This document shows positions 1-64,000 of a stretch of DNA of 64,000 nt, piece by piece. The translations under genes and the position numbers were made by a program. The stretch comes from Microbacterium endophyticum (GTDB lineage: Bacteria > Actinomycetota > Actinomycetes > Actinomycetales > Microbacteriaceae). Position 1 is the first letter of the stretch, and each line of letters begins with the position of its first letter. The notes below the pieces were generated by a model. It did no database searches. It was not told the DNA's origin and saw only the letters and a program-made list of their open reading frames with translations. The stretch spans positions 496,001 to 560,000 of the forward strand of contig NZ_CP049255.1 in the NCBI RefSeq assembly GCF_011047135.1. Direction: 5' to 3'.

Positions 1-655
1 GCACCTCCGCGTCTCGCGGGATCGCCCCGTCCGGAACGTAGGGCGGGTTGGATGCCACAACGCTCACCGTTCCGTCGAGTTCGGGAAAGGCGTTTTCGAG
101 ATCGATGAAAGCGAGACGGAGATTGTCGCCTGCAAGCCGTGCCGCATTCTGTCGCGCCCAGATGAAAGCGTCGACAGAGTTTTCGGCGGCGAAAACGCGC
201 GAGTGGGGTACCTCAGTCGCCATTGAAATCGCGACTGCACCGGAGCCGGTACCGAGGTCGACACCGATGGGCGCCGGCGATGCGGATGACTGCAACCCGT
301 CAATCGCGATCTGTGCCAGCAGCTCCGTCTCGGGTCGCGGCACGAAGACTCCCGGGCCCACAGCGAGTTCCACCTGCCGAAACGGCGCAACCCCTGTGAT
401 GTGCTGCAGCGGCTCGCGTCGTGCTCGACGCTCAATCGCATCGGCGAATAAGGCCCGTCGCGCGGAATCAATATCTACCCCGCGGATCATGGCCGACTGC
501 AGACCGCCGCGAGACGTTTCGAGCACATGCGCGGCCAGAAGCTCAGCGTCTACCTGGGGATCGGTGACGCCCGCATTCTGGAGAGTTTCGGACGCGCCAC
601 GCACGATCGCGGCGAGAGAGAAGGAAAGAGGCGGAGTATCGGGAGAATCGGTCAT
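1..655 (-). CDS. prmC: PrmC, peptide chain release factor N5-glutamine methyltransferase (3' end cut off)
   Basis: This gene methylates the GGQ glutamine of release factors using S-adenosylmethionine. The ATG lies at 655-653 and the frame stays open to the left edge, so the last part of the protein is missing. Visible are a helical N-terminal domain, the VPRPETE segment before the methyltransferase domain, the SAM-binding VDLGTGSGAVAI motif and, near the edge, the NPPY active-site motif. In relatives it directly follows prfA. Here cysK-cysE-amidase on the opposite strand and a small membrane gene lie between them. It is divergent from cysK. Identification is firm. Confidence 0.93.
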   Translation of the reverse strand, partial: MTDSPDTPPLSFSLAAIVRGASETLQNAGVTDPQVDAELLAAHVLETSRGGLQSAMIRGVDIDSARRALFADAIERRARREPLQHITGVAPFRQVELAVGPGVFVPRPETELLAQIAIDGLQSSASPAPIGVDLGTGSGAVAISMATEVPHSRVFAAENSVDAFIWARQNAARLAGDNLRLAFIDLENAFPELDGTVSVVASNPPYVPDGAIPRDAEV

Positions 656-760
656 GATCGGCGTCAAGCCTAACCGGGTGGATTCGTCATATTCGGCGAT
701 GACCCTGGATTGCTCGCCTAGGCTGGTGGACCGTTGAGACTTCCCCGCGAAAGGCATGGC

Positions 761-1699
761 ATGTCAGGCATTCACTCCGACATCACGACAGCATTTGGCA
801 ATACTCCCCTGGTACGACTCAATCGCGTCGCCGAAGACGTTGAAGGCAACATTGTTGCCAAGCTCGAGTTTTACAACCCGGCTTCGAGCGTGAAAGACCG
901 TCTCGGTGTCGCGATCGTCAACGCAGCCGAGGCATCCGGGGCGCTACAGCCCGGTGGCACGATCGTCGAAGGCACAAGCGGCAACACCGGTATCGCGCTG
1001 GCGATGGTCGGTGCGGCTCGCGGCTACCGCGTCATTCTGACGATGCCTTCATCGATGTCCCATGAGCGCAAAATGCTCCTCAAGGCATATGGCGCAGAGC
1101 TGGTCCTGACTGAGCCTTCCCTCGGAATGAAGGGCGCTGTCTCACGGGCCGAAGAGATCGCGGCCGAAACCCCCGGCGCAGTGTTGGCCAAGCAGTTCGC
1201 CAACGAGGCGAACCCCGCAATCCACCGCGCCACAACGGCGGAGGAAATCCTCCGTGACACCGATGGCCAGGTGGACTACTTCGTCGCCGGGATCGGAACA
1301 GGCGGCACGATCACGGGTGTCGGACAGGTACTGAAAGAGCGCGTCCCCGGGGTCAAGGTCATCGCTGTCGAGCCCGCCGACTCACCCCTCCTCACAAAGG
1401 GCACCCCCGGCCCTCACAAGATTCAGGGCATTGGCCCGAACTTCGTGCCCGAGATTCTCGATCAGGACATCATCGACGAGGTCATCGACGTCGAGTTCGA
1501 CGATGCGATCTCGACGGCCCGAGATGTGGGAACGAAAGATGGCATCCTGGTCGGAATCTCCAGCGGCGCGGCGGTGTGGGCAGCACTGCAGGTCGCAGCC
1601 CGTCCCGAGGCCGCAGGCAAGAACATCGTCGTGATCATCCCTTCCTTCGGAGAGCGCTACCTGTCGACCCCGCTGTACGCAGACCTCAAAGAAGACTGA
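761..1699 (+). CDS. cysK: Cysteine synthase A (O-acetylserine sulfhydrylase)
   Basis: This PLP enzyme makes cysteine from O-acetylserine and sulfide in the cytoplasm. The ATG at 761 is preferred: AAGG at 751-754 lies 6 bases upstream, and the protein (312 aa) then has the usual family length. An in-frame TTG at 734 would add nine unconserved residues. The N-terminal NTPLVRLN, the PLP lysine in SSVKDR, the phosphate loop GTSGNTG and the [10 protein letters not shown] glycine loop are all present. cysE starts 3 bases after the stop, so the two enzymes of the pathway are coupled in one operon and may form the cysteine synthase complex. Confidence 0.96.
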
Positions 1700-1701
1700 C
1701 G

Positions 1702-2271
1702 ATGGCGGTATGGGTCCACGTCCGTGAAGACATTGCTGCCGCGAAACTGAGGGACCCCGCTGCGCGCAGCAATCTCGAAATCGCGCTCATGTACCCCGGG
1801 CTGCACGCAATCTGGGCGCATCGCGTCAACCACTGGCTGTGGAAACGTGGGGCTCGTTTTCTCGCGCGCGCTGGCTCGCAGCTGATGCGCTGGCTCACCG
1901 GCATCGAGATTCACCCTGGCGCAACGATCGGTAGACGATTCTTCATCGACCACGGCATGGGCGTTGTCGTCGGCGAAACAGCTGAAGTCGGTAACGACGT
2001 GATGCTCTACCACGGCGTGACGCTCGGCGGTCGGCAGCGCAATGGCGGCAAACGGCATCCCACCCTGCACGACGGTGTCGCGGTCGGCGCGGGCGCGAAG
2101 GTTCTCGGGCCGATCACCATCGGTGCCGGATCCGTCATTGGCGCGAATGCCGTCGTCACAAAGGATGCCCCGGCGAGGTCGATTCTCGTAGGTGTGCCGG
2201 CTCGTGCTCGAGCGCGGCGCGACTCCGACGACAACCGGGCTCTCCTTATGACGCCGGAATATCACATCTGA
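1702..2271 (+). CDS. cysE: Serine O-acetyltransferase
   Basis: It acetylates serine with acetyl-CoA to give O-acetylserine, the substrate of the adjacent CysK. The 189-residue protein is the short form typical of Gram-positive bacteria. It carries left-handed beta-helix hexapeptide repeats: [10 protein letters not shown], the [10 protein letters not shown] catalytic segment and a GVTLGG loop. The C-terminus ends in isoleucine (EYHI), as expected for a tail that inserts into the CysK active site. The ATG at 1702 lies just behind the cysK stop. The following amidase begins immediately downstream. Confidence 0.95.
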
Positions 2272-2272
2272 G

Positions 2273-3703
2273 GTGACTACCCGCATGACGCAGCTGCACG
2301 AGCTTTCTGCCCGCGAGCTCGGCGCAGCGATGAGGGCCGGGTCCCTCCGACCGTCCGACGTCACAGCGCACTATCTCGCTCGCATCGAACGTAGCGAAAA
2401 CACTCTCGGCGTGTTCACGGAGATCACGGCTGATTCCGCTCGCCAACGAGCCGAAGGGCTCGAAGCGGCGAGAGCTGCCGAAACATCGGTGGGCGCACTG
2501 TGGGGCATGCCGCTCGCCGACAAAGACCTGGTCGCGCGCCGTGGAGTACGAACGAGATATGGATCGAAGTCGCGCGCCAACTACGTGCCCGAGAGCTCAG
2601 ACCCCTTGGCTCTCGCGCTCGACGATGCGGACGCTGTGAGCCTTGGTAAGACCAACACTCCTGAGTTCGGTTTGACCGGTTATACCGAGCCCGAGCTGTC
2701 TTTCCCCGCACGGGACCCGTGGAATCCAGAGAATGGTGCCGGCGGCTCGAGCGGAGGCGCCGCGGTGGCCGTGGCCGCGGGGCTCCTGCCTTTCGCGCCA
2801 GCTTCCGACGGTGGCGGCTCGATCCGCATTCCAGCGGCAACAGTAGGAGTGGTCGGTCTCAAGCCATCCCGCGGACGACTTGCGCTCGGTTCGGGCTTTG
2901 ACGGCCCTGGTGGACTCGTCGTCACAGGTCCGATCGCTCGTAGCGTCGACGACGCCGCATACTTTCTCGACGCCATGACAAGCTTCGGTGTGTACCGCTA
3001 TGCCACGCGCGCGAACGATGGCGCGCCCTTTTCAACAGCAACCAGCCCAGTGTCACGTGCCAAGATGCTCCGCATCGGGGTGACGACAGTATCGCCCTGG
3101 GATGATGACGAAGAGATCGTGCTCGATGCCGCTGCCAGCTCGGCAGTTCAAGCGGCAGCCGAATTATTCACGAACTGCGGGGATGCCGTCAGCGAGCTGT
3201 CGTGGCACCCGCGCGGCTACGCGGAGATGTTTCGGACTCTCTGGCGCGCAAGCGCCGCCCGCATTCCGCTATCCGACGATGATCTCTTAAACGTCGAGCC
3301 GATCACTGCATGGCTCGTTCGCGAAGGGCGCGCTCTCGGCGCAGTAGCTTTGCTCGACGCGCTAGCCGCCGCGACCCGCTTCGAGCAAGACACCGCCGCA
3401 AGCTTTGCGCCTTATGATGTCGTCCTGACCCCTGCGCTCGCTCAGTCGCCGCGACCGGTCGGCTGGTACGACCCGGTGAATGCTGAGCGAAACTTTGCGC
3501 AACAGGTGCGATATGCGCCCTACAGCAGCTTCGTCAATGTTGCAGGCTTACCCGCACTGGTGCTTCCGCTGACCACGGATGCCGCGGGGCACCCGGTGAG
3601 TGTCCAGCTCATCGGTAGGCCAGGCGGAGAGCGCGACATCCTTGCAGCCGCAGCGCGTCTAGAGCAACAGCGTGGCGTCCTGCGGCATCCACCAGGCTGG
3701 TAA
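2273..3703 (+). CDS. Amidase-signature family amidase
   Basis: A 476-residue serine hydrolase of the amidase-signature family. The Ser-cisSer-Lys triad is recognisable: lysine in LADKDLV, cis-serine in GGGSIRIPA and the nucleophile region in GAGGSSGGAA. The natural substrate cannot be read from sequence. It is not a convincing GatA, because no gatB or gatC is nearby. The start may be GTG 2273, directly behind cysE, or ATG 2285. Its position at the end of the cysK-cysE operon suggests co-transcription, but a functional link to cysteine is only possible. The stop lies 12 bases from that of the convergent membrane gene. Confidence 0.88.
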   Translation: MTTRMTQLHELSARELGAAMRAGSLRPSDVTAHYLARIERSENTLGVFTEITADSARQRAEGLEAARAAETSVGALWGMPLADKDLVARRGVRTRYGSKSRANYVPESSDPLALALDDADAVSLGKTNTPEFGLTGYTEPELSFPARDPWNPENGAGGSSGGAAVAVAAGLLPFAPASDGGGSIRIPAATVGVVGLKPSRGRLALGSGFDGPGGLVVTGPIARSVDDAAYFLDAMTSFGVYRYATRANDGAPFSTATSPVSRAKMLRIGVTTVSPWDDDEEIVLDAAASSAVQAAAELFTNCGDAVSELSWHPRGYAEMFRTLWRASAARIPLSDDDLLNVEPITAWLVREGRALGAVALLDALAAATRFEQDTAASFAPYDVVLTPALAQSPRPVGWYDPVNAERNFAQQVRYAPYSSFVNVAGLPALVLPLTTDAAGHPVSVQLIGRPGGERDILAAAARLEQQRGVLRHPPGW

Positions 3704-3715
3704 CTGCAAGCCTCG

Positions 3716-4147
3716 TCAGCGCTTGCGTGCCTTCTTCTTTTCGTGGCGTTCGCCGTCTTTGACGGCGTCGCGCAGCAGAAGCAGCGGAAGAACCAGCGTC
3801 GCAATCGCCGTGACGACCCACACAATCACCGGGGCAAGAATCCAGGTGAGAAGGTACGGCTCACCGATCTCGAGTCCACCGATGGGCAAGACGATGACGA
3901 TAATCAACGAGACCAACGTTGAGATGATTCCGATACCGCCGAGAAGCGCGGGAGCGTTGCGTCTCGCGACACCTGCAATCCACGGCGCAAGCACGCTCTG
4001 GAGCACAGCGAAAATCAACACGCACAAGACGAGCGGCCACCAGTTGCGCCAGTCGATGGTGAACCCGGGCAGGATGAGGTCCGCGGCGATCAAGCCCACC
4101 GCGGCAGACGCGATGAAGATGACCGAACGAATCAGGAAGGTAACCAC
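3716..4147 (-). CDS. Small membrane protein, phage holin 4_2 / YvlD-like family
   Basis: A 143-residue integral membrane protein with four hydrophobic segments at about residues 3-25, 36-58, 68-95 and 104-128, and a Lys/Arg-rich cytoplasmic tail (HEKKKARKR). The layout matches the chromosomal phage_holin_4_2 (YvlD) family, which despite its name is not tied to prophages. No lysis or phage gene lies nearby. It lies 48 bases downstream of prfA on the same strand and may be read from the rho-prfA transcript. Its role is unknown. Confidence 0.7.
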   Translation of the reverse strand: MVTFLIRSVIFIASAAVGLIAADLILPGFTIDWRNWWPLVLCVLIFAVLQSVLAPWIAGVARRNAPALLGGIGIISTLVSLIIVIVLPIGGLEIGEPYLLTWILAPVIVWVVTAIATLVLPLLLLRDAVKDGERHEKKKARKR

Positions 4148-4195
4148 ACCCCAGACAATAGCGTCTGGCTCTGATATCAGGTTACGGCTCGGTTG

Positions 4196-5278
4196 TTAGG
4201 ACTCGTCGCTGCCGATCGCCGCGAGGCGCTCTTCTTCATCAGCTGCAATGCATGACGCGATTACGGGCTCAAGAGCGCCGTCCATCACCTGATCGAGGTT
4301 GTACGACTTGTAGCCGGTGCGGTGATCAGCAATGCGGTTCTCGGGAAAGTTGTAGGTGCGAATTCGCTCGGAGCGATCCATGCCGCGAATTTGAGACTTG
4401 CGCGCGTCGGAGGCGACGGCATCCCGTTCTTCTTGTTGCCGAGCGAGCAGCCGTGCGCGCAGCACTCGCATACCCGCTTCCCGGTTCTGCAGCTGCGACT
4501 TCTCGTTCTGCATCGAAACGACGATACCGGTCGGGAGGTGTGTGATGCGCACCGCGGAGTCGGTTGTGTTGACCGACTGTCCGCCCGGTCCCGAGGAGCG
4601 GAACACATCGATCTTCAGGTCGTTGCCGCTGATGGCAACTTCTTCGGGCTCATCCACCTCGGGGAATACAAGAACTCCGGTGGTCGACGTGTGAATGCGT
4701 CCCTGAGACTCGGTCGCCGGAACACGCTGCACTCGATGCACGCCACCCTCATATTTGAGGTGCGCCCATACCCCCTGCGACGGGTCGGTCGACGATCCCT
4801 TGATAGCCACCTGGACGTCTTTGTAACCGCCAAGGTCGCTTTCGGTGCGCTCGAGCATCTCGGTCTTCCACCCCTTGGAAGCGGCGTACTGCAGATACAT
4901 GCGCAGCAGATCGGCGGCGAAGAGGGCGCTTTCCGCGCCGCCTTCGCCACCTTTGATCTCCATAATCACATCGCGCGCATCGTCGGGGTCGCGTGGAATC
5001 AGCAATCGCCGCAGCTTCTCCTGCGTCTGGGCGAGGCGCTCTTCGAGCCCCGGCACCTCCGCAGCAAAAGCTTCGTCCTCTTTCGCAAGCTCACGCGCGG
5101 CATCGAGATCCTCGGATGTCGATTGCCACTCGTCGTGCGCGTGCACAATGCGTGACAACTCGGCGTAACGCCGATTGACCCGCTTGGCTCGCCCAGCGTC
5201 AGCGTGAACTGCGGGGTCGGAAAGCTCCTCTTGGACGGCTTTGTGCTCGTCGATGAGGGACTGAACTGATTCGAACAC
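4196..5278 (-). CDS. prfA: Peptide chain release factor 1
   Basis: RF1 recognises UAA and UAG stop codons and triggers peptide release. The 360-residue length is standard. The PAT tripeptide anticodon (VPATESQGR) identifies RF1 rather than RF2, and the [11 protein letters not shown] segment holds the catalytic GGQ, the target of PrmC. The start lies 12 bases after the rho stop, giving a rho-prfA unit. In related genomes prmC follows directly; here it is about 3.5 kb away behind oppositely oriented genes. Confidence 0.97.
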
Positions 5279-5290
5279 AGGACTCCCGCG

Positions 5291-7522
<2,232 letters not shown>

Positions 7523-7690
7523 GAGTTCTCCCTTGTCAAACGTGTAGTGGTTAAGAACCGCACGGGACGCCGCCATAGACAGGCGCTTTCCCTGAGACAG
7601 GTAGGGCCGGAGCGTTCTCAGATACCTGAGATGCTCAGGGTCCGGCTGCAGGGTTGTGCGGGTTTCGCAGATTTGCGACGGAGGCCAGAT
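7523..7690. promoter_or_regulatory. rho leader and promoter region
   Basis: The 168 bases between the rho start and the thrB stop are the only space in the thrB-rho region able to hold a rho promoter. A GGGAG ribosome site stands just before GTG 7522. A short inverted repeat (CCTGAG-ATG-CTCAGG, 7625-7639) could fold in the leader RNA. No run of T follows it, so it is not a convincing terminator for thrB. Nothing else was recognised. Confidence 0.4.
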
Positions 7691-8626
7691 TCACGCGTCA
7701 AACGTGGCACCCTCCGCGTCCCTCACTGTACCACCCTTGAAGTCGACGGCAAGCATGAGCGCTTCCCACGGAGTGTCTACGACGGATGCCGCAAGCTTGG
7801 CAGCTTCGAGTCGTCGGCCTGGTCCGTCCGCGAGTACGAGAACGCTGGGCCCGGCCCCGGAAACGACGGCCGCGAAGCCTTCGGCGCGGAGCGTGCGCAC
7901 CAGACGGTCGGTCTCAGGAATAGCGGCTGCGCGGTAGCTCTGGTGAAGTTTGTCTTCCGTTGCCGCGAGCAGAAGTTCCGGACTCTGCGTGAGAGCTGCG
8001 ATCAAGAGCGCAGACCGCGACACGTTAAAGACGGCGTCTTCGCGCGACACCTGCAAAGGCTGCAAGCTGCGCGCTACAGCTGTCGACATCGTGAATTCAG
8101 GCACGAAGACCAGCGGCGAAACGCCGCGGTGCACGAGTAACTTTTTGTGCTGCGGACCGGTTTCGTCGACCCACGCGATCGTGAGCCCGCCGAAGAGCGC
8201 GGGAGCAACGTTGTCCGGATGCCCTTCGATCTCGGTTGCGAGCCGCAGGAGCATCTCGGGGCCGAGTTCGACGGTGCCTTCGAGTAGACCTTTCGCCGCG
8301 AGCAGACCGGAGACGACGGCCGCGCCGCTTGAGCCGAGGCCGCGCCCGTGCGGAATAACGTTCTTCGCCTCAAGCCGTACCCCCGGCATCCGCACGCCCA
8401 CGCTTTCGAAGGCATGCGCCATAGCGCGGACGACGAGATGCGACGCGTCGCGGGGCACGTCTTGTGCCCCCTCCCCCTCGACCTCGACTTCGACACGTTC
8501 AGTGTCGAGTTCGGTGACGACGAGCTCGTCATACACACTGACTGCAAGACCGAGAGTGTCGAATCCCGGGCCGAGGTTCGCGCTGGTAGCGGGAACCCGC
8601 ACCGCGACGCGGCGCCCGGTTGTCAC
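7691..8626 (-). CDS. thrB: Homoserine kinase
   Basis: Phosphorylates homoserine with ATP in threonine synthesis. The 311-residue GHMP-family kinase has the N-terminal [16 protein letters not shown] signature, the ATP loop [10 protein letters not shown] and the C-terminal SGAGPSVL motif. GTG 8626 overlaps the thrC stop by four bases (GTGA), so translation is coupled. Gene order is hom-thrC-thrB in the direction of transcription. Confidence 0.96.
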
Positions 8627-9720
8627 GCGGAGGTCCCCGGAGCGGGCTCACGCGTAAGGGCGAGCACCGAAGCAACTTCGCTGGTGGTTGCGTCGACGAC
8701 CGTGGGGGTGACGTCGCTGCCATCTGGCTGGCGAAGTGCCCACTGCGGGTCCTTCAGTCCGTGACCGGTCACCGTCAGCACAACCTTCGAACCAGCGGGG
8801 ATCTTGCCGGCTTCAGCACGATCGAGGAGGCCCGCGACGCTGATTGCGGACGCGGGCTCGACGAAAACGCCCGCGGTCGAAGCGAGGAGCTTCTGCGCTG
8901 CGAGGATGCGCTCGTCGTCAATCGCGCCGAACCAGCCATCCGTAGCGTCGCGTGCTTGCAAGGCGAGCTCCCACGATGCCGGGTTTCCGATACGGATCGC
9001 GCTGGCAATCGTTTCGGGGTGCTTGACGACTTCGCCGCGCACGAGTGGCGCGGAGCCCTCAGCCTGGAAGCCGAACATCCGCGGGATGCGGGTCGAAACG
9101 CCACGCTCGTACTCTTCGCGGTAGCCGCGTGAATACGCCGTGTAGTTGCCAGCGTTGCCGACCGGGATGAAGTGGAAATCGGGGGCATCTCCGAGCTGCT
9201 CGACAACTTCGTACGCCGCGGTCTTCTGGCCCTCAATACGGTCGGGGTTAACCGAGTTGACGAGGTGCACGGGGTAGTTGTCGGCGAGCTCGCGCGCGAT
9301 CTCGAGACAGTCATCGAAGTTGCCGCGAATCTGGATGAGTCGACCGTTGTGGGCGACGGCCTGACTGAGCTTGCCCATTGCGATCTTGCCCTCGGGCACG
9401 AGCACTGCTGCGGTGATGCCCGCGTGGGCAGCGTAGGCCGCAGCGGACGCCGACGTGTTGCCTGTAGAGGCGCAGATAACTGCCTTCGCGCCGTGCTCCA
9501 CGGCACGCGAAAGTGCAACCGTCATGCCGCGGTCTTTGAACGAACCCGTGGGGTTCATGCCCTCGAACTTCACCCAGACATCGGCGCCGGTGCGCTGCGA
9601 AAGCACAGCGGCATGAATGAGGGGCGTGCCGCCCTCTCCGAGTGACACCACTGTCGAAGTGTCGGTAACGCCCAATCGGTCAGCATATTCGCGAAGAACT
9701 CCGCGCCAGACGTGTGCCAT
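8623..9720 (-). CDS. thrC: Threonine synthase
   Basis: PLP enzyme converting O-phosphohomoserine to threonine. The PLP lysine is in GSFKDRGM and a phosphate loop is seen at [12 protein letters not shown] 9720 is chosen because it follows an AAGGAG ribosome site and lies one base after the hom stop. It gives 365 residues starting AHVWRGV. The upstream in-frame start at 9789 would lie inside hom. Its product is made from the phosphohomoserine supplied by the coupled thrB. Confidence 0.96.
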
Positions 9721-9721
9721 G

Positions 9722-11050
9722 TCAGTCTCCTTCCACCCGCAAAACCGAAACGACGCGTTCAACCACGCCGCTCGATGCGAGCTTTTCAACGGTTTCGCTG
9801 AGATCTTTTTCTCGTGCGCTGTGTGTGCCGATCACCAAACGCGCACTGCCGGGCGTCTGGCCTTCGGGGTCAATTACTGTCTGCTCCACGGTTGCAAGCG
9901 AGACGTTTCCGTCGGCAAGAATGCCGGCGACGGTCGCGAGTACGCCCGGGCGGTCATCCACTTCGAGCGTGACCTGATAGCGCGTAACTACGCGGCCGAT
10001 TTCGACGACCGGAAGGTTTGCGAGCGTCGACTCACCGACGCCAACACCGCCCGCGACGTGACGACGTGCAGCTGAAACGACATCGCCAAGAACAGCGGAT
10101 GCCGTTTGCACCCCGCCCGCTCCGGCCCCATAGAACATGAGGTTTCCTGCGGCTTCGGCTTCGACGAAGACAGCATTGTTTGCGCCGTGCACGCTCGCGA
10201 GCGGGTGCACACGAGGAACAAGGGCCGGGTAGACACGCACCGAGATGGCTTCGCCGGACTCTTCGCTACCTTCCTGACCCACCAGACGCTCACACACAGC
10301 GAGCAGTTTCAGGACGAAACCTGCCTTGCGGGCGGACTCGATCATCGATGCGTCGATGTGCGTGATGCCCTCGCGGTGAACTGCATCGAGCGGAACTGTC
10401 GTGTGGAAAGCGAGGCTTGCGAGAATTGCTGCCTTCTGCGCGGCGTCGTAGCCTTCGATGTCAGCGGTGGGGTCGGCCTCGGCGTACCCCAGACGCTGCG
10501 CATCGGCGAGCACATCGGCGAACTCTGCACCCTCGGTGTCCATGCGATCGAGAATGTAGTTCGTGGTGCCGTTGACGATTCCCATGATGCGCTGCACACG
10601 GTCGCCCGCGAGCGAATCACGCAGCGGACGAATGATTGGAATCGCGCCCGCTGCTGCGGCTTCGTAGTACACCTGCGCGCCGACCTGGTCGGCGGCCTCG
10701 AAGATTTCGGTACCGTGCGTCGCCAGCAGTGCTTTGTTGGCTGTGACAACGTCCGCTCCAGCACCAATGGCCTGCAACAGGTAGGTGCGGGCGGGCTCAA
10801 TGCCGCCCATGAGCTCGATCACAATGTCGGCACCCATGATGAGGGTTTCGGCATCGGTTGTGAACAGTTCACGCGGAAGGTCGGTCTCGCGAGGCGCGTC
10901 GAGATCGCGTACGGCAATACCAGCGAGTTCAAGCCCAGCGCCCGCGCGATCAGCGAGTTCGTCGCCGTGCTTGAGGAGGAGAGCGGCAACCTGGGAGCCG
11001 ACGGAACCGGCACCCAGCAAAGCAACCCGGAGGCGGCGGTAATCGATCAT
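9722..11050 (-). CDS. hom: Homoserine dehydrogenase
   Basis: Reduces aspartate semialdehyde to homoserine, the branch point to threonine and methionine. The 442-residue protein has an NAD(P)-binding [10 protein letters not shown] loop, a catalytic domain with the [12 protein letters not shown] lysine segment and a C-terminal ACT domain ([12 protein letters not shown]). The ACT domain is typical of threonine feedback inhibition. ATG 11050 overlaps the lysA stop by four bases (ATGA). It feeds thrB-thrC here and metX-metY about 45 kb away. Confidence 0.96.
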
Positions 11051-12537
11051 GCGTTCCTTCCATTCGGTGCCACGACGCCAACGTCGCGGGCAAGGAGATC
11101 ATCAATGGTCTCACCACGGACGATCACACGTGAGCGGCCATCACGAACGGCGACGACAGCGGGTCGCGTGACGTAGTTGTAGTTGCTTGCGAGAGAAAAG
11201 CAATACGCGCCGGTAGCGGGTACTGCGAGTACATCTCCGGGCGCAATGTCGCCGGGCAAGTACTCGGAGTCCACGACGATGTCGCCCGACTCGCAGTGTT
11301 TGCCGACGACGCGCACGACCGTTGCATCAGCCTCGCTCGTGCGCGAAGCAATGCGCGCGCTGTAGTTAGCTTCGTAGAGGGCCGTTCGGGCGTTGTCGCT
11401 CATACCGCCGTCGACGCTGACGTACGTTCGGGTGTTTCCACCATCGAGGCGCACCGGCTTGATCGTTCCTACTTCGTAGAGGGTGATTCCCGCCTGCCCC
11501 ACGATCGTCCGGCCTGGTTCGAACGCCAGGTTCGGCATCGGGATGCCGCGGCTTGCGCACTGCAAAGCGACAGCATCGACGATGCCACGCGCGAGGTCTT
11601 CGATCGGCGTCGGGTCATCCGCCGTGGTGTATGCGATCCCGAAACCGCCGCCAAGGTTCATGACGGGCACGTCCCCGCCCGTGAGCAGCTCTGCATGCGT
11701 CGCCACGAGTCGCGCAGCTGACTCGGCGAAACCGGTCGTGCCGAAAATCTGAGACCCGATATGGCAGTGCAGGCCAAGAAAATTCAACTCTGCGACTTCG
11801 CGAATGCGTGCCACCACTTCAGGCGCATCGCCCAACGGAAAGCCGAATTTCTGGTCTTCGTGCGCCGTCGCCAAGAAACTGTGGGTTTCCGCGTGAACCC
11901 CGCTCACAACACGCACGAGCACCGACTGCTGCGTGCCGGTGCCCGCAACGATGGAAATAAGTCGCTCGAGCTCGTCGCGGCTGTCGATCACGATCGATCC
12001 GAGCCCGGCGTGAACTGCCTGTTTGAGTTCAGCGAGACTCTTGTTGTTGCCGTGAAAACCCGTGCGCGCGGGATCCGCACCGGCTGCCTGCGCAACGGCC
12101 AGTTCGCCGCCGGTGCAGACATCAACTGCGAGCCCCTCTTCGGTGACCCAACGCACGACCTCGGTCGACAAGAAAGCTTTGCCCGCGTAGTAAACCCGGG
12201 CGCTCACGCCGTGGGTCGCCGCCGCTTTTTCGAAGGCGATGCGGCTCCGACGCGCGTGCGCGCGCACTTCTACTTCGTCGAGCACGTAGAGCGGCGTACC
12301 GTACTCGCTCTGCAGCGCAGCAGTCGAAACACCGCCAACAGAAAGAATGCCGTCGACGTCACGCCTTGCGGACGCGGGCCATACCAGGGGTGACAGATCG
12401 TTGGCGTCTGCGGGCTTCGCGAGCCACGACGGCACAAAAGCAGAGTCAGGCGACGCGGACACGGGGAAAACCAATCGGTGGGAGCGGCTGCGCGGCGACA
12501 CACGAACCTGCGGGCTCGGGCCCTGCGGTGCACTCAC
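11047..12537 (-). CDS. lysA: Diaminopimelate decarboxylase
   Basis: PLP-dependent last step of lysine synthesis, acting on meso-diaminopimelate. The protein (496 aa) has the PLP lysine in YYAGKAF, HCHIGSQI, the GGGFGIAY phosphate loop and the CESGD catalytic cysteine region. A TAGACT box lies 12 bases before GTG 12537, so the gene may have its own near-leaderless promoter, separate from the TetR gene upstream. In relatives argS stands close upstream; here about 3.2 kb separates them. Confidence 0.95.
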   Translation of the reverse strand: MSAPQGPSPQVRVSPRSRSHRLVFPVSASPDSAFVPSWLAKPADANDLSPLVWPASARRDVDGILSVGGVSTAALQSEYGTPLYVLDEVEVRAHARRSRIAFEKAAATHGVSARVYYAGKAFLSTEVVRWVTEEGLAVDVCTGGELAVAQAAGADPARTGFHGNNKSLAELKQAVHAGLGSIVIDSRDELERLISIVAGTGTQQSVLVRVVSGVHAETHSFLATAHEDQKFGFPLGDAPEVVARIREVAELNFLGLHCHIGSQIFGTTGFAESAARLVATHAELLTGGDVPVMNLGGGFGIAYTTADDPTPIEDLARGIVDAVALQCASRGIPMPNLAFEPGRTIVGQAGITLYEVGTIKPVRLDGGNTRTYVSVDGGMSDNARTALYEANYSARIASRTSEADATVVRVVGKHCESGDIVVDSEYLPGDIAPGDVLAVPATGAYCFSLASNYNYVTRPAVVAVRDGRSRVIVRGETIDDLLARDVGVVAPNGRNA

Positions 12538-12574
12538 GCGCGTGAGGCCAGTCTAGGGCACGGTGGGGCACCGC

Positions 12575-13237
12575 TTAGGCATTGCCAGCGAGGACAGCAG
12601 GAGTTCCTATCGCCGCGGGGAGTACCACTCCGTCGATCACGGAGATGAGGAATTCGCGAGTGACCGGCTTTCGCATCACGAGCACACGATATGCCGCCAT
12701 AGCGGGAGCAACCATCGCGACCATCTCGGCGTCAACATCGGGTGCCACTTCACCCCGCTCGATCGCGCGACGAATAAGAAGACGGTTGGCTTGCGCGCGA
12801 GGCTCGACGATGGCGGCCTGAACCGCCTCTTGCATCTCCGGCGCACGAGCGATCATCGAGACGAGCCCTGCCATGATGTGCAGCTTTCGCTCCGCTTCGG
12901 CCATTGTCGGCGTCTTGATCATCGCAACCAGGTCGCCTCGGAGGGTACCCGTGTCGGGCAGCGCGTTCAGATCGAGATCCATCGATTTCATGCAGGCGAC
13001 AGCATCGACGACAAGCTCTGCTTTGGAAGGCCAGCGGCGGTAGAGTGTCGCTTTTCCGGCGCGAGCACGGGCTGCGACCAGGTCGACCGTCATCCCGTCA
13101 TAGCCGGTCTCGGCTAATACATCGAGCGCAGCCTGCAGAATCTCAGGGTCACGCGTGTGATCACGTTTTCGACCGAGCTTCGGTGTGTGGTCTGTGGTCT
13201 CTTCGAGATCGCGCGGCTCCATCGCGGCTGACTCCAT
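12575..13237 (-). CDS. TetR/AcrR family regulator
   Basis: A one-domain repressor with an N-terminal helix-turn-helix (ILQAALDVLAETGYDGMTV, then RARAGKATLYRRWPSK) and a larger C-terminal ligand domain of the TetR_C type. ATG 13237 or 13222 is likely; a longer frame reaching 13327 would run through the divergent promoter and is not favoured. The gene is divergent from the MFS exporter at 13330 and probably represses it through the two inverted repeats between them. The inducing ligand is unknown. Confidence 0.9.
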   Translation of the reverse strand: MESAAMEPRDLEETTDHTPKLGRKRDHTRDPEILQAALDVLAETGYDGMTVDLVAARARAGKATLYRRWPSKAELVVDAVACMKSMDLDLNALPDTGTLRGDLVAMIKTPTMAEAERKLHIMAGLVSMIARAPEMQEAVQAAIVEPRAQANRLLIRRAIERGEVAPDVDAEMVAMVAPAMAAYRVLVMRKPVTREFLISVIDGVVLPAAIGTPAVLAGNA

Positions 13238-13265
13238 TCTGTCTCGCTGAAATCCTATTGTATTG

Positions 13266-13281
13266 AGAACGTTCCAGTTCT
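13266..13281. promoter_or_regulatory. Candidate TetR operator 1 (AGAAC-N6-GTTCT)
   Basis: A perfect inverted repeat with 5-bp arms around a 6-bp spacer lies in the intergenic region between the divergent TetR and MFS genes. It has the same arm/spacer layout as the second repeat at 13297-13314. Binding by the neighbouring TetR protein is inferred from position and symmetry only. Confidence 0.5.
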
Positions 13282-13296
13282 GAAACTTTACAGATC

Positions 13297-13314
13297 CGAA
13301 ACTATTCGGTTTCG
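13297..13314. promoter_or_regulatory. Candidate TetR operator 2 (CGAAAC-N6-GTTTCG)
   Basis: A perfect inverted repeat with 6-bp arms and a 6-bp spacer. It ends directly against the TATATA box at 13315-13320, which is 9 bases before the MFS start codon. A repressor bound here would cover the exporter promoter. No ribosome-binding site is seen before ATG 13330, so the exporter mRNA may be leaderless. Confidence 0.55.
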
Positions 13315-13329
13315 TATATAGTCTCACTC

Positions 13330-14844
13330 ATGACTCAGGATGCCGTGGCCTCGCCACCTGCCCTCTCCCCCACATCTTCTCGACGATGGTGGACTCTCGT
13401 CACCGTCGGTATCGCCCAGCTGATGGTCGTTCTCGACGCGACCGTCGTCAACATCGCACTCCCCTCCGCACAGGCCGATCTCGGGTTCTCCGACGGCGAC
13501 CGACAGTGGGTTATCACCGCCTATTCGCTTGCATTCGGGAGCCTTTTGCTTTTCGGGGGGCGACTTTCGGACCTCATTGGCCGCAAAAGGGCATTCATCA
13601 TCGGACTGATCGGCTTCGCTGCAGCCTCGGCCCTGGGCGGCGCAGCACCCGACTTCGGAACCCTTGTCGCGGCCCGCGCGCTTCAGGGCGTATTCGGCGC
13701 GCTGCTGGCGCCGACGGCGCTCGCCGTACTGACGACGACGTTCACGATCCCACGAGAGCGTGCCCGCGCGTTCGGCGTATTCGGCGCGATCGCCGGAGCT
13801 GGTGGCGCGCTCGGTCTACTTCTCGGCGGGGTACTGACGGAACAGCTCAACTGGCGCTGGAACCTTTACATCAATGTATTCATTGCCATCGTCGCGATCG
13901 TTGGTGCGATGTTGTTCGTGACGAAAATCGAGCGCACAGGCGCGCGGCCGCGCCTCGATGTACCCGGAACCATCCTCGTCTCGGGCGCGCTCTTTTCGCT
14001 CGTCTATGGTTTCGCGAACGCCGAAACAGAAGGATGGGAGTCGCCTTGGACGTGGGGACTGCTCGCGGCCGCAGGTGTATTGCTCACAGGCTTCGTATGG
14101 TGGCAAAGCCGGGCTAGCCACCCGTTGCTCCCTCTCGCCATCGTGAAGGACCGCAACCGCGCCGCCGCTTACAGTTCGATCCTGATTGCCGGAGCGGGCA
14201 TGTTCGGCATCTTCTTGTTCGTGACCTACTTCTTGCAATCCTCGCTCGGGTTCAGTCCCATTCAGACAGGGTTATCGTTCTTGCCGATGATCGTGACGCT
14301 CGTGCTCGCGGCCCAACTATCCACGAACGTGCTCCTCCCTCGATTCGGACCGAAGCTCATGGTGCCGTTCGGCATGGCCATCGGCGTAATGGGGATGCTG
14401 CTCCTTACTCGCCTGACCCTGGACAGCACCTATGCGGCGAATGTACTGCCCGCGCTGATCCTGCTCGGGCTGGCGATGGGTTCGATCATGCCTCCGTCGA
14501 TGCAGACGGCGACCCTCGGAGTGGACCGCCACTTCGCCGGTGTCGCCTCGGCGATGGTGAACACGAGCCAGCAGGTGGGTGGATCGATTGGCACGGCACT
14601 TCTCAACACGATCGCGGCCACGGCGACCGTTGACTTCATCGCCGCGCACGCTGGCGACACCGCCGATTTGGCCGCGCGCGGCGCTGTGGCGGGGTACGCA
14701 ATCGCGTATGCGTGGGGCGCAGGATTCTTCGCGCTCGGTGGCGTGATCTCCGCTATCGTATTCCGGCGCAAGGGGAATGCCGGGCGAAGCGCGGACGCCA
14801 CACCGCACGACGATCTGGTCGCAGAACCGGTCGTCGTGAGCTGA
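13330..14844 (+). CDS. MFS drug exporter, DHA2 (EmrB/QacA-type) family
   Basis: A 504-residue proton-driven exporter with about 14 membrane segments. Typical of DHA2 are LDATVVNIALPS in helix 1, the DRQWVITAYSLAFG segment and the GRLSDLIGRKR loop between helices 2 and 3. Its substrate is probably a hydrophobic toxic compound, but the sequence does not say which. The divergent TetR gene is the likely regulator. A strong hairpin at 14849-14887 ends the transcript. Confidence 0.92.
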   Translation: MTQDAVASPPALSPTSSRRWWTLVTVGIAQLMVVLDATVVNIALPSAQADLGFSDGDRQWVITAYSLAFGSLLLFGGRLSDLIGRKRAFIIGLIGFAAASALGGAAPDFGTLVAARALQGVFGALLAPTALAVLTTTFTIPRERARAFGVFGAIAGAGGALGLLLGGVLTEQLNWRWNLYINVFIAIVAIVGAMLFVTKIERTGARPRLDVPGTILVSGALFSLVYGFANAETEGWESPWTWGLLAAAGVLLTGFVWWQSRASHPLLPLAIVKDRNRAAAYSSILIAGAGMFGIFLFVTYFLQSSLGFSPIQTGLSFLPMIVTLVLAAQLSTNVLLPRFGPKLMVPFGMAIGVMGMLLLTRLTLDSTYAANVLPALILLGLAMGSIMPPSMQTATLGVDRHFAGVASAMVNTSQQVGGSIGTALLNTIAATATVDFIAAHAGDTADLAARGAVAGYAIAYAWGAGFFALGGVISAIVFRRKGNAGRSADATPHDDLVAEPVVVS

Positions 14845-14848
14845 CTAC

Positions 14849-14887
14849 CGTGTTCCTGAGACGCCGAATTGGCGTCTCAGGAACACG
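14849..14887. terminator. Strong bidirectional hairpin between MFS and DUF2993 genes
   Basis: A perfect 17-bp inverted repeat (14849-14865 with 14871-14887) with a 5-base loop, GAATT. It lies between convergent genes. The stop codon and last codons of the DUF2993 gene (stop at 14877-14879) are inside the hairpin. No long T run follows on either strand. The position and stability point to a shared terminator. Confidence 0.75.
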
Positions 14888-15695
14888 TGCCCGCCTCCTG
14901 CATGGCGGGATCCGTTGCGACGCGGGGATCGATATCGAATGATGCGAGGACGTCGGCGTGATCGACGGAGACATCCGTCAGGGTGATTGCTGCGGGAATG
15001 TATTGCGCGACGCACACACGCCAATCTTGCAGCACCCCATCGGTCAGCGAACCGAAGCGAGATTGAAGATCTCCCGCAGTGATCTCGGCGCCACCGAGTT
15101 GGAGTGAAGAGGGCGTAAGCACAAGTTCACCGTCGGCGGCGCTCGGGGTGAGCGCAACTCCGATGTCAAAACTCGCACCGAAGAAAGAAAAATCCGTCGA
15201 AATGGTGACGTCGGGGTCATCGAGTCCGAGCGATTCCGCAGGAAAGCCGTCAACCGTAGCCATCAGGGCACGGAGCTGATCCTCGCTGAACGTGACGGTT
15301 CCTGATCCACCCCCGATATCACCCTCACCTCGAATCGGAATATCGAGCAGATCGACGCTGACGTCTCCCGTCGCGGGGCCGACCGTCACGTCGTCAGAGT
15401 CGATGTGCACTGAGGTGAGTGACCCGGCAATCAGCTGCGGAAGGATCATGCCTTCGAGCTCGACGTTTACCCGTTGATCGGCGGGAAGCGAGAGCTCAGC
15501 AATCACTGTCTGCCTGATCGACTTCGTCACGAGATCCCGCGCCACGGCTTCGCCCACGAACCACGCGGCGATGATCAGCCCGATGACGATGACGACGCCA
15601 AGCACCCACGGCCAGACTCGACGTCTACGCGGTGCGGCCGCGGCATCCTGCCACTCTCCTGGAAGCGGAAGTGTGGGCTGCGTTTCACCGGTCAT
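14877..15695 (-). CDS. DUF2993 (LmeA-like) membrane-anchored protein
   Basis: A 272-residue protein with a proline-rich cytoplasmic start, one transmembrane anchor at about residues 27-48 (WPWVLGVVIVIGLIIAAW) and an extracytoplasmic DUF2993 domain. In mycobacteria the related LmeA binds phospholipids and helps envelope lipoglycan synthesis. That role is only suggestive here. Its C-terminus is coded by the arm of the 14849-14887 hairpin. It starts 15 bases after the argS stop, so it probably belongs to the argS transcript. Confidence 0.8.
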   Translation of the reverse strand: MTGETQPTLPLPGEWQDAAAAPRRRRVWPWVLGVVIVIGLIIAAWFVGEAVARDLVTKSIRQTVIAELSLPADQRVNVELEGMILPQLIAGSLTSVHIDSDDVTVGPATGDVSVDLLDIPIRGEGDIGGGSGTVTFSEDQLRALMATVDGFPAESLGLDDPDVTISTDFSFFGASFDIGVALTPSAADGELVLTPSSLQLGGAEITAGDLQSRFGSLTDGVLQDWRVCVAQYIPAAITLTDVSVDHADVLASFDIDPRVATDPAMQEAGTCS

Positions 15696-15710
15696 GTGGG
15701 ACTCCCCCTG

Positions 15711-17378
15711 TTACATGCGTTCGGGCGCCGTCACGCCAAGAAGGTCGAGCCCGTTTCGGAGCACCTGACCGGTTGCATCGTTAAGCCAGAGGCGAGTGCG
15801 ATGCACGTCGGTCACGGCATCGTCGCCGAGAGGCGTGACGCGGCAGCTGTCATACCAACGGTGATAGAGAGCTGCGAGTTCTTCGAGATAGCGGGCGATG
15901 CGATGCGGTTCCCGCACTTCGGCCGCGAAAGCAACCAGTCGTGGAAACTCCTGCAGGGCGCCGAGAAGAGCCGACTCGCTCTCGTGATCGAGTAGCTCCG
16001 GCGCGAACACCGAACGATCGACGCCCGCCGATTCAGCATTGCGCGCCACGTTGTGCGTGCGCGCGTGGGCATACTGCACGTAAAAGACGGGATTATCGTT
16101 GGTGCGCTTCCGCAACAACTCGGGGTCGAGCGTCAGCGGTGAGTCTGCGGGGTACCGCGCCAGCGAATAGCGCAGAGCGTCGGTACCGAGCCATTCGCGA
16201 AGGTCGTCCATCTCGATGATGTTGCCGGCGCGCTTTGACAGCCGTGCCCCGTTGACCGAAACCAGCTGACCGATCAGCACCTCGATGTCTTTTTCGGGAT
16301 CATCCCCAGCGGCGCCAGCCAAAGCTTTAAGCCGGTGAACATAGCCGTGGTGGTCGGCTCCGAGCAGGTAGATTTTGTGCGCAAAACCGCGGTCGCCCTT
16401 GTTCAGGTAGTACGCCGCATCGGCAGCGAAGTATGTGTACTCACCGTTCGAGCGACGGATGACGCGATCTTTATCGTCGCCGAAGTCGGTCGTTCGAACC
16501 CAGACGGCATCATCTTGATCAAAAACATGGCCCTGCGCGCGCAGGCGCTCAACCGCCTCATCAACGAGACTTGAGCCCGCGCCCTCGCTCTTCGCGTGCA
16601 GCACGCGCTCGCTGAACCACACATCGAAGTTCACATTGAAGTTCGCGAGGGATGCCTGCACTTCGCCGAGTTGAAACTCATACGCCAGGTCGCGCGCTGT
16701 CGCCACTTGCTCGTCGGAGGGCAAATCGAGCAGGTCAGGCCGCTTTTCGTGCACGCGGCGCGCAAGCTCTGCGATGTATGCCCCGCCGTAGCCGCCCTCG
16801 GGTGTGGGTGCTCCGGTAAGAGCTGCGATCACAGATGCGCCGAACCGGTCCATCTGAGCGCCAGCATCGTTGACGTAGAACTCTCGAACGAGAGTCGCAC
16901 CCGAAGCCTGCAGCAAACGAGCGATCGCATCACCGAGAGCTGCCCAACGGGTGTGACCGATGTGCAGCGGGCCGGTGGGGTTCGCGCTGACGAACTCGAG
17001 GTTGATGCTGTTGCCGCGCTGTGAGGAGTTGGTACCGAAGGCGGCACCCGCCTCGACGATCGTGCGTGCGAGCGCACCTGCAGCTGCGGCATCCAGTCGA
17101 ATGTTGATGAAGCCGGGGCCCGCAACTTCCACGCTGCTGATACCCGGGGTATCGGCGAGCGCCGCGGCGATCTCTGCGGCGAATTCGCGCGGGTTCACAC
17201 CGAGACCCTTCGCGAGCTTCATCGCGGCATTCGATGCCCAATCTCCATGATCGCGGCTCTTCGGGCGATCGAGTACCAGGTCGGCGGCAGTTAATTCCGC
17301 CGTCGAGCCCGCACGTCGCGCCTCGGCAAGCGGGCGGATGACGGTGAGGAGGGCTGCGGAGAGGGCTTCAGGATCCAT
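15711..17378 (-). CDS. argS: Arginyl-tRNA synthetase
   Basis: Class I synthetase charging tRNA-Arg. The 555-residue protein has an N-terminal tRNA D-loop-binding domain, the HIGH motif in PTGPLHIGHTRWA, an SKRAGN motif replacing KMSKS and a C-terminal anticodon-binding DALR domain. A tRNA-Arg gene lies 1.8 kb away. In related genomes argS stands directly upstream of lysA; the TetR/MFS pair and the DUF2993 gene separate them here. Confidence 0.97.
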   Translation of the reverse strand: MDPEALSAALLTVIRPLAEARRAGSTAELTAADLVLDRPKSRDHGDWASNAAMKLAKGLGVNPREFAAEIAAALADTPGISSVEVAGPGFINIRLDAAAAGALARTIVEAGAAFGTNSSQRGNSINLEFVSANPTGPLHIGHTRWAALGDAIARLLQASGATLVREFYVNDAGAQMDRFGASVIAALTGAPTPEGGYGGAYIAELARRVHEKRPDLLDLPSDEQVATARDLAYEFQLGEVQASLANFNVNFDVWFSERVLHAKSEGAGSSLVDEAVERLRAQGHVFDQDDAVWVRTTDFGDDKDRVIRRSNGEYTYFAADAAYYLNKGDRGFAHKIYLLGADHHGYVHRLKALAGAAGDDPEKDIEVLIGQLVSVNGARLSKRAGNIIEMDDLREWLGTDALRYSLARYPADSPLTLDPELLRKRTNDNPVFYVQYAHARTHNVARNAESAGVDRSVFAPELLDHESESALLGALQEFPRLVAFAAEVREPHRIARYLEELAALYHRWYDSCRVTPLGDDAVTDVHRTRLWLNDATGQVLRNGLDLLGVTAPERM

Positions 17379-17418
17379 AACCTGACCATCTTACGGTCGG
17401 CAGCCGCGCACGTCCTGG

Positions 17419-18235
17419 CTACGAGAGTGGAACGAGCGACAGGAAGTCGTCATTGGTGGGCGATTCAGGCACCACGTCGTCGCCTTGGAGTCTCGCATCC
17501 ACGCGAAGGTGGTCGAGATTCACTGCCCCACCGTGAAAGCTCAAGAACGCGCAGTCCGCGGCGTCGCGCCCCGTTGCGATACGTACCAGCGAGCGCCGGT
17601 CAGCGAGGCGAGTGGCATCGATTGCGTACCAGCATCCGTCGAGGTAAGCCTCGGCGACGGCGTGAAAGTCCATGGGTTCAAGGCCCGGCGCGTAACAGGC
17701 GGCATAGCGCGCTGGCACGTCCATTGCTCGCAGAAGAGCAATCACGACATGCGCATAGTCGCGACAGACGCCTTGACCGGTCATCAAAGTTGTGACGGCA
17801 CTGTCTGTTCCGAGGCTCAGCCCCGGCGTGTACGTGACGCTGGCCGAGACGAAGTCGGTCACAGCGCGAACAAGATCTTCACCAGCGAGTCCCTGGAACT
17901 GCCGACGCGCTTGTGAAAAGACCTCATCCGACTGGCAGTACCGACTCGGCCGCAGGTAAGAGATCGCTTCGAGATCGCTCGTGTGCGTACCGGACGTGCG
18001 TCCATCGACCGTTGCCGAGTATCGCACCTGCAAGAGCCCTGGTTCGGCGGTGAAACGGTGAAGCCGCGAGCCGGACTGGTCGACAATCTCGGTGGGCATG
18101 TACTGACGATCGTCCTGAATAAACGTGAGTTCCTCGCTCACCACGGGCACCTGCTGCGCTGCCGTGATCGAGAAAATGAGGTCGACTGACGCTCTCACAT
18201 CGAGGTCAATTTCTGAGGTAACTGCGCGCTGCACC
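17419..18235 (-). CDS. Transglutaminase-like (cysteine protease fold) protein
   Basis: The protein has an N-terminal beta-domain followed by a transglutaminase-like core. The triad is visible: cysteine in GVCRDYAH, histidine in DFHAVAEAY and aspartate in WYAIDATR. No signal peptide is seen, so it is probably cytoplasmic; the substrate is unknown. GTG 18235 is preferred because GAGG lies 8 bases upstream and the product then starts QRAVTSEIDLDV, as in relatives (recalled, not searched). A longer start at 18264 would overlap the divergent gene region. It lies 40 bases upstream of argS on the same strand. Confidence 0.85.
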
Positions 18236-18326
18236 GAGCTATCCTCGCACGCTCGGAATGACACGAGATCATATGAGTTTGGGCTGGGAGACCTCTCCTC
18301 CCGCAGAGCGACGTACTCTCGTTGTG

Positions 18327-19103
18327 ATGTCTCGAGTAGTGTCCCACCGAATACCGCGTAATCTCGCCGTTCTCCTCGCCGTTGCGTGCGCAGTTTCGCT
18401 TGTCGCCGTTACGGCGCTCTGGCGACCCTGGGTGGGAGAAGCCCCGACGAGTCGAGCCGACGCGGGATCGGCTGGAAGCGCCGGCGTCGTTGCCGGACTG
18501 GAGCTACCCGAAAACCCTCGCGTGCTCGTCTTCGGCGATTCCTGGACCTACGGTTCTGCCGCGACATCACCGGACGAGGGCTATGCGTATGTACTCGCAG
18601 ACCTCTTGGGCGGCGAAACGATCGTCGATGGCGTTCGCGGGAGCGGATACTTGAAAACCGGACTGGATGGCGGCACGTTCGTTGAACGCGCACAGGAGCT
18701 TGACCCCGCCCTCTCCCCCGACCTCGTGATCGTGCAGGGCTCAATCAACGACCGCAAGCTCGGCAGCGCCGGCTACGCGGATGCCGTGGCGACGGTGTGG
18801 GACACGATCGCGTCGATCTACCCGAATGCCGCGATCGTCATTTTGGGCCCGGCGCCTCAGGTGCTGCCCGTCGAGAGGGCAACCGCACGCATAGATAACG
18901 ACCTCGCGCAGCTTGCCGCCGAACGTGGATGGCCGTACATCTCACCCGTACAAGAAGCGTGGATTACTCCGGCAAACTACTCGTGGGTCATCGACACGAG
19001 CGCTACCGGGCGTGACCACCCGACCTCGGCCGGTCACGCCTACCTTGCTGAACGTGTGGCGGAAGCACTGGCAACCTTCCGCGTCGACGCGCCTGCTCAG
19101 TAG
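18327..19103 (+). CDS. Membrane-anchored SGNH/GDSL hydrolase
   Basis: A 258-residue protein with an N-terminal hydrophobic anchor (RNLAVLLAVACAVSLVAVTAL) and an extracytoplasmic SGNH domain. The nucleophile serine is in FGDSWTYGS, an SIND segment takes the block III position and the Asp-His pair is in GRDHPTSAGH. It likely removes acyl or acetyl groups from an envelope glycan or lipid; the substrate is not known. A TACTCT box 7 bases before ATG 18327 supports this start and a leaderless mRNA. An in-frame start at 18258 also exists. Confidence 0.85.
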   Translation: MSRVVSHRIPRNLAVLLAVACAVSLVAVTALWRPWVGEAPTSRADAGSAGSAGVVAGLELPENPRVLVFGDSWTYGSAATSPDEGYAYVLADLLGGETIVDGVRGSGYLKTGLDGGTFVERAQELDPALSPDLVIVQGSINDRKLGSAGYADAVATVWDTIASIYPNAAIVILGPAPQVLPVERATARIDNDLAQLAAERGWPYISPVQEAWITPANYSWVIDTSATGRDHPTSAGHAYLAERVAEALATFRVDAPAQ

Positions 19104-19150
19104 CTCGACGGCGTCGCGAGCGGTGACGCGATGGTAATCTCGATCAGTGC

Positions 19151-19226
19151 GCCTCCGTAGCTCAGGGGATAGAGCGTTGGTTTCCGGTACCAAAGGTCGC
19201 TGGTTCGATTCCAGTCGGGGGCACCA
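19151..19226 (+). tRNA. tRNA-Arg (anticodon CCG)
   Basis: The cloverleaf is complete: acceptor stem GCCTCCG with CGGGGGC, D-stem GCTC/GAGC, anticodon stem TTGGT/ACCAA with loop TTCCGGT (anticodon CCG at 19184-19186, reading CGG), T-arm GCTGG-TTCGATT-CCAGT and an encoded 3' CCA. A long terminator hairpin follows directly. Confidence 0.97.
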
Positions 19227-19231
19227 CCAAA

Positions 19232-19272
19232 AACGAGAAATCGCGGGTCTTCAAGACTCGCGATTTCTCGTT
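19232..19272 (+). terminator. Terminator hairpin after tRNA-Arg
   Basis: A 19-pair stem (18 Watson-Crick pairs plus one G-T) with a three-base loop. The outer arm is AACGAGAAATCGCG, paired with 19259-19272, and the inner arm is GTCTT/AAGAC. It starts 6 bases after the tRNA CCA. There is little T-tract beyond the stem. Confidence 0.8.
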
Positions 19273-19340
19273 CCAGCATCCCGATCGATGGCGCACGCAC
19301 TCTAGAGTGCCCGAACAACCTCGTAGGCGAAGGTGCCGGC

Positions 19341-19955
19341 CTAGTGGAACAACTCACCAATCATTGGTGCAGTTATTCGCACGTCGACGTGCTGTCGAGA
19401 CGGATCGTTCGCGTCGGTACGCTCGTCCAAATTCATCGTCACAATTCGCGGGAGCGGCATGCGAAGCGTGCCGAGGCGGAGTGCGAGCTTGGTGGACGTC
19501 ATCCGCAATCCGCCATCCGCGACGGCGACTCGGAGGGCCACTTCGAGTCCGCGTCGTTTTCCCAGTCGGTCATGGAGCGTTCCGTCAACGACCCTCATGG
19601 TGTCTTCCATAGTGCGTGTTCGTCGGCCGAAGCGAAAGACCCGCACGGCGCTGAGGGAACCGTCGAAGCCAGGGGTGTTGACGATGCTGAACAGGACGTC
19701 GTGTCCGAGTTCAGGGAATAGAACGTGTCGCCAAGCCATGCCAGCAAGTACAGGTCGAAGCAGACGGTACCGGGAGCCAGCGACGCTGTAGGTGCCCGAT
19801 CCTCTGCCGACAGATCCTGATGGAATCGTGCCGAAGTACTCTTTCAATCGTGGGGCGAGAGCGTCGAAGTCCGCGCCCAATGCTCGCTGATAAACGGATG
19901 GCGCAAATGAAGCAGAATCTGTTCCTTCTCCCTCACGCATCACGAACTTCGTCAT
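19341..19955 (-). CDS. DUF4166 domain protein
   Basis: A soluble protein of 204 residues starting TKFVMREGEG. ATG 19955 is chosen because a GGAGGAGG ribosome site lies 4 bases before it. The pattern SVYQRALGADFDALAPRLKEYFG, a central segment FDGSLSAVRVFRFGR and a C-terminal LRMPLPRIVTMN region resembles DUF4166, often found beside or fused to saccharopine-dehydrogenase-like proteins. No partner is present here. Function is unknown. No signal peptide is visible. Confidence 0.65.
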   Translation of the reverse strand: MTKFVMREGEGTDSASFAPSVYQRALGADFDALAPRLKEYFGTIPSGSVGRGSGTYSVAGSRYRLLRPVLAGMAWRHVLFPELGHDVLFSIVNTPGFDGSLSAVRVFRFGRRTRTMEDTMRVVDGTLHDRLGKRRGLEVALRVAVADGGLRMTSTKLALRLGTLRMPLPRIVTMNLDERTDANDPSRQHVDVRITAPMIGELFH

Positions 19956-20087
19956 TGGCCTCCTCCATCCGTCCCCGCCAACCATGTGATCGGCCTCCAC
20001 GACGCAAGCCTCGGAGGTCGATGCCGGATCGCACGGGCAGTCACGGGTCGGACGAGCACGACAGCGCGCACAGATTAGTCTGCTGCG

Positions 20088-20354
20088 ATGACGGAGATCA
20101 CTGGCACTACCAAGACCAACACCCTGGCTTTGGTCGACTTCATCGCCGCATTCGTTATCCCGCTAGTGGGGCTGATTCTCGGCATCCTGGCACGCCGACA
20201 GCTGAGTACGCCAGGCAATCCCGAAACCGGGCGAGGGCTCGCGCGTTGGGCGATGGTCATCGGTGCGCTCGGAACGATCTTCCAGCTGGCATTCTTCATC
20301 GTCTGGTTGTCAATGTTGTTCACCTTGTTGAACGGTCACACGATCGGGAGCTGA
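20088..20354 (+). CDS. Small DUF4190-like membrane protein
   Basis: An 88-residue protein with two membrane segments at about residues 13-35 and 56-80, separated by a short polar loop (RRQLSTPGNPETGRGLARW). This two-helix layout with a GRGLA motif fits DUF4190. A TAGTCT box (20076-20081) lies 6 bases before the ATG and no ribosome site is seen, suggesting a leaderless mRNA. The role is unknown. Confidence 0.7.
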   Translation: MTEITGTTKTNTLALVDFIAAFVIPLVGLILGILARRQLSTPGNPETGRGLARWAMVIGALGTIFQLAFFIVWLSMLFTLLNGHTIGS

Positions 20355-20474
20355 GAAGACAACGAAGCACATCAGCAGAACAAAGCCGGTTGCGCTTCTT
20401 CGAAAGAAGACAAGCAACTCATCTAGGGCATTTAGCTATTGACATTAGCCAAATAGAAATGCACACTAGCTTCT
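20355..20474 (+). promoter_or_regulatory. Promoter region of hydrolase-tetR pair with imperfect inverted repeat
   Basis: This 120-base gap contains TTGACA at 20439-20444, with the hydrolase start codon 30 bases further on, so the mRNA may be leaderless. An imperfect inverted repeat, CATTT-AG-CTATT against AATAG-AAATG (about 20429-20461), surrounds the TTGACA box. It is a candidate operator for the TetR protein encoded at 21304. Both assignments are inference. Confidence 0.4.
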
Positions 20475-21311
20475 ATGACTTCAGCGGCCTGCACCCAATC
20501 CCCATCCACTCGCTATGTGAGCCGGCCCGAGGGCCGTATCGCCTACGATCTCCAGGGCTCAGGCCCCCTCGTCGTCCTCATTCCCGGTATGGGCGATCTT
20601 CGCGCCGGTTACCGCTACCTGGCGCCCGAGCTCGTCGCGGCGGGCTACACCGTTGCCACTGCCGACCTTCGCGGTCACGGCGACAGCGACACCACGTTCT
20701 CGTCATATGGCGACCCGCAGACTGCGAGCGACATCGAAGCCCTGATCGACGAGCTAGGTGGAAAAGCAGTCATTGGTGGCAACTCACTCGCTGCTGGTGC
20801 CGCCGTGATCGTCGCCGCGGAGCATCCTGAAAAAGTCTCCGGACTCGTGCTGTTCGGCCCCTTCGTCCGCAACCCTTCGGCCTCGGCATTCGAGAGATGG
20901 ATGTTCCGCACGATGATGGCGCCCCTATGGGTGGCCTCGATGTGGAAGGCCTACATGCCCACTCTCTACAAAGGAAAGAAGCCCGCGGACTTCGCGGAGT
21001 ACCGCGCCGAAGTCATCGCGAGCCTCAAGCGCCCGGGCTACGGCACGGCATTCTCACTCACGACGCGCCAGACCACTCATGACCCGGCAGAGGCCGCACT
21101 CAACCAGGTCACGGCGCCGGCGATCGTGATCATGGGCGACAGCGATCCCGACTTCAAAGACCCCGCCGGCGAGGCGAAATGGGTCGGCAGCGAGCTCCAC
21201 GCCCACGTCGTGATGGTCGAGGAAGCTGGCCACTACCCGCAGTCCCAGCGGCCCGACATCACCACGCCAGCGGTGCTTGGCTTTCTCGCTACGGTGGCTC
21301 CCGTTGCCTAG
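20475..21311 (+). CDS. Alpha/beta hydrolase
   Basis: A 278-residue alpha/beta-hydrolase with HG-type oxyanion segment (LIPGMGDLRAGY), the nucleophile elbow GNSLAAG, an acid in MGDSDPDFKDP and the histidine in EEAGHYPQSQ. No signal peptide is seen. The substrate is not predictable. The downstream TetR gene starts inside its last codons, so the two are translationally coupled and the regulator probably controls this hydrolase. Confidence 0.85.
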   Translation: MTSAACTQSPSTRYVSRPEGRIAYDLQGSGPLVVLIPGMGDLRAGYRYLAPELVAAGYTVATADLRGHGDSDTTFSSYGDPQTASDIEALIDELGGKAVIGGNSLAAGAAVIVAAEHPEKVSGLVLFGPFVRNPSASAFERWMFRTMMAPLWVASMWKAYMPTLYKGKKPADFAEYRAEVIASLKRPGYGTAFSLTTRQTTHDPAEAALNQVTAPAIVIMGDSDPDFKDPAGEAKWVGSELHAHVVMVEEAGHYPQSQRPDITTPAVLGFLATVAPVA

Positions 21312-21897
21312 AGTCGGGCTTACCCGCGACAGCGTCGTCGAGGCTGCCGCGATCATGGCTGATGAAGTGGGGCTCAACTCCCTGACTCTTGCTGCCTTGG
21401 CCGAACGGCTCGGCGTGAAGCAGCCCTCGCTGTACAAGCACCTCGACTCCCTCGCGGACTTGCACCGAAGCGTCTCAATGCTCGCCAAGCGCGAACTCGG
21501 AGAAGCGATCGCACGGGCCGCCGTGGGTCGGTCCGGTCCCGACGCGATCTTCGCTATGTCGCACGCTTACCGGAACTGGGCCATCCTCCATCCCGGTCGC
21601 TACGGTGTATCGCAGAAACCTGCGGCTCCAGGAGACGTCGAGGATGAGGCCAGCATGATCACTGCAATCCAAACCATCGCCGACGTCCTCACCGCCTACC
21701 ACCTCGATGGCGACGACTCGGTCGACGCCATTCGAGCATTCCGCTCTCTTCTCCACGGCTTCATTTCACTTGAGACGTCGGGTGGGTTTGCTCTCAAAGC
21801 GGACATCGACCGCAGCTTCAACCGGTTGATAGACGGCTTCACCGTCGCACTTAATCAGTGGACTGAACCCTTTGACCACACGGACCCCAGCAAGTAG
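21304..21897 (+). CDS. TetR/AcrR family regulator with WHG-type C-terminal domain
   Basis: A 197-residue regulator starting PRVGLTRDSVVEAAA. The helix-turn-helix is LTLAALAERLGVKQPSLYKHL and the C-terminal part resembles the WHG (TetR_C_33) domain (RNWAILHPGRY). TTG 21304, inside the end of the hydrolase gene, is preferred because it gives the usual family start. A longer start at 21277 is possible. The 8-base overlap indicates coupling to the hydrolase, the likely target along with its own operon. Confidence 0.86.
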   Translation: MPRVGLTRDSVVEAAAIMADEVGLNSLTLAALAERLGVKQPSLYKHLDSLADLHRSVSMLAKRELGEAIARAAVGRSGPDAIFAMSHAYRNWAILHPGRYGVSQKPAAPGDVEDEASMITAIQTIADVLTAYHLDGDDSVDAIRAFRSLLHGFISLETSGGFALKADIDRSFNRLIDGFTVALNQWTEPFDHTDPSK

Positions 21898-21989
21898 TCC
21901 CATGGTGCCAGGGTGCACGACTTAACCGATTTTTCTGATCGTTACCTGGCCGTTGTTTGAACGCTGACGCAGACCGATATCGTCCAAGC

Positions 21990-22439
21990 ATGATGCACGC
22001 CCCACACCGAGCCTTGGCATCAGCCGCAATCTTGGTAGCGGCGACGCTGACGCTATGCGCCTGCCAGTACCTGCCGAATGTCGCACTGCGGCTCAACAGT
22101 GACGGAACCGTGGACTTCGGCAGCTGCGATAAACCTGTTGTCGTCGGGCTCGTAGACGCGAAAGCGTATATCCGCACGGACGACGAGAACACCGCGACCC
22201 AGCTGACAGTCCAAGAGACTCCGGCCACGATCTCGAGCGGTGACGTGATTCACCTGGGCCCCACACCACCTCAGGAAGAGTGGGATCGCATCAGCGTATC
22301 TATCTCGGGCACCAAGGCCTCCACGATCCGAGGTGTCTGGGGAATCTTCGATGCCAGACAGCTGAGCGTCGGCGAGTGGTCCTGGGCGAAGAACTCGAGC
22401 ATGTACGAAGACGTCGAACACTGCGAACTCGACGGCTGA
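21990..22439 (+). CDS. Putative lipoprotein of unknown function
   Basis: A 149-residue protein with an N-terminal signal (ALASAAILVAATLTLCAC) ending in a plausible lipobox, LCAC. The mature part contains two cysteines (GSCDK and EHCEL) that could form a disulfide. No known domain was recognised. ATG 21990 is preferred over the in-frame ATG at 21957, because the extra residues would precede the signal with polar sequence. It stands alone between the TetR gene and the convergent GntR gene. Confidence 0.65.
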   Translation: MMHAPHRALASAAILVAATLTLCACQYLPNVALRLNSDGTVDFGSCDKPVVVGLVDAKAYIRTDDENTATQLTVQETPATISSGDVIHLGPTPPQEEWDRISVSISGTKASTIRGVWGIFDARQLSVGEWSWAKNSSMYEDVEHCELDG

Positions 22440-22486
22440 CATCGCGGGGACCGCGCAGCGCGAGCGTGATCGAGGCGGGGCCCACG

Positions 22487-22915
22487 CTATTCACGGACAG
22501 GATTCTGCTCCAGCTGTTCGGACTCTCTAGTGTCGTCGCGGTTTGGACCAGAGTTCGTTCGCCAGACGAGACGGAGCACGTTGATGACGTCATCCAGTTC
22601 AATGCGAGTTGCGGACGCTTCGTCAGCCAACTCGCGGATCCGTTGTGCGATCGAACGAGGAAGAACAGCGGCTGATTCGGCCACCCGTGTGCCAGCCGCC
22701 GTTCGACTCACCACAAGCCCGGCGTGTTCAAGCATTTTGTACGCTTTAGCGGCCGTTCCCTGCGCTACGCCGAGGTCGGTCGCGGTTTGTCGCACAGTGG
22801 GAAGCCGTTCATTTGCGCCGAGCTGGCCAGACATGATGAGACCACGAAGCTGGTGATAGATGTCGCGCGCCGTGCTGCCATCCTCGTCGGCCGAAAGGAT
22901 CGAGCGCGCGGTCAC
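22487..22915 (-). CDS. GntR family regulator, YtrA-like
   Basis: A 142-residue regulator with the GntR winged helix (IYHQLRGLIMSGQL, then LPTVRQTATDLGVAQGTAAKAYKML) and a short C-terminal helical tail. This is typical of the YtrA subfamily, which usually controls ABC transporter or membrane protein operons. GTG 22915 overlaps the stop of the upstream membrane gene by four bases (GTGA). It probably autoregulates the pair. Confidence 0.88.
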   Translation of the reverse strand: MTARSILSADEDGSTARDIYHQLRGLIMSGQLGANERLPTVRQTATDLGVAQGTAAKAYKMLEHAGLVVSRTAAGTRVAESAAVLPRSIAQRIRELADEASATRIELDDVINVLRLVWRTNSGPNRDDTRESEQLEQNPVRE

Positions 22916-23958
22916 GAAACGACCTCCGCGCCCGCTGGTGATGTCGTATTAATAGAGCCTTCCGGCACGACCGGCCGAGAACGTAGACCGCTATGCGCGA
23001 CGAGGAGCAGGAGGACGAATGCGGCGATCTCAAGAAATGGTGCTGCCCAGCCAGCTGCGACTGCAAGCTCCGCGTAGCGCCATGATGCTTCGTAGGGTTC
23101 GCCGCCGCTCTGCCCCATGATCGTCAACTGCGAGATTGACCCCGAGCTGGCGACGAGTCGCCAACTGCTCGCAAGGGTAAGGAGCATCGCAGCCATCGCT
23201 ATACGAAGTCCGCCGTGAGCAATTGCGCGGCGCGCCATGCGTTCGGCCGTGACCGTTTCCCGCGAGAGGTAGGGACGTGCCGCATTGCGATCCAGAGTTG
23301 CCCATGTAACACCGACCAGCGCAATCAGGCACATGAGAACCGGCACTCCGTATGCCCAGCCGTAGAACCTCACGCGAATCGGGTCAATCGCAGCCTCGTT
23401 GGGCACAGGGATAGTCAGCCACACGTATTGCCCGTCCCCGTTGGGCGTCGACGCGACCCCTGCAGCGAGCGTGGTTGCCACGAGAGCGAGGATGACCACA
23501 CATGCGCCGATCAGGGCAGAACGTGAGCAAAAACTGGTCCAGTTGCGGCGGGTGGGCAGCATGACTGGCGCCTCCGGGCGAGTTGTTCCGCTCGTCATGA
23601 TCTGCACAAGAACGGCACCGATACCGAGCGCCGCGACAAAGAGCGGAGTAGCGAATTGCCACCAAGAAACAAGACCGGGCCCGGCGAAGAAATAGCCACG
23701 GAAAAGTAACTCAGCGAAGAACAGGGCGACGACCACCAGCGCGGCGATGCCGAGAGTGCGACGCTCACGCTCGTAGCGCTGTCGCACCGAAAGAGATTCG
23801 GCTACTGAATCGTGCGACGCTCTTCGTGTCGAGCGCGAAGCGATGATGGCAGCGCAACCGAAAACGAGCAGTGCAATCCCGAATAAGACGGGAGAAAAAG
23901 ATAAAACACCTTCGACGACCTGGACCGGGTCGAACACATTGCTACCGCGCATTGACAT
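22912..23958 (-). CDS. Multi-pass membrane protein of unknown family
   Basis: About 348 residues with roughly seven hydrophobic segments (for example VLFGIALLVFGCAAIIA, LGIAALVVVALFFAELLF, ALIGACVVILALVATTLAA, VPVLMCLIALVGVTW and FLEIAAFVLLLLVAH). A GGGAG site supports an ATG near 23958; an in-frame ATG at 23970 also exists. No ABC ATPase or other partner lies beside it, only the coupled YtrA-type regulator. An imperfect inverted repeat TTGTG-N12-CACAA (23976-23997) in front of it is a possible operator. Function is unknown. Confidence 0.75.
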   Translation of the reverse strand: MSMRGSNVFDPVQVVEGVLSFSPVLFGIALLVFGCAAIIASRSTRRASHDSVAESLSVRQRYERERRTLGIAALVVVALFFAELLFRGYFFAGPGLVSWWQFATPLFVAALGIGAVLVQIMTSGTTRPEAPVMLPTRRNWTSFCSRSALIGACVVILALVATTLAAGVASTPNGDGQYVWLTIPVPNEAAIDPIRVRFYGWAYGVPVLMCLIALVGVTWATLDRNAARPYLSRETVTAERMARRAIAHGGLRIAMAAMLLTLASSWRLVASSGSISQLTIMGQSGGEPYEASWRYAELAVAAGWAAPFLEIAAFVLLLLVAHSGLRSRPVVPEGSINTTSPAGAEVVS

Positions 23959-23975
23959 CATATCTCCCATCGATC

Positions 23976-23997
23976 TTGTGTCATATGTCTATCACAA
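23976..23997. promoter_or_regulatory. Possible GntR operator (TTGTG-N12-CACAA)
   Basis: An inverted repeat with 5-bp arms lies just upstream of the membrane protein/GntR operon. The assignment to the YtrA-like regulator rests on position only; the arms are short. Confidence 0.35.
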
Positions 23998-24097
23998 CTT
24001 GTATCGAGTAAAAAGCACAAAATAGCGCGAAGGCTGCCCGCCTCTCCCACTGACAGGCTCTGATCAGACGAGTACATGACCGCTGCAATCGGGCTTT

Positions 24098-24125
24098 TGA
24101 AGCGCTCTGGGTCTGATGGGGACTC
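24098..24125. repeat. IS terminal inverted repeat, orfB end
   Basis: It starts TGAAGCGCTCTGG and matches the reverse complement of 25420-25447 at 22 of 28 positions. It lies a few bases beyond the original orfB stop codon at 24129-24131. Confidence 0.85.
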
Positions 24126-24128
24126 GCG

Positions 24129-25049
24129 CTATTTGATTTCCACCAGCTGATCGACGGGGGTTTGGCCAGCATAGAACGTGTTCTCGAACTCGGCGGGTGG
24201 GACGTCGCCGAGTTAGCCGTGCAGGCGCTGCGTGTTGTGCCAGCTCACCCAGCCGAGCGTCGCGAGCTCGAGATCCTCGACCGTCTTCCAGGGGCCGGGG
24301 CGTGCGGGTCCGCGGACGAGTTCGGTCTTGTAGTAGCCGTTCATCGTCTCGGCAAGGGCATTGTCATAGCTGTCGCCGACGGTTCCAATCGACGGTGTCG
24401 CGCCGATCTCAGCGAGCCGTTCGCCGTAGCGAATCGACGTAAATTGACTGCCCGCATCGCTATGACAACGGGGATCCTCGTGGTGACGACCCCTCGACCA
24501 GCGGGCCATTTCGATGGCGTCGAGAACCATCTCGGTGCGCATGTGTGACGCGCACCGCCACCCGACGATCATTCGGCCGTACGCGTCGATGATGAAGCAG
24601 ACATACGCCACGCCCGCCCACGTCGGCACGAACGTCAGATCCGTCACCCAGAGCCTGTTCAGCGCGGTCGCCGTGAACTTCCGCTTCACCAAATCCGGAT
24701 GCCTCACCGAGGCCGAATCGAGCCTGGTGGTCTTCACTCGCTTCGATCTCGTCGCGCCCTCGATGCCCGCAGCACGCATCACCCGGCCCGTCTGATCTCG
24801 CCCGATACTGAGCCCCGCGCGGCGGGCGCTCTTCCAGAGCTTGCGGACTCCGTACACGCGGTAGTTGTCTTGCCAGAGCGTGACGAGCTCGGGCTTGAGG
24901 GCAGCGTCGCTGAGTGATCGTGCTGACGGGGCGCGGTCTTTCGCGGCGTAGTAGGTGCTCGGAGCCACCTGCAACAAGCTGCAGATGGGCTCGACTCCGA
25001 GCGGGCGACCCTCGACGATATCGTTCTTGTTCGCGTCGATGAACGCGAC
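24129..25049 (-). pseudogene. IS3 transposase orfB with premature stop
   Basis: This is the catalytic IS3-type transposase subunit. The rve integrase core is intact, with acidic residues in WVTDLTFVP, CHSDAGSQF and NALAETMNGYYK. The frame stops at a TAA at 24213-24215 directly after QRLHG. Reading on in the same frame gives LGDVPPAEFENTFYAGQ and ends at TAG 24129-24131, the expected family C-terminus. One substitution (probably TAC or TAT to TAA) thus removes 28 residues. The frame is -1 relative to orfA; the true 5' end is uncertain (25049 marks the overlap with orfA). Confidence 0.88.
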
Positions 25050-25432
25050 TATTTCCGGTGTTGGCGGTCGAGCTCCGCCCCGAAGAAAGACGCCGCTCTC
25101 TTCAGAATTTCGTTGGCCCGCCGCAAATCGCGAACCTCCTACTCAAGCTCCCGCACCCTACGAGCCTCGGCAGTGGTGGCGCCTCCGACATGACCGTCGT
25201 CGACGTCGGCCTGCTTGACCCAGACCCGCACGGACTCGACCCCGTAACCGAGCTGCGTCGCGACACGCTGCACCGTCCCATGCTCGGTCCCCAACTCCGC
25301 ACGAATCGTCCGCACCATCCGAACCGCGGCGACCTTCTCCTCCGACGAATACCGACGTGCCGTCGGCTTCCCAGATCCCTGACTCGACACCATGACTCCA
25401 TCCTCGTTTTCAAGGTCAAGAGCCTCCAACAA
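25049..25432 (-). pseudogene. IS3 transposase orfA with premature stop
   Basis: This is the helix-turn-helix subunit: RRYSSEEKVAAVRMVRTI, then VATQLGYGVESVRVWVKQ. A TAG at 25139-25141 follows RRVRELE; reading on in frame gives EVRDLRRANEILKRAASFF and ends at TAG 25049-25051. The interrupted position falls in the leucine-zipper region, where relatives usually have glutamine (CAG), so a single C-to-T change would explain it. The likely original start is ATG 25393, because the longer frame to 25432 runs into the terminal repeat. Confidence 0.88.
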
Positions 25433-25447
25433 AACCAGGGCGCTTCA
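25420..25447. repeat. IS terminal inverted repeat, orfA end
   Basis: It ends CCAGGGCGCTTCA and is the partner of 24098-24125. It overlaps the upstream edge of the longest orfA frame, supporting the internal ATG at 25393 as the original orfA start. Confidence 0.85.
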
Positions 25448-25603
25448 AGCCAAGTGGCATCAGCGTGATGCTCGCGCATCGGCAATCTCGAATTTTCCCG
25501 CTTTCGCAGCAAAAGAAAATCCGTGCTTTCACTGACGAGCCGCATGCAGATTTCGGAGGCGTCACAGGCACCGAACCCAAATCAAGTGTCCGTTGGCAAT
25601 GGG
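25448..25603. other. Intergenic DNA next to the IS, no gene seen
   Basis: This 156-base stretch lies between the IS end and a GNAT gene and is visibly richer in A and T than its surroundings. It includes an AAAGAAAATCC run and a GGTTAACAAACACC segment near 25600. It could be a promoter or a relic of further insertion. No coding sequence or matching repeat was recognised. Confidence 0.4.
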
Positions 25604-26005
25604 TTAACAAACACCCATCATGTCCATGCCAGGTGCGCTCTCGGGCCGGCGCTCGAAGCCGTGGCGTTCGTAAAAGTCGGCCCGACCTCTAGCCGCAAAA
25701 AGCTGCACGTCGTCGACGCCGCGGTGACGTGCCTCATCTACCAGGCGCGCGAGAACTTCCCCGCCGATACCTGTACCGCGAGCTTGTTCGGTGACGATCA
25801 TCTCCGTGACGAAGGCGTGAAGCGCCCCGTCGCTGATGAGCCTGCCCATCCCGAGCAAGCGGCCGACGTCATCCCGGACGGTGCAGACGAGCCAGCTCCC
25901 GGACAGAGCGCGCTCGAAATGGTCGAGGCTCCAGTCCGCCCAACCAGTCTCGTCATAGAGCGCTTTGAACTCCATTGCGGTCGGGGCGGAGAAAGAGTAG
26001 TCCAT
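25604..26005 (-). CDS. GNAT family N-acetyltransferase
   Basis: A 133-residue single-domain acetyltransferase. The acetyl-CoA loop is ARGTGIGGEVL at about residues 74-84 and the C-terminal ADFYERHGFERRP segment closes the fold. The substrate is not predictable. ATG 26005 is chosen; a GTG one codon earlier is possible. The neighbouring gene upstream also encodes a GNAT enzyme, but the two belong to different subtypes. Confidence 0.85.
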   Translation of the reverse strand: MDYSFSAPTAMEFKALYDETGWADWSLDHFERALSGSWLVCTVRDDVGRLLGMGRLISDGALHAFVTEMIVTEQARGTGIGGEVLARLVDEARHRGVDDVQLFAARGRADFYERHGFERRPESAPGMDMMGVC

Positions 26006-26045
26006 CACGAAACGGTACTACGAGCCCGCCTCGATAGATGATCGC

Positions 26046-26573
26046 TCAGCGGGCGCCCGAACTCGCACACTGAACTGCGACACTGGACACTCTTCGCAGA
26101 AAACTGGAACCCTGATCATCCCCAACAAGGGTCATGCCTATTTCCTCCGCTGCGCGCTCAGAGGGGCGGTTCTCGGGGTGGATAATTCCCACAACGCAGT
26201 CAGCATCCGTGTGGTCTCTTGCGAATTCAAGACATGCAGCCCCAGCTTCCGTGGCGTATCCCAAGCCCTGCAGTTCCGAACGGACGTGGTAGCCAACCTC
26301 AGTTTGAGGAGCGCGGTTGACTTCTTGCCAAGTTAAACCGCAATCCCCAATGAACTCTCCCGCTACGGTCTCGCTGATCCATAGCCCGAATCCGTAGGCC
26401 GCGTGGTGTGCTCGGCTCCACGAAATCCAGTCCGCTGCTTGCTCTCGCGTCTTCGGCGCCGAGTAGTAGCGCATCACTTGGGGGTCACCGACGAGAGCAG
26501 ACATGACATCGATGTCTGATGAGGCCATTCTTCGAAAGCGAAGTCCCCACGTCGTCGGATCGCCTTTCCACAT
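26046..26573 (-). CDS. GNAT family N-acetyltransferase, RimJ/RimL-like
   Basis: A 175-residue acetyltransferase of the Acetyltransf_3 type: LRFRRMASSDIDVM at the start, FIGDCGLTWQEVN in the middle, GYHVRSELQGLGYATEA as the acetyl-CoA loop and NRPSERAAEEIGM near the end. Members modify protein N-termini, ribosomal proteins or small molecules; the target here is unknown. It lies on the same strand as, and 40 bases upstream of, the next GNAT. Confidence 0.85.
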   Translation of the reverse strand: MWKGDPTTWGLRFRRMASSDIDVMSALVGDPQVMRYYSAPKTREQAADWISWSRAHHAAYGFGLWISETVAGEFIGDCGLTWQEVNRAPQTEVGYHVRSELQGLGYATEAGAACLEFARDHTDADCVVGIIHPENRPSERAAEEIGMTLVGDDQGSSFLRRVSSVAVQCASSGAR

Positions 26574-26875
26574 TGGAAGCGGCGTCGGAGAAACGGACTT
26601 TCCGAATCACACGCCGGCGAACTCGTGGACCAACGAAACCCAATAAAGCTGCAGCGTTGATGCCGCACCTTCGGCTGCTACCCACGAACCTGTCATCTCG
26701 CGCTCTAGAAATTTTTGGTCGAGGGGGCCAACGAGTGCGCCAGACTCGGCGGCGGCGAGCGGCCGAAGAAACCCGCAGAGCCCATGCAACGAGGAGACTT
26801 ACCCGAACTCGGTGATGACGCACACACCGGCGCGTCAGCGCCGGGAGGCTTACGCCACAGTCATTGGCCAATCTC
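26574..26875. other. About 300 bases without a recognised gene
   Basis: This gap separates the GNAT and epimerase genes. A 60-codon frame on the minus strand (26607-26789, ending LVHEFAGV) has no good ribosome site and no family I recognise. It could be a remnant of a lost gene or chance. No repeat or RNA structure stands out. Confidence 0.4.
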
Positions 26876-27838
26876 TCAGCGAGCGGCTTGCAAGACAGTG
26901 ATTTCTTCGGTCGGCGTGAGACCTACCCGCCGCTCTCGATGCACATTTCGCAACGACTCGTCCGCTAGCACGCGGGCAAGGGTCGCATCGAGAGTGGTCA
27001 ATGTGCCGCCAGCAGCGAGAAATGCGGCCCCGGAGCGTTGCATGAATGCTGTGTCGGTCTCTGGGAGCCACAGTGGCAGCGAGCGGGGTCCTGCCCAGAA
27101 GTTCACGCCCTGAGCGAGCAGGATCTGATCGTCGAGCTCCACCAGATCTCCTCGGTAAGCCGTTGCTTCGATGGCAGCATTGAAGAAGTCACGCATGTGG
27201 TGCACTTCTCCGACGGCATTGACGGCGCCGATAACCCGTTCGCGTCCCGCCTGTTCGATCCACGATGCGAGGTCGGCAACGTCTGTGACCTGAACGAAAC
27301 GACGGTCGACTGTCGGAATAAGTGCTGGGCCGCTTCGCGCAAGACGTGCGACCCAGTATCCGAACCTGTCGCTGGGGTCACCCGGCCCGACAATGAGGCC
27401 CGGTCGGGCGATAAGGAGGCGATCTCCGAGTGCGGCGGCACTATTGCGCTCCGCGGCGACCTTCGCGTCCGCATAGCGGGACAAGTCCTGCGGCTCGACC
27501 AGTCGGGCGGATTCGTCAGCGCCCGGTTCATCGTTTTTGCTGTACACAGACACCGAAGACACCAGTGTCCAATGGGCGGCGTGTGCAGCGAGCGCGTTCA
27601 AAGCCGGTTCCACTAGAGCTGGCTCATAGGCAAGCTCGATTACGTCGTCCCAATCGGTCTTAACCTCGTCGTACGCACCCGCGGACGAGCGGTCTGCGCA
27701 GATAAGGTGCGCCCCATCAGCAACGTACCCTGAGCGACCACGAGCGAGACAGAAGACCTCGGCGCCTCTCTCAACTGCCCTTCGTGAGATCTCGCGGCCC
27801 AACCACCCTGTCCCACCCAGCACCAGCACTCGTCGCAT
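26876..27838 (-). CDS. NAD-dependent epimerase/dehydratase-like SDR
   Basis: A 320-residue extended SDR. The N-terminal RRVLVLGGTGWLGREI is the nucleotide-binding loop; SSVSVYS and RYADAKVAAE supply the Ser and Tyr-x3-Lys catalytic residues. The C-terminal part resembles reductases acting on nucleotide sugars or isoprenoid-like substrates, but nothing fixes the substrate. ATG 27838 is chosen, because the seven residues before it in the longer frame (start 27859) are unlike the fold. It is read away from the rhodanese gene. Confidence 0.85.
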   Translation of the reverse strand: MRRVLVLGGTGWLGREISRRAVERGAEVFCLARGRSGYVADGAHLICADRSSAGAYDEVKTDWDDVIELAYEPALVEPALNALAAHAAHWTLVSSVSVYSKNDEPGADESARLVEPQDLSRYADAKVAAERNSAAALGDRLLIARPGLIVGPGDPSDRFGYWVARLARSGPALIPTVDRRFVQVTDVADLASWIEQAGRERVIGAVNAVGEVHHMRDFFNAAIEATAYRGDLVELDDQILLAQGVNFWAGPRSLPLWLPETDTAFMQRSGAAFLAAGGTLTTLDATLARVLADESLRNVHRERRVGLTPTEEITVLQAAR

Positions 27839-28020
27839 GTGACCAGCAAACCAAACCATTTCAAGCTTGTGAGTCCGCTTCGCGCGAAGCGCAACTCAGC
27901 GCAACGCTGGTGCCGGCAAGCGAATCGATCACCCGGCACCTCCCCACCCGCTGAAAATTCATGCAAGGGCGCCTTATCTGCAACACGCGTTGCCAGACCT
28001 TGTAGTGGGAAGATGTCGGA

Positions 28021-28896
28021 ATGGCGGCATCCTCGGCACTCCCCCTCATCTCCGTGGACGAACTCCACACCCGCCTCGAGGCAGGTGACGGCATCCGTCT
28101 GCTCGACGTGCGATACCGGCTCGAGCAACCCGATGGACTCCCCGACCACCGCGCCGGCCATCTGCCCGGCGCGGTCTACGTCGACATGGACACAGAACTT
28201 GCCATGCACGGTGACGCATCGGAGGGTCGTCATCCGGTTCCATCCCACGATGTACTTCAGGATGCCGCGCGGCGCTGGGGCCTCAACGACGGCGACGCGG
28301 TCGTTGTCTACGACGACTATCGCTCAGTGTCGGCCGCGCGCGCATGGTGGCTACTCACCCATTCGGGTGTTGAAAACGTGCGCGTGCTCAACGGCGGCTT
28401 GTCGGCGTGGACGGCAGCGGGACTTCCACTGGAGGCGGGCGAAGTTGTGCCCGCGCCCGGCTCGATCAAGCTCCAAGAGCTGAGCCGAGGAATCGCAACG
28501 ATCGACGATGCCGAATCCTGGCCCGCCCGGGGCATATTGATCGATGTGCGTGCGCCCGAGCGCTACCGGGGCGAGTCCGAGCCGTACGACCCGATCGCGG
28601 GCCACATCCCGGGAGCCGTAAACCTGCCCGCAGGTGCCTATCTAGACGGCGACGGGTTTGCAGCACCTGATGCGATCCGCGAAGCCCTCGCCGGCGTCGG
28701 CGTGACGGATGACTCGACCGTCGCCGCCTACTGCGGCTCGGGGCTCACGGCTGCACACTTCGCGCTCGCAGGGGCGGTCACGGGTGTCGATGTCACCATA
28801 TTCCCTGGCTCGTGGAGCCAGTGGTCGAACACGCCAGGTCGTCCCGTCGCGACGGGCCCGACCCCGTGGCAATATCGCGACGACACCAATCCGTGA
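28021..28896 (+). CDS. Thiosulfate/3-mercaptopyruvate sulfurtransferase (two rhodanese domains)
   Basis: A 291-residue protein with two rhodanese domains. The inactive N-terminal domain has LLDVRYRLEQ and ends near residue 140. The C-terminal domain has LIDVRAPERYRG and the active cysteine in YCGSGLTA. The CGSG[LV]T loop fits the SseA/mercaptopyruvate group. It moves sulfur from a donor to cyanide or thiol acceptors in the cytoplasm. It is convergent with the histidine kinase gene. Confidence 0.92.
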   Translation: MAASSALPLISVDELHTRLEAGDGIRLLDVRYRLEQPDGLPDHRAGHLPGAVYVDMDTELAMHGDASEGRHPVPSHDVLQDAARRWGLNDGDAVVVYDDYRSVSAARAWWLLTHSGVENVRVLNGGLSAWTAAGLPLEAGEVVPAPGSIKLQELSRGIATIDDAESWPARGILIDVRAPERYRGESEPYDPIAGHIPGAVNLPAGAYLDGDGFAAPDAIREALAGVGVTDDSTVAAYCGSGLTAAHFALAGAVTGVDVTIFPGSWSQWSNTPGRPVATGPTPWQYRDDTNP

Positions 28897-28933
28897 CGCG
28901 GTAAATCAGTCGGGGCCGATGAGAGGCACGTAT

Positions 28934-30118
28934 TCACGCGGCGGACGTTGACCGGGGGAAAAGGATAGAAAAACGTGCGCCGCCGAGTGGAGACTCGGTG
29001 ATACCGATGCTTCCTCCGTGACCTTCGACGATGCGTCGACATGTCGAGAGCCCAAGACCGAGGCCCGGCAGATCGTGATTATCTCCGCGCTCCATGAGAC
29101 CGAAGACTCTTTCCCGCTGGTCGGGAGCTATTCCTGGGCCATTGTCATCGATTGTGATTCGTACCCCTGCGGTGATCGGAACCGCTCTAATCTCAACGAG
29201 TGGATCCTCTCGAGTCGCACGGGCAAACTTGATGGCATTAGCAATCAAATTCTGAAAGAGAACTCCGCACGCCATCTCGTCGGCAACGATGCTCTCGTTC
29301 GCCTCAACCATCACGGAAACGTGCGACTCGGTGATAACGGTAGCGAGATCGTCGAGTGCCTCTTGAATGACGTAGGCAAGTTTGATGTCTTTCACCTCAC
29401 GATCTGCAGGTCCGACGCGTACATAGTTCAGAAGGTCGGCCAGCATTCTCGCCATCCGAACCGACGCTGCATCGGCGCGCCGAAGCGCATGCATCACGTC
29501 AGGGGCATCGGTCGCCTCTGCGGCGTCGGCGGCGAGTTCTATAAACCCTGTGACTGCGCTGAGCGGGTTGGAGAGATCATGAGTTACTTGAGCGGCAAAG
29601 CGCTCGAGTCGGTCATTTGCTGCAAACAACTCGTAGGTGATGCGGCGAAGCTCCAACACGTCCATCACTTGGCCAGCAAGAAGGTCGAGCGCCTCGCGCC
29701 TGTCCAGCGACAATTCGCGAGGGCGCGAATCGAACAAACATAGGGTTCCGATCGCAACGCCCTCAGGTGTGATGAGCGGACTCGAGGCGTAGAACCTCAC
29801 CCGTGCGAGTGTGCCATCAACAAACGGATGGCGCGCGAGAGCCTCGTCTGCGGAAGCATCCGCGATAACGAGCGGTTTCTTTTGCTCAATGACAATGGAA
29901 CACAATGAATCTTCGCGCGCGCACGTTGCACGGTCGATCCCCACCGCGGCTATCTGATGCTGGGAATGCTCGTCGATGATGTTGATCACTGCGACAGGAA
30001 CATCGCAGAGCAGCGTCGCCAGTCGAACGAGCCCCTGAAGATCGGCATCTGCAGGTTCCCCAACAACGCGGTACGTCGAGATCGCCTCGCGCCGGATAAA
30101 GTCTTGAGCCGTTCCCAC
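28934..30118 (-). CDS. Soluble GAF-domain sensor histidine kinase
   Basis: A protein of about 394 residues without membrane segments. An N-terminal GAF domain covers about residues 25-155 (CDVPVAVINIIDEH to GTLCLFDS). It is followed by an H-box (VTHDLSNPLSAVTGF, histidine near residue 180), an N-box (NLIANAIKFA), a G1 box (DDNGPGIA) and a G2 box (GLGLGLS). No response regulator gene is adjacent, so its partner is encoded elsewhere. GTG 30118 follows a GAGGGGG stretch; the frame also reaches 30223. Ligand and target are unknown. Confidence 0.87.
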   Translation of the reverse strand: MGTAQDFIRREAISTYRVVGEPADADLQGLVRLATLLCDVPVAVINIIDEHSQHQIAAVGIDRATCAREDSLCSIVIEQKKPLVIADASADEALARHPFVDGTLARVRFYASSPLITPEGVAIGTLCLFDSRPRELSLDRREALDLLAGQVMDVLELRRITYELFAANDRLERFAAQVTHDLSNPLSAVTGFIELAADAAEATDAPDVMHALRRADAASVRMARMLADLLNYVRVGPADREVKDIKLAYVIQEALDDLATVITESHVSVMVEANESIVADEMACGVLFQNLIANAIKFARATREDPLVEIRAVPITAGVRITIDDNGPGIAPDQRERVFGLMERGDNHDLPGLGLGLSTCRRIVEGHGGSIGITESPLGGARFSILFPRSTSAA

Positions 30119-30188
30119 AACACCGCCCCCTCGCTTTCGTATTTCACAATACGGGGTGCGTGCCTCAACTTGATGCGGGTTGCATCTC

Positions 30189-31376
30189 CTAGTTTTTTGG
30201 TGTTTTTGCGACGCTTTCAGCAATTTGTGTCCACCACGAGGCGGATTCGACTCGTGCCGCAGTCACCGCCTGAGCAGCGCTCTGTGCGACGCTCTCTCGT
30301 TGTTCCCACAGCGCCTCAAGCACCGGGATGCCGTCGGTATCTGCCGCGGCGAGCGCCACAGTGCTCGATTGCCCCCAGTGCGCTAGCGCTCCCCGCTGCT
30401 TTATTCGGGTGTATTCGTCGGTCACGAGTCCGAGAACCGGCACACCAGCGGGTGCCGCGAAAACGGCGGGGTGGTAGCGGCCAGTGATGAGCAGCGCAGC
30501 ACTTCGGGCAGCGAGGGCCGCTTCACGCGGTGTGCCGGTGGGCAACACTTCAGACGCTGACCGCATCCGATCCCGGATCTCATCATGCAAGAGCGCGTCG
30601 CCGCGCGGAGTCACATTTTCCAGAGCTCCAAAGTGCGCGTGGAAGCGGACGGGTTCACCAGTGAGCCCTGCGGCAGCATCGGCGAGCGCTGCGATCCGTG
30701 TCGTCGTTTCGACACGGTCGGCTCCCCCGAGATGAAGCGAGAGGCTGATGAGTACCCCCGACGGCTTCGACGGCAACTCGGTATCGTCCCACGCAAGAAA
30801 CGATGCGTCATCGACGCCGAGCCGCGCGGGCGCCCCCAGAACAGAAGACAGAGCCTGCGACGTTGTTTCGCGCACACCGACGAGCGCTGCGTTCTGGACG
30901 ATCTCGCCCACGAGCTCGCGGTCGCGTTCGTTCAATTCCGGGCCCAAGGTTTGGCCGGTGACAATGAGCGGGCGACCCAGGGATTGAGCGATCCGCGACA
31001 TTGCCACCCGCTCATAAATGTGAGTGGGCCACGTCGACGCAAGGTTTCCGGCACCGGCGATGATGACGGCATCCGCTGACCTGATCTCAGCGATCATCGT
31101 ACGGATGCGGTCATCGGTTGATACTGCCCCGCCAAGAGCGGCATCAATACCGTCAAGTCGAGCTTCCGCGTCGGTGCGGCTCAACAGATCGAAATCGATT
31201 CGACCGATCGCGTCGATTCCGTAGCGCGCGGCCGTTTCTTCAGGAGCCGAAGACACGGCAACGATCTCTGCACCTCGGGCACGCATTTCGTCACAAAGCG
31301 CTTCGAACATCGCCTCATCACCAATGTGCATCATGCCGTCGACGACTCCGACATCACCGATTACAACCAGACGCAT
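30189..31376 (-). CDS. Polysaccharide pyruvyl transferase family protein
   Basis: A 395-residue protein of the PS_pyruv_trans (WcaK/CsaB) family, which attaches pyruvate ketals to sugars in cell-surface glycans. Typical segments are the N-terminal GDVGVVDGMMHIGDEAM, the mid AGAGNLASTWPTH and the C-terminal ITGRYHPAVFAAPAGVPVLGL. A GGGGAG ribosome site precedes ATG 31376. It is divergent from the HEAT/glycosyltransferase gene, with which it probably forms one glycan-building locus. It could instead be a glycosyltransferase-fold relative with another donor. Confidence 0.85.
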   Translation of the reverse strand: MRLVVIGDVGVVDGMMHIGDEAMFEALCDEMRARGAEIVAVSSAPEETAARYGIDAIGRIDFDLLSRTDAEARLDGIDAALGGAVSTDDRIRTMIAEIRSADAVIIAGAGNLASTWPTHIYERVAMSRIAQSLGRPLIVTGQTLGPELNERDRELVGEIVQNAALVGVRETTSQALSSVLGAPARLGVDDASFLAWDDTELPSKPSGVLISLSLHLGGADRVETTTRIAALADAAAGLTGEPVRFHAHFGALENVTPRGDALLHDEIRDRMRSASEVLPTGTPREAALAARSAALLITGRYHPAVFAAPAGVPVLGLVTDEYTRIKQRGALAHWGQSSTVALAAADTDGIPVLEALWEQRESVAQSAAQAVTAARVESASWWTQIAESVAKTPKN

Positions 31377-31548
31377 GACTCCCCTTTCACCGGTCGAACA
31401 GCCCCGTACACGTTAGCCGCTTCTCGCAGCCACCAGCTGGGCAAGTACTCCCGTTCACCACCCCAAACTTCGCGCCAATCAGCTACCTGTGCGCGTTACG
31501 ATTCAAAGCGACTTGCGAACTGTGAGCCAGCAATAAAGGGGGATGCCG

Positions 31549-33717
31549 ATGGGCGTGCAAACAGCTCTCGACGCGGTGCTTCAAACACCGAGCATTGTCG
31601 ATGCCATGCATCTTGCCGATGACTTGGCCTTCGAAGCCGGTCGCGACCCGGGCGTTCGTACGCTGCGTGTGCTGAATACCGCGATCCGCGGCACAGACGA
31701 AGTCGCAGCAATCGCGGCCGTGCACGCTCTCGCTGAGATTTACGACGAGCAAGCCGCTCGCATGCTGTGCGCCCTGCTCTCTGATTCGCGAGCGACCATC
31801 CGGGAGCACGCAACCTGGGCGCTTTCTTCATCATTGCCACGCATCGAAGCGATGGGACGCTTGATCGCTTCCGTCGCTGAAGGTGGGTTCGGCGGCATGC
31901 TGGCGCAGCGCACTCTCGAGGTGTGGTCGAATGATGCCCGCGATGCGCTCTCGGTGGGCCTTGAAGCCGCTCTGCTCGGTATCACTGCACCGGCATCGCG
32001 AGCCCGACTCATCGAGACGCTCGGCCTCGTGCGTGGTGAAGTCGCCACTCGTCCCCTGCTTCTCATCGCACAAGATAAATCCGAATCTCTCGCCGCCCGT
32101 CGCGCGGCGATCGAGGCACTCGGGCAGCGCACAGCACAAAGCGGAATGCTCGTTCCAGCGCTTGAAGAGATCCTCCTCGAGGGCGATCGCATCGGAGCCG
32201 CGGCCCGTATCGCCTTGCTCGACCTCGAGCCAACGCCACACCACAGTGCACGCGACAGTACCGGCGACAGCACCGCCATGACGGTGGCGCAAATGTTCTT
32301 GCACGCCGATATCGACCCGACGCTCGCTTCGGCAGGTGCGGGCGACAACGGAGGTATCGCGACCCTGCTCGTGCGTTTGGGCGATGCTCTCGTCACCGAC
32401 TCAACAGTTGGCGTGCAGCGTGTCCTCACGCTTTCGCGTGGTCCCGTCGCTCAGGCGACGAGCGACCTGCTCGATATCGGCGCGAGCGACTCGGGCCACA
32501 TGTACGCGCGTGTCCCTCTTGCCGACGAGCCGATGCCGTCGGCTGCGGCATGGCCGTTGCGTGTGACGATTCGCCGTGGCATCCGTCGCGTGCTGCGTGC
32601 TGCTGGCCACGTCGATCTGCTGCACCTGAGAATGGCGGATGTCGGAAGCCTCGCTGCAGCAGACGTCGCGCGCGAACTCGGCATTCCGGTCGTGTTCACG
32701 GTCGCACCCGACCCGCACGCCGTTATCCGTTCGCTCGACCTCTCCGGGGATCTCACTCGCATAGACTTCGGCGAGACTGACCTCCGCGAACATTTCTGGT
32801 TCCGCACCCGGCTCGTGCAGCGACTCTCGTCGAACGCAGCACACACGGTGCTCTTTCCCCGCCCCGAGCTGCAGCGCGATATGCAGCAACTCGTGGGCAT
32901 CGACATCACCTCTCACCCCGAACGCCACACGATCGTCGCGGAGGGCGTCGACCTGGTCGTCACCGAGGATTCCGTTGCCGAGGCGCGAGCCCACGCCGAG
33001 GGCGCCGAGGCGACACCGAGCCTCATCGCACTGCGCGAGCTCCTGCAGGGACTACCTGCTGCGCGCCGTTCGCTGCCCCTCATCGTGAGTCTCGGCAGAT
33101 TGCACCGGGTGAAGGGCATGGCAACTCTCGTCGAGACGTGGGCGCAGAGCGACCTTCGAGAACGGGCGAACCTCGTCATCATCGGTGGCGATCTCGAAAC
33201 CCCATCCCTCGATGAGCGCGAACAGCTCGACCGCATCGATGCCGTCGTGCCGCCCACAGATCGCGTCAACCACGGACTGCTCCTTGCGGGTCACCAGCCG
33301 AACAACATTGCGGCCCGTTGGCTTGCTGCTGCACGATTCGGTCTGCCGGGGTTTGCCGCCCCGAACGGCGCCTACGTGTGCGCGAGTGTGAAAGAAGAGT
33401 TTGGTATCGCACTGCTGGAGGCCATGGCGACCGGACTCACCGTCGTCGCCCCCGACGGCGGTGGCCCAGCGACCTATGTCGAGCAGGGACGCACCGGCAT
33501 CTTGACCGAAACCTGGAACCGCGAGATGCTCCAGCGGGCCGTCGGCGCAGCCCTCGACCTCGCTGTACTTCCTGGTACCGAACGAGCGGATGCCGCGCAC
33601 GACATGGTCAGTGACAACTTCACCATTCAGGCCATGGCTTCAGCCCTCGGCCCGGTCTACCGCCATGTCGTCGCCGACGAAGCAGAACTCGTTCGCGAAG
33701 CTCGAGGAGTGCTGTGA
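31549..33717 (+). CDS. HEAT-repeat/GT4 glycosyltransferase fusion
   Basis: A 722-residue protein. Residues about 50-225 are helical HEAT-like repeats (for example AAVHALAEIYDEQAARML and ARRAAIEALGQRTAQSG). Residues about 265-470 form an N-terminal glycosyltransferase domain with GHMYARVPL and HVDLLHLRMADVGSLA. Residues about 510-700 form the donor domain with SLGRLHRVKGMATLVE and the E-x7-E segment KEEFGIALLEA. The layout recalls sucrose-synthase-like GT4 enzymes. ATG 31549 is preferred because AAAGGGGG lies 6 bases upstream. The next gene overlaps its stop. Donor and acceptor are unknown. Confidence 0.82.
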   Translation: MGVQTALDAVLQTPSIVDAMHLADDLAFEAGRDPGVRTLRVLNTAIRGTDEVAAIAAVHALAEIYDEQAARMLCALLSDSRATIREHATWALSSSLPRIEAMGRLIASVAEGGFGGMLAQRTLEVWSNDARDALSVGLEAALLGITAPASRARLIETLGLVRGEVATRPLLLIAQDKSESLAARRAAIEALGQRTAQSGMLVPALEEILLEGDRIGAAARIALLDLEPTPHHSARDSTGDSTAMTVAQMFLHADIDPTLASAGAGDNGGIATLLVRLGDALVTDSTVGVQRVLTLSRGPVAQATSDLLDIGASDSGHMYARVPLADEPMPSAAAWPLRVTIRRGIRRVLRAAGHVDLLHLRMADVGSLAAADVARELGIPVVFTVAPDPHAVIRSLDLSGDLTRIDFGETDLREHFWFRTRLVQRLSSNAAHTVLFPRPELQRDMQQLVGIDITSHPERHTIVAEGVDLVVTEDSVAEARAHAEGAEATPSLIALRELLQGLPAARRSLPLIVSLGRLHRVKGMATLVETWAQSDLRERANLVIIGGDLETPSLDEREQLDRIDAVVPPTDRVNHGLLLAGHQPNNIAARWLAAARFGLPGFAAPNGAYVCASVKEEFGIALLEAMATGLTVVAPDGGGPATYVEQGRTGILTETWNREMLQRAVGAALDLAVLPGTERADAAHDMVSDNFTIQAMASALGPVYRHVVADEAELVREARGVL

Positions 33718-35024
33718 CGCTCCTCGTCATCAGCCCCGACTACGCGTCGCACCTTCTACCGCTCGCAACTCTTGCCACAGCATGGCGAGATTCCGGTGAG
33801 CGCGTCGTGGTGGCAACGGGCCCCGCGACCGCACCGATTGTGCACGACTTCGGCCTCGAGCACCACGAGCTCGCGCTCGGCCGAGGGAACAACGCCCGAA
33901 TCGTCCGCACCGACGAGCAGGAAGCCGAAGAATCTGCGTCGCTGCAGGGGTTTTTCGATGCCACGCGACGCGGCATGATCCCGACTCTCCGCTACCAGGC
34001 CCACGAACGTCTCACCGACTTGATGTGGCATCCGGTCGAAACCGGCCGACGTGTACTCGATCTGGTGGCGCAGCTTCAGCCGGATGAGATCATCGTCGAC
34101 CACCTCGCGTTCAGCGCAAGAGTCGCGCTACAGGCCGCGGGAATCGCGTACGGCGACGTCGTGCTCGGACACCCCACCGCGCTGCCGGTCGCGGGGGAAG
34201 TGTATGGATGCGCACCATTTTGGCCCCGCGCGTTCACGCCGACCGCAGAAGAGCTCGCCGAGCTTCGCGCACTGTGCGAGCAGGTATCGACGAGCTTCAC
34301 CGCCGAGTGGAACACCGCAGCACTCGCCATCAACCCTGCGACTCCCCCGACAAAGGATGCCTTCGCTGAGCATGGTGCGCGCGTTCTGTATAACTACCCC
34401 GCCGCTCTCGCCGACGGCGACGGCCGCCAGCTTCCGCCGCACGAATTCCTCGGTTCCACACGACGCACAGAGCCAGCAGATGACGAAGTCGACGCCTGGA
34501 CTTCGACAGACGAACCCTTCGCGTACGTCAGCTTCGGCAGCTTCCTCTCGGTGCGTGACGATGTACTCGCTCGTGTCAGCGCGGCGCTGAAGAAGATCGG
34601 GATGCGGGCCGCAATCGCTACCGGATCGACACCGCCGTCGGCCCTCGGTGCCATGCCCGACGGGTGGCTCGTTCGGGAGTATCTGCCTCAGGTGCGGTTG
34701 CTCGGCTCAGCCTCATTCGCGGTGACCCACGGCGGAAACAACTCGGTCACCGAGGCAATAGGGCAGGGTATTCCTCTCGTTGTCTTGCCGTTTTCGACAG
34801 ACCAGTTCGCCGGAGCGGCCGCGATCGAACGCACGGGTCTTGGAGAAAGTCTCGACCCGAACTCCGCAAGTGTCGATGAGCTGGCGGCGTGTTTTGCGCG
34901 CGTCCGCGACTTTCCCGTGACGACCCGCGCTCGACTCGCGACAATCGCGGCAGACCAGCGCGAGAGCCCGGGGCCCCAGATCGCTTACGCGACTTTGCGT
35001 TCGGCCCACTCCGAAACAAGCTGA
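33714..35024 (+). CDS. GT1 (MGT/UGT-like) glycosyltransferase
   Basis: A 436-residue GT-B enzyme of the macrolide/flavonoid type. The N-terminal LLVISPDYASHLLPLATLA acceptor-domain start, AYVSFGSF and the donor segment THGGNNSVTEAIGQGIPLVVLPFSTDQ are characteristic. The donor is likely a UDP-sugar; the acceptor may be a lipid or hydrophobic molecule. GTG 33714 overlaps the stop of the HEAT/GT4 gene by four bases, so both are coupled. Its 3' end overlaps the convergent GT2 gene by 40 bases. Confidence 0.88.
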   Translation: MTLLVISPDYASHLLPLATLATAWRDSGERVVVATGPATAPIVHDFGLEHHELALGRGNNARIVRTDEQEAEESASLQGFFDATRRGMIPTLRYQAHERLTDLMWHPVETGRRVLDLVAQLQPDEIIVDHLAFSARVALQAAGIAYGDVVLGHPTALPVAGEVYGCAPFWPRAFTPTAEELAELRALCEQVSTSFTAEWNTAALAINPATPPTKDAFAEHGARVLYNYPAALADGDGRQLPPHEFLGSTRRTEPADDEVDAWTSTDEPFAYVSFGSFLSVRDDVLARVSAALKKIGMRAAIATGSTPPSALGAMPDGWLVREYLPQVRLLGSASFAVTHGGNNSVTEAIGQGIPLVVLPFSTDQFAGAAAIERTGLGESLDPNSASVDELAACFARVRDFPVTTRARLATIAADQRESPGPQIAYATLRSAHSETS

Positions 35025-35668
35025 TCCATCGCGGTCGGATCCCCGGCAGCGTCGCGGTAGCGCTCCATGAGCGAGGCGTTCGCGTCGTAGTGGGTACCGG
35101 CACGAATTTCGGCGACGTGGCTCAAGGCATACACGCGACCAGCGTGGCGAACAGGCGCAGCTCCCAAAAGCGTTTCGTGGGCGAGATACCAGGCGGCGTC
35201 TTCAAAGCCCCAACCACGGAAGCGTTCGTCTTGCCCACCGTGCGCGTCCCACGTGCGGCGGGTTGTTACGTAGACTCCCGAGCAGGCTGTCTCAACAACC
35301 TGTTCGACGGTGCATTCCGACACTTCGCGGCCGGCCATCACCTGCGCGGTACCGCTCTCACCCAACCACCGGTACTCGGTGTAGGGCAGGTGCACGAGTC
35401 CGCTCGTTGCTGCGGCCGCCACGGCTTCGCGAAGTGCGGCTGGTTCGGGCAACGTGTCGGCGTCGTTGATGACGACAACCTCATCGCTCGAAAGTGCAGC
35501 GACACCGACGTTCCGGCACGCGGCGAGATTGAATATTCCGTCGGTGGCATCGACGGTGCGCAGATCAAACTCGGGCAGATATTCGGCGTACCAGCGCTGC
35601 AGCGCTTCAAATGCGGGAACGCGTGAGGGAGACTCCCGCCAGGGAACGATGACAGTCACGATCGGCAC
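34985..35668 (-). CDS. GT2 glycosyltransferase with GT7-type C-terminal domain
   Basis: A 227-residue GT-A enzyme without membrane segments. The DxD-like metal site is in VVINDADTLPEP. GTQ-like positions are replaced, but GGQDERFRGWGFEDAAW matches the Glyco_transf_7C (galactosyltransferase-like) segment. It ends 40 bases inside the 3' end of the GT1 gene on the opposite strand. It probably works with the neighbouring glycosyltransferases on one glycan. Confidence 0.86.
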   Translation of the reverse strand: MPIVTVIVPWRESPSRVPAFEALQRWYAEYLPEFDLRTVDATDGIFNLAACRNVGVAALSSDEVVVINDADTLPEPAALREAVAAAATSGLVHLPYTEYRWLGESGTAQVMAGREVSECTVEQVVETACSGVYVTTRRTWDAHGGQDERFRGWGFEDAAWYLAHETLLGAAPVRHAGRVYALSHVAEIRAGTHYDANASLMERYRDAAGDPTAMDQLVSEWAERKVA

Positions 35669-35708
35669 TCGTACAGCCTAGGCAGTCACACGACCTTTCA
35701 CGGCCACT

Positions 35709-36545
35709 TCAGACGAGAAAAAAGTGGTCGAGAAGTCCCGGATTATGGGCGTGTACTAGCACCAGAAAGACGACAGCGTCGAACAGCAGATGCACGGCGA
35801 CGATGTACGCCAACGAGTGCGTGCGCAAGAAGATGAACCCCTGCAACAGTGCGAAGGGAATCGTGAGAGCCGGCCCCCACGCCCGATAGCCCAGCTCCCA
35901 GAGAAACGCGACGAAAACGATCGCCTGCAGCGCGTTCGCAACCGCCGCGGGAAAGTGACGCAGCAAGAGGGCGAAAACCGTGCAGATGAAGAAGAGTTCG
36001 TCCCAGATTCCCACAGCGCCCACGCCAACGAACAGCCGCCCGACGAGATCTGGGGTGTTCACAACCGGCCAGTTGAGATACACGCCCGAAGTGATGAAAT
36101 AAAAGGGGAGGATGAGCCAACCAAGTACCAAAACCGCCGCGAGCCAGGCCCATTGAAAGCGATTCCACCGGCGACCGGTACGCCACGGAAACGCGACGGC
36201 GCGGTCACGATAGATAAAACGCGACACCGCGTACGGCACTACCACCGCTCCTCCGAGCGCGAGAGTAAATCTCAGCATCGCGAGGTTGTCGAGTTCAGCG
36301 GCAAGATCAATCGCGCTCACGATGAGAAGACCGATCGCGATCAGCGAAAGGTCACGCAGCAGACTCGGATGCCCCGTGGCATCCGTCGTCTTTGCACGTC
36401 GATCAACCCACCACGCACCCGCGAGCGACAGCGCGATCAAGACCCAACCCAGCCATGGCACTCGCAAGACAAAGAAAGCGGGTGCCGCAGCGCAGACCAG
36501 CAGCGCTGGAATGAGGCGCATGGGCCACCGCTGAATGCTACTCAT
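35709..36545 (-). CDS. CPBP/Abi-like intramembrane protein lacking key catalytic residues
   Basis: A 278-residue protein with about eight membrane helices. The motif region WDELFFIC (about residues 181-188) aligns with the EExxxR motif of CPBP intramembrane proteases, but the first Glu is Asp and the Arg is Ile. A later HLLFDAVVF fits the third motif (F/HxxxD). It may be non-proteolytic or use altered chemistry. ATG 36545 overlaps the trmB stop (ATGA), so the pair is co-translated. Confidence 0.7.
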   Translation of the reverse strand: MSSIQRWPMRLIPALLVCAAAPAFFVLRVPWLGWVLIALSLAGAWWVDRRAKTTDATGHPSLLRDLSLIAIGLLIVSAIDLAAELDNLAMLRFTLALGGAVVVPYAVSRFIYRDRAVAFPWRTGRRWNRFQWAWLAAVLVLGWLILPFYFITSGVYLNWPVVNTPDLVGRLFVGVGAVGIWDELFFICTVFALLLRHFPAAVANALQAIVFVAFLWELGYRAWGPALTIPFALLQGFIFLRTHSLAYIVAVHLLFDAVVFLVLVHAHNPGLLDHFFLV

Positions 36546-37276
36546 CAGACGCTGTCGGTGACGTATGTGAGATCGCGGATGTCACGACCGACGCGCGACC
36601 CTTTGCGTTCGAACGCGGTGAGGACTCGGCCCTCGAACCGTTCTGCCCAGTCGCCATCGAAATCGCGAGCAAACCCGTGTGCCGCATCGAGCACCGTGCG
36701 CATTTGCTTGGCGTAGTCTTCCCAGTCCGTCGCAAGGCGGAGCCTGCCCCCGGGGCGCAGCGCGCCAAGGGCGATATCGGTGAACTCGGGTGCGATCAGG
36801 CGTCGCTTGGTGTGCTTTTTCTTGTGCCATGGATCGGGGAAGAACACCCAGATCTCGTCGACGGATGCCGCGGGCAACAGGTGTTGCAAGACCTCGGGGG
36901 CGTTGGCTTCTGCGAGACGCAGGTTCGACACTCCCGCGCGGTCCGCATCGAGCATGGTGCGCGCTAGCCCCGCACGAAACACTTCGATCGCCAGAAAATT
37001 CACATCGGGTCGCGATGAGGCAGCGTGGATGATTGCGTGCCCCTGACCGGATCCGATTTCGACGATCAGCGGCGCTGAGCGCCCATACACGGCGGTCAGA
37101 TCAGCAACAGCGCCCGGCTCGACGCTCGTTTCCGCTTCACCGCGAGGCACATCCCAGAGAAAGCGATCCGACAGCTCGGCCCAGGCGCGGTCTTGTGCAT
37201 CCGACATCCGCCCGCTTCGACGCACGAACGAGACGGGGCGGTCGCGAAACGAACCAGTTGCGGGGGTGTCACTCAC
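36545..37276 (-). CDS. trmB: tRNA (guanine-N7-)-methyltransferase
   Basis: Methylates G46 in the variable loop of tRNAs using SAM. The 243-residue protein has the SAM loop IVEIGSGQGHAI, the family signature FFPDPWHKKKHTKRR and a C-terminal TDWEDYAKQM segment. It sits between the DUF3097 gene upstream and the coupled CPBP-like gene downstream, all on the minus strand. Confidence 0.96.
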   Translation of the reverse strand: MSDTPATGSFRDRPVSFVRRSGRMSDAQDRAWAELSDRFLWDVPRGEAETSVEPGAVADLTAVYGRSAPLIVEIGSGQGHAIIHAASSRPDVNFLAIEVFRAGLARTMLDADRAGVSNLRLAEANAPEVLQHLLPAASVDEIWVFFPDPWHKKKHTKRRLIAPEFTDIALGALRPGGRLRLATDWEDYAKQMRTVLDAAHGFARDFDGDWAERFEGRVLTAFERKGSRVGRDIRDLTYVTDSV

Positions 37277-37310
37277 TCGTCCAGGCTACCGAGCGTCGGC
37301 ACCGGCACCG

Positions 37311-38150
37311 CTACGGCTCGACGGTCACGTAGTCGATGAGCTCTTCGACACGGCCGAGAAGCGTCGGCTCCAGATCGCGGAAAGAATGCACAGACCCGAG
37401 GATTCGCTGCCATGCGCGAGCAATGTCGGCTTGGTCCTCGGCTGGCCAACCGAGCGCGCGACACACCCCCACCTTCCACTCAACGTCTCGTGGCACCTGC
37501 GGCCACGCCGATATCCCCATCGCACGTGGCGTGACGCACTCCCACACATCGACGAAGGGATGCCCGACGATCCGGATGTGCGCGCCATGGCGTGATGCCG
37601 AAATTTCCGCTGCGATCCGCGACTCTTTCGAGCGTGGAACGAGATGATCCACGAGCACGCCGTAGCGCCGCGTAGCCGACGGCGGATCGTCGCGCAGCAA
37701 GTCCGCGAGCAAATCGATGCCCTGCAGATATTCGACGACGACGCCCTCGGCGCGGAGGTCCGCACCCCACACTTTCTCGACGAGCTCAGCATCGTGGCGT
37801 CCCTCGACGAGAATCCGCGACGGTCGCGCCACTCTCGCGCGTTGATCAGCCGGGGCAAAAGAACCGGATGCCGTCCGCCCACGACCCTCGGGTGCTTTTG
37901 GCGCTGGGGCCACCAGCACCACCGCGGCACCGTCGATCAAGAACCCGGGCCCAAGCGGAAAGAGCCGTCGCGACCCCTTTCGGTCTTCGAGTTCGACGAG
38001 TCCTTTGGCACAGCTCATGACGGCGCCACAGAACCCGTCCGCCGCGACCTCCACGACCAAATCACGTTCGACGGCAACCCTCGGGAGCGGTTTTGCAGCT
38101 CGCTCGCGCCAGCCGCTAGCCAACACATCACTGCCGTATCGATCATTCAT
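37311..38150 (-). CDS. DUF3097 protein with TOPRIM-like core
   Basis: A 279-residue actinobacterial protein starting NDRYGSDVLASGW. ATG 38150 is preferred since GGAG lies close upstream; the longer frame (38222) runs into the region before the TPM gene. The segment RILVEGRHDAELVEKVWG, with an acidic GVLVDHLVP strand later, resembles a TOPRIM fold (VEGxxDA, then DxH). Enzymatic function is unknown. It lies 34 bases upstream of trmB, suggesting a link to RNA metabolism. Confidence 0.82.
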   Translation of the reverse strand: MNDRYGSDVLASGWRERAAKPLPRVAVERDLVVEVAADGFCGAVMSCAKGLVELEDRKGSRRLFPLGPGFLIDGAAVVLVAPAPKAPEGRGRTASGSFAPADQRARVARPSRILVEGRHDAELVEKVWGADLRAEGVVVEYLQGIDLLADLLRDDPPSATRRYGVLVDHLVPRSKESRIAAEISASRHGAHIRIVGHPFVDVWECVTPRAMGISAWPQVPRDVEWKVGVCRALGWPAEDQADIARAWQRILGSVHSFRDLEPTLLGRVEELIDYVTVEP

Positions 38151-38275
38151 CGCGTTCTCCTCCGGGCCGTCAGCGTAACCCGCGGGTACCGCTGTGTTTC
38201 GCCGACCCGCCCACATGGTCACTCATAGGGAGCGCTGCGTAGACTCAGATCACACTGCGCGTCACAGGAGGCTCC

Positions 38276-40207
38276 ATGCGAACGCGAATGACTGCGGCTC
38301 TCACCGCCGCACTCACACTCGCCATGCTCGGTGGCGCGGCCACAGCATGGGCGACCGACCCCATCACCCTCGACTCTGGGTACATCACCGACGATGCTGG
38401 CGCGATCGAAGCCGGTCAGATCGCTGCCGCTGAAGACCGACTCGCTCAGTTGTCTACCGACACCGGCATCGACGTCTACGTCGCGATCGTCGACGAGTTC
38501 ACGAATCCCTCGTCAAGCGAAGACTGGGCCAACGCCGTCGCAAGCGACAACGGTCTCGGGGTTTCGCAATACCTCTTCGCAATCGCGATGGACTCTCGTC
38601 AGTTCTACATCTCCGCAGATTCGTCCGGTCCGATCGATTTTGAACAGATCGCCGACATCGAGTCCGCCGTCACACCGGCGCTACGTGCCGACGACATCGC
38701 CGGCGCGATCGATGATGCGGCCGATGCCTTCGAGACTGCGGCCTCCGGAGGCACGGTTTCTGATGGCACGGGTTCGAACACTGGTACTTCCCAGGCGGAT
38801 ACCGGCAGCTCTCCCGTCTTCGTCGTCATACTCATCGTCGTCATCCTCGCGATAGCGGCGCTCCTCATTGCGATCGTGCTGCGGTCACGGCGAAAGCGTG
38901 CGGCGAGCGGAGGGAAGCCGGAACAGCTCGACCCGAAAGAACTCGCCCGGCGGGCGGCATCCGCTCTCGTCGAGACAGACGATGCACTTCGAACGAGTGA
39001 GCAAGAGCTCGGTTTTGCACGGGCCCAGTTCGGCGACGAGGCGACAGCCCCGTTCGTGGCTACTCTCGCCGCCGCAAAAGAAGGCCTTGATCGAGCATTC
39101 ACACTCAAACAGCAACTCGACGACGAGATACCCGACACCGCCGAAACCGTTCGCTCGTGGAACAGCGAAATCATTGCCTTGTGCACCGCGGCACAGGCGG
39201 AGCTTGATGCAAAAGTTTCGGCATTCGATGACCTGAGAAAACTCGAGCAGAACGCTGCACCAGCGCTCGCGGGTGCGCGAGAGGGCAGTGCCCAAGCGGC
39301 CGCCGCACTCGAGGGAGCCCAAACGAAGCTCACCGAACTCTCTGTGCTGTACGCGCCGGCAGCTTTAGCGACAGTCGCCGACAATGTCTCTCAGGCCCGG
39401 GAGCGCCTCAGTTTCGCAGACGCCGAACTCGATGCGGCACACATGGCGCTGAACAAGGGCGAAAGCGCCAGCGCCGCTCTCCACATTCGAGCCGCCGAAA
39501 GCGCTGTCGGTCAAGCGAACCAGCTCGAAGAAGCCATCGGCACCCTCGGAGCAGACCTCGCGGCCGCACAAAGCCGCGTGCCCGCCCTCGTCGCCGAGCT
39601 CGAGCAAGACATTGCGACAGCCGAAGCGGTCACCGACGCTGACGGTCGCATCGCCGGCGCCATCGCGGGCGCCCGACACGGTCTCGAAACCGCACGCACC
39701 ACGACACCGCCACGCCCGATCCTGACTCTGCAGTTACTCGAGAACGCGAATGAGCAGCTCGATGCCGTGCTGAATGACATCCGCGACAAGGCCGAGCGCG
39801 TTGAACGCGCGGAACGTCACACTGATCAGGTTCTGATGCAGGCGGGTGCCCAAATTTCTGCGGCACGGGACTACATCACGGCTCGCCGGGGCGCGGTGGG
39901 AGCGACGGCGCGCACTCGGCTCTCAGAGGCGGCGAGCGCGCTCGCTCAGGCACAGAGCGTGCGTGCGCAAGACCCCGAACAGGCGCTTCCGTTGGCGCAG
40001 CGTTCCTACCAGCTCGCGACACAGGCCATCGAGCTGGCACAAAACGACGTCGGCGGATTCGGCGGGCAAGGTGGCGGATCTAACGCTCTCTTCGGTGCGA
40101 TGCTCGGCGGAATCGTCGTCAATTCGATGCTCGGCGGTGGCAGACGCGGCGGATTCGGGGGCGGTGGGTTCGGCGGCCGCGGCCGCCGTGGAGGCGGCCG
40201 GTTCTAA
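38276..40207 (+). CDS. TPM-domain membrane protein with long coiled coil
   Basis: A 643-residue protein. It has a signal peptide (residues 1-27, ending near AWA), an extracytoplasmic TPM/YgcG domain (about 30-155), one membrane helix (about 182-204, VFVVILIVVILAIAALLIAIV), a long Ala/Glu-rich helical cytoplasmic region (about 215-585) and a Gly/Arg-rich tail (GGFGGGGFGGRGRRGG). AGGAGG stands just before ATG 38276. TPM domains take part in membrane-complex assembly or phosphatase-like activity. pspA follows 69 bases later, which suggests an envelope-stress function. Confidence 0.87.
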   Translation: MRTRMTAALTAALTLAMLGGAATAWATDPITLDSGYITDDAGAIEAGQIAAAEDRLAQLSTDTGIDVYVAIVDEFTNPSSSEDWANAVASDNGLGVSQYLFAIAMDSRQFYISADSSGPIDFEQIADIESAVTPALRADDIAGAIDDAADAFETAASGGTVSDGTGSNTGTSQADTGSSPVFVVILIVVILAIAALLIAIVLRSRRKRAASGGKPEQLDPKELARRAASALVETDDALRTSEQELGFARAQFGDEATAPFVATLAAAKEGLDRAFTLKQQLDDEIPDTAETVRSWNSEIIALCTAAQAELDAKVSAFDDLRKLEQNAAPALAGAREGSAQAAAALEGAQTKLTELSVLYAPAALATVADNVSQARERLSFADAELDAAHMALNKGESASAALHIRAAESAVGQANQLEEAIGTLGADLAAAQSRVPALVAELEQDIATAEAVTDADGRIAGAIAGARHGLETARTTTPPRPILTLQLLENANEQLDAVLNDIRDKAERVERAERHTDQVLMQAGAQISAARDYITARRGAVGATARTRLSEAASALAQAQSVRAQDPEQALPLAQRSYQLATQAIELAQNDVGGFGGQGGGSNALFGAMLGGIVVNSMLGGGRRGGFGGGGFGGRGRRGGGRF

Positions 40208-40276
40208 TACTTCACTACACGCGCCGGTGGCTACCGGCATCCATTTCGCAGTACTCATTGATAGGAAGGTAATCCC

Positions 40277-41014
40277 ATGGCAAAGCAGTCCATCTTCGGC
40301 CGAATCTCGACTCTGATGCGCGCAAACGTTAACGCGATGATCGACTCCGCGGAAGACCCGCAGAAAATGCTCGACCAGTTGGTGCGCGACTACACCAACA
40401 ACATCGCGGATGCTGAGTCAGCGATCGCTGAGACAATCGGCAACCTGCGACTGCTCGAACGCGACCACCAGGAAGACACGCAGTCGGCTGCAGAGTGGGG
40501 CAACAAAGCCCTCGCTGCGAGCCGCAAAGCAGATCAGTTGCGGGGAGCCGGCAGCGTTGCCGATGCAGACAAGTTCGACAACCTTGCGAAAATCGCGCTC
40601 CAGCGTCAGATCTCCGAAGAAGGACAGGCCAAAGCGGCTGCACCGCAGATCGCGGCACAGACCGAGGTCGTCGACAAGCTCAAAGATGGCCTGAGCGGCA
40701 TGAAGCAGAAGCTCGAGCAGCTGAAAACCAAACGGAGCGAACTTCTCGCGCGCGCAAAGGTCGCCGAAGCGCAGAACAAGGTGCACGACGCGATCAAGTC
40801 AGTCGATGTCATGGACCCGACGAGCGAACTCGGCCGATTCGAAGACAAGATTCGCCGGCAAGAAGCACTCGCGCAGGGCAAGGCAGAGCTCGCGGCTTCC
40901 AGCCTCGACGCCCAGTTCGAAAGCCTCGAAGACCTCGGCGAGCTCACCGAGGTCGAAGCACGTCTCGCGGCGCTCAAGTCGAGCTCACCAGCAACCGGCC
41001 AGATCGAGCAGTAA
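40277..41014 (+). CDS. pspA: PspA/IM30 family phage-shock protein
   Basis: A 245-residue protein that is almost entirely coiled coil, as in the ESCRT-III-like PspA/Vipp1 family that binds and protects stressed membranes. It begins SIFGRISTLMRANVNAMID, a typical amphipathic start, and continues DPQKMLDQLVRDYTNNIADA. AAGG precedes the ATG. It lies between the TPM gene and the arginase-like gene on the same strand, probably in one transcript. Confidence 0.94.
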   Translation: MAKQSIFGRISTLMRANVNAMIDSAEDPQKMLDQLVRDYTNNIADAESAIAETIGNLRLLERDHQEDTQSAAEWGNKALAASRKADQLRGAGSVADADKFDNLAKIALQRQISEEGQAKAAAPQIAAQTEVVDKLKDGLSGMKQKLEQLKTKRSELLARAKVAEAQNKVHDAIKSVDVMDPTSELGRFEDKIRRQEALAQGKAELAASSLDAQFESLEDLGELTEVEARLAALKSSSPATGQIEQ

Positions 41015-41047
41015 TACCGGGCATAGCCCACCAGAAAGGAACGGCGC

Positions 41048-41851
41048 ATGGCACACTTCATCGTCGTACCCCAGTGGCAGGGATCGTCGTCGGCACGCGC
41101 AATGCAGCTTGCCGACGGCGCCCTGGCCATCAACGGCGATTTGCCGCGCGCCGCGTGCACCCTGATCGACGTTCCCACCGAGGCTGGCGAAGAACAGGGC
41201 ACGGGAGTGCGCCGATACTCCACTCTCGAGCGGGTTCACGATCTCGTAGCGCAGGCGGTGGCAGAGAACAATCAGGTAGTCGTCGTCGGCGGCGACAGCA
41301 GTGTGTCGCTCGGTGCTCTCGAGTCTCTCGCGGACACCGAGACGGCCGTGCTGTGGTTGGGTGCACACCCAGCTCTTCATTCCCCAGCGACATCGCCAAC
41401 CTCGGCGCTCCATGAGATGACGCTCCGCTGCGTACTCGGCGAGGGTGCGCCCGGCCTTGCCGCGACGCCGCCTGTCATTACGCCGGACCATGTCGTCATC
41501 GCCGGCGCCCGTGACTTCGACGTTGCCGAGCTCGCCGTCGTACGCGATTTGGATATTCGCATCCTTGGCGTCGATGAACTCGACAAAGCGGCGTCGATCC
41601 TTCGCCGAAGTGGCGCATCCAGGCTGTATATCCACGTCGATCTCGATGTGCTCGACTCCGCCGCGATTTCCGGGCTGTCTCGCCCCGTTCCTTTCGGCGC
41701 GACTCCCGAAGACCTCGTAGCAACGATCCGCGCAGCTCGAAGTGAGCTACCCCTGATTGGCGCATCAATCACTGAGTTCGCGCCCGCATCGCGAATCGCC
41801 GCCGAAGACGACCTCAGCGTCATCCTCAGGGTCATCGGGGCGCTCGCGTGA
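41048..41851 (+). CDS. Arginase-fold protein with degenerate metal site
   Basis: A 267-residue ureohydrolase-fold protein. In active arginases six residues hold two manganese ions. Here GGDSS (81-85) replaces GGDHS, so the His is Ser84. WLGAHPA (103-109) replaces the DAHxD motif, leaving only His107 while the two Asp are Gly105 and Ala109. The later DLD pair (Asp198, Asp200) remains. Three of six ligands are lost, so canonical arginase or agmatinase activity is unlikely. AAAGGA precedes the ATG. It is coupled to the next gene. Confidence 0.82.
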   Translation: MAHFIVVPQWQGSSSARAMQLADGALAINGDLPRAACTLIDVPTEAGEEQGTGVRRYSTLERVHDLVAQAVAENNQVVVVGGDSSVSLGALESLADTETAVLWLGAHPALHSPATSPTSALHEMTLRCVLGEGAPGLAATPPVITPDHVVIAGARDFDVAELAVVRDLDIRILGVDELDKAASILRRSGASRLYIHVDLDVLDSAAISGLSRPVPFGATPEDLVATIRAARSELPLIGASITEFAPASRIAAEDDLSVILRVIGALA

Positions 41852-42306
41852 GCCCGATCGCTGTGCCACCACACGGCTGGCAGGAGCGTGCACAACGCGC
41901 TGTCGCGAAGGGGCAGCTGATCGACGCCTTCATTCCCGGCATCCTGCTCGATTCGGCGTTCAGCCGTCTGGGTTATTGGTATGCCTGCGCGCTCGGATGG
42001 GCGTGGGGAACTATCTGGAGCACCGGAAAGGTCGAAAAGCGCGGAGAACTGTGGGTATTTCGTGGCCTTCCACGCTGGGCATTCCCTCGGGGCGGGGTCT
42101 GTATCGGCCACTGTTATCTCACCGGCAGCGCGTACGTGACAGCTCGAGTGCTGCGCCACGAGGCCATCCACGTCGCACAGTGGCAACGCTACGGGTTCCT
42201 CATGCCCCTGCTTTCGGCGATCTCTGGACGCGATCCACTGCAGAACCGCTTTGAAATCGAAGCGGGATTAGAGGACGGGAACTACGTGCCGCGCGGCACG
42301 GAGTGA
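41848..42306 (+). CDS. Small HExxH (HEAIH) protein
   Basis: A 152-residue protein of uncertain family. RHEAIHVAQW contains an HExxH metal-binding signature (His104, Glu105, His108), and FEIEAG at 135-140 offers a third acidic ligand, as in gluzincin-type metalloproteases. A hydrophobic stretch at 41-58 (LGYWYACALGWAWGTIW) could be a membrane or re-entrant segment. GTG 41848 overlaps the arginase-like stop by four bases (GTGA). Peptidase activity is a hypothesis. Confidence 0.7.
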   Translation: MSPIAVPPHGWQERAQRAVAKGQLIDAFIPGILLDSAFSRLGYWYACALGWAWGTIWSTGKVEKRGELWVFRGLPRWAFPRGGVCIGHCYLTGSAYVTARVLRHEAIHVAQWQRYGFLMPLLSAISGRDPLQNRFEIEAGLEDGNYVPRGTE

Positions 42307-42309
42307 CGC

Positions 42310-42774
42310 TCAGGACGCTGTCGCGAGCCCGAAACGTTCCGGCGTGTGGATACCGCTTGGCAGCACTCCACGCGCCTCTGTGAGGTGATCGACGATGTCA
42401 GCAGTTCCGAGGAAGCCGCCCAAAAGAAAAACACGAGTGTGGTCGTCGTCGTCGCAGATCATTTCATCTGACCATGCTGTGACAGCTCGGACCAGCGCGG
42501 CACCAGGACTGCACGCGGCGCCCGAACCCACAGCGCCCGTGCGACGGGAGCGATCGAGCCACGTCACCGTCATACGCGCGGGTGCAACGATCGTCGAGAC
42601 GAATGAGCCATCGGGCACCTCGATGAAGACCCGCCCGGTTGAGCACATCGGAAGTACCGCGAGGAGGGCTTCGAGTTCACCCAAAGATGTTTCGTCGGCG
42701 GTGATGAGATGCTGCACGCGCGTGTGCTTGGAGGTACGGCACACGGTGGAGTTGTGCTCGGCGCTGTTTGACAT
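42310..42774 (-). CDS. Stand-alone SIP (siderophore-interacting) domain protein
   Basis: A 154-residue protein resembling only the C-terminal half of siderophore-interacting flavin reductases: LITADETSLGELEALLAVLP, VFIEVPDG and FLLGGFLGTADIV. The FAD-binding N-terminal half is absent, so it may need a partner or bind something else. A TATAGT box lies 9 bases before ATG 42774; an in-frame TTG at 42783 is an alternative. An iron-box-like site at 42800-42818 overlaps the -35 region, suggesting iron repression. Confidence 0.8.
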   Translation of the reverse strand: MSNSAEHNSTVCRTSKHTRVQHLITADETSLGELEALLAVLPMCSTGRVFIEVPDGSFVSTIVAPARMTVTWLDRSRRTGAVGSGAACSPGAALVRAVTAWSDEMICDDDDHTRVFLLGGFLGTADIVDHLTEARGVLPSGIHTPERFGLATAS

Positions 42775-42783
42775 GACAGTCAA

Positions 42784-42789
42784 ACTATA
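42784..42789 (-). promoter_or_regulatory. -10 box (TATAGT) of the SIP-domain gene
   Basis: TATAGT reads on the minus strand 9 bases upstream of the ATG at 42774, giving a very short or absent leader. The matching -35 region falls inside the iron-box-like sequence. Confidence 0.5.
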
Positions 42790-42799
42790 GCGCCCAAAT

Positions 42800-42818
42800 G
42801 AAGGGTTGCCTAACCTTC
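42800..42818 (-). promoter_or_regulatory. DtxR/IdeR-type iron box candidate
   Basis: On the minus strand the 19-mer reads GAAGGTTAGGCAACCCTTC and agrees at 13 of 19 positions with the DtxR/IdeR consensus TTAGGTTAGGCTAACCTAA as recalled. It is partly symmetrical with GAAGG/CCTTC arms. It covers the -35 region of the SIP-domain gene and overlaps the end of the phosphatase gene (stop at 42810-42812). Confidence 0.65.
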
Positions 42819-43532
42819 GTCGATGAGAATTCTCTGCAAGAGTGCGATCTCTTCGTGAGACATTCCGTGCGCTTCGAGGTAACCGGCTGCAGAACCGTAG
42901 GTTTCGTCGATCTGGGCGAGAAAGCGTCGCATTACCGGGGCGGGCGAACGTGTAGCGAGATCCTCGAGGTGTCGTGCATGCGGGTGCGCTGCCCGCAGAG
43001 CACTGACGACGCGTCGATTGCGTTGTTCGGGAAGGAGTGACTCCGTCCGCGCATAGTCAGCGACAACGGCTTCGCGCTCAACGCCCGCGGCGGCGAGCGC
43101 GAGCGCAACGGTCACGCCAGTGCGGTCTTTTCCCACCGTGCAATGTACGAGCACCGGCTGGCCCGATGTGATCCCGCGGACGGCGTGCACGACGCGCTTC
43201 GCCGAGTCATTCGCAAGCCGCTCATACAACTCATCAAGAGAGATGTCGTCAGCGAAGAACGAAGCGACAGATCCTAGGAAGAGCGGCTCCCGCTGTGTCG
43301 CGATGTCCGAATCGACAAAGGGTGAGGGTTCGCGCTGCACTTCGTCATCGTCGCGTAGGTCGATGATTCGCCGAATACCGAGCGCTCGAAAAGCATCTAG
43401 TCCTCGAGCGCCGAGAGAGGCGAGATTGCCAGAACGGAAGAGGACTCCCCTACGGGTGAGACCAGTGGATGCCGGGAGCCCGCCCACGTCACGAAAGTTC
43501 AGCGCACCCGCAACGAGAGATTCGGTGTTCAC
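42810..43532 (-). CDS. Tyrosine/dual-specificity phosphatase (LipP-like)
   Basis: A 240-residue soluble phosphatase. The N-terminal NFRDVGGLP and the P-loop HCTVGKDRTG (CX5R) are typical of the Y_phosphatase3 family, which includes tyrosine and phosphoinositide phosphatases. GTG 43532 overlaps the stop of the AhpD-like gene by four bases, so the two are coupled. A longer frame to 43613 lies inside that gene and is rejected. Confidence 0.9.
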   Translation of the reverse strand: MNTESLVAGALNFRDVGGLPASTGLTRRGVLFRSGNLASLGARGLDAFRALGIRRIIDLRDDDEVQREPSPFVDSDIATQREPLFLGSVASFFADDISLDELYERLANDSAKRVVHAVRGITSGQPVLVHCTVGKDRTGVTVALALAAAGVEREAVVADYARTESLLPEQRNRRVVSALRAAHPHARHLEDLATRSPAPVMRRFLAQIDETYGSAAGYLEAHGMSHEEIALLQRILIDEG

Positions 43533-44002
43533 GCCTCGTCCGCCCGAGGCGGCACCGGGTAGCGACCTGCGATTGCCACACGATTGAACGCGTTGATGGC
43601 CACGAGGATCCAACTGAGTGCGACGTACTCGCTTTCGGTGAGAATTCCACCGGCCTGATCGTAAACGTCGTCGGGGATTCCACCGCGATGGATAAATGTG
43701 AATGCCTCTGCAAGTTCGAGCGCCGCCCGCTCACGCGATGAGAAGACACCCGACTCTCGCCATGTCGCAATCTGCGCGATCGTGTCAGCAGACAAACCCG
43801 CATGCGTCGCGCGATCCACATGAACGCGCACACAGAAAGCGCATCCGTTCAGCTGCGAAACGTGGATCTGGACGATCTCTTTCAGGCGATCATCAATACC
43901 GCCGTCGCTAGCAACGCGGCCCACTTCGCGAGAAAACGCATCAAGAGCTTTATATGCCGCTGGAGCCGACCGCGACAGGTGAACTCGTTGTTCTTCGGTC
44001 AC
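43529..44002 (-). CDS. Carboxymuconolactone decarboxylase / AhpD-like protein
   Basis: A 157-residue all-helical protein with the redox CxxC and distal histidine of AhpD-like proteins (LNGCAFCVRVHVD). It may act as a thiol peroxidase partner or alkylhydroperoxidase. TAGGGT lies 6 bases before GTG 44002 and no ribosome site is seen, suggesting a leaderless mRNA. The coupled phosphatase follows. It is divergent from the alpha/beta hydrolase at 44058. Confidence 0.88.
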   Translation of the reverse strand: MTEEQRVHLSRSAPAAYKALDAFSREVGRVASDGGIDDRLKEIVQIHVSQLNGCAFCVRVHVDRATHAGLSADTIAQIATWRESGVFSSRERAALELAEAFTFIHRGGIPDDVYDQAGGILTESEYVALSWILVAINAFNRVAIAGRYPVPPRADEA

Positions 44003-44057
44003 GCAATTACCCTAGCGAATGGGGATACGAGATTGCCCACTTCCGCAAAGGAGCAAC

Positions 44058-44981
44058 GTGACCGACGAAGCGTTCGATGAATTCTCTTTTCTTGCCGCAC
44101 AACAGCGCGATCTCGCTCTGAACAGCCCGCTCCCACGCGCTGAGCGTCTCAGCCTCACTCTTGACGACGGACGCACTCTCAGCGCGCTGCGCTACGGAGA
44201 TGCGCCACCCGCTGTGACGTTCCTGCACGGCGCCGGGCTGAACGCCCACACGTGGGATGCCACGATCCTCGCCGCGGGCCTGCCGGCGCTCGCGATAGAT
44301 CTTCCCGGCCACGGCGACTCATCATGGCGCGAAGATGCCGCATACATCGGTTCGATACTCGCGCCAGATGTTATTACCGCAATGAGCGCATGGACCGAAG
44401 AGCCACAGCTGCTTGTCGGTCACTCGCTTGGCGGACTGACAGCCATGACGGTGGCCGGATCGCACCCCGAGCTGGTTCGGGCGCTCGTCATTGTCGACAT
44501 CACTCCCGGGGTGAAGCCCACCGGCGCACCTCGAGAGCTCCTCGAGTTTTATGCGGGACCGACGGACTGGGCTTCCCGGGAGGAACTCGTCGATCGCGCG
44601 ATGGCATTTGGTCTGGGTGGATCGCGAGATGCAACAGCCCGCGGGGTCTTCCTCAATTCTCGGGTGCGCGAAGACGGCCGGGTGGAGTGGAAGCACCACA
44701 TCGCTCATCTCATGGCTGCCGCAACGGCGGCGAGCACCGGCGTACCCGGTGATGGTGAGAACGCGATGACGACAGCTCTCCGACCCGATACGTGGCTAGA
44801 CCTCGAACGGGTTTCGGCGCCGATAACACTGGTGCACGCGGACAACGGCTACCTCACCGACGATGACGTCGAAGAGTTTGTCTCGCACGCACCAACCACG
44901 CGCGTTGAACACGTAACGTCATCTCACAATGTGCAAGAGCAGATCCCCCGTAAACTTGCGGAGTTGCTCACCGATCTCTAA
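44058..44981 (+). CDS. Alpha/beta hydrolase
   Basis: A 307-residue hydrolase. TFLHGAGLNAHTWD is the oxyanion strand, VGHSLGGLTAM the nucleophile elbow, and LVHADNGYLTDDD and SSHNVQEQ hold the likely acid and histidine. The fold fits esterases, dehalogenases or C-C hydrolases; the substrate is unknown. GTG 44058 is supported by GGAG; the earlier in-frame start at 44019 would add unrelated residues. It precedes the peptide importer operon but has its own spacing. Confidence 0.86.
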   Translation: MTDEAFDEFSFLAAQQRDLALNSPLPRAERLSLTLDDGRTLSALRYGDAPPAVTFLHGAGLNAHTWDATILAAGLPALAIDLPGHGDSSWREDAAYIGSILAPDVITAMSAWTEEPQLLVGHSLGGLTAMTVAGSHPELVRALVIVDITPGVKPTGAPRELLEFYAGPTDWASREELVDRAMAFGLGGSRDATARGVFLNSRVREDGRVEWKHHIAHLMAAATAASTGVPGDGENAMTTALRPDTWLDLERVSAPITLVHADNGYLTDDDVEEFVSHAPTTRVEHVTSSHNVQEQIPRKLAELLTDL

Positions 44982-45032
44982 CTCTCGGATTGCATTGTTA
45001 CGAGAGCGAGCCCTTTCCCGCCCCGCGGAGTT

Positions 45033-45038
45033 TAGGCT
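45033..45038 (+). promoter_or_regulatory. Candidate -10 box (TAGGCT) of the ABC importer operon
   Basis: TAGGCT lies about 80 bases upstream of the binding-protein ATG in the 133-base gap after the hydrolase gene. The -35 element is not clear. The leader then carries a GAAAGGA ribosome site. Confidence 0.4.
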
Positions 45039-45114
45039 GTTCTATCGCACCCCCGATCCTGCGTTACGCTGCCGCGCCGACGATGGCCACGGCAGTCCCG
45101 TGAAAGGACCCCGT

Positions 45115-46626
45115 ATGTTCCGCCGCACCACACTCGCCGCCGCTGCCTCCCTCGCGGCCGCCGCGCTCGCTTTAACGGCGTGCTCGGGAAGCCCAGATGG
45201 TGGGAGTTCTTCCTCCGCGGCAGCCGCCGACCCAGACGCCTCCATCGCGGTTCGTCTCGTGCTCGAGCCGACCAACCTGGATATTCGAGAGACAAGCGGA
45301 GCGGCTCTCGACCAGATCCTGATCGACAACGTCTACCAGGGTTTGGTGTCCCGCACTCCTGATCAAGAGATCGTTCCCGCTCTCGCTAGCGACTACACGA
45401 TTTCAGACGACGGTCTCACTTACACATTCACTCTTCGCGAAGGCGTCACATTCCACGACGGGCAAGAGCTCACTCCGGATGACGTCGTGTGGTCCTTGAC
45501 CCAACACCGCGACACCGAAACGTGGCTTGACTCCGCACGACTGTCGGGAGTGACATCCATCGCCGCCGACGGCCAGGATGTCGTACTCACGCTCTCTGAA
45601 CCCGACTCAACACTGCTGTGGAACCTCACGGGACGCGCGGGCATCATTTTGAAGCAAGACGATTCAGTCGATTACCTCACTGCGGCGAACGGCACGGGGC
45701 CATTCATGGTTGCTTCGTGGAAGCAAGGCGACAGTGTGACGCTCTCGCGATACGACGACTACTGGGGCGACGCCGCCAAGTCCGCCGAGGTCGTGTTCTC
45801 CTATATCCCCGAAACGCAGGCCGCGCTTTCCGCGGCACTCGCCGGCGAGGTGGACGTACTCACCGGGTTCGACGCCACCTTGACCGATCAGGTCGAAGCG
45901 AACGGCGATTTCACTGTCGACGTGGGCGCGTCCACCGACAAGGGCGTACTCGCGATGAACAGCACCTCGGGGCCGCTTTCGGACAAGCGGGTGCGCCAGG
46001 CGATCCGCCAGGCAATTGATCACGATTCCATCGTCGAAGCTCTCGGCGCCGGCGAGACATTGTATGGCCCCATCCCGTCGCTCGATCCCGGTTACGAAGA
46101 TCTTTCGGATGTCGCGCCCTATGATCCCGACGCTGCCAAAAAGCTGCTGAGTGAAGCTGGTTACGAAGACCTCGATCTGACGCTGACGATTCCGTCGTTC
46201 TATGCCACGACCGTCTCGCAGATCTTGGTGTCCGACCTCAACGATGTCGGCATCACCTTGACAGTCGACTCCGTCGAGTTCTCCACCTGGCTGAACGATG
46301 TGTACGCGAACCAGGACTACGAGCTCAGCTTCGTCTTGCACACCGAGGCACACGACTTCGAGAACTGGGCGAACCCGGATTACTACTTCACCTACGACAA
46401 CGCTGAGGTTCAGGATCTCTATGCGCAGTCGCTTGCGGCAACCGATGAGGACGAAGCCGCAGCGCTGCTGGCAAAAGCGGCACGGATCGTCTCAGAAGAT
46501 GCTGCAGCCGATTGGCTGTACAACGGCGGTTCCGTCGTGGCGGTGGCTTCCGATGTAACCGGTGTTCCCACTGTCAATGTCAACGCGCGCTTCAACGCTG
46601 CCGAGATCGCCAAGAGCGCCGGGTGA
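45115..46626 (+). CDS. ABC transporter substrate-binding lipoprotein (SBP_bac_5)
   Basis: A 503-residue extracellular lipoprotein that delivers peptides or similar solutes to the permease. The signal ends in the lipobox LTAC, and GGSSSS-type linker residues follow. The family-5 core has DGLTYTFTLREGVTFHDGQ and DDVVWSL, and closes with VRQAIRQAIDHDSIVEAL and DPDAAKKLLSEAGY. A GAAAGGA ribosome site precedes ATG 45115; the frame further upstream runs back into the previous gene's end and is not used. The next gene overlaps its stop. Confidence 0.94.
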   Translation: MFRRTTLAAAASLAAAALALTACSGSPDGGSSSSAAAADPDASIAVRLVLEPTNLDIRETSGAALDQILIDNVYQGLVSRTPDQEIVPALASDYTISDDGLTYTFTLREGVTFHDGQELTPDDVVWSLTQHRDTETWLDSARLSGVTSIAADGQDVVLTLSEPDSTLLWNLTGRAGIILKQDDSVDYLTAANGTGPFMVASWKQGDSVTLSRYDDYWGDAAKSAEVVFSYIPETQAALSAALAGEVDVLTGFDATLTDQVEANGDFTVDVGASTDKGVLAMNSTSGPLSDKRVRQAIRQAIDHDSIVEALGAGETLYGPIPSLDPGYEDLSDVAPYDPDAAKKLLSEAGYEDLDLTLTIPSFYATTVSQILVSDLNDVGITLTVDSVEFSTWLNDVYANQDYELSFVLHTEAHDFENWANPDYYFTYDNAEVQDLYAQSLAATDEDEAAALLAKAARIVSEDAAADWLYNGGSVVAVASDVTGVPTVNVNARFNAAEIAKSAG

Positions 46627-47576
46627 TTCGATACGCGCTGACGCGGTTGGCCCTGCTTTTGCTGGGCCTGCTCGTTGCCAGCGTGCTTATTTTCTTCTCA
46701 TTGCGGGTGCTGCCCGGCGATATTGCGCAGGTAATCGCGGGCAGTACCGGTAGTCCCGAGCAGGTGGCGGCCCTCCGCGAACGCCTCGGACTCGACGCAC
46801 CGCTATGGGCGCAGTACGGCGACTGGTTAGCTGGCGTCTTGCGAGGAGACCTCGGTACGTCCTTGATCACGGGCACACCGGTTACTACCGAACTGGCACA
46901 AAAGGCTCAGGTGACTGTTCCGCTCGGCATCATGGCGTTGTTGGTTGCGCTGGTCGTGAGCGTGCCATTGGGTGTCGCCTCCGCGATGCGCCGCGGCAAA
47001 CCAGTGGGAACAGGTTTGAGCGTGGGAGCCCAGTTTTTCGCAGCGGTACCAGTCGTCTGGGCCGGGATGATGCTCGTCGTCGTTTTTGCTGTCTGGCTCG
47101 GCTGGCTGCCAGCACAGGGTTTTCCTCGGAACGGCTGGTCTGACCCCGGTGCAGCATTCCGCTCTCTCGTGCTCCCCGCACTGACGATCGGGGTTGTCGA
47201 AGGAGCAATGCTTCTGCGCTTCGTGAGGTCAGCAACGATTCAAGCAAGCGACCAGGACTACGTGCGTACCGCGGCCGCGAAAGGACTCACTCGCAATCAG
47301 GCTCTCATTCGGCACGGGCTACCCAACGTGGGACTGTCCATCGTGACGGTTCTTGGTCTACAGATTGCCGGAATCATTGTTGGCGCGGTCGTCGTCGAGC
47401 AACTCTTCTCGCTACCCGGAATCGGACGGATGCTGGTGGAAGACGTGGGAAGGCGCGATCTACCCAAAGTGCAGGGAGAACTGCTGGCTCTCACGGGGTT
47501 TGTCTTGATCATCGGATTCATCGTGGACCTCGTCCACCGCGCACTCGATCCGCGACAGCGGGGAGACTCCGCGTGA
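46623..47576 (+). CDS. Peptide ABC transporter permease (DppB/OppB-like)
   Basis: A 317-residue permease with about six membrane helices. The N-terminal RLALLLLGLLVASVLIFFSLR and PGD motif and the loop VRTAAAKGLTRNQALIRHGLPN (EAA loop contacting the ATPase) are typical. GTG 46623 overlaps the binding-protein stop by four bases (GTGA). It pairs with the following permease. Confidence 0.94.
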   Translation: MIRYALTRLALLLLGLLVASVLIFFSLRVLPGDIAQVIAGSTGSPEQVAALRERLGLDAPLWAQYGDWLAGVLRGDLGTSLITGTPVTTELAQKAQVTVPLGIMALLVALVVSVPLGVASAMRRGKPVGTGLSVGAQFFAAVPVVWAGMMLVVVFAVWLGWLPAQGFPRNGWSDPGAAFRSLVLPALTIGVVEGAMLLRFVRSATIQASDQDYVRTAAAKGLTRNQALIRHGLPNVGLSIVTVLGLQIAGIIVGAVVVEQLFSLPGIGRMLVEDVGRRDLPKVQGELLALTGFVLIIGFIVDLVHRALDPRQRGDSA

Positions 47577-48478
47577 AAGTGAAAAGCACCAGATCGTCTC
47601 GTAGCTGGATCGCACGCCTTTGGGCGCTATCGACCGGGAAGTTCGGGCTCGTCGTTGCGGCCGTGGTGACGGTCACCGCAATCACCGCGAGCTTCTGGAC
47701 ACCGTTTGACCCGCAAAACGTCGACATTGCCGTGCGATGGACGTCGCCGTCATGGCCGCATGTATTCGGCACCGATGGCACCGGCCGCGATATCTTCAGC
47801 CTCATCATGGCGGGTTCGCGAACGACGGTATTTGTGGCCGTCGGTGCCGGCGTCATTGCGACGGTCCTCGGCCTTGCACTCGCCGCTGCGGGCGCGTTGA
47901 CTCCGCGCGTGATTCGGGAGACCGTCGCAGTGTTCGTCGACATCCTTATCGCTTTCCCCGTACTCCTCATCGCCATGATGATTTCGGCGGTGTGGGGCGG
48001 GTCGCTCTGGGTAGTCATCTGGGCCGTTGGAATCGGCTTCGGCGTCAACATCGCTCGTGTGACACGACCCGAGCTTCGGCGGGTGCTGCAGAGCGACTTC
48101 GTTATTGCCGGACGCGCCTCAGGTCTCACGCCCTTCCAGAATCTGGCGCGACACCTTCTCCCGAACGTCGCTCCGGTATTCATCGTGCAACTGTCGTGGG
48201 CAATGGCCGTCGCAGTTCTTGCGGAAGCCGGGCTGTCGTACCTCGGATTCGGTGCGCCGGTGACCGAACCCAGCTGGGGTTTGTTGCTTTCGGAGTTGCA
48301 GCAGTACATCTCGGTGCAGCCGCTCGTCGTCATCTGGCCGGGACTCGCCATCACTGTCACAGTTCTCGGACTAAACCTCCTCGGGGATGGTCTTCGAGAG
48401 GCAACAGATCCAACCCTTCGTCGTTCGACTGCGCGGCGACCCACTGCCGAGGTTCACGAGCCGGAGGTGGTCGCGTGA
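47573..48478 (+). CDS. Peptide ABC transporter permease (DppC/OppC-like)
   Basis: A 301-residue permease, second partner of the heterodimer. An N-terminal helix and FGTDGTGRDIFSLIMAGSRT precede the permease core; the EAA loop is IAGRASGLTPFQNLARHLLPN. A GTG start at 47573 overlaps the previous stop by four bases. The following ATPase overlaps its stop in the same way. Confidence 0.94.
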   Translation: MKVKSTRSSRSWIARLWALSTGKFGLVVAAVVTVTAITASFWTPFDPQNVDIAVRWTSPSWPHVFGTDGTGRDIFSLIMAGSRTTVFVAVGAGVIATVLGLALAAAGALTPRVIRETVAVFVDILIAFPVLLIAMMISAVWGGSLWVVIWAVGIGFGVNIARVTRPELRRVLQSDFVIAGRASGLTPFQNLARHLLPNVAPVFIVQLSWAMAVAVLAEAGLSYLGFGAPVTEPSWGLLLSELQQYISVQPLVVIWPGLAITVTVLGLNLLGDGLREATDPTLRRSTARRPTAEVHEPEVVA

Positions 48479-49278
48479 GCCTCGAAGTGAAGGATCTCAC
48501 CATCGATATTGACGGCGTCCGCGCCGTCGACGGCATTACGTTCTCCGTCGAAGACGGCGCCCGAGTGGGGATCATCGGAGAATCCGGCTCCGGCAAGTCG
48601 CTCACAGCGCTTGCGATCACGGGGCTCCTGCCAGAGGGTGCGGTCGCAACTGGCAGCGTGCGCTGGAATGGCCGTGAACTCCTGAACATTCCTGACCGGG
48701 AGATCGCGGAAATACGCGGCGATGAGATCGGGGTTGTTTTCCAAGAACCGCAGACGGCTCTGAACCCCATCAGGACGGTGGGGCGCCAAATCGCTGAATC
48801 AATCAATATTCATGAGCGGCTAACGAAGCCCGAGCTCAACCGCCGAGCGATAGCTGAAGCCGCGAGAGTGCGTTTGCCGAGCCCGGACAGCATCGTCAAA
48901 CGCTTCCCGCATCAGCTCTCGGGTGGTCAGCGTCAGCGCGTTGCAATCGCCATCGCACTCGCGGCGGGCCCCCGCCTCCTCATCGCCGACGAGCCGACAA
49001 CGGCCCTCGATGTCACCATCCAAGCGGAAGTTCTCGCTCTGCTCGATGATCTCGTCTCCCACGACGGCATGTCGCTCATCTTCATCACTCACGACCTTGC
49101 AGTGCTGTCGCAGGTCGCGAGCCGTGGAGTCGTACTCGCCGATGGAAAAATCGTCGAGCAGGCCGCCGTCGCCGATCTCTTGACGAAACCTCAGTCCGCT
49201 GTCGCCAAGGGGCTTCTGCGCGACGCGACAGCAACGGTGTGGCGCCCGGCCCGCGCGAGCGGAGCGGCCGATGACTGA
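48475..49278 (+). CDS. Peptide ABC transporter ATPase (DppD/OppD-like)
   Basis: A 267-residue ATPase: Walker A GESGSGKS, Q-loop FQEPQTALNP, signature LSGGQRQR, Walker B LLIADEPTTALD and the H-loop ITHD. GTG 48475 overlaps the permease stop; the longer open frame upstream is a shadow of the permease. It lacks the usual C-terminal oligopeptide (OppD_C) cysteine cluster and ends shortly after QSAVAKGLLRDATATVWRP. Confidence 0.93.
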   Translation: MSLEVKDLTIDIDGVRAVDGITFSVEDGARVGIIGESGSGKSLTALAITGLLPEGAVATGSVRWNGRELLNIPDREIAEIRGDEIGVVFQEPQTALNPIRTVGRQIAESINIHERLTKPELNRRAIAEAARVRLPSPDSIVKRFPHQLSGGQRQRVAIAIALAAGPRLLIADEPTTALDVTIQAEVLALLDDLVSHDGMSLIFITHDLAVLSQVASRGVVLADGKIVEQAAVADLLTKPQSAVAKGLLRDATATVWRPARASGAADD

Positions 49279-50077
49279 GACGCCACTCCTTCGCGCACGC
49301 GGTCTGACACGCACTCACGGCAATGTGCGCCCATCTCTGTTCTCTCGCCGCCCTCTCACGACAGCTCTCGACGATGTCGATGTGACGGTGCGCGAGGGAA
49401 CGGCAACCGGCGTCATCGGCGAGTCCGGTGCGGGAAAGTCGACGCTCGTGCGCCTACTCCTCGCGCTCGATGTGCCGAGTGCCGGTGTCATTGAATTTAA
49501 CGGTCAGGTTGTCGACGCTCGCGCATCGGCGCGACGGCTGCACTGGCTTCGCCGGCAGACGGGAATCGTCTTCCAGGATCCGTACGCCTCACTCGATCCG
49601 CGGATGAGCGTCGGACGCATCGTAGGAGAGCCACTCTGGGCTCTCGACATCGATGGAGATCGTCGCGGCAGGGTGCGGGAGGTTCTGAGGAGCGTTGGCT
49701 TGGATGCCGCGGCCGCTGACCGCTTCCCGCACGAGTTCTCAGGGGGTCAGCGCCAGCGCATTGCTCTCGCTCGCGCGATCGTGCACCGTCCTCGCCTTCT
49801 TGTCGGCGACGAGCCGCTCTCGGCCCTCGACGTCACAGTCCGGGCTCAGATTCTGGACGTGCTCAGCGAACTTCGCAGCGAGGGTCTGACGATCATGCTG
49901 GTTTCGCATGATATCGGTGTCGTCCAGAATCTGTGCGACGAGGTCCTCGTGATGAAAGATGGCCGCGTCGTCGAGGAGGGACCGACCGAAAAGGTTCTCT
50001 TGCAACCGCAAGCGGTGTACACGCGCCAGCTGCTCGCATCCATTCCCGTGATCGGGCCCAGAGCCACCGAGACGTAA
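49271..50077 (+). CDS. Peptide ABC transporter ATPase (DppF/OppF-like)
   Basis: A 268-residue ATPase partner of the previous one: Walker [21 protein letters not shown], signature FSGGQRQR and Walker [13 protein letters not shown]. It overlaps the preceding gene by 8 bases and ends the importer operon. A GNAT gene converges 6 bases later. Confidence 0.93.
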
Positions 50078-50083
50078 ACCGCG

Positions 50084-50701
50084 TCAACGGCTGAAGAGGC
50101 TCCGTTTTTTCTTCTTTTTCGGCTGCAATGACTTTTGCAGGTAGATGGTCCCGAGCCAGCGCCCAAACTTGAACCCGACGCGCCCCATGCGCCCCACTTC
50201 GACGAAGCCCAGCCGTTCGTGCAGGGCGATTGATCCTTCGGCGCCCTTGTCGCTGATGACCGCAACGAGTTCGCGAATCCCAAGATCTTCGCACGCAACG
50301 ATAAGGGCTTCCAGAAGAGCTCGCCCGAGGCCTTTACCTGTGGCGCTCGGACCGAGATAGATCGAGTTCTCGACTGTGTATCGAAAGGCTGATTTGCCCG
50401 CCCACGGGCTCACGAGCGCATAGCCCAGCACCTGCCCGCGCGGGGATTGCGCAACGATGAACGGCAGGTTGAGCTTTTGAATGTGGTCAAACTTCGCTCG
50501 CCACTGCGCAATACTCCAGCGCTTCTCGTCGAACGTGACTACCGAGTTCGTGACGTAGTAGTTGTAGATCTCACGAATGTCGGGGATGTCGGACACTTGA
50601 GCAGGACGGATCGTGTACTCGAACGGGCCCTCACTCGCGGGGCGTGGTCTGAGGTGACGCGGCAGTCGTCGACGACTCTTGTCGTATTCCTCCTCGAGCA
50701 T
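50084..50701 (-). CDS. GNAT acetyltransferase, phosphinothricin/methionine-sulfoximine type
   Basis: A 205-residue enzyme. EYTIRPAQVSDIPDIREIYNYYV with SVVTFDE is the start expected for PAT/MddA-type acetyltransferases. The acetyl-CoA loop is GPSATGKGLGRALL. LHERLGFVEVGRMGRVGFKFGRW closes the fold, followed by a Lys-rich tail. Members acetylate phosphinothricin or methionine sulfoximine; the actual substrate here is not established. Confidence 0.87.
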   Translation of the reverse strand: MLEEEYDKSRRRLPRHLRPRPASEGPFEYTIRPAQVSDIPDIREIYNYYVTNSVVTFDEKRWSIAQWRAKFDHIQKLNLPFIVAQSPRGQVLGYALVSPWAGKSAFRYTVENSIYLGPSATGKGLGRALLEALIVACEDLGIRELVAVISDKGAEGSIALHERLGFVEVGRMGRVGFKFGRWLGTIYLQKSLQPKKKKKRSLFSR

Positions 50702-50732
50702 TGCTCTAGCCTACGCGCGAGAAGTAGTCAGG

Positions 50733-51425
50733 TCACTCTGGAATGTTCCAGTCGACGGGGCTCGCGCCCTGGGTTTCAAGCATTGCGTTCGCCCGTGAAA
50801 ACGGCCGTGAACCAAAAAAACCTCGCCGGGCCGACAGCGGCGATGGATGAGGGGATTCGATGGTCGCGGTCGCCCCGAGCAGAGCTTTGGCACTTGAGGC
50901 ATCCTTGCCCCACAGGATCGCAACGAGCGGTTGTTCGCGAGCCGCTAACACGCTGATGGCGTGAGCTGTGACCTTCTCCCACCCCCACCCGCGGTGGGAT
51001 GCCGGCTCCCCCGGCGCCACGGTGAGCACCCTGTTGAGCAGCATGACCCCCTGGTCGCTCCACGACGACAGGTCGCCGTGGACGGCGGGTGCGATACCGA
51101 GGTCGCTCTCACGCTCTTTGTAAATATTTCCGAGGCTCCGCGGAAGCGGGCGAACGTGCTTATCCACAGCAAACGAGAGTCCGATGGGGTGGCCCGGAGT
51201 GGGGTACGGGTCTTGACCGACGATCAGAACTTTAACGTCCTCGAGCGGACGAGCGAACACGCGTAAAACATTCTCGCCGCTCGGGAGAAAGGGAGTTCCC
51301 GCGCGTGCTTGGGCCCGCAACCGCTCACCGAGCGCGGCAATGTCGTCCGCAACCGGAGTAAGAGCGTCAGCCCACCCCGGGTCCATACTTCCGGATGCCG
51401 CCAGCTCAGCGAGGGTTCTTGGCAT
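50733..51425 (-). CDS. ung: Uracil-DNA glycosylase
   Basis: Removes uracil from DNA at the start of base excision repair. The 230-residue family-1 enzyme has [17 protein letters not shown] (catalytic Asp and water-activating loop) and [20 protein letters not shown] (minor-groove loop). It lies 9 bases downstream of the phosphoribosyltransferase gene on the same strand. Confidence 0.96.
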
Positions 51426-51434
51426 CAGCGGCGG

Positions 51435-51944
51435 TTAGGCACTACCCGCGAGGCCGGCGTCTTCTTCAATAACACTGCCCTGCCACGACCACGGAAAATC
51501 AATCCAGAGATCGGTGTTCTTCCAGCTGTAGTCAGGCTGAATGATCGTGGTCGGCTTCGTATAGATCACAGCGGAGCGGACGATAGCGCCCTGCTCCGAA
51601 AGCAAGCGGACGGCAAGATCGAGCGTGCGGCCGCTATCCGCGACATCGTCGACGAGAAGGACACGCCGACCCTTGAGGTACGTCATGTCGAGTTCGGGCG
51701 GAAGAAGGGCGGGAGCGTCGAGAACGGTTCCGATCCCGGTGTAGAACTCGACGTTGATCGCGCCGCAGTTCTTTATGCCAAGCCCGTAAGAGATGGAGCC
51801 AGCAGGAAGAAGCCCACCGCGGGCAATTGCGACCACCACTTCAGGTACGAAGTCGTCGGCAAGAATGTCGCGTGCGATATCCCGCGATGCCGCCCCGAAC
51901 CCGTCCCAGGTGAGATGCTCTCGCTCGCCGGTTGCTTCGCCCAT
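51435..51944 (-). CDS. Phosphoribosyltransferase
   Basis: A 169-residue type I PRTase. The PRPP-binding loop is RRVLLVDDVADSGRTL and PEVVVAIARGGLLPAG forms the N-terminal strand. It resembles Gpt/xanthine-type or hypoxanthine-type salvage enzymes, but the base specificity is not readable. It overlaps the region upstream of the divergent MFS gene only outside that gene's chosen start. ung follows on the same strand. Confidence 0.88.
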   Translation of the reverse strand: MGEATGEREHLTWDGFGAASRDIARDILADDFVPEVVVAIARGGLLPAGSISYGLGIKNCGAINVEFYTGIGTVLDAPALLPPELDMTYLKGRRVLLVDDVADSGRTLDLAVRLLSEQGAIVRSAVIYTKPTTIIQPDYSWKNTDLWIDFPWSWQGSVIEEDAGLAGSA

Positions 51945-52027
51945 CGTGTGTTCCTCTCTTGAGCGACACCACTGCCGCCCGCTCCAGCCTAGAGCGCGTC
52001 AGCGCGCCTCCGGTGTACTCTCACCGC

Positions 52028-53500
52028 ATGCGCCCCGAAAGCACGGTGTCCGCCGCTCGACTCACGTCGCCTCTTGGCATCACAGCATCACTCATCGGCT
52101 GGTTTGTCCTGGTCGAGCTCGTGAGTGGAATCCTGCAGGGGTACTACGTGCCGCTGTTCAGTGACATCGTCGCGCATTTAGGAGTCCATGACTCTGACGT
52201 CAACTGGTTCGAGGCAGCTCAGCTGCTGCTCTCCGCGCTAGTGGTGCCAGTTCTCGCCAAACTCGGCGACATGTACGGGCACAAGAAGATTCTTCTAATC
52301 GCCGCGATTTTGACCGCCGGGGCAAGTTGGTGGCTCGCTTTCGCTGGCTCGTTTTGGAGTTTTCTCATCGCGTGGGCGCTTCAAGGCTTTTACGTCGTGT
52401 GGCTGCCCCTCGAAGTAGCCCTCATTTTCGAGCGCGGGCGCCGCCAAAATCGAGGGGTGTCGACGACCCGTCGGGCGGCCGGCCTCCTCGTCGTGGGTTT
52501 GCAGGCCGGAGCGATCATCGGCGCGCTCGCGGCCGGTCGTATCTTCGCCGCGACAAACGAAAACCTGCCGCTTACCCTCGTCGCGCCTGCCATCGCTGTG
52601 AGTCTCGTTGCCGTCGTGATCTGGATTGGCGTTCCCGAATCGGAGCCGGTGCGCGGGCGTCGACTCGACACGGGTGGCTTCGTCATCCTGGCGTTCGCTC
52701 TGCTGCTCGTCACGAGTGCGCTCACCTTCCTGCGGCTCAACGGACCGGGTTTCGTCTGGACCTGGATTCTCCTCGCCGCCGGAGTCGCTGCATTCTGGTG
52801 GTTCGTGCGGTTTGAGCTTCGGCAAAGCGATCCCGCAATCGATATCCGTGTCCTCAAGCGACCAGAGATGTGGCCGGTCCAGGCGACAGCGGCATTGATA
52901 GGAATCAGCCTGCTGGGTGCGCAGGGGCCCCTGTCGACGTATGCGGGCACCGACACCTCCCTGGGCTACGGCCTGGGCTTGGACGCCACTTCACGCTCGA
53001 ACATCATCGGCGTGTATCTGATCTCTCTCATCGTCGGCGCAATCATTTTCGCGGTGCTCTCTCAACGAGGCAATCCGCGGGTGATCCTCATCGGGGCGTC
53101 CGCGCTCGTCGGCATCGGCTACACGCTCTTTCTGCCGTTTCATCTCGAGTTGTGGCAGGTTCTGTGCAATCTCTCTATCGCGGGCCTCGGCTCAGGCGCG
53201 CTCGTCGGAGCACTGCCCGCGGCTGCCGCTGCAGCCGCGCCGCGTGGTCAAACCGGAATATCGTCTGCTCTCACGAACACGACGAAAACGATCGGTGGCA
53301 CATTTGCGTCAGCGATCTTCGGCGTCGTGCTCGCAGCAGGTGCCGGCACGCTTCTGAGCGAGACAGCGGCATCCCTCGGTGGCTACCTCGCGGTGTGGAG
53401 TATCTGCGCGGCCGGTGGTTTCGTTGCGGCGGTACTTCTGTTTTTCGTGCCGAAGGTCGCGTTCTCGGACGCGCAACCTGCCGCGAACGCAACTATCTAG
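52028..53500 (+). CDS. MFS transporter
   Basis: A 490-residue carrier with about 12-14 membrane segments. LAKLGDMYGHKKIL is the A-motif loop and a paired segment recurs in the C-half. Its substrate is unknown. ATG 52028 is preferred since TACTCT stands 6 bases upstream (probable leaderless mRNA) and the 32 residues of the longer frame from 51932 are not hydrophobic and lie opposite the previous gene. A lipoprotein gene follows 38 bases later. Confidence 0.87.
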   Translation: MRPESTVSAARLTSPLGITASLIGWFVLVELVSGILQGYYVPLFSDIVAHLGVHDSDVNWFEAAQLLLSALVVPVLAKLGDMYGHKKILLIAAILTAGASWWLAFAGSFWSFLIAWALQGFYVVWLPLEVALIFERGRRQNRGVSTTRRAAGLLVVGLQAGAIIGALAAGRIFAATNENLPLTLVAPAIAVSLVAVVIWIGVPESEPVRGRRLDTGGFVILAFALLLVTSALTFLRLNGPGFVWTWILLAAGVAAFWWFVRFELRQSDPAIDIRVLKRPEMWPVQATAALIGISLLGAQGPLSTYAGTDTSLGYGLGLDATSRSNIIGVYLISLIVGAIIFAVLSQRGNPRVILIGASALVGIGYTLFLPFHLELWQVLCNLSIAGLGSGALVGALPAAAAAAAPRGQTGISSALTNTTKTIGGTFASAIFGVVLAAGAGTLLSETAASLGGYLAVWSICAAGGFVAAVLLFFVPKVAFSDAQPAANATI

Positions 53501-53538
53501 CCGTTCTCAGAAATAGCGTGCACGTTACACTCCGTCAC

Positions 53539-54165
53539 ATGCGTCTACGAACACTCGCACTCACACTGCTTGCCGCCACGCTCGCGCTCTCGGGATGCGC
53601 CTCGTCGACCACACCCGCAGCCACCGAAACGCCCTCCACGGCGCCGAATACGGCCTCTTCCGCGCCGGTTGCTGCAGCTCTCGTGGTGTCACTCACCGAC
53701 ATCGAGGTGCAGGCCGCCGATGGTTCAACCATCAGCAGCACGCCGCTCAGCGACGGGATCGGCACGCTGGATTTCTTGACCGGCGTATTTGGCGCTGAGC
53801 CCAGCGCTGAAGAGAGTGAACTGGGCTATCCCACAACGACGTATGCCTGGGGTGATGTCAGCATCGTCGTTGTGGATGACGGCCCAGCAAGCGTCTCGTT
53901 TGCAACCGACTCCGCCGATGGGCTCTCGCTCGCGACCACGGGCGGCGTACATGTTGGCTCGTCCGTCGCCGAAGCACAGGCGGCCGGGGCGCTGTTCCCC
54001 GACTCCGGACTCACTGACGTCATGCGCCTCGACATCACCGAGGCCCCCGGCACCACATCCCTTGAAAACGATGGAGCAACAGGAATCGACTTCATCATGC
54101 TCGTGATCGAGAACGATGTGGTTGCCCGCATAAGCAGCCCGAGCAACGACTACGGCGATCTGTAA
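53539..54165 (+). CDS. Lipoprotein of unknown function
   Basis: A 208-residue protein with a signal (RTLALTLLAATLALSGC) and the lipobox LSGC, then a Thr/Ser/Pro/Ala linker (SSTTPAATETPST) and a mostly beta-strand domain with no family I recognise. TACACT lies 7 bases before ATG 53539 and no ribosome site is seen, suggesting a leaderless mRNA. It is independent of the MFS gene and convergent with the SDR gene (6-base gap). Confidence 0.8.
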   Translation: MRLRTLALTLLAATLALSGCASSTTPAATETPSTAPNTASSAPVAAALVVSLTDIEVQAADGSTISSTPLSDGIGTLDFLTGVFGAEPSAEESELGYPTTTYAWGDVSIVVVDDGPASVSFATDSADGLSLATTGGVHVGSSVAEAQAAGALFPDSGLTDVMRLDITEAPGTTSLENDGATGIDFIMLVIENDVVARISSPSNDYGDL

Positions 54166-54171
54166 CCGCGC

Positions 54172-54954
54172 CTAGCCCTCGTCACGCACGTGCAGTGGGC
54201 CACGTGAGAGCACGTGCTGTGCAGACTGCGCGACGGGGCGCATCATCACAAGATCCAGGTTCACATGACCCGGAGCATCCGCAGCGTAGGCGATGACGTC
54301 TGCGACATCGCGTGCCGTCAGCGGGTTCTCGACGCCGTCGTAGACCGATGCTGCCGCGTCGCTGTTTCCGCGGAGCCTGTTGAGACTGAACTCTTCGGTG
54401 AACACCATTCCGGGTGCGATTTCAACGACCCGCAGCGGTTCGCCGTTGAGTTCTAGTCGCAGAGCGTTGACGAGCATCTTCTCCGCGGCTTTTGCCGCGT
54501 TGTATCCGCCACCACCCTGGTAAGCGACATGTGCCGCAGTCGATGTCACGAACATCAAGTCAGCGTGGCCATCGGATGCCGCAGCCGTGCGCAGTTGCGG
54601 CAGCAGCGTTTTCACCAATCGCTGCGCCGAAAGCACGTTGACGTCGTACATCCACTGCCAGTCGTCAACTGAGCCCTCCGCGACCACATCTGTGCCGCGA
54701 GCGCCACCAGCGACGTGGACGAGGGCGTGCACTGGCCCGGTTTCGGCGAGCCACGCGGCGAGCGCGTCGATGTCGGTCTGCGATGTCAGGTCCGCAGCGA
54801 AAGCAACAGCTCCGGTTTCCTGTTCCAATTCCGCGAGGCGATCGGCACGCCGGGCAACTGCCACGACCTCCCAGCCCCGTTCACGCAAAATCGCAGCACT
54901 CGCACGACCAATTCCCGAGCTCGCTCCTGTTACAACTGCACGCTTCGTCACCAT
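54172..54954 (-). CDS. Short-chain dehydrogenase/reductase
   Basis: A 260-residue classical SDR: TGASSGIGRASA nucleotide loop, VHVAGGARG segment and the catalytic Ser (TSTAAH) with Tyr-x3-Lys (YNAAK). RRADR after the second strand suggests NADP(H). Its relatives reduce 3-hydroxy acids or sugars; the substrate is open. It is divergent from metY. Confidence 0.9.
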   Translation of the reverse strand: MVTKRAVVTGASSGIGRASAAILRERGWEVVAVARRADRLAELEQETGAVAFAADLTSQTDIDALAAWLAETGPVHALVHVAGGARGTDVVAEGSVDDWQWMYDVNVLSAQRLVKTLLPQLRTAAASDGHADLMFVTSTAAHVAYQGGGGYNAAKAAEKMLVNALRLELNGEPLRVVEIAPGMVFTEEFSLNRLRGNSDAAASVYDGVENPLTARDVADVIAYAADAPGHVNLDLVMMRPVAQSAQHVLSRGPLHVRDEG

Positions 54955-54976
54955 AAGAGCAACGCTACCCCTCCTG

Positions 54977-54988
54977 TGTTACGTAACA
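54977..54988. promoter_or_regulatory. Palindrome TGTTACGTAACA upstream of metY
   Basis: A perfect 12-bp palindrome in the gap between the SDR and metY genes, before a possible promoter (TTGTTG 55000-55005, TATTGT 55023-55028, 17-base spacer). A near copy precedes metX. It is probably a regulator site for methionine synthesis; the protein is unknown. Confidence 0.6.
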
Positions 54989-54999
54989 TTTCCCTCTCG

Positions 55000-55028
55000 T
55001 TGTTGACAACGCGAAGCGTCCGTATTGT
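55000..55028 (+). promoter_or_regulatory. metY promoter candidate
   Basis: TTGTTG (55000-55005) and TATTGT (55023-55028) are separated by 17 bases. The expected mRNA start is near 55035, giving a leader of about 50 bases before ATG 55085. The palindrome at 54977 lies just upstream of the -35 box. Confidence 0.45.
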
Positions 55029-55084
55029 CGTTTTTGGCCGCGACGCCCGCCGTGTGCCGATCGACAGACTTCAGGAGTCAGATC

Positions 55085-56407
55085 ATGTCCGCACCCGAAA
55101 ACTGGCGCTTCGAGACCAAGCAGATCCACACCGGCGCGCAGCCCGATCCCGTCACAAAAGCTCGCGCGACGCCGATCTACCAAACCACGTCATACGTGTT
55201 CGATAACACCGACCACGCCGCGAACCTTTTCGCCCTGGCCGAGTTCGGCAACATCTACACCCGCATTCAGAACCCGACGCAAGACGTCGTTGAGCAGCGG
55301 CTCGCGGCTCTCGAAGGCGGCACTGGCGCGCTCCTTGTCGCGTCGGGCCAGGCCGCTGAGACATTCGCCGTCTTGAACATCGCGGAAGCCGGCGATCACT
55401 TCGTCTCGTCGAGCTCGATCTATGGCGGCACCTACAACCTTTTCAAGTACACGCTTGCCAAGCTCGGCATCGAGGTCACGTTCGTCGAGAACCAGGACGA
55501 CCTCGACGAGTGGCGCCGCGCGGTGCGCCCCAACACGAAGCTGTTCTTCGGCGAAACGATTGGCAACCCGCAAATCAACGTGCTCGACATCGAGGGCGTC
55601 GCCAGCGTTGCCCACGAGTCCGGTGTTCCGTTGATCGTCGACAACACGATCGCAACGCCCTACCTCATTCGTCCGTTCGAGCACGGTGCCGACATCGTTG
55701 TGCACTCAGCGACCAAGTTCATCGGTGGACACGGTACGACTATCGGCGGTGTCATCGTCGACGGCGGGTCATTCGAGTGGTCGAAGAACGTCGAGAAGTT
55801 CCCGGGACTCACCGAGCCCGACCCGTCGTACCATGGCGCAAGCTACACCGCGGCCGTCGGCGATGGCCTCGCGTACATCATCAAGGCGCGTGTACAGCTG
55901 CTACGCGACCTCGGTGCTGCTATCTCTCCCAACAGCGCATGGCTTCTCATCCAGGGACTCGAGACGCTCTCTCTTCGCATCGAGCGCCACGTGCAAAACG
56001 CACAAGAAATCGCGGAGTGGCTCGAGAGCCTCGACGACGTTGCGAGCGTCAACTACTCGGGTCTGCCGACCTCACCCTGGTATGCCGCAGCCAACAAGTA
56101 CGCCCCCAAGGGGGTCGGCGCGGTGCTCTCGTTCGAGCTCAAGGGTGGTGTTGAAGCTGGCCGCGAGTTCGTGAACAGCCTCGACCTGTTCAGCCACCTC
56201 GCCAACATCGGCGACGTGCGCTCGCTCGTCATTCACCCCGCATCAACCACACACTCGCAGCTCACTCCTGAGCAGCAGCTCACATCGGGTGTCACCCCGG
56301 GCCTCGTGCGCCTGTCGGTCGGCCTCGAAAACGTCGCTGACCTCAAGGCTGACCTTGAGCAGGCGCTTGCCGCCGCTCGTCGCGTGTCGGAGGCGGCACG
56401 CGCCTAG
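55085..56407 (+). CDS. metY: O-acetylhomoserine sulfhydrylase
   Basis: PLP enzyme making homocysteine from O-acetylhomoserine and sulfide. The 440-residue protein belongs to the Cys/Met metabolism family: TTSYVFDNTDHAANLFAL, YTRIQNPT and the PLP lysine in HSATKFIGGHG. ATG 55085 starts SAPENWRFETKQIHTG. metX follows 139 bases later and makes its substrate. It belongs to the larger MetY type (about 430-440 aa) rather than MetB. Confidence 0.95.
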   Translation: MSAPENWRFETKQIHTGAQPDPVTKARATPIYQTTSYVFDNTDHAANLFALAEFGNIYTRIQNPTQDVVEQRLAALEGGTGALLVASGQAAETFAVLNIAEAGDHFVSSSSIYGGTYNLFKYTLAKLGIEVTFVENQDDLDEWRRAVRPNTKLFFGETIGNPQINVLDIEGVASVAHESGVPLIVDNTIATPYLIRPFEHGADIVVHSATKFIGGHGTTIGGVIVDGGSFEWSKNVEKFPGLTEPDPSYHGASYTAAVGDGLAYIIKARVQLLRDLGAAISPNSAWLLIQGLETLSLRIERHVQNAQEIAEWLESLDDVASVNYSGLPTSPWYAAANKYAPKGVGAVLSFELKGGVEAGREFVNSLDLFSHLANIGDVRSLVIHPASTTHSQLTPEQQLTSGVTPGLVRLSVGLENVADLKADLEQALAAARRVSEAARA

Positions 56408-56496
56408 ACCCCACCTGTGCAGGGGGATTGGATGCCTCGGCTTGTGCGTCGACAGACGCTCTGGGCCGGGGCATCCGTCGTTCTCGCAAACGATGG

Positions 56497-56508
56497 CGTG
56501 ACGTAACA
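56497..56508. promoter_or_regulatory. Near-palindrome CGTGACGTAACA upstream of metX
   Basis: It matches the metY-side palindrome TGTTACGTAACA at 10 of 12 positions and lies 38 bases before ATG 56547 in the metY-metX gap. It supports a shared regulator for both genes, which then can be transcribed separately. Confidence 0.5.
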
Positions 56509-56546
56509 GTCGTTCCGAGAGGTCTGAGACACGAGACAATAGCGGT

Positions 56547-57752
56547 ATGGACTGGCAGACCTCCGAAGACACGGTGCCGAGCGCACCCGTCACCGAAGCC
56601 GACGCCCGGTTCTTGCTCGGACGCCCCCCGGCAACCGGGGCATGGCGTGACGGCGACGCCTCGGGCGACCGTCAATTTGCGGCTTTCAGCGGATTCCGCA
56701 CCGAGGGCGGGCGTGATCTGCCGAGCTACCGCATCGCATACGAGACCTGGGGCGAACTCAATGCTGCGCGTGACAACGCAGTGCTCATCCTGCATTCTTT
56801 GACCGGAGACAGCCATGTGCGCGGCGCTGCGACTCCGGGCCACGCAACAGCAGGCTGGTGGGACGACATCATCGGGCCGGGTGCGGCTATCGACACCGAC
56901 CGCTGGTTCGTCGTTGCTCCCAACATGCTCGGCGGATGCCAGGGCTCAAGCGGCCCGGCAAGCATTGGGCCCGACGGCTACGAGTGGGCATCACGGTTTC
57001 CGTACTTGACGATTCGCGACCAGGTCGCGGCCCAGATCCCACTCGCCGATGCTCTCGGCATCGCGGCCTGGGGCGCAGTTGTGGGCGGGTCGATGGGCGG
57101 CATGCACGCTCTCGAGTGGGCCATCATGGCGCCAGAACGTGTAGAGCGTCTCGCTGTCTTCGCTGCTCCCCCGCACACGACCGCCGATCAGATTGCACTC
57201 AACTCCGTGCAGCTCGAAGCGATCCGTATCGACCCGCGTTTTGCCGGCGGCGAGTATTACGACTCGGGCGACGGCGACGGCCCCCACCGTGGGCTGGCGC
57301 TCGCGCGCCGCATGGCACTGCTGAATTACCGCAGCCCCACCGAGCTCAATCAGAGATTTCAGCGTTCGTGGCAGTCCGGGGTGAGCCCGCTGGGCCACGA
57401 TGGTCGATTTGCTGTCGAGTCATATCTCGACTTTCACGGCAACAAGTTCACCCGACGCTTCGATGCGAACAGCTATCTCACCCTCGTCGAAGCCATGAAC
57501 TCCCACGACATCGGTCGTGATCGTGGCGGCATCAGCGATGCGCTTTCGCTGATCACGGCACAGACGCTCGTTGTAGGTGTCGATAGCGACCGCCTATTCC
57601 CCATCGATGGCCAGCACACCATCGCCCGTGGCATTTCGAACACCATCGACGGTGATAGCGCCGCTGTCATCACGAGCGACTTCGGCCACGACGGTTTCCT
57701 GATCGAGACCCCCGTCGTCGCATCGCACCTTCGCCGCCTGCTCGAGCCGTAG
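56547..57752 (+). CDS. metX: Homoserine O-acetyltransferase
   Basis: Acetylates homoserine with acetyl-CoA, giving the MetY substrate. The 401-residue alpha/beta-hydrolase has LHSLTGDSHV, the nucleophile GGSMGGMHALEW, the acid in VGVDSDRLFP and the histidine in SDFGHDGFL. It lies downstream of metY in the same direction, with its own upstream motif in the 139-base gap. A hairpin follows the gene. Confidence 0.95.
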   Translation: MDWQTSEDTVPSAPVTEADARFLLGRPPATGAWRDGDASGDRQFAAFSGFRTEGGRDLPSYRIAYETWGELNAARDNAVLILHSLTGDSHVRGAATPGHATAGWWDDIIGPGAAIDTDRWFVVAPNMLGGCQGSSGPASIGPDGYEWASRFPYLTIRDQVAAQIPLADALGIAAWGAVVGGSMGGMHALEWAIMAPERVERLAVFAAPPHTTADQIALNSVQLEAIRIDPRFAGGEYYDSGDGDGPHRGLALARRMALLNYRSPTELNQRFQRSWQSGVSPLGHDGRFAVESYLDFHGNKFTRRFDANSYLTLVEAMNSHDIGRDRGGISDALSLITAQTLVVGVDSDRLFPIDGQHTIARGISNTIDGDSAAVITSDFGHDGFLIETPVVASHLRRLLEP

Positions 57753-57792
57753 CATCCGCCCCCCTTTTTTGCCGCTCTGACACACCGCCGAA

Positions 57793-57852
57793 GGGTCGCA
57801 ACACGCCGCATTCGCGCGCGCCCGGCGGAGCGTATGCGGCGTGTTGCGACCC
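57793..57852. terminator. 19-bp inverted repeat between metX and MFS genes
   Basis: A perfect 19-bp inverted repeat (57793-57811 with 57834-57852) with a 22-base G+C-rich loop. It lies between convergent genes, so it may stop both transcripts. No T-tract follows on either strand. It could instead be a copy of a dispersed palindromic repeat; no second copy was noticed in this window. Confidence 0.65.
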
Positions 57853-57886
57853 CTCGCGAGCAGAAAACCAACGGTGCGCGCGCAGG

Positions 57887-59119
57887 CTATGCGGCGTTGG
57901 GGATGCCGAAGCGGGCGCGACGGGATGCCTCGACTCGGAATGCGACGACCGTCACAACGAGTCCGCCAAGAGCGAGTGCAGCTCCCACCCACGCGGGGGC
58001 GACGTATCCCCATCCAAGCGCGATGACGATCCCGCCAAGGAATGCTCCGAGACTGTTGCCCATGTTGAGCGCGGAGTGATTGAGTGCCGCCGCAATCGAC
58101 TGGTTATCGCCGGCCACATCCATGAGGCGGGTCTGGATCGTCGGGCTGAGCGCCGCGCCGGTGAATCCGACAGCGAAAGCAAACAGACAGAGCGCAACGA
58201 ACCATCCCGCGGTAAGAGCGAGCAGGCTCTGCACAATTGCCATGGCGATCAGGCCCCGGATAAGCCACGCTTTGAGATCTCGGTCAGCGAGGTAGCCGCC
58301 CACGATGTTTCCCACGGTCATCCCGAGACCCACGATGATGAGCACAATCGGCACGAAGCCCTCTGTCATCCCCGCAACGTCCGTCACCATCGGCGCAATG
58401 TAGCTGTATACGGCGAAGAAACCACCGAAACCAACCGCTCCGATGCCGAGTGAAAACCAGACCTGACCCACGCGGAACACGCTGAGTTCGGCTCGAAGGG
58501 TGCGTCCTGGTTGGCCAGGGTGGTACGGCACGAAGACGGCGATCGCAATCGTTGCGAGTGCGAAGATCGCCGTCACCACGATGAAGGATGCGCGCCATCC
58601 GTACTGCTGGCCCAGGTACGTGCCGAACGGAACACCCACGACGTTTGCAACTGTCAGCCCGGTCAACACGAAAGCGACGCCCTTCGCGCGCTTTCCAGGT
58701 CCGAGCATGTCAGCGGCGACGAGCGCGCCGATGCCGAAATATGCGCCGTGCGGAATGCCTGCCAAAAACCTGGAAACCGCGACCAGCTCGAAGGTGGGCG
58801 CAAGAAATGTCAGAGCGTTGAACACTGTGAGAGAGAGCGCAAGCCCGATCATCACGGCGCGACGCGGAAAGCGAGCAACGGAGCCGGCGATGGTCGGAGC
58901 GCCGACGACCACTCCGAGCGCGTAGAGCGAAACAAGCCACCCAGCTTGGCCAATGGTTTCTTCTTGGCTCGCGGCCCACTGTTCGGGGCGAAGCTCGGCC
59001 GCGATATTCGGCAACAAGCCGAGCACGACGAACTCGGTCATTCCGATGCCGAAGCTGCCGATGGCGAGAGAGAGGAGCGCCCACATCGCCGTCCTCTTCG
59101 AAAAAGTCGAGGAGGTCAC
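57887..59119 (-). CDS. MFS transporter, DHA1 (AraJ/YdhP-like) family
   Basis: A 410-residue carrier with 12 predicted membrane helices. GSFGIGMTEFVVLGLLPNIA in helix 1, the GWLVSLYALGVVVGAPTIA helix 2 and SRFLAGIPHGAYFGIGALVAA in helix 4 are characteristic of the arabinose-efflux/purine-efflux group. The true substrate is not known. ATG 59119 is chosen. It is convergent with metX. Confidence 0.88.
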   Translation of the reverse strand: MTSSTFSKRTAMWALLSLAIGSFGIGMTEFVVLGLLPNIAAELRPEQWAASQEETIGQAGWLVSLYALGVVVGAPTIAGSVARFPRRAVMIGLALSLTVFNALTFLAPTFELVAVSRFLAGIPHGAYFGIGALVAADMLGPGKRAKGVAFVLTGLTVANVVGVPFGTYLGQQYGWRASFIVVTAIFALATIAIAVFVPYHPGQPGRTLRAELSVFRVGQVWFSLGIGAVGFGGFFAVYSYIAPMVTDVAGMTEGFVPIVLIIVGLGMTVGNIVGGYLADRDLKAWLIRGLIAMAIVQSLLALTAGWFVALCLFAFAVGFTGAALSPTIQTRLMDVAGDNQSIAAALNHSALNMGNSLGAFLGGIVIALGWGYVAPAWVGAALALGGLVVTVVAFRVEASRRARFGIPNAA

Positions 59120-59175
59120 TCGGTCATATTAGTGGCGCCGATGCTGGTTCAGCGAATCGATTCGAGACCCCGCAG

Positions 59176-59502
59176 TTATTCAGTTCGTTCGCCCTCTCCT
59201 GCGCGTTCGATCGCGTCTTCGAGCCGGTCGATTTTGGCGTCGAGCTCACCCGAATAGCCGGGTCGAATATCGGCTTTCAACACCAATGAGACCCGCGAAC
59301 CATATGGCATGACGGCATCCGTCGCGGCCTTGACCACCGCGAAAACGTCATCCCATTCGCCCTCGATCTCGGTGAACATCGACGTCGTGCGGTGTGGCAA
59401 ACCCGAGTCACGCACCACTTTCACCGCAGCGGCCACAGCGTCGTGAACCGAACCGGTGGCGTCTCCGCTCCCGCTCGGGGCTACAGAAAAAGCAATAAGC
59501 AT
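59176..59502 (-). CDS. Thiamine-binding-like protein (MTH1187/YkoF family)
   Basis: A 108-residue cytoplasmic protein: LIAFSVAPSGSG at the start and TTSMFTEIEGEWDDVFAVVKAA in the middle fit the DUF77 thiamine-binding family. Ligand binding is inferred from the family, and no TPP riboswitch was seen upstream. ATG 59502 is chosen; the frame to 59523 overlaps the previous gene's stop. It follows the GT87 gene on the same strand with a gap of 17 bases. Confidence 0.83.
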   Translation of the reverse strand: MLIAFSVAPSGSGDATGSVHDAVAAAVKVVRDSGLPHRTTSMFTEIEGEWDDVFAVVKAATDAVMPYGSRVSLVLKADIRPGYSGELDAKIDRLEDAIERAGEGERTE

Positions 59503-59519
59503 GACACTCTCCTTGAAAA

Positions 59520-60782
59520 TCAATCAGCAGAAATCAATCCGGATGCCGCGACTCGCCGCAACCGAAGTTCCGGCGCCGTGGATGCCTTCGCCAAGGCCAC
59601 AACGGACCAGGCAAACAAGGCGATCAGCAGTACGTTACGGAGGGTCAGTAACCCGACAGCCACCGGATCGAGCGCCAGCACGAGGTTATACAAAATGGGG
59701 TACACCAACTGCGTAATAGCGGCGATTGCCAGCAGGCCGATGGCCGGCCCACGCCAGCGCGCACGACGGATCACTAGCCCGACGACGACCGGCGCCGCAA
59801 TCCAGGCGATGTACTGGGGAGAACCGACTTTGTTGAACACGATAACGGCCAGCACCAACGCGAGCGACAGGGCCGGAAAAACCGTCGCGAACCCGGCGCC
59901 ACGTCGTACTTTCCATGCGCCCAGTAGCGCTACTCCCACAACGGCTAGTGCCATCAGCGGAGTCATGAGCGCTATGACAGCGTCGACGTTGGGACCCGTA
60001 GCTTGATAGGTGAGCATGTCCGTGTCGTAGTAGATCCATGCATCGCGAGAGCCAGAGATCGCTCGCCAGAGGTAGTACGCACTGACCGGCGCTTCGATTT
60101 GGAGCCCTCGCCCGGCCTGATCTCCAATGAACCCGAAAGCGTATTTGCCTCCCCCGAACGCGAACACGACGCCGAGAATCGCGGCCGACACGACCAGCGC
60201 GCCGCCCACAACAGCGAGTCTGCGGCGAACGACGATCAGCGCCGCTGCGATGACAGCGGCTGGCCAGACTTTCATCCAGGTAGCAATCGAAAGCAACACC
60301 GATCCGAGCCAAGGTCGGCGCACGAGCCACAGCGAACCGACGATCGCCAACGGCACGGTGATGCCCTCGAGGCGATACATCCCGACAGGACCGAGCAGCA
60401 GGATGAAGGCGAGCCAGAACCATGCCGCCGAGCGGCGACCCGCTGACCTGCCGCGTCCGAGCAGAATGGCGAAAGCCGCCGCGTCGACCAGAGTGACCAC
60501 GATCGCCCACGCGACGATGTAGCCGTCGATCCAGGCAAAGGCCCAGGCTGCGAGCATTGGCACCAGCGCAAGCTGCGGGTACACCCAGATCGATGTGAGG
60601 CCAACAATTTCGTGCCCACCGGCGCCGCAGTAGTTCGATGTGCCGAACAGCGCGCAGCCGGACCACGGCTCGTACACGAGGTACACGTCCCCCATTGCCT
60701 GGTTCGGCAGGATGAAGCCCAGCAAAGCCACAGTCAGATGGACGAGCGCGAACGCTACCCACAAGATCGCCCGCCTCGACAC
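59520..60782 (-). CDS. GT87 (DUF2029) membrane glycosyltransferase
   Basis: A 420-residue integral membrane protein with about ten helices. The early loop GDVYLVYEPWSGC, with an acidic residue soon after helix 1, and the SPQYIAWIAAPVVVG segment fit polyprenol-phosphate-mannose-dependent GT87 enzymes, which act on the outer side of the membrane. Related proteins add mannose to lipoglycans in mycobacteria. It starts 33 bases after the nnrD stop. Confidence 0.85.
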   Translation of the reverse strand: MSRRAILWVAFALVHLTVALLGFILPNQAMGDVYLVYEPWSGCALFGTSNYCGAGGHEIVGLTSIWVYPQLALVPMLAAWAFAWIDGYIVAWAIVVTLVDAAAFAILLGRGRSAGRRSAAWFWLAFILLLGPVGMYRLEGITVPLAIVGSLWLVRRPWLGSVLLSIATWMKVWPAAVIAAALIVVRRRLAVVGGALVVSAAILGVVFAFGGGKYAFGFIGDQAGRGLQIEAPVSAYYLWRAISGSRDAWIYYDTDMLTYQATGPNVDAVIALMTPLMALAVVGVALLGAWKVRRGAGFATVFPALSLALVLAVIVFNKVGSPQYIAWIAAPVVVGLVIRRARWRGPAIGLLAIAAITQLVYPILYNLVLALDPVAVGLLTLRNVLLIALFAWSVVALAKASTAPELRLRRVAASGLISAD

Positions 60783-60814
60783 GTGCTCATCCTACGTGGC
60801 GAGCGACGTGGTTC

Positions 60815-61666
60815 TTATCGGGTCAGCAACTCCGCAATGACGGTGGGCGTAGCATCCGCCACATCCAGTGCCGTGATCGGGCCACCCTGAAGACCGAGTC
60901 GAGCGGATGCCACGGCCCCGGCGCGTCCGTGCACCCACGCGGCTGTTGCGGCCACTGCCGCAGCAGCCGCCGCATTATCTATCTGCTCGGAGTGGGAGGC
61001 CACGAGCGCGCCCATGATTCCGGCCAGTACGTCGCCGGTTCCCGCTGTCGCAAGCCACGGGACACCCGCTTCGACCTCGATGACGGCGCCGCTCGGCGAG
61101 GTAATCAGAGTCGTCGATCCTTTCAACAGCACCGTGGCGCCGAGCGCCCGTGCTGTCTGAACCGCGGCATCGGTTCGCTCAGCTACCGAGTCCCCGACCG
61201 CAGTCGGGGCGAGTCCGAGTAGCTGCCGAAGCCGGTCGTGCTCCCGCCCGTGCGGCGTCACGATTCGGGGTGCGGTCGCTCCCACCGAAAGATCTAAGGC
61301 ACCCGCATCGACGACGACGGGAACGGCGCCCGAAAGCGTGCCCCGCAACGCATCGGTCTCCTGGTCACTTCGGGATGCAGCATCCGTCCCTGAGCCGATG
61401 ACCCATGCCTGCACTCGACCGGCTGCGGTCACGGTTTCGGGGCGACGCGCCAACACGAGGTCGATGGCTCGCTGAGCACCGATGTAGCGGACCATTCCCG
61501 TTCCTGCTCGCCACGCCGCCTCAACTCCCAGAACCGCAGCTCCCGGATACTCGGCAGACCCGGTGCGAATTCCCACGACACCGCGCGAGTACTTATCGTC
61601 GCTGGGCACGGGGCGGCGGATCCATCCCGCTGCATCCGAAGCAGTCCACGTGCGCACCGTACTCAT
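60815..61666 (-). CDS. nnrD: ADP-dependent NAD(P)H-hydrate dehydratase
   Basis: Repairs damaged NAD(P)H by dehydrating NAD(P)HX. The protein (283 aa) has the ribokinase-like KYSRGVVGIRTGS start, the AEYPGAAVLG segment and the ADP-binding ATAGTGDVLAGIMGAL. ATG 61666 is chosen since the longer frame to 61834 runs through the previous gene. The NnrE epimerase domain, often fused in other bacteria, is absent here. Confidence 0.92.
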   Translation of the reverse strand: MSTVRTWTASDAAGWIRRPVPSDDKYSRGVVGIRTGSAEYPGAAVLGVEAAWRAGTGMVRYIGAQRAIDLVLARRPETVTAAGRVQAWVIGSGTDAASRSDQETDALRGTLSGAVPVVVDAGALDLSVGATAPRIVTPHGREHDRLRQLLGLAPTAVGDSVAERTDAAVQTARALGATVLLKGSTTLITSPSGAVIEVEAGVPWLATAGTGDVLAGIMGALVASHSEQIDNAAAAAAVAATAAWVHGRAGAVASARLGLQGGPITALDVADATPTVIAELLTR

Positions 61667-61694
61667 GGGCGCCACCATACTCCGCGGCGAACGC

Positions 61695-62750
61695 TCACCG
61701 TCGACGACGAGTGGCGTCCTGCACCTCGCCGATGAGTTCTTCGATGACGTCCTCGAGGAACAACACAGCTGTCGTCTCGCCGGTGCGCGTGCGTACCTGC
61801 GCGAGGTGACGCCCGGCGCGACGCATGAGAGCAAGCGTGTCTTCGAGGTCGGTTGTCTCGAGCACGGGCACCATGTGGTGGATGCGCTTAGGCGGAATCG
61901 GCTTCACGACGCTCGCGTCGGGGTTTTTCCCGCCCGTGACACGCAAGACATCCTTCAAGTGCACGTAGCCGGTCGGTACGCCCTCATCGTCAACGATCAC
62001 GTAGCGGGAGAACCCGTGTTGAGCGACCGCTCGCTCGATTTCGTCGGCCGTAGTCGAGGCAGGCAACGTCACCAGGTCGGCTAGTGGGACCGCGACATCT
62101 TTCGCTTTTTTGTCGGTGAACTCGACAACAGCTGCGACCGTTCCGGCGCTGTCATCGAGCACACCCTCAATGCGCGATTGGTTGACGATCGTGGCGACCT
62201 CTTCGAGAGTGAATGTCGAGGCTGCCTCATCTTTCGGTTCCACTCGGAACAACCGCACGATGTGGTTCGCAACCCAGTTCAACGTCACGATGATCGGGTG
62301 GAAGACCTTCGAAAGCCATACCAACGGCGGCGCGAGCATGAGCACAGCGCGATCGGGCAGCGAGAACGCGAGGTTCTTCGGCACCATCTCGCCGAACACG
62401 ACGTGAAGATACGAAACGATGACGAGGGCCACAATGAACGCAAGAGTGTCGACGGCACCTTCGCTCAGACCGGTCAGCGCCAGCGGGTCGGCCAACAAAT
62501 GGTGGATCGCCGGCTCCGAGACGTTAAGAATCAGAAGCGAACAGATCGTGATGCCGAGTTGGCAGGTGGCCAGCATCAACGTCGCGTGCTCCATCGCCCA
62601 CAGCGCCGTCTTCGCTGATCGAGATCCCTGTTCAGCCCGCGGTTCGATCTGTGAGCGTCGTGCAGAGATCACGGCGAACTCAGCACCGACAAAGAAAGCA
62701 TTCGCCGCGAGTAGTACGACGAGCCAAGCTAGTCCAGCCCAATCACTCAT
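61695..62750 (-). CDS. Hemolysin-family CNNM/HlyC-CorC protein
   Basis: A 351-residue protein with an N-terminal DUF21/CNNM membrane domain (LVVLLAANAFFVGAEFAVISARRS), a CBS-domain pair (PLADLVTLPAST to YVHLKDVLRV) and a shortened C-terminal end after the second CBS domain (FLEDVIEELIGEVQDATRRRR). Family members are linked to magnesium/cobalt handling. It overlaps the upstream paralogue by 8 bases. ATG 62750 is chosen over 62804, which would lie inside that gene. Confidence 0.9.
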   Translation of the reverse strand: MSDWAGLAWLVVLLAANAFFVGAEFAVISARRSQIEPRAEQGSRSAKTALWAMEHATLMLATCQLGITICSLLILNVSEPAIHHLLADPLALTGLSEGAVDTLAFIVALVIVSYLHVVFGEMVPKNLAFSLPDRAVLMLAPPLVWLSKVFHPIIVTLNWVANHIVRLFRVEPKDEAASTFTLEEVATIVNQSRIEGVLDDSAGTVAAVVEFTDKKAKDVAVPLADLVTLPASTTADEIERAVAQHGFSRYVIVDDEGVPTGYVHLKDVLRVTGGKNPDASVVKPIPPKRIHHMVPVLETTDLEDTLALMRRAGRHLAQVRTRTGETTAVLFLEDVIEELIGEVQDATRRRR

Positions 62751-64000
62751 GGCGCTCGCCCCCTTCGCTGTCGTCGTCGCCGTCGAGGTCCGTCGGCACG
62801 GCACGAGGCACGAACTTCACGCGATCAACACGGCGACCGTCCATTCGTGCCACAGTGAGTATTCCGTCGTCGATCTCGATCTCATCCCCAACGATCGGTA
62901 TGCGTTCCAGCTCGCTCATGATGAACCCGCCGACAGTGTCATAGACATCGCCCGCCGGAACCTTGATTCCGCTGCGGTCACGCAGCTCATCGGGTCGAAG
63001 ACTCGCCGGGAACGTGACGGAGTCAGAGCTATGAACAACGTCTGCGCGCCGACGATCATGCTCGTCGAGCACTTCGCCGACGATTTCCTCTACGAGGTCC
63101 TCGAGTGTCACGACACCTGCGGTGCCGCCATACTCATCGACGACGATCGCCATCTGGTAACCACGGGCACGCAGCTCCGAAACAAGGGCATCGAGGTGCA
63201 CTGTCTCTGGCACGCGAAGCGGCTCAGTGGCGAGGGCAGCGGCCGGCACATCACGGCGTCGATCACGCGGGACGCTGATCGCGGCTTTCAGGTGCACGAT
63301 ACCGACGATGTCGTCCATCGACTCGTCGTAGACAGGGAAACGACTGTGGCCCGTGCGCCGAGCGAGAGCGATCACATCGTCGGCCGTATCGCCTGCGGCC
63401 ACGGCATGCACGCGCGGACGCGGCGTCATGACGTCATCCGCACTCAGTCGTGCGAAGTTCAAACTGCGGTCGAGTAGAGATGCCGTATCTTTTTCGAGCA
63501 CGCCGGCGCTCGCGGAGCGCCGGACCAAGCTCGAAAGTTCTTCGGCTGTTCGCGCTCCCGAAAGCTCTTCTTTCGGCTCTACCCCAAATGCGCGTAACAG
63601 ACCGTTGGCGCTTCCGTTCAGGAGCCGTACTGCGGGACGAAAAACGGTAGTGAATGCCACTTGAAAGGGCATCACGAGCTTTGCTGTGGCCAGTGGCACG
63701 GCGAGAGCGAAGTTCTTCGGCACGAGCTCGCCGAGAATCATCGAGAAGGTCGTTGCGATGGCGATACCGATTACAGCGGATACCGGAGTGGTCACCGCAT
63801 TCGGTAGACCCCATGACTCGAAGACCGGGCGAAGGAGGCTCGAAATTGCCGGCTCCATCGTGTAACCGGTGAGGAGCGTCGTCAGGGTAATACCGAGTTG
63901 CGCGCTCGAGAGGTGCGTCGACGTTATGCGCAACGCACCGATCGTCATCGCGAGACGAGATTCACCGGCCGACTGGCGAGCTTCGAGGTCGGCCCGGTCG
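62743..64000 (-). CDS. Hemolysin-family CNNM/HlyC-CorC protein (5' end cut off)
   Basis: The frame stays open to the right edge (in-frame codons [16 protein letters not shown] precede the ATG at 63948), so the start is outside the window. It has the CNNM membrane domain, the [16 protein letters not shown] segment, CBS domains ([14 protein letters not shown] to IVHLKAAI) and a complete C-terminal CorC_HlyC domain (IPVGDEIEI-like, [16 protein letters not shown]). It overlaps the downstream paralogue by 8 bases. It is longer and probably the fuller of the two copies. Confidence 0.9.

Follow-up and report, generated by a model that had tools for sequence, protein, structure and literature searches.

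The window analysed here is a stretch of 64,000 nucleotides from Microbacterium endophyticum, in which the locus of interest is laid out as follows.

30189-31376, minus strand: pyruvyltransferase (PYR; PF04230, 395 aa), divergent from HEAT-GT4 and a member of the optional add-on described below
31377-31548: intergenic region of 172 bases between the divergent PYR and HEAT-GT4 genes, where both promoters are presumed to lie
31549-33717, plus strand: HEAT-GT4 fusion (722 aa), with a HEAT solenoid at residues 1-226 and a GT-B GT4 domain at about 243-710
33714-35024, plus strand: GT1 (UDPGT/MGT-like, 436 aa), the constant partner of HEAT-GT4
34985-35668, minus strand: short GT2/GT7C-like glycosyltransferase (GT2; 227 aa), convergent with GT1 and the other member of the optional add-on
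35709-36545: Rce1-like CAAX protease (hydropathy peak 2.52), 40 bases past GT2

The stop of HEAT-GT4 and the start of GT1 share four bases (33714-33717), and the 3' end of GT1 overlaps GT2 by 40 bases. Together with the 172-base gap, these coordinates agree with the coupling of GT1, the overlap with GT2 and the divergent orientation of PYR described in a preceding sequence-only reading. The same reading had stated that no membrane-bound enzyme is adjacent, which is wrong, since the CAAX protease follows directly beyond GT2; this gene was found in a single one (L039) of 80 related loci (tblastn, 1e-10). A hydropathy scan of HEAT-GT4, GT1, GT2 and PYR gave no strong membrane segment, and a sigma-70-type promoter sought in the region 31377-31548 gave no match.

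Architecture of the HEAT-GT4 protein

The HEAT-GT4 reading frame is open from 31543 or 31549 to 33717 on the plus strand, and the start at 31549 agrees with the N-terminus MG[VI]QT that is conserved among its relatives. In the Pfam search HEAT_2 scored 35.5 bits against a cut-off of 27.7 (residues 37-92), and Glycos_transf_1, Glyco_trans_1_4 and Glyco_transf_4 (PF00534, PF13692 and PF13439) were all above their cut-offs. The AlphaFold model (pLDDT 92) has 14 helices over residues 3-226 followed from residue 244 by an alpha/beta part, whose structural matches are GT-B enzymes, and the HEAT part modelled alone reached a pLDDT of 96.7 and a pTM of 0.90. It is clear from the tandem antiparallel helix pairs and the profile match that the N-terminal part belongs to the HEAT repeats, while the GT-B fold, the Glycos_transf_1 domain and an EX7E motif place the remainder in GT4. 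The structure prediction and domain search proposed earlier thus bear out a 722-residue fusion of the two, with the exception that the HEAT part, previously limited to residues 50-225, has to be widened to approximately 1-226 because of the extent of the 14 helices. Residues E616 and E624 (EX7E), R517 and K522 are invariant in 47 of 47 sequences, and we take them to be the catalytic motif of GT4. A chance or mis-joined reading frame is excluded by full-length relatives with the same domains, and a one-off fusion confined to the source genome by the presence of relatives in many genomes; HEAT-GT4 is a conserved protein family.

Within the solenoid the B helices are better conserved than the A helices (mean entropy 0.92 versus 1.65, p 6.5e-8), and the majority of the conserved polar residues are on B helices, with R37, R40 and E139 on A helices. 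This pattern could also arise from packing, or from contacts between the HEAT and GT domains of the same chain, as alternatives to partner binding. Among the nearest solved HEAT folds are the protein binders alphaRep and importin beta. Matches of the full-length protein in VIA-align include receptor constructs, in which a GT domain presumably served as a fusion partner.

The architectural analogue of HEAT-GT4 is the eukaryotic O-GlcNAc transferase, a protein glycosyltransferase in which a helical solenoid of TPR repeats precedes the GT-B catalytic part; the solenoid and family are TPR and GT41 in that enzyme and HEAT and GT4 in ours. An N-terminal helical solenoid with conserved inner helices on a GT-B enzyme, and protein binders as nearest folds, would fit protein glycosylation, where the HEAT part picks protein acceptors, GT4 attaches the initial sugar and GT1, GT2 and PYR then lengthen and cap the chain. 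We consider this quite unlikely, and the GT4 domain itself speaks against it by resembling enzymes of small molecules, sucrose-phosphate synthase and MshA. The likeness to sucrose synthases noted earlier holds at the level of GT4, whereas membership of the synthase families does not: HEAT-GT4 scored 68.4 of 576 bits and 54.9 of 810.4 bits with the NCBIfam equivalogs for sucrose-phosphate synthase and sucrose synthase, so far under the cut-offs that a genuine synthase of either kind is ruled out. The identity to these enzymes is about 20%, and unlike them HEAT-GT4 has an N-terminal HEAT solenoid and partner genes unfamiliar from sucrose metabolism. The MshA model gave 30.7 of 462.5 bits, and MshA and other actinobacterial GT4 enzymes differ by having no HEAT domain and another gene context.

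The partner enzymes

PF00201 matched GT1 with 61 bits (cut-off 19.5), assigning it to the GT1/UDPGT family, and at least 97% of 79 sequences retain residues H13, H339-G340-G341 and D363-Q364. The C-terminal donor domain with its HGG and DQ motifs is common to the macrolide-type enzymes CalG1, YjiC and OleD, to which the best alignments cover mainly the C-terminal half and whose subfamily cut-offs are not reached; in contrast to these enzymes the module GT1 is always partnered with HEAT-GT4. CalG1, YjiC and OleD act on small lipophilic aglycones. Their kinship with GT1 is a further point against protein acceptors, and the placement of GT1 within an aglycone-glycosylating UDPGT/MGT group, combined with the resemblance of GT4 to sucrose-phosphate synthase and MshA, would be expected if the pair made a soluble or lipophilic diglycoside (of a carotenoid, quinone, compatible solute or specialised metabolite) and GT2 and PYR served a co-travelling surface glycan. 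We regard such small-molecule tailoring as unlikely, and the distribution described below bears on it in both directions.

GT2 matched Glyco_tranf_2_2 (PF10111) with 22.2 bits and Glyco_transf_7C (PF02709) with 20.5 bits, below the cut-offs of 27.3 and 23, respectively. The actinophage family phrog_1721, annotated as “galactosyl transferase”, gave a near full-length match (98.3 bits, residues 4-219), with relatives in 205 phage records and 33-34% identity among the matches listed (30 of 205). At least 95% of 37 sequences share the motifs D69-A-D71 and G152-W-G-x-E-D157. That GT2 relatives are common in actinophages would favour a protein acceptor, as phage glycosyltransferases are thought to modify virion proteins according to the accessible text of PMC11256854; unlike the phage family, the module GT2 is chromosomal and confined to pair-bearing genomes among the 299 surveyed.

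PYR carries the PF04230 domain (PS_pyruv_trans; 96.4 bits, cut-off 25.3) and is a predicted ketal pyruvyltransferase. This domain is shared with the CsaB-type enzymes; the score with the CsaB equivalog TIGR03609 (105.4 bits) is below the cut-off of 213.1, and S-layer or SCWP genes are not adjacent to PYR. The triplet R300-Y301-H302, which at least 95% of 36 sequences retain, resembles the PEP contacts R337/L338/H339 of Pvg1p given in the accessible part of PMC6801904, a correspondence which is our own reading made without alignment. The source genome has two further PF04230 genes, and 5 of 33 genomes carry PYR relatives without the HEAT-GT4/GT1 module, so PYR may serve several glycans.

Co-occurrence of the four genes

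In a survey of 299 Microbacteriaceae genomes, HEAT-GT4 (E <= 1e-60) and GT1 (E <= 1e-40) were found in an identical set of 69, adjacent and co-directional in all 69. GT1 also lies downstream of HEAT-GT4 in each of the 80 named loci retained from the 166 found, and in four of four loci fetched from outside the family the two were paired. GT2 was present in 27 of the 299 genomes, every one of which also had HEAT-GT4, GT1 and a related PYR. In four of these 27 GT2 is located apart from the pair, and in seven PYR is (in one of them, G354, merely about 4 kb off); in G109, G178 and G232 PYR and GT2 stand in tandem at another site, so the co-occurrence is not due to linkage alone. When the 73 loci with room on both sides were scored for flanking add-on genes, 31 had both, 38 neither and four one. 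A tree test for joint gain or loss of GT2 and PYR gave approximately 6 independent pairs, with 5.4 going the same way and 0 opposite (median p 0.06). The identities of HEAT-GT4 and GT1 are correlated (r 0.78, 79 rows), which we do not take as evidence since species relatedness is not controlled.

The constant adjacency of GT1 and the mostly both-or-neither flanks point to a fixed two-enzyme core with an optional GT2/PYR unit. The earlier idea of a pathway is supported by the co-occurrence, although the four-gene set is not uniformly kept together: the pair is invariant in 69 of 69 genomes, whereas 38 of the 73 loci have neither flanking GT2 nor PYR. These 38 loci would suit a pair that tailors small molecules independently; against this, GT2 occurs exclusively in pair-bearing genomes (27 of 27), even when non-adjacent, which does not make GT2 and PYR look independent.

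Neighbourhood and proposed glycan module

Neighbour genes in the 80 loci were predicted by codon usage and clustered, and besides GT1, GT2 and PYR no widespread gene was found at a fixed place; a larger conserved cluster was consequently dropped. The next largest clusters cover 20 and 17 loci at scattered positions, one resembling a dehydrogenase and one an ABC ATPase by sequence. This lack of further recurring genes counts against small-molecule tailoring and likewise against protein glycosylation, for which no acceptor protein is indicated, even though pairs often lying without recurrent glycan genes nearby would agree with the latter. Where a locus had no PYR match its neighbours were scanned with Pfam, covering 81 of 106 genes with one per cluster: the families were varied, none of the 25 commonest of 155 occurring in more than four of the 81 proteins, and the acceptor is thus not named by gene context. 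Single glycan genes may be among these neighbours.

PMC6801904 describes pyruvylated polymers in the cell walls of Promicromonospora, raising the alternative that the four enzymes attach a side branch to an undecaprenyl-phosphate-borne wall polymer, either a galactan or one resembling teichuronic acid. Promicromonospora sukumoe carries the HEAT-GT4 family (P0111, P0117), which would favour this alternative if the strains with analysed walls hold the genes too, and the source genome has two PF00953 matches. Such a cell-wall branch is nevertheless very unlikely in our judgement, considering that across the 80 loci the module is not recurrently accompanied by a polymerase, a flippase or an initiating enzyme.

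The reading we prefer, with about an even chance of being correct, is a conserved glycan-building module with a HEAT-GT4/GT1 core and an add-on that extends and pyruvylates an acidic surface glycoconjugate. Computation establishes the architecture, conserved motifs, gene order, co-occurrence and lack of strong membrane segments; the order of action, donor sugars, acceptor, pyruvylation of this particular glycan, role of HEAT and export are inferred. HEAT-GT4 and GT1, translationally coupled in the window, would form a cytosolic pair acting in that sequence to begin a short glycan, GT4 enzymes being retaining and GT1 enzymes inverting. The acceptor would be shared by many actinobacteria, a membrane-lipid or polyprenyl-linked sugar being the likeliest candidate. 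The conserved inner face of the HEAT solenoid may hold GT1 (or the acceptor), in which case the first glycoside would be handed straight to GT1. The GT2/PYR unit, present in approximately 40% of pair-bearing genomes (27 of 69), would attach one more sugar and a ketal-linked pyruvate to the module's glycan, yielding an acidic surface glycoconjugate exported by housekeeping machinery. A bolder version, which we hold to be rather doubtful, is that HEAT-GT4 and GT1 are a new kind of two-enzyme complex with HEAT scaffolding the substrate or partner, in design a bacterial counterpart of TPR-OGT, which with the add-on makes an undescribed pyruvylated actinobacterial glycoconjugate, possibly protein-linked.

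The exact co-occurrence of the pair, plus an add-on that varies between species, makes the function testable with a clear expectation: the glycan should be lost without the pair, and the pyruvate when just the add-on is removed. Such work would reveal the role of a HEAT solenoid on a GT-B enzyme, and the module points to an uncharacterised actinobacterial pathway for a decorated sugar structure.

A literature search on HEAT-glycosyltransferase fusions (titles and abstract starts of the papers listed) found no study of the HEAT-GT4 family, and among the papers listed by another search nothing was on these bacteria by title apart from the review PMC6801904. PMC10978784 was rejected as a source on glycan pyruvylation, as the “pyruvic acid” in its accessible text is an auxin intermediate and not a glycan ketal. 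Plasmid cargo was likewise dismissed, with no match at 1e-30 across 72,556 plasmid records. Among 50,697 phage records there was a single match at 1e-10, to a clone titled “UNVERIFIED Bacteriophage sp.” that carries no annotation. The existing names of HEAT-GT4 relatives, where there are any, are generic, for example “glycosyltransferase” or “D-inositol 3-phosphate glycosyltransferase”.

Gene layout and conserved residues

The module comprises four genes, two of which (HEAT-GT4 and GT1) we call the pair and the other two (GT2 and PYR) the add-on:

30189-31376, minus strand: PYR, a polysaccharide pyruvyl transferase (PF04230), divergent from HEAT-GT4 with 172 bases between them
31549-33717, plus strand: HEAT-GT4, 722 residues, a HEAT solenoid (residues 1-226) followed by a GT-B/GT4 enzyme (about 243-710)
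33714-35024, plus strand: GT1, a UDPGT/MGT-like glycosyltransferase, beginning at the HEAT-GT4 stop codon with a 4-base overlap
34985-35668, minus strand: GT2, a GT2/GT7C-like protein, convergent with GT1 and overlapping it by 40 bases

HEAT-GT4, GT1 and PYR firmly belong to known families; GT2 is putatively assigned to its family by a PHROG match. All 47 HEAT-GT4 sequences compared, the window protein and 46 others that are 49-72% identical to it, have the EX7E glutamates (616 and 624), R517 and K522. At least 97% of 79 GT1 sequences keep H13, the HGG motif and D363-Q364, at least 95% of 37 GT2 sequences keep DAD and GWGxED, and at least 95% of 36 PYR sequences keep R300-Y301-H302; we take the conserved motifs of all four proteins to be the catalytic ones. 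In our reading the PYR motif resembles the PEP contacts of Pvg1p described in PMC6801904. In all four proteins hydropathy stays below the level typical of membrane segments (maximum 1.39).

With a mean entropy of 1.35, against 0.95 and 1.11 for the GT-B halves, the HEAT part is overall the less conserved region, and within it the B helices are better conserved than the A helices (0.92 versus 1.65 bits). Conserved polar residues are R85, E86, H87, W90, Q120, E124, W126, R151, R153, E156, R184, R220 and D225 in the B helices, and R37, R40 and E139 in the A helices. Since the inner face of HEAT-type solenoids is usually formed by the B helices, the HEAT part likely has a binding groove, in which the acceptor, GT1 or the GT domain of the same protein may sit.

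Past GT2 the module is followed by genes for an Rce1-like protease, TrmB and DUF3097, and past PYR by one for a GAF/histidine kinase. Among 80 related loci, several of them short contigs, tblastn at 1e-10 found each of these outer genes in a single one, from M. halimionae. The GAF-HisKA-HATPase kinase gene (28934-30223) lies directly downstream of PYR on the same strand, and its TTG start as listed gives a 35-base overlap with PYR, the true start being unsure. An rve (integrase-core) and HTH_21 protein (24213-24977) lies about 5 kb from the module; its domains suggest that it probably belongs to an IS3-type element.

Distribution of the HEAT-GT4/GT1 pair

A protein search with HEAT-GT4 gave 1727 matches, and the 120 listed have 98-100% query coverage and the same four Pfam domains. 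In the Microbacteriaceae HEAT-GT4 (E <= 1e-60) is present in 69 of 299 genomes, our own counted, and in 22 of 85 genera. GT1 (E <= 1e-40) occurs in exactly the same 69 genomes with one match in each, and the remaining 230 have neither at these cut-offs. In all 69 the two genes are adjacent and co-directional, with GT1 0-153 bases from the end of the match, and GT1 lies downstream on the same strand in all 80 named loci (those kept out of 166 found), the GT1 match being partial in two of them (L056 and L093, 186 and 122 residues). Outside the family the two adjoin in four of four loci fetched, three of them from one genus.

A class-wide draw placed HEAT-GT4 (1e-40) in 6 of 296 genomes: our own, single genomes of the family and of the order, and three from one genus in another family. 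The window's lineage together with M. halimionae (93% identity) stands apart within the genus, because the search gave at most weak partial GT4 matches (best 5e-8) in 34 other same-genus genomes. A FastTree tree joins the window protein first to M. halimionae and next to mostly Microbacterium sequences. A 48%-identical relative of HEAT-GT4 is encoded on an unannotated and unverified 29-kb clone from human faeces filed as "Bacteriophage sp." (MT835579.1, locus L169), perhaps a piece of chromosome given a phage label.

The GT2 and PYR add-on

Of the named loci, 73 extend far enough to both sides to be scored (7 on short contigs were left out): 31 have both PYR and GT2, 38 neither, 2 only PYR and 2 only GT2, a gene being counted as absent when tblastn at 1e-10 gave no match where it is expected. 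Family-wide, GT2 (E <= 1e-15) is found in 27 of the 299 genomes, all of which also have HEAT-GT4, GT1 and PYR. PYR (E <= 1e-20) is found in 33, five of which do not have the pair, and one (G309) has the pair and PYR with GT2 not found at E <= 1e-15. The co-occurrence of HEAT-GT4 and GT2 has a Fisher value of 6e-20, which ignores shared ancestry. The HEAT-GT4 tree (73 rows) has 7 changes of PYR and 8 of GT2, and over 6 independent pairs the two change the same way 5.4 times on average and oppositely never (median p 0.06).

GT2 lies away from the pair (>5 kb or another contig) in 4 of 27 genomes and PYR (>3 kb or another contig) in 7 of 27, in one of them (G354) at just about 4 kb. In three genomes (G109, G178 and G232; loci L162, L163 and L164) PYR and GT2 stand in tandem at a site away from the pair, and the add-on unit is therefore able to stand apart.

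Relatives of GT2 occur in 205 phage records (by organism name 190 Mycobacterium, 14 Gordonia and 1 Mycolicibacterium), some being double entries of one phage, with 33-34% identity among the 30 matches listed. Gordonia phage Kudefre has three genes named glycosyltransferase close together.

Proposed function and pyruvylation

Our best reading is that the HEAT-GT4/GT1 pair would begin a short glycan, which could optionally be extended and pyruvylated. No description of the pair with its add-on was found in the literature searched, a search with most subscription journals outside it. Pairs without PYR have neighbours from a mix of families: among the 25 commonest shown, each occurs in at most 4 of 81 proteins. 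The acceptor is therefore probably something that these bacteria have in common and make elsewhere.

For actinobacteria, PMC6801904 reports pyruvylated sugars in mycobacterial glycolipids and in the cell-wall polymers of Promicromonospora and of Nocardiopsis. Our own genome has three PF04230 genes, PYR counted, so pyruvylation probably extends beyond this locus; of the other two matches, the one at G000:C1:616880-617851 (L173) lies about 11 kb and the one at 1630624-1631511 (L172) about 3 kb from a GT4 match.
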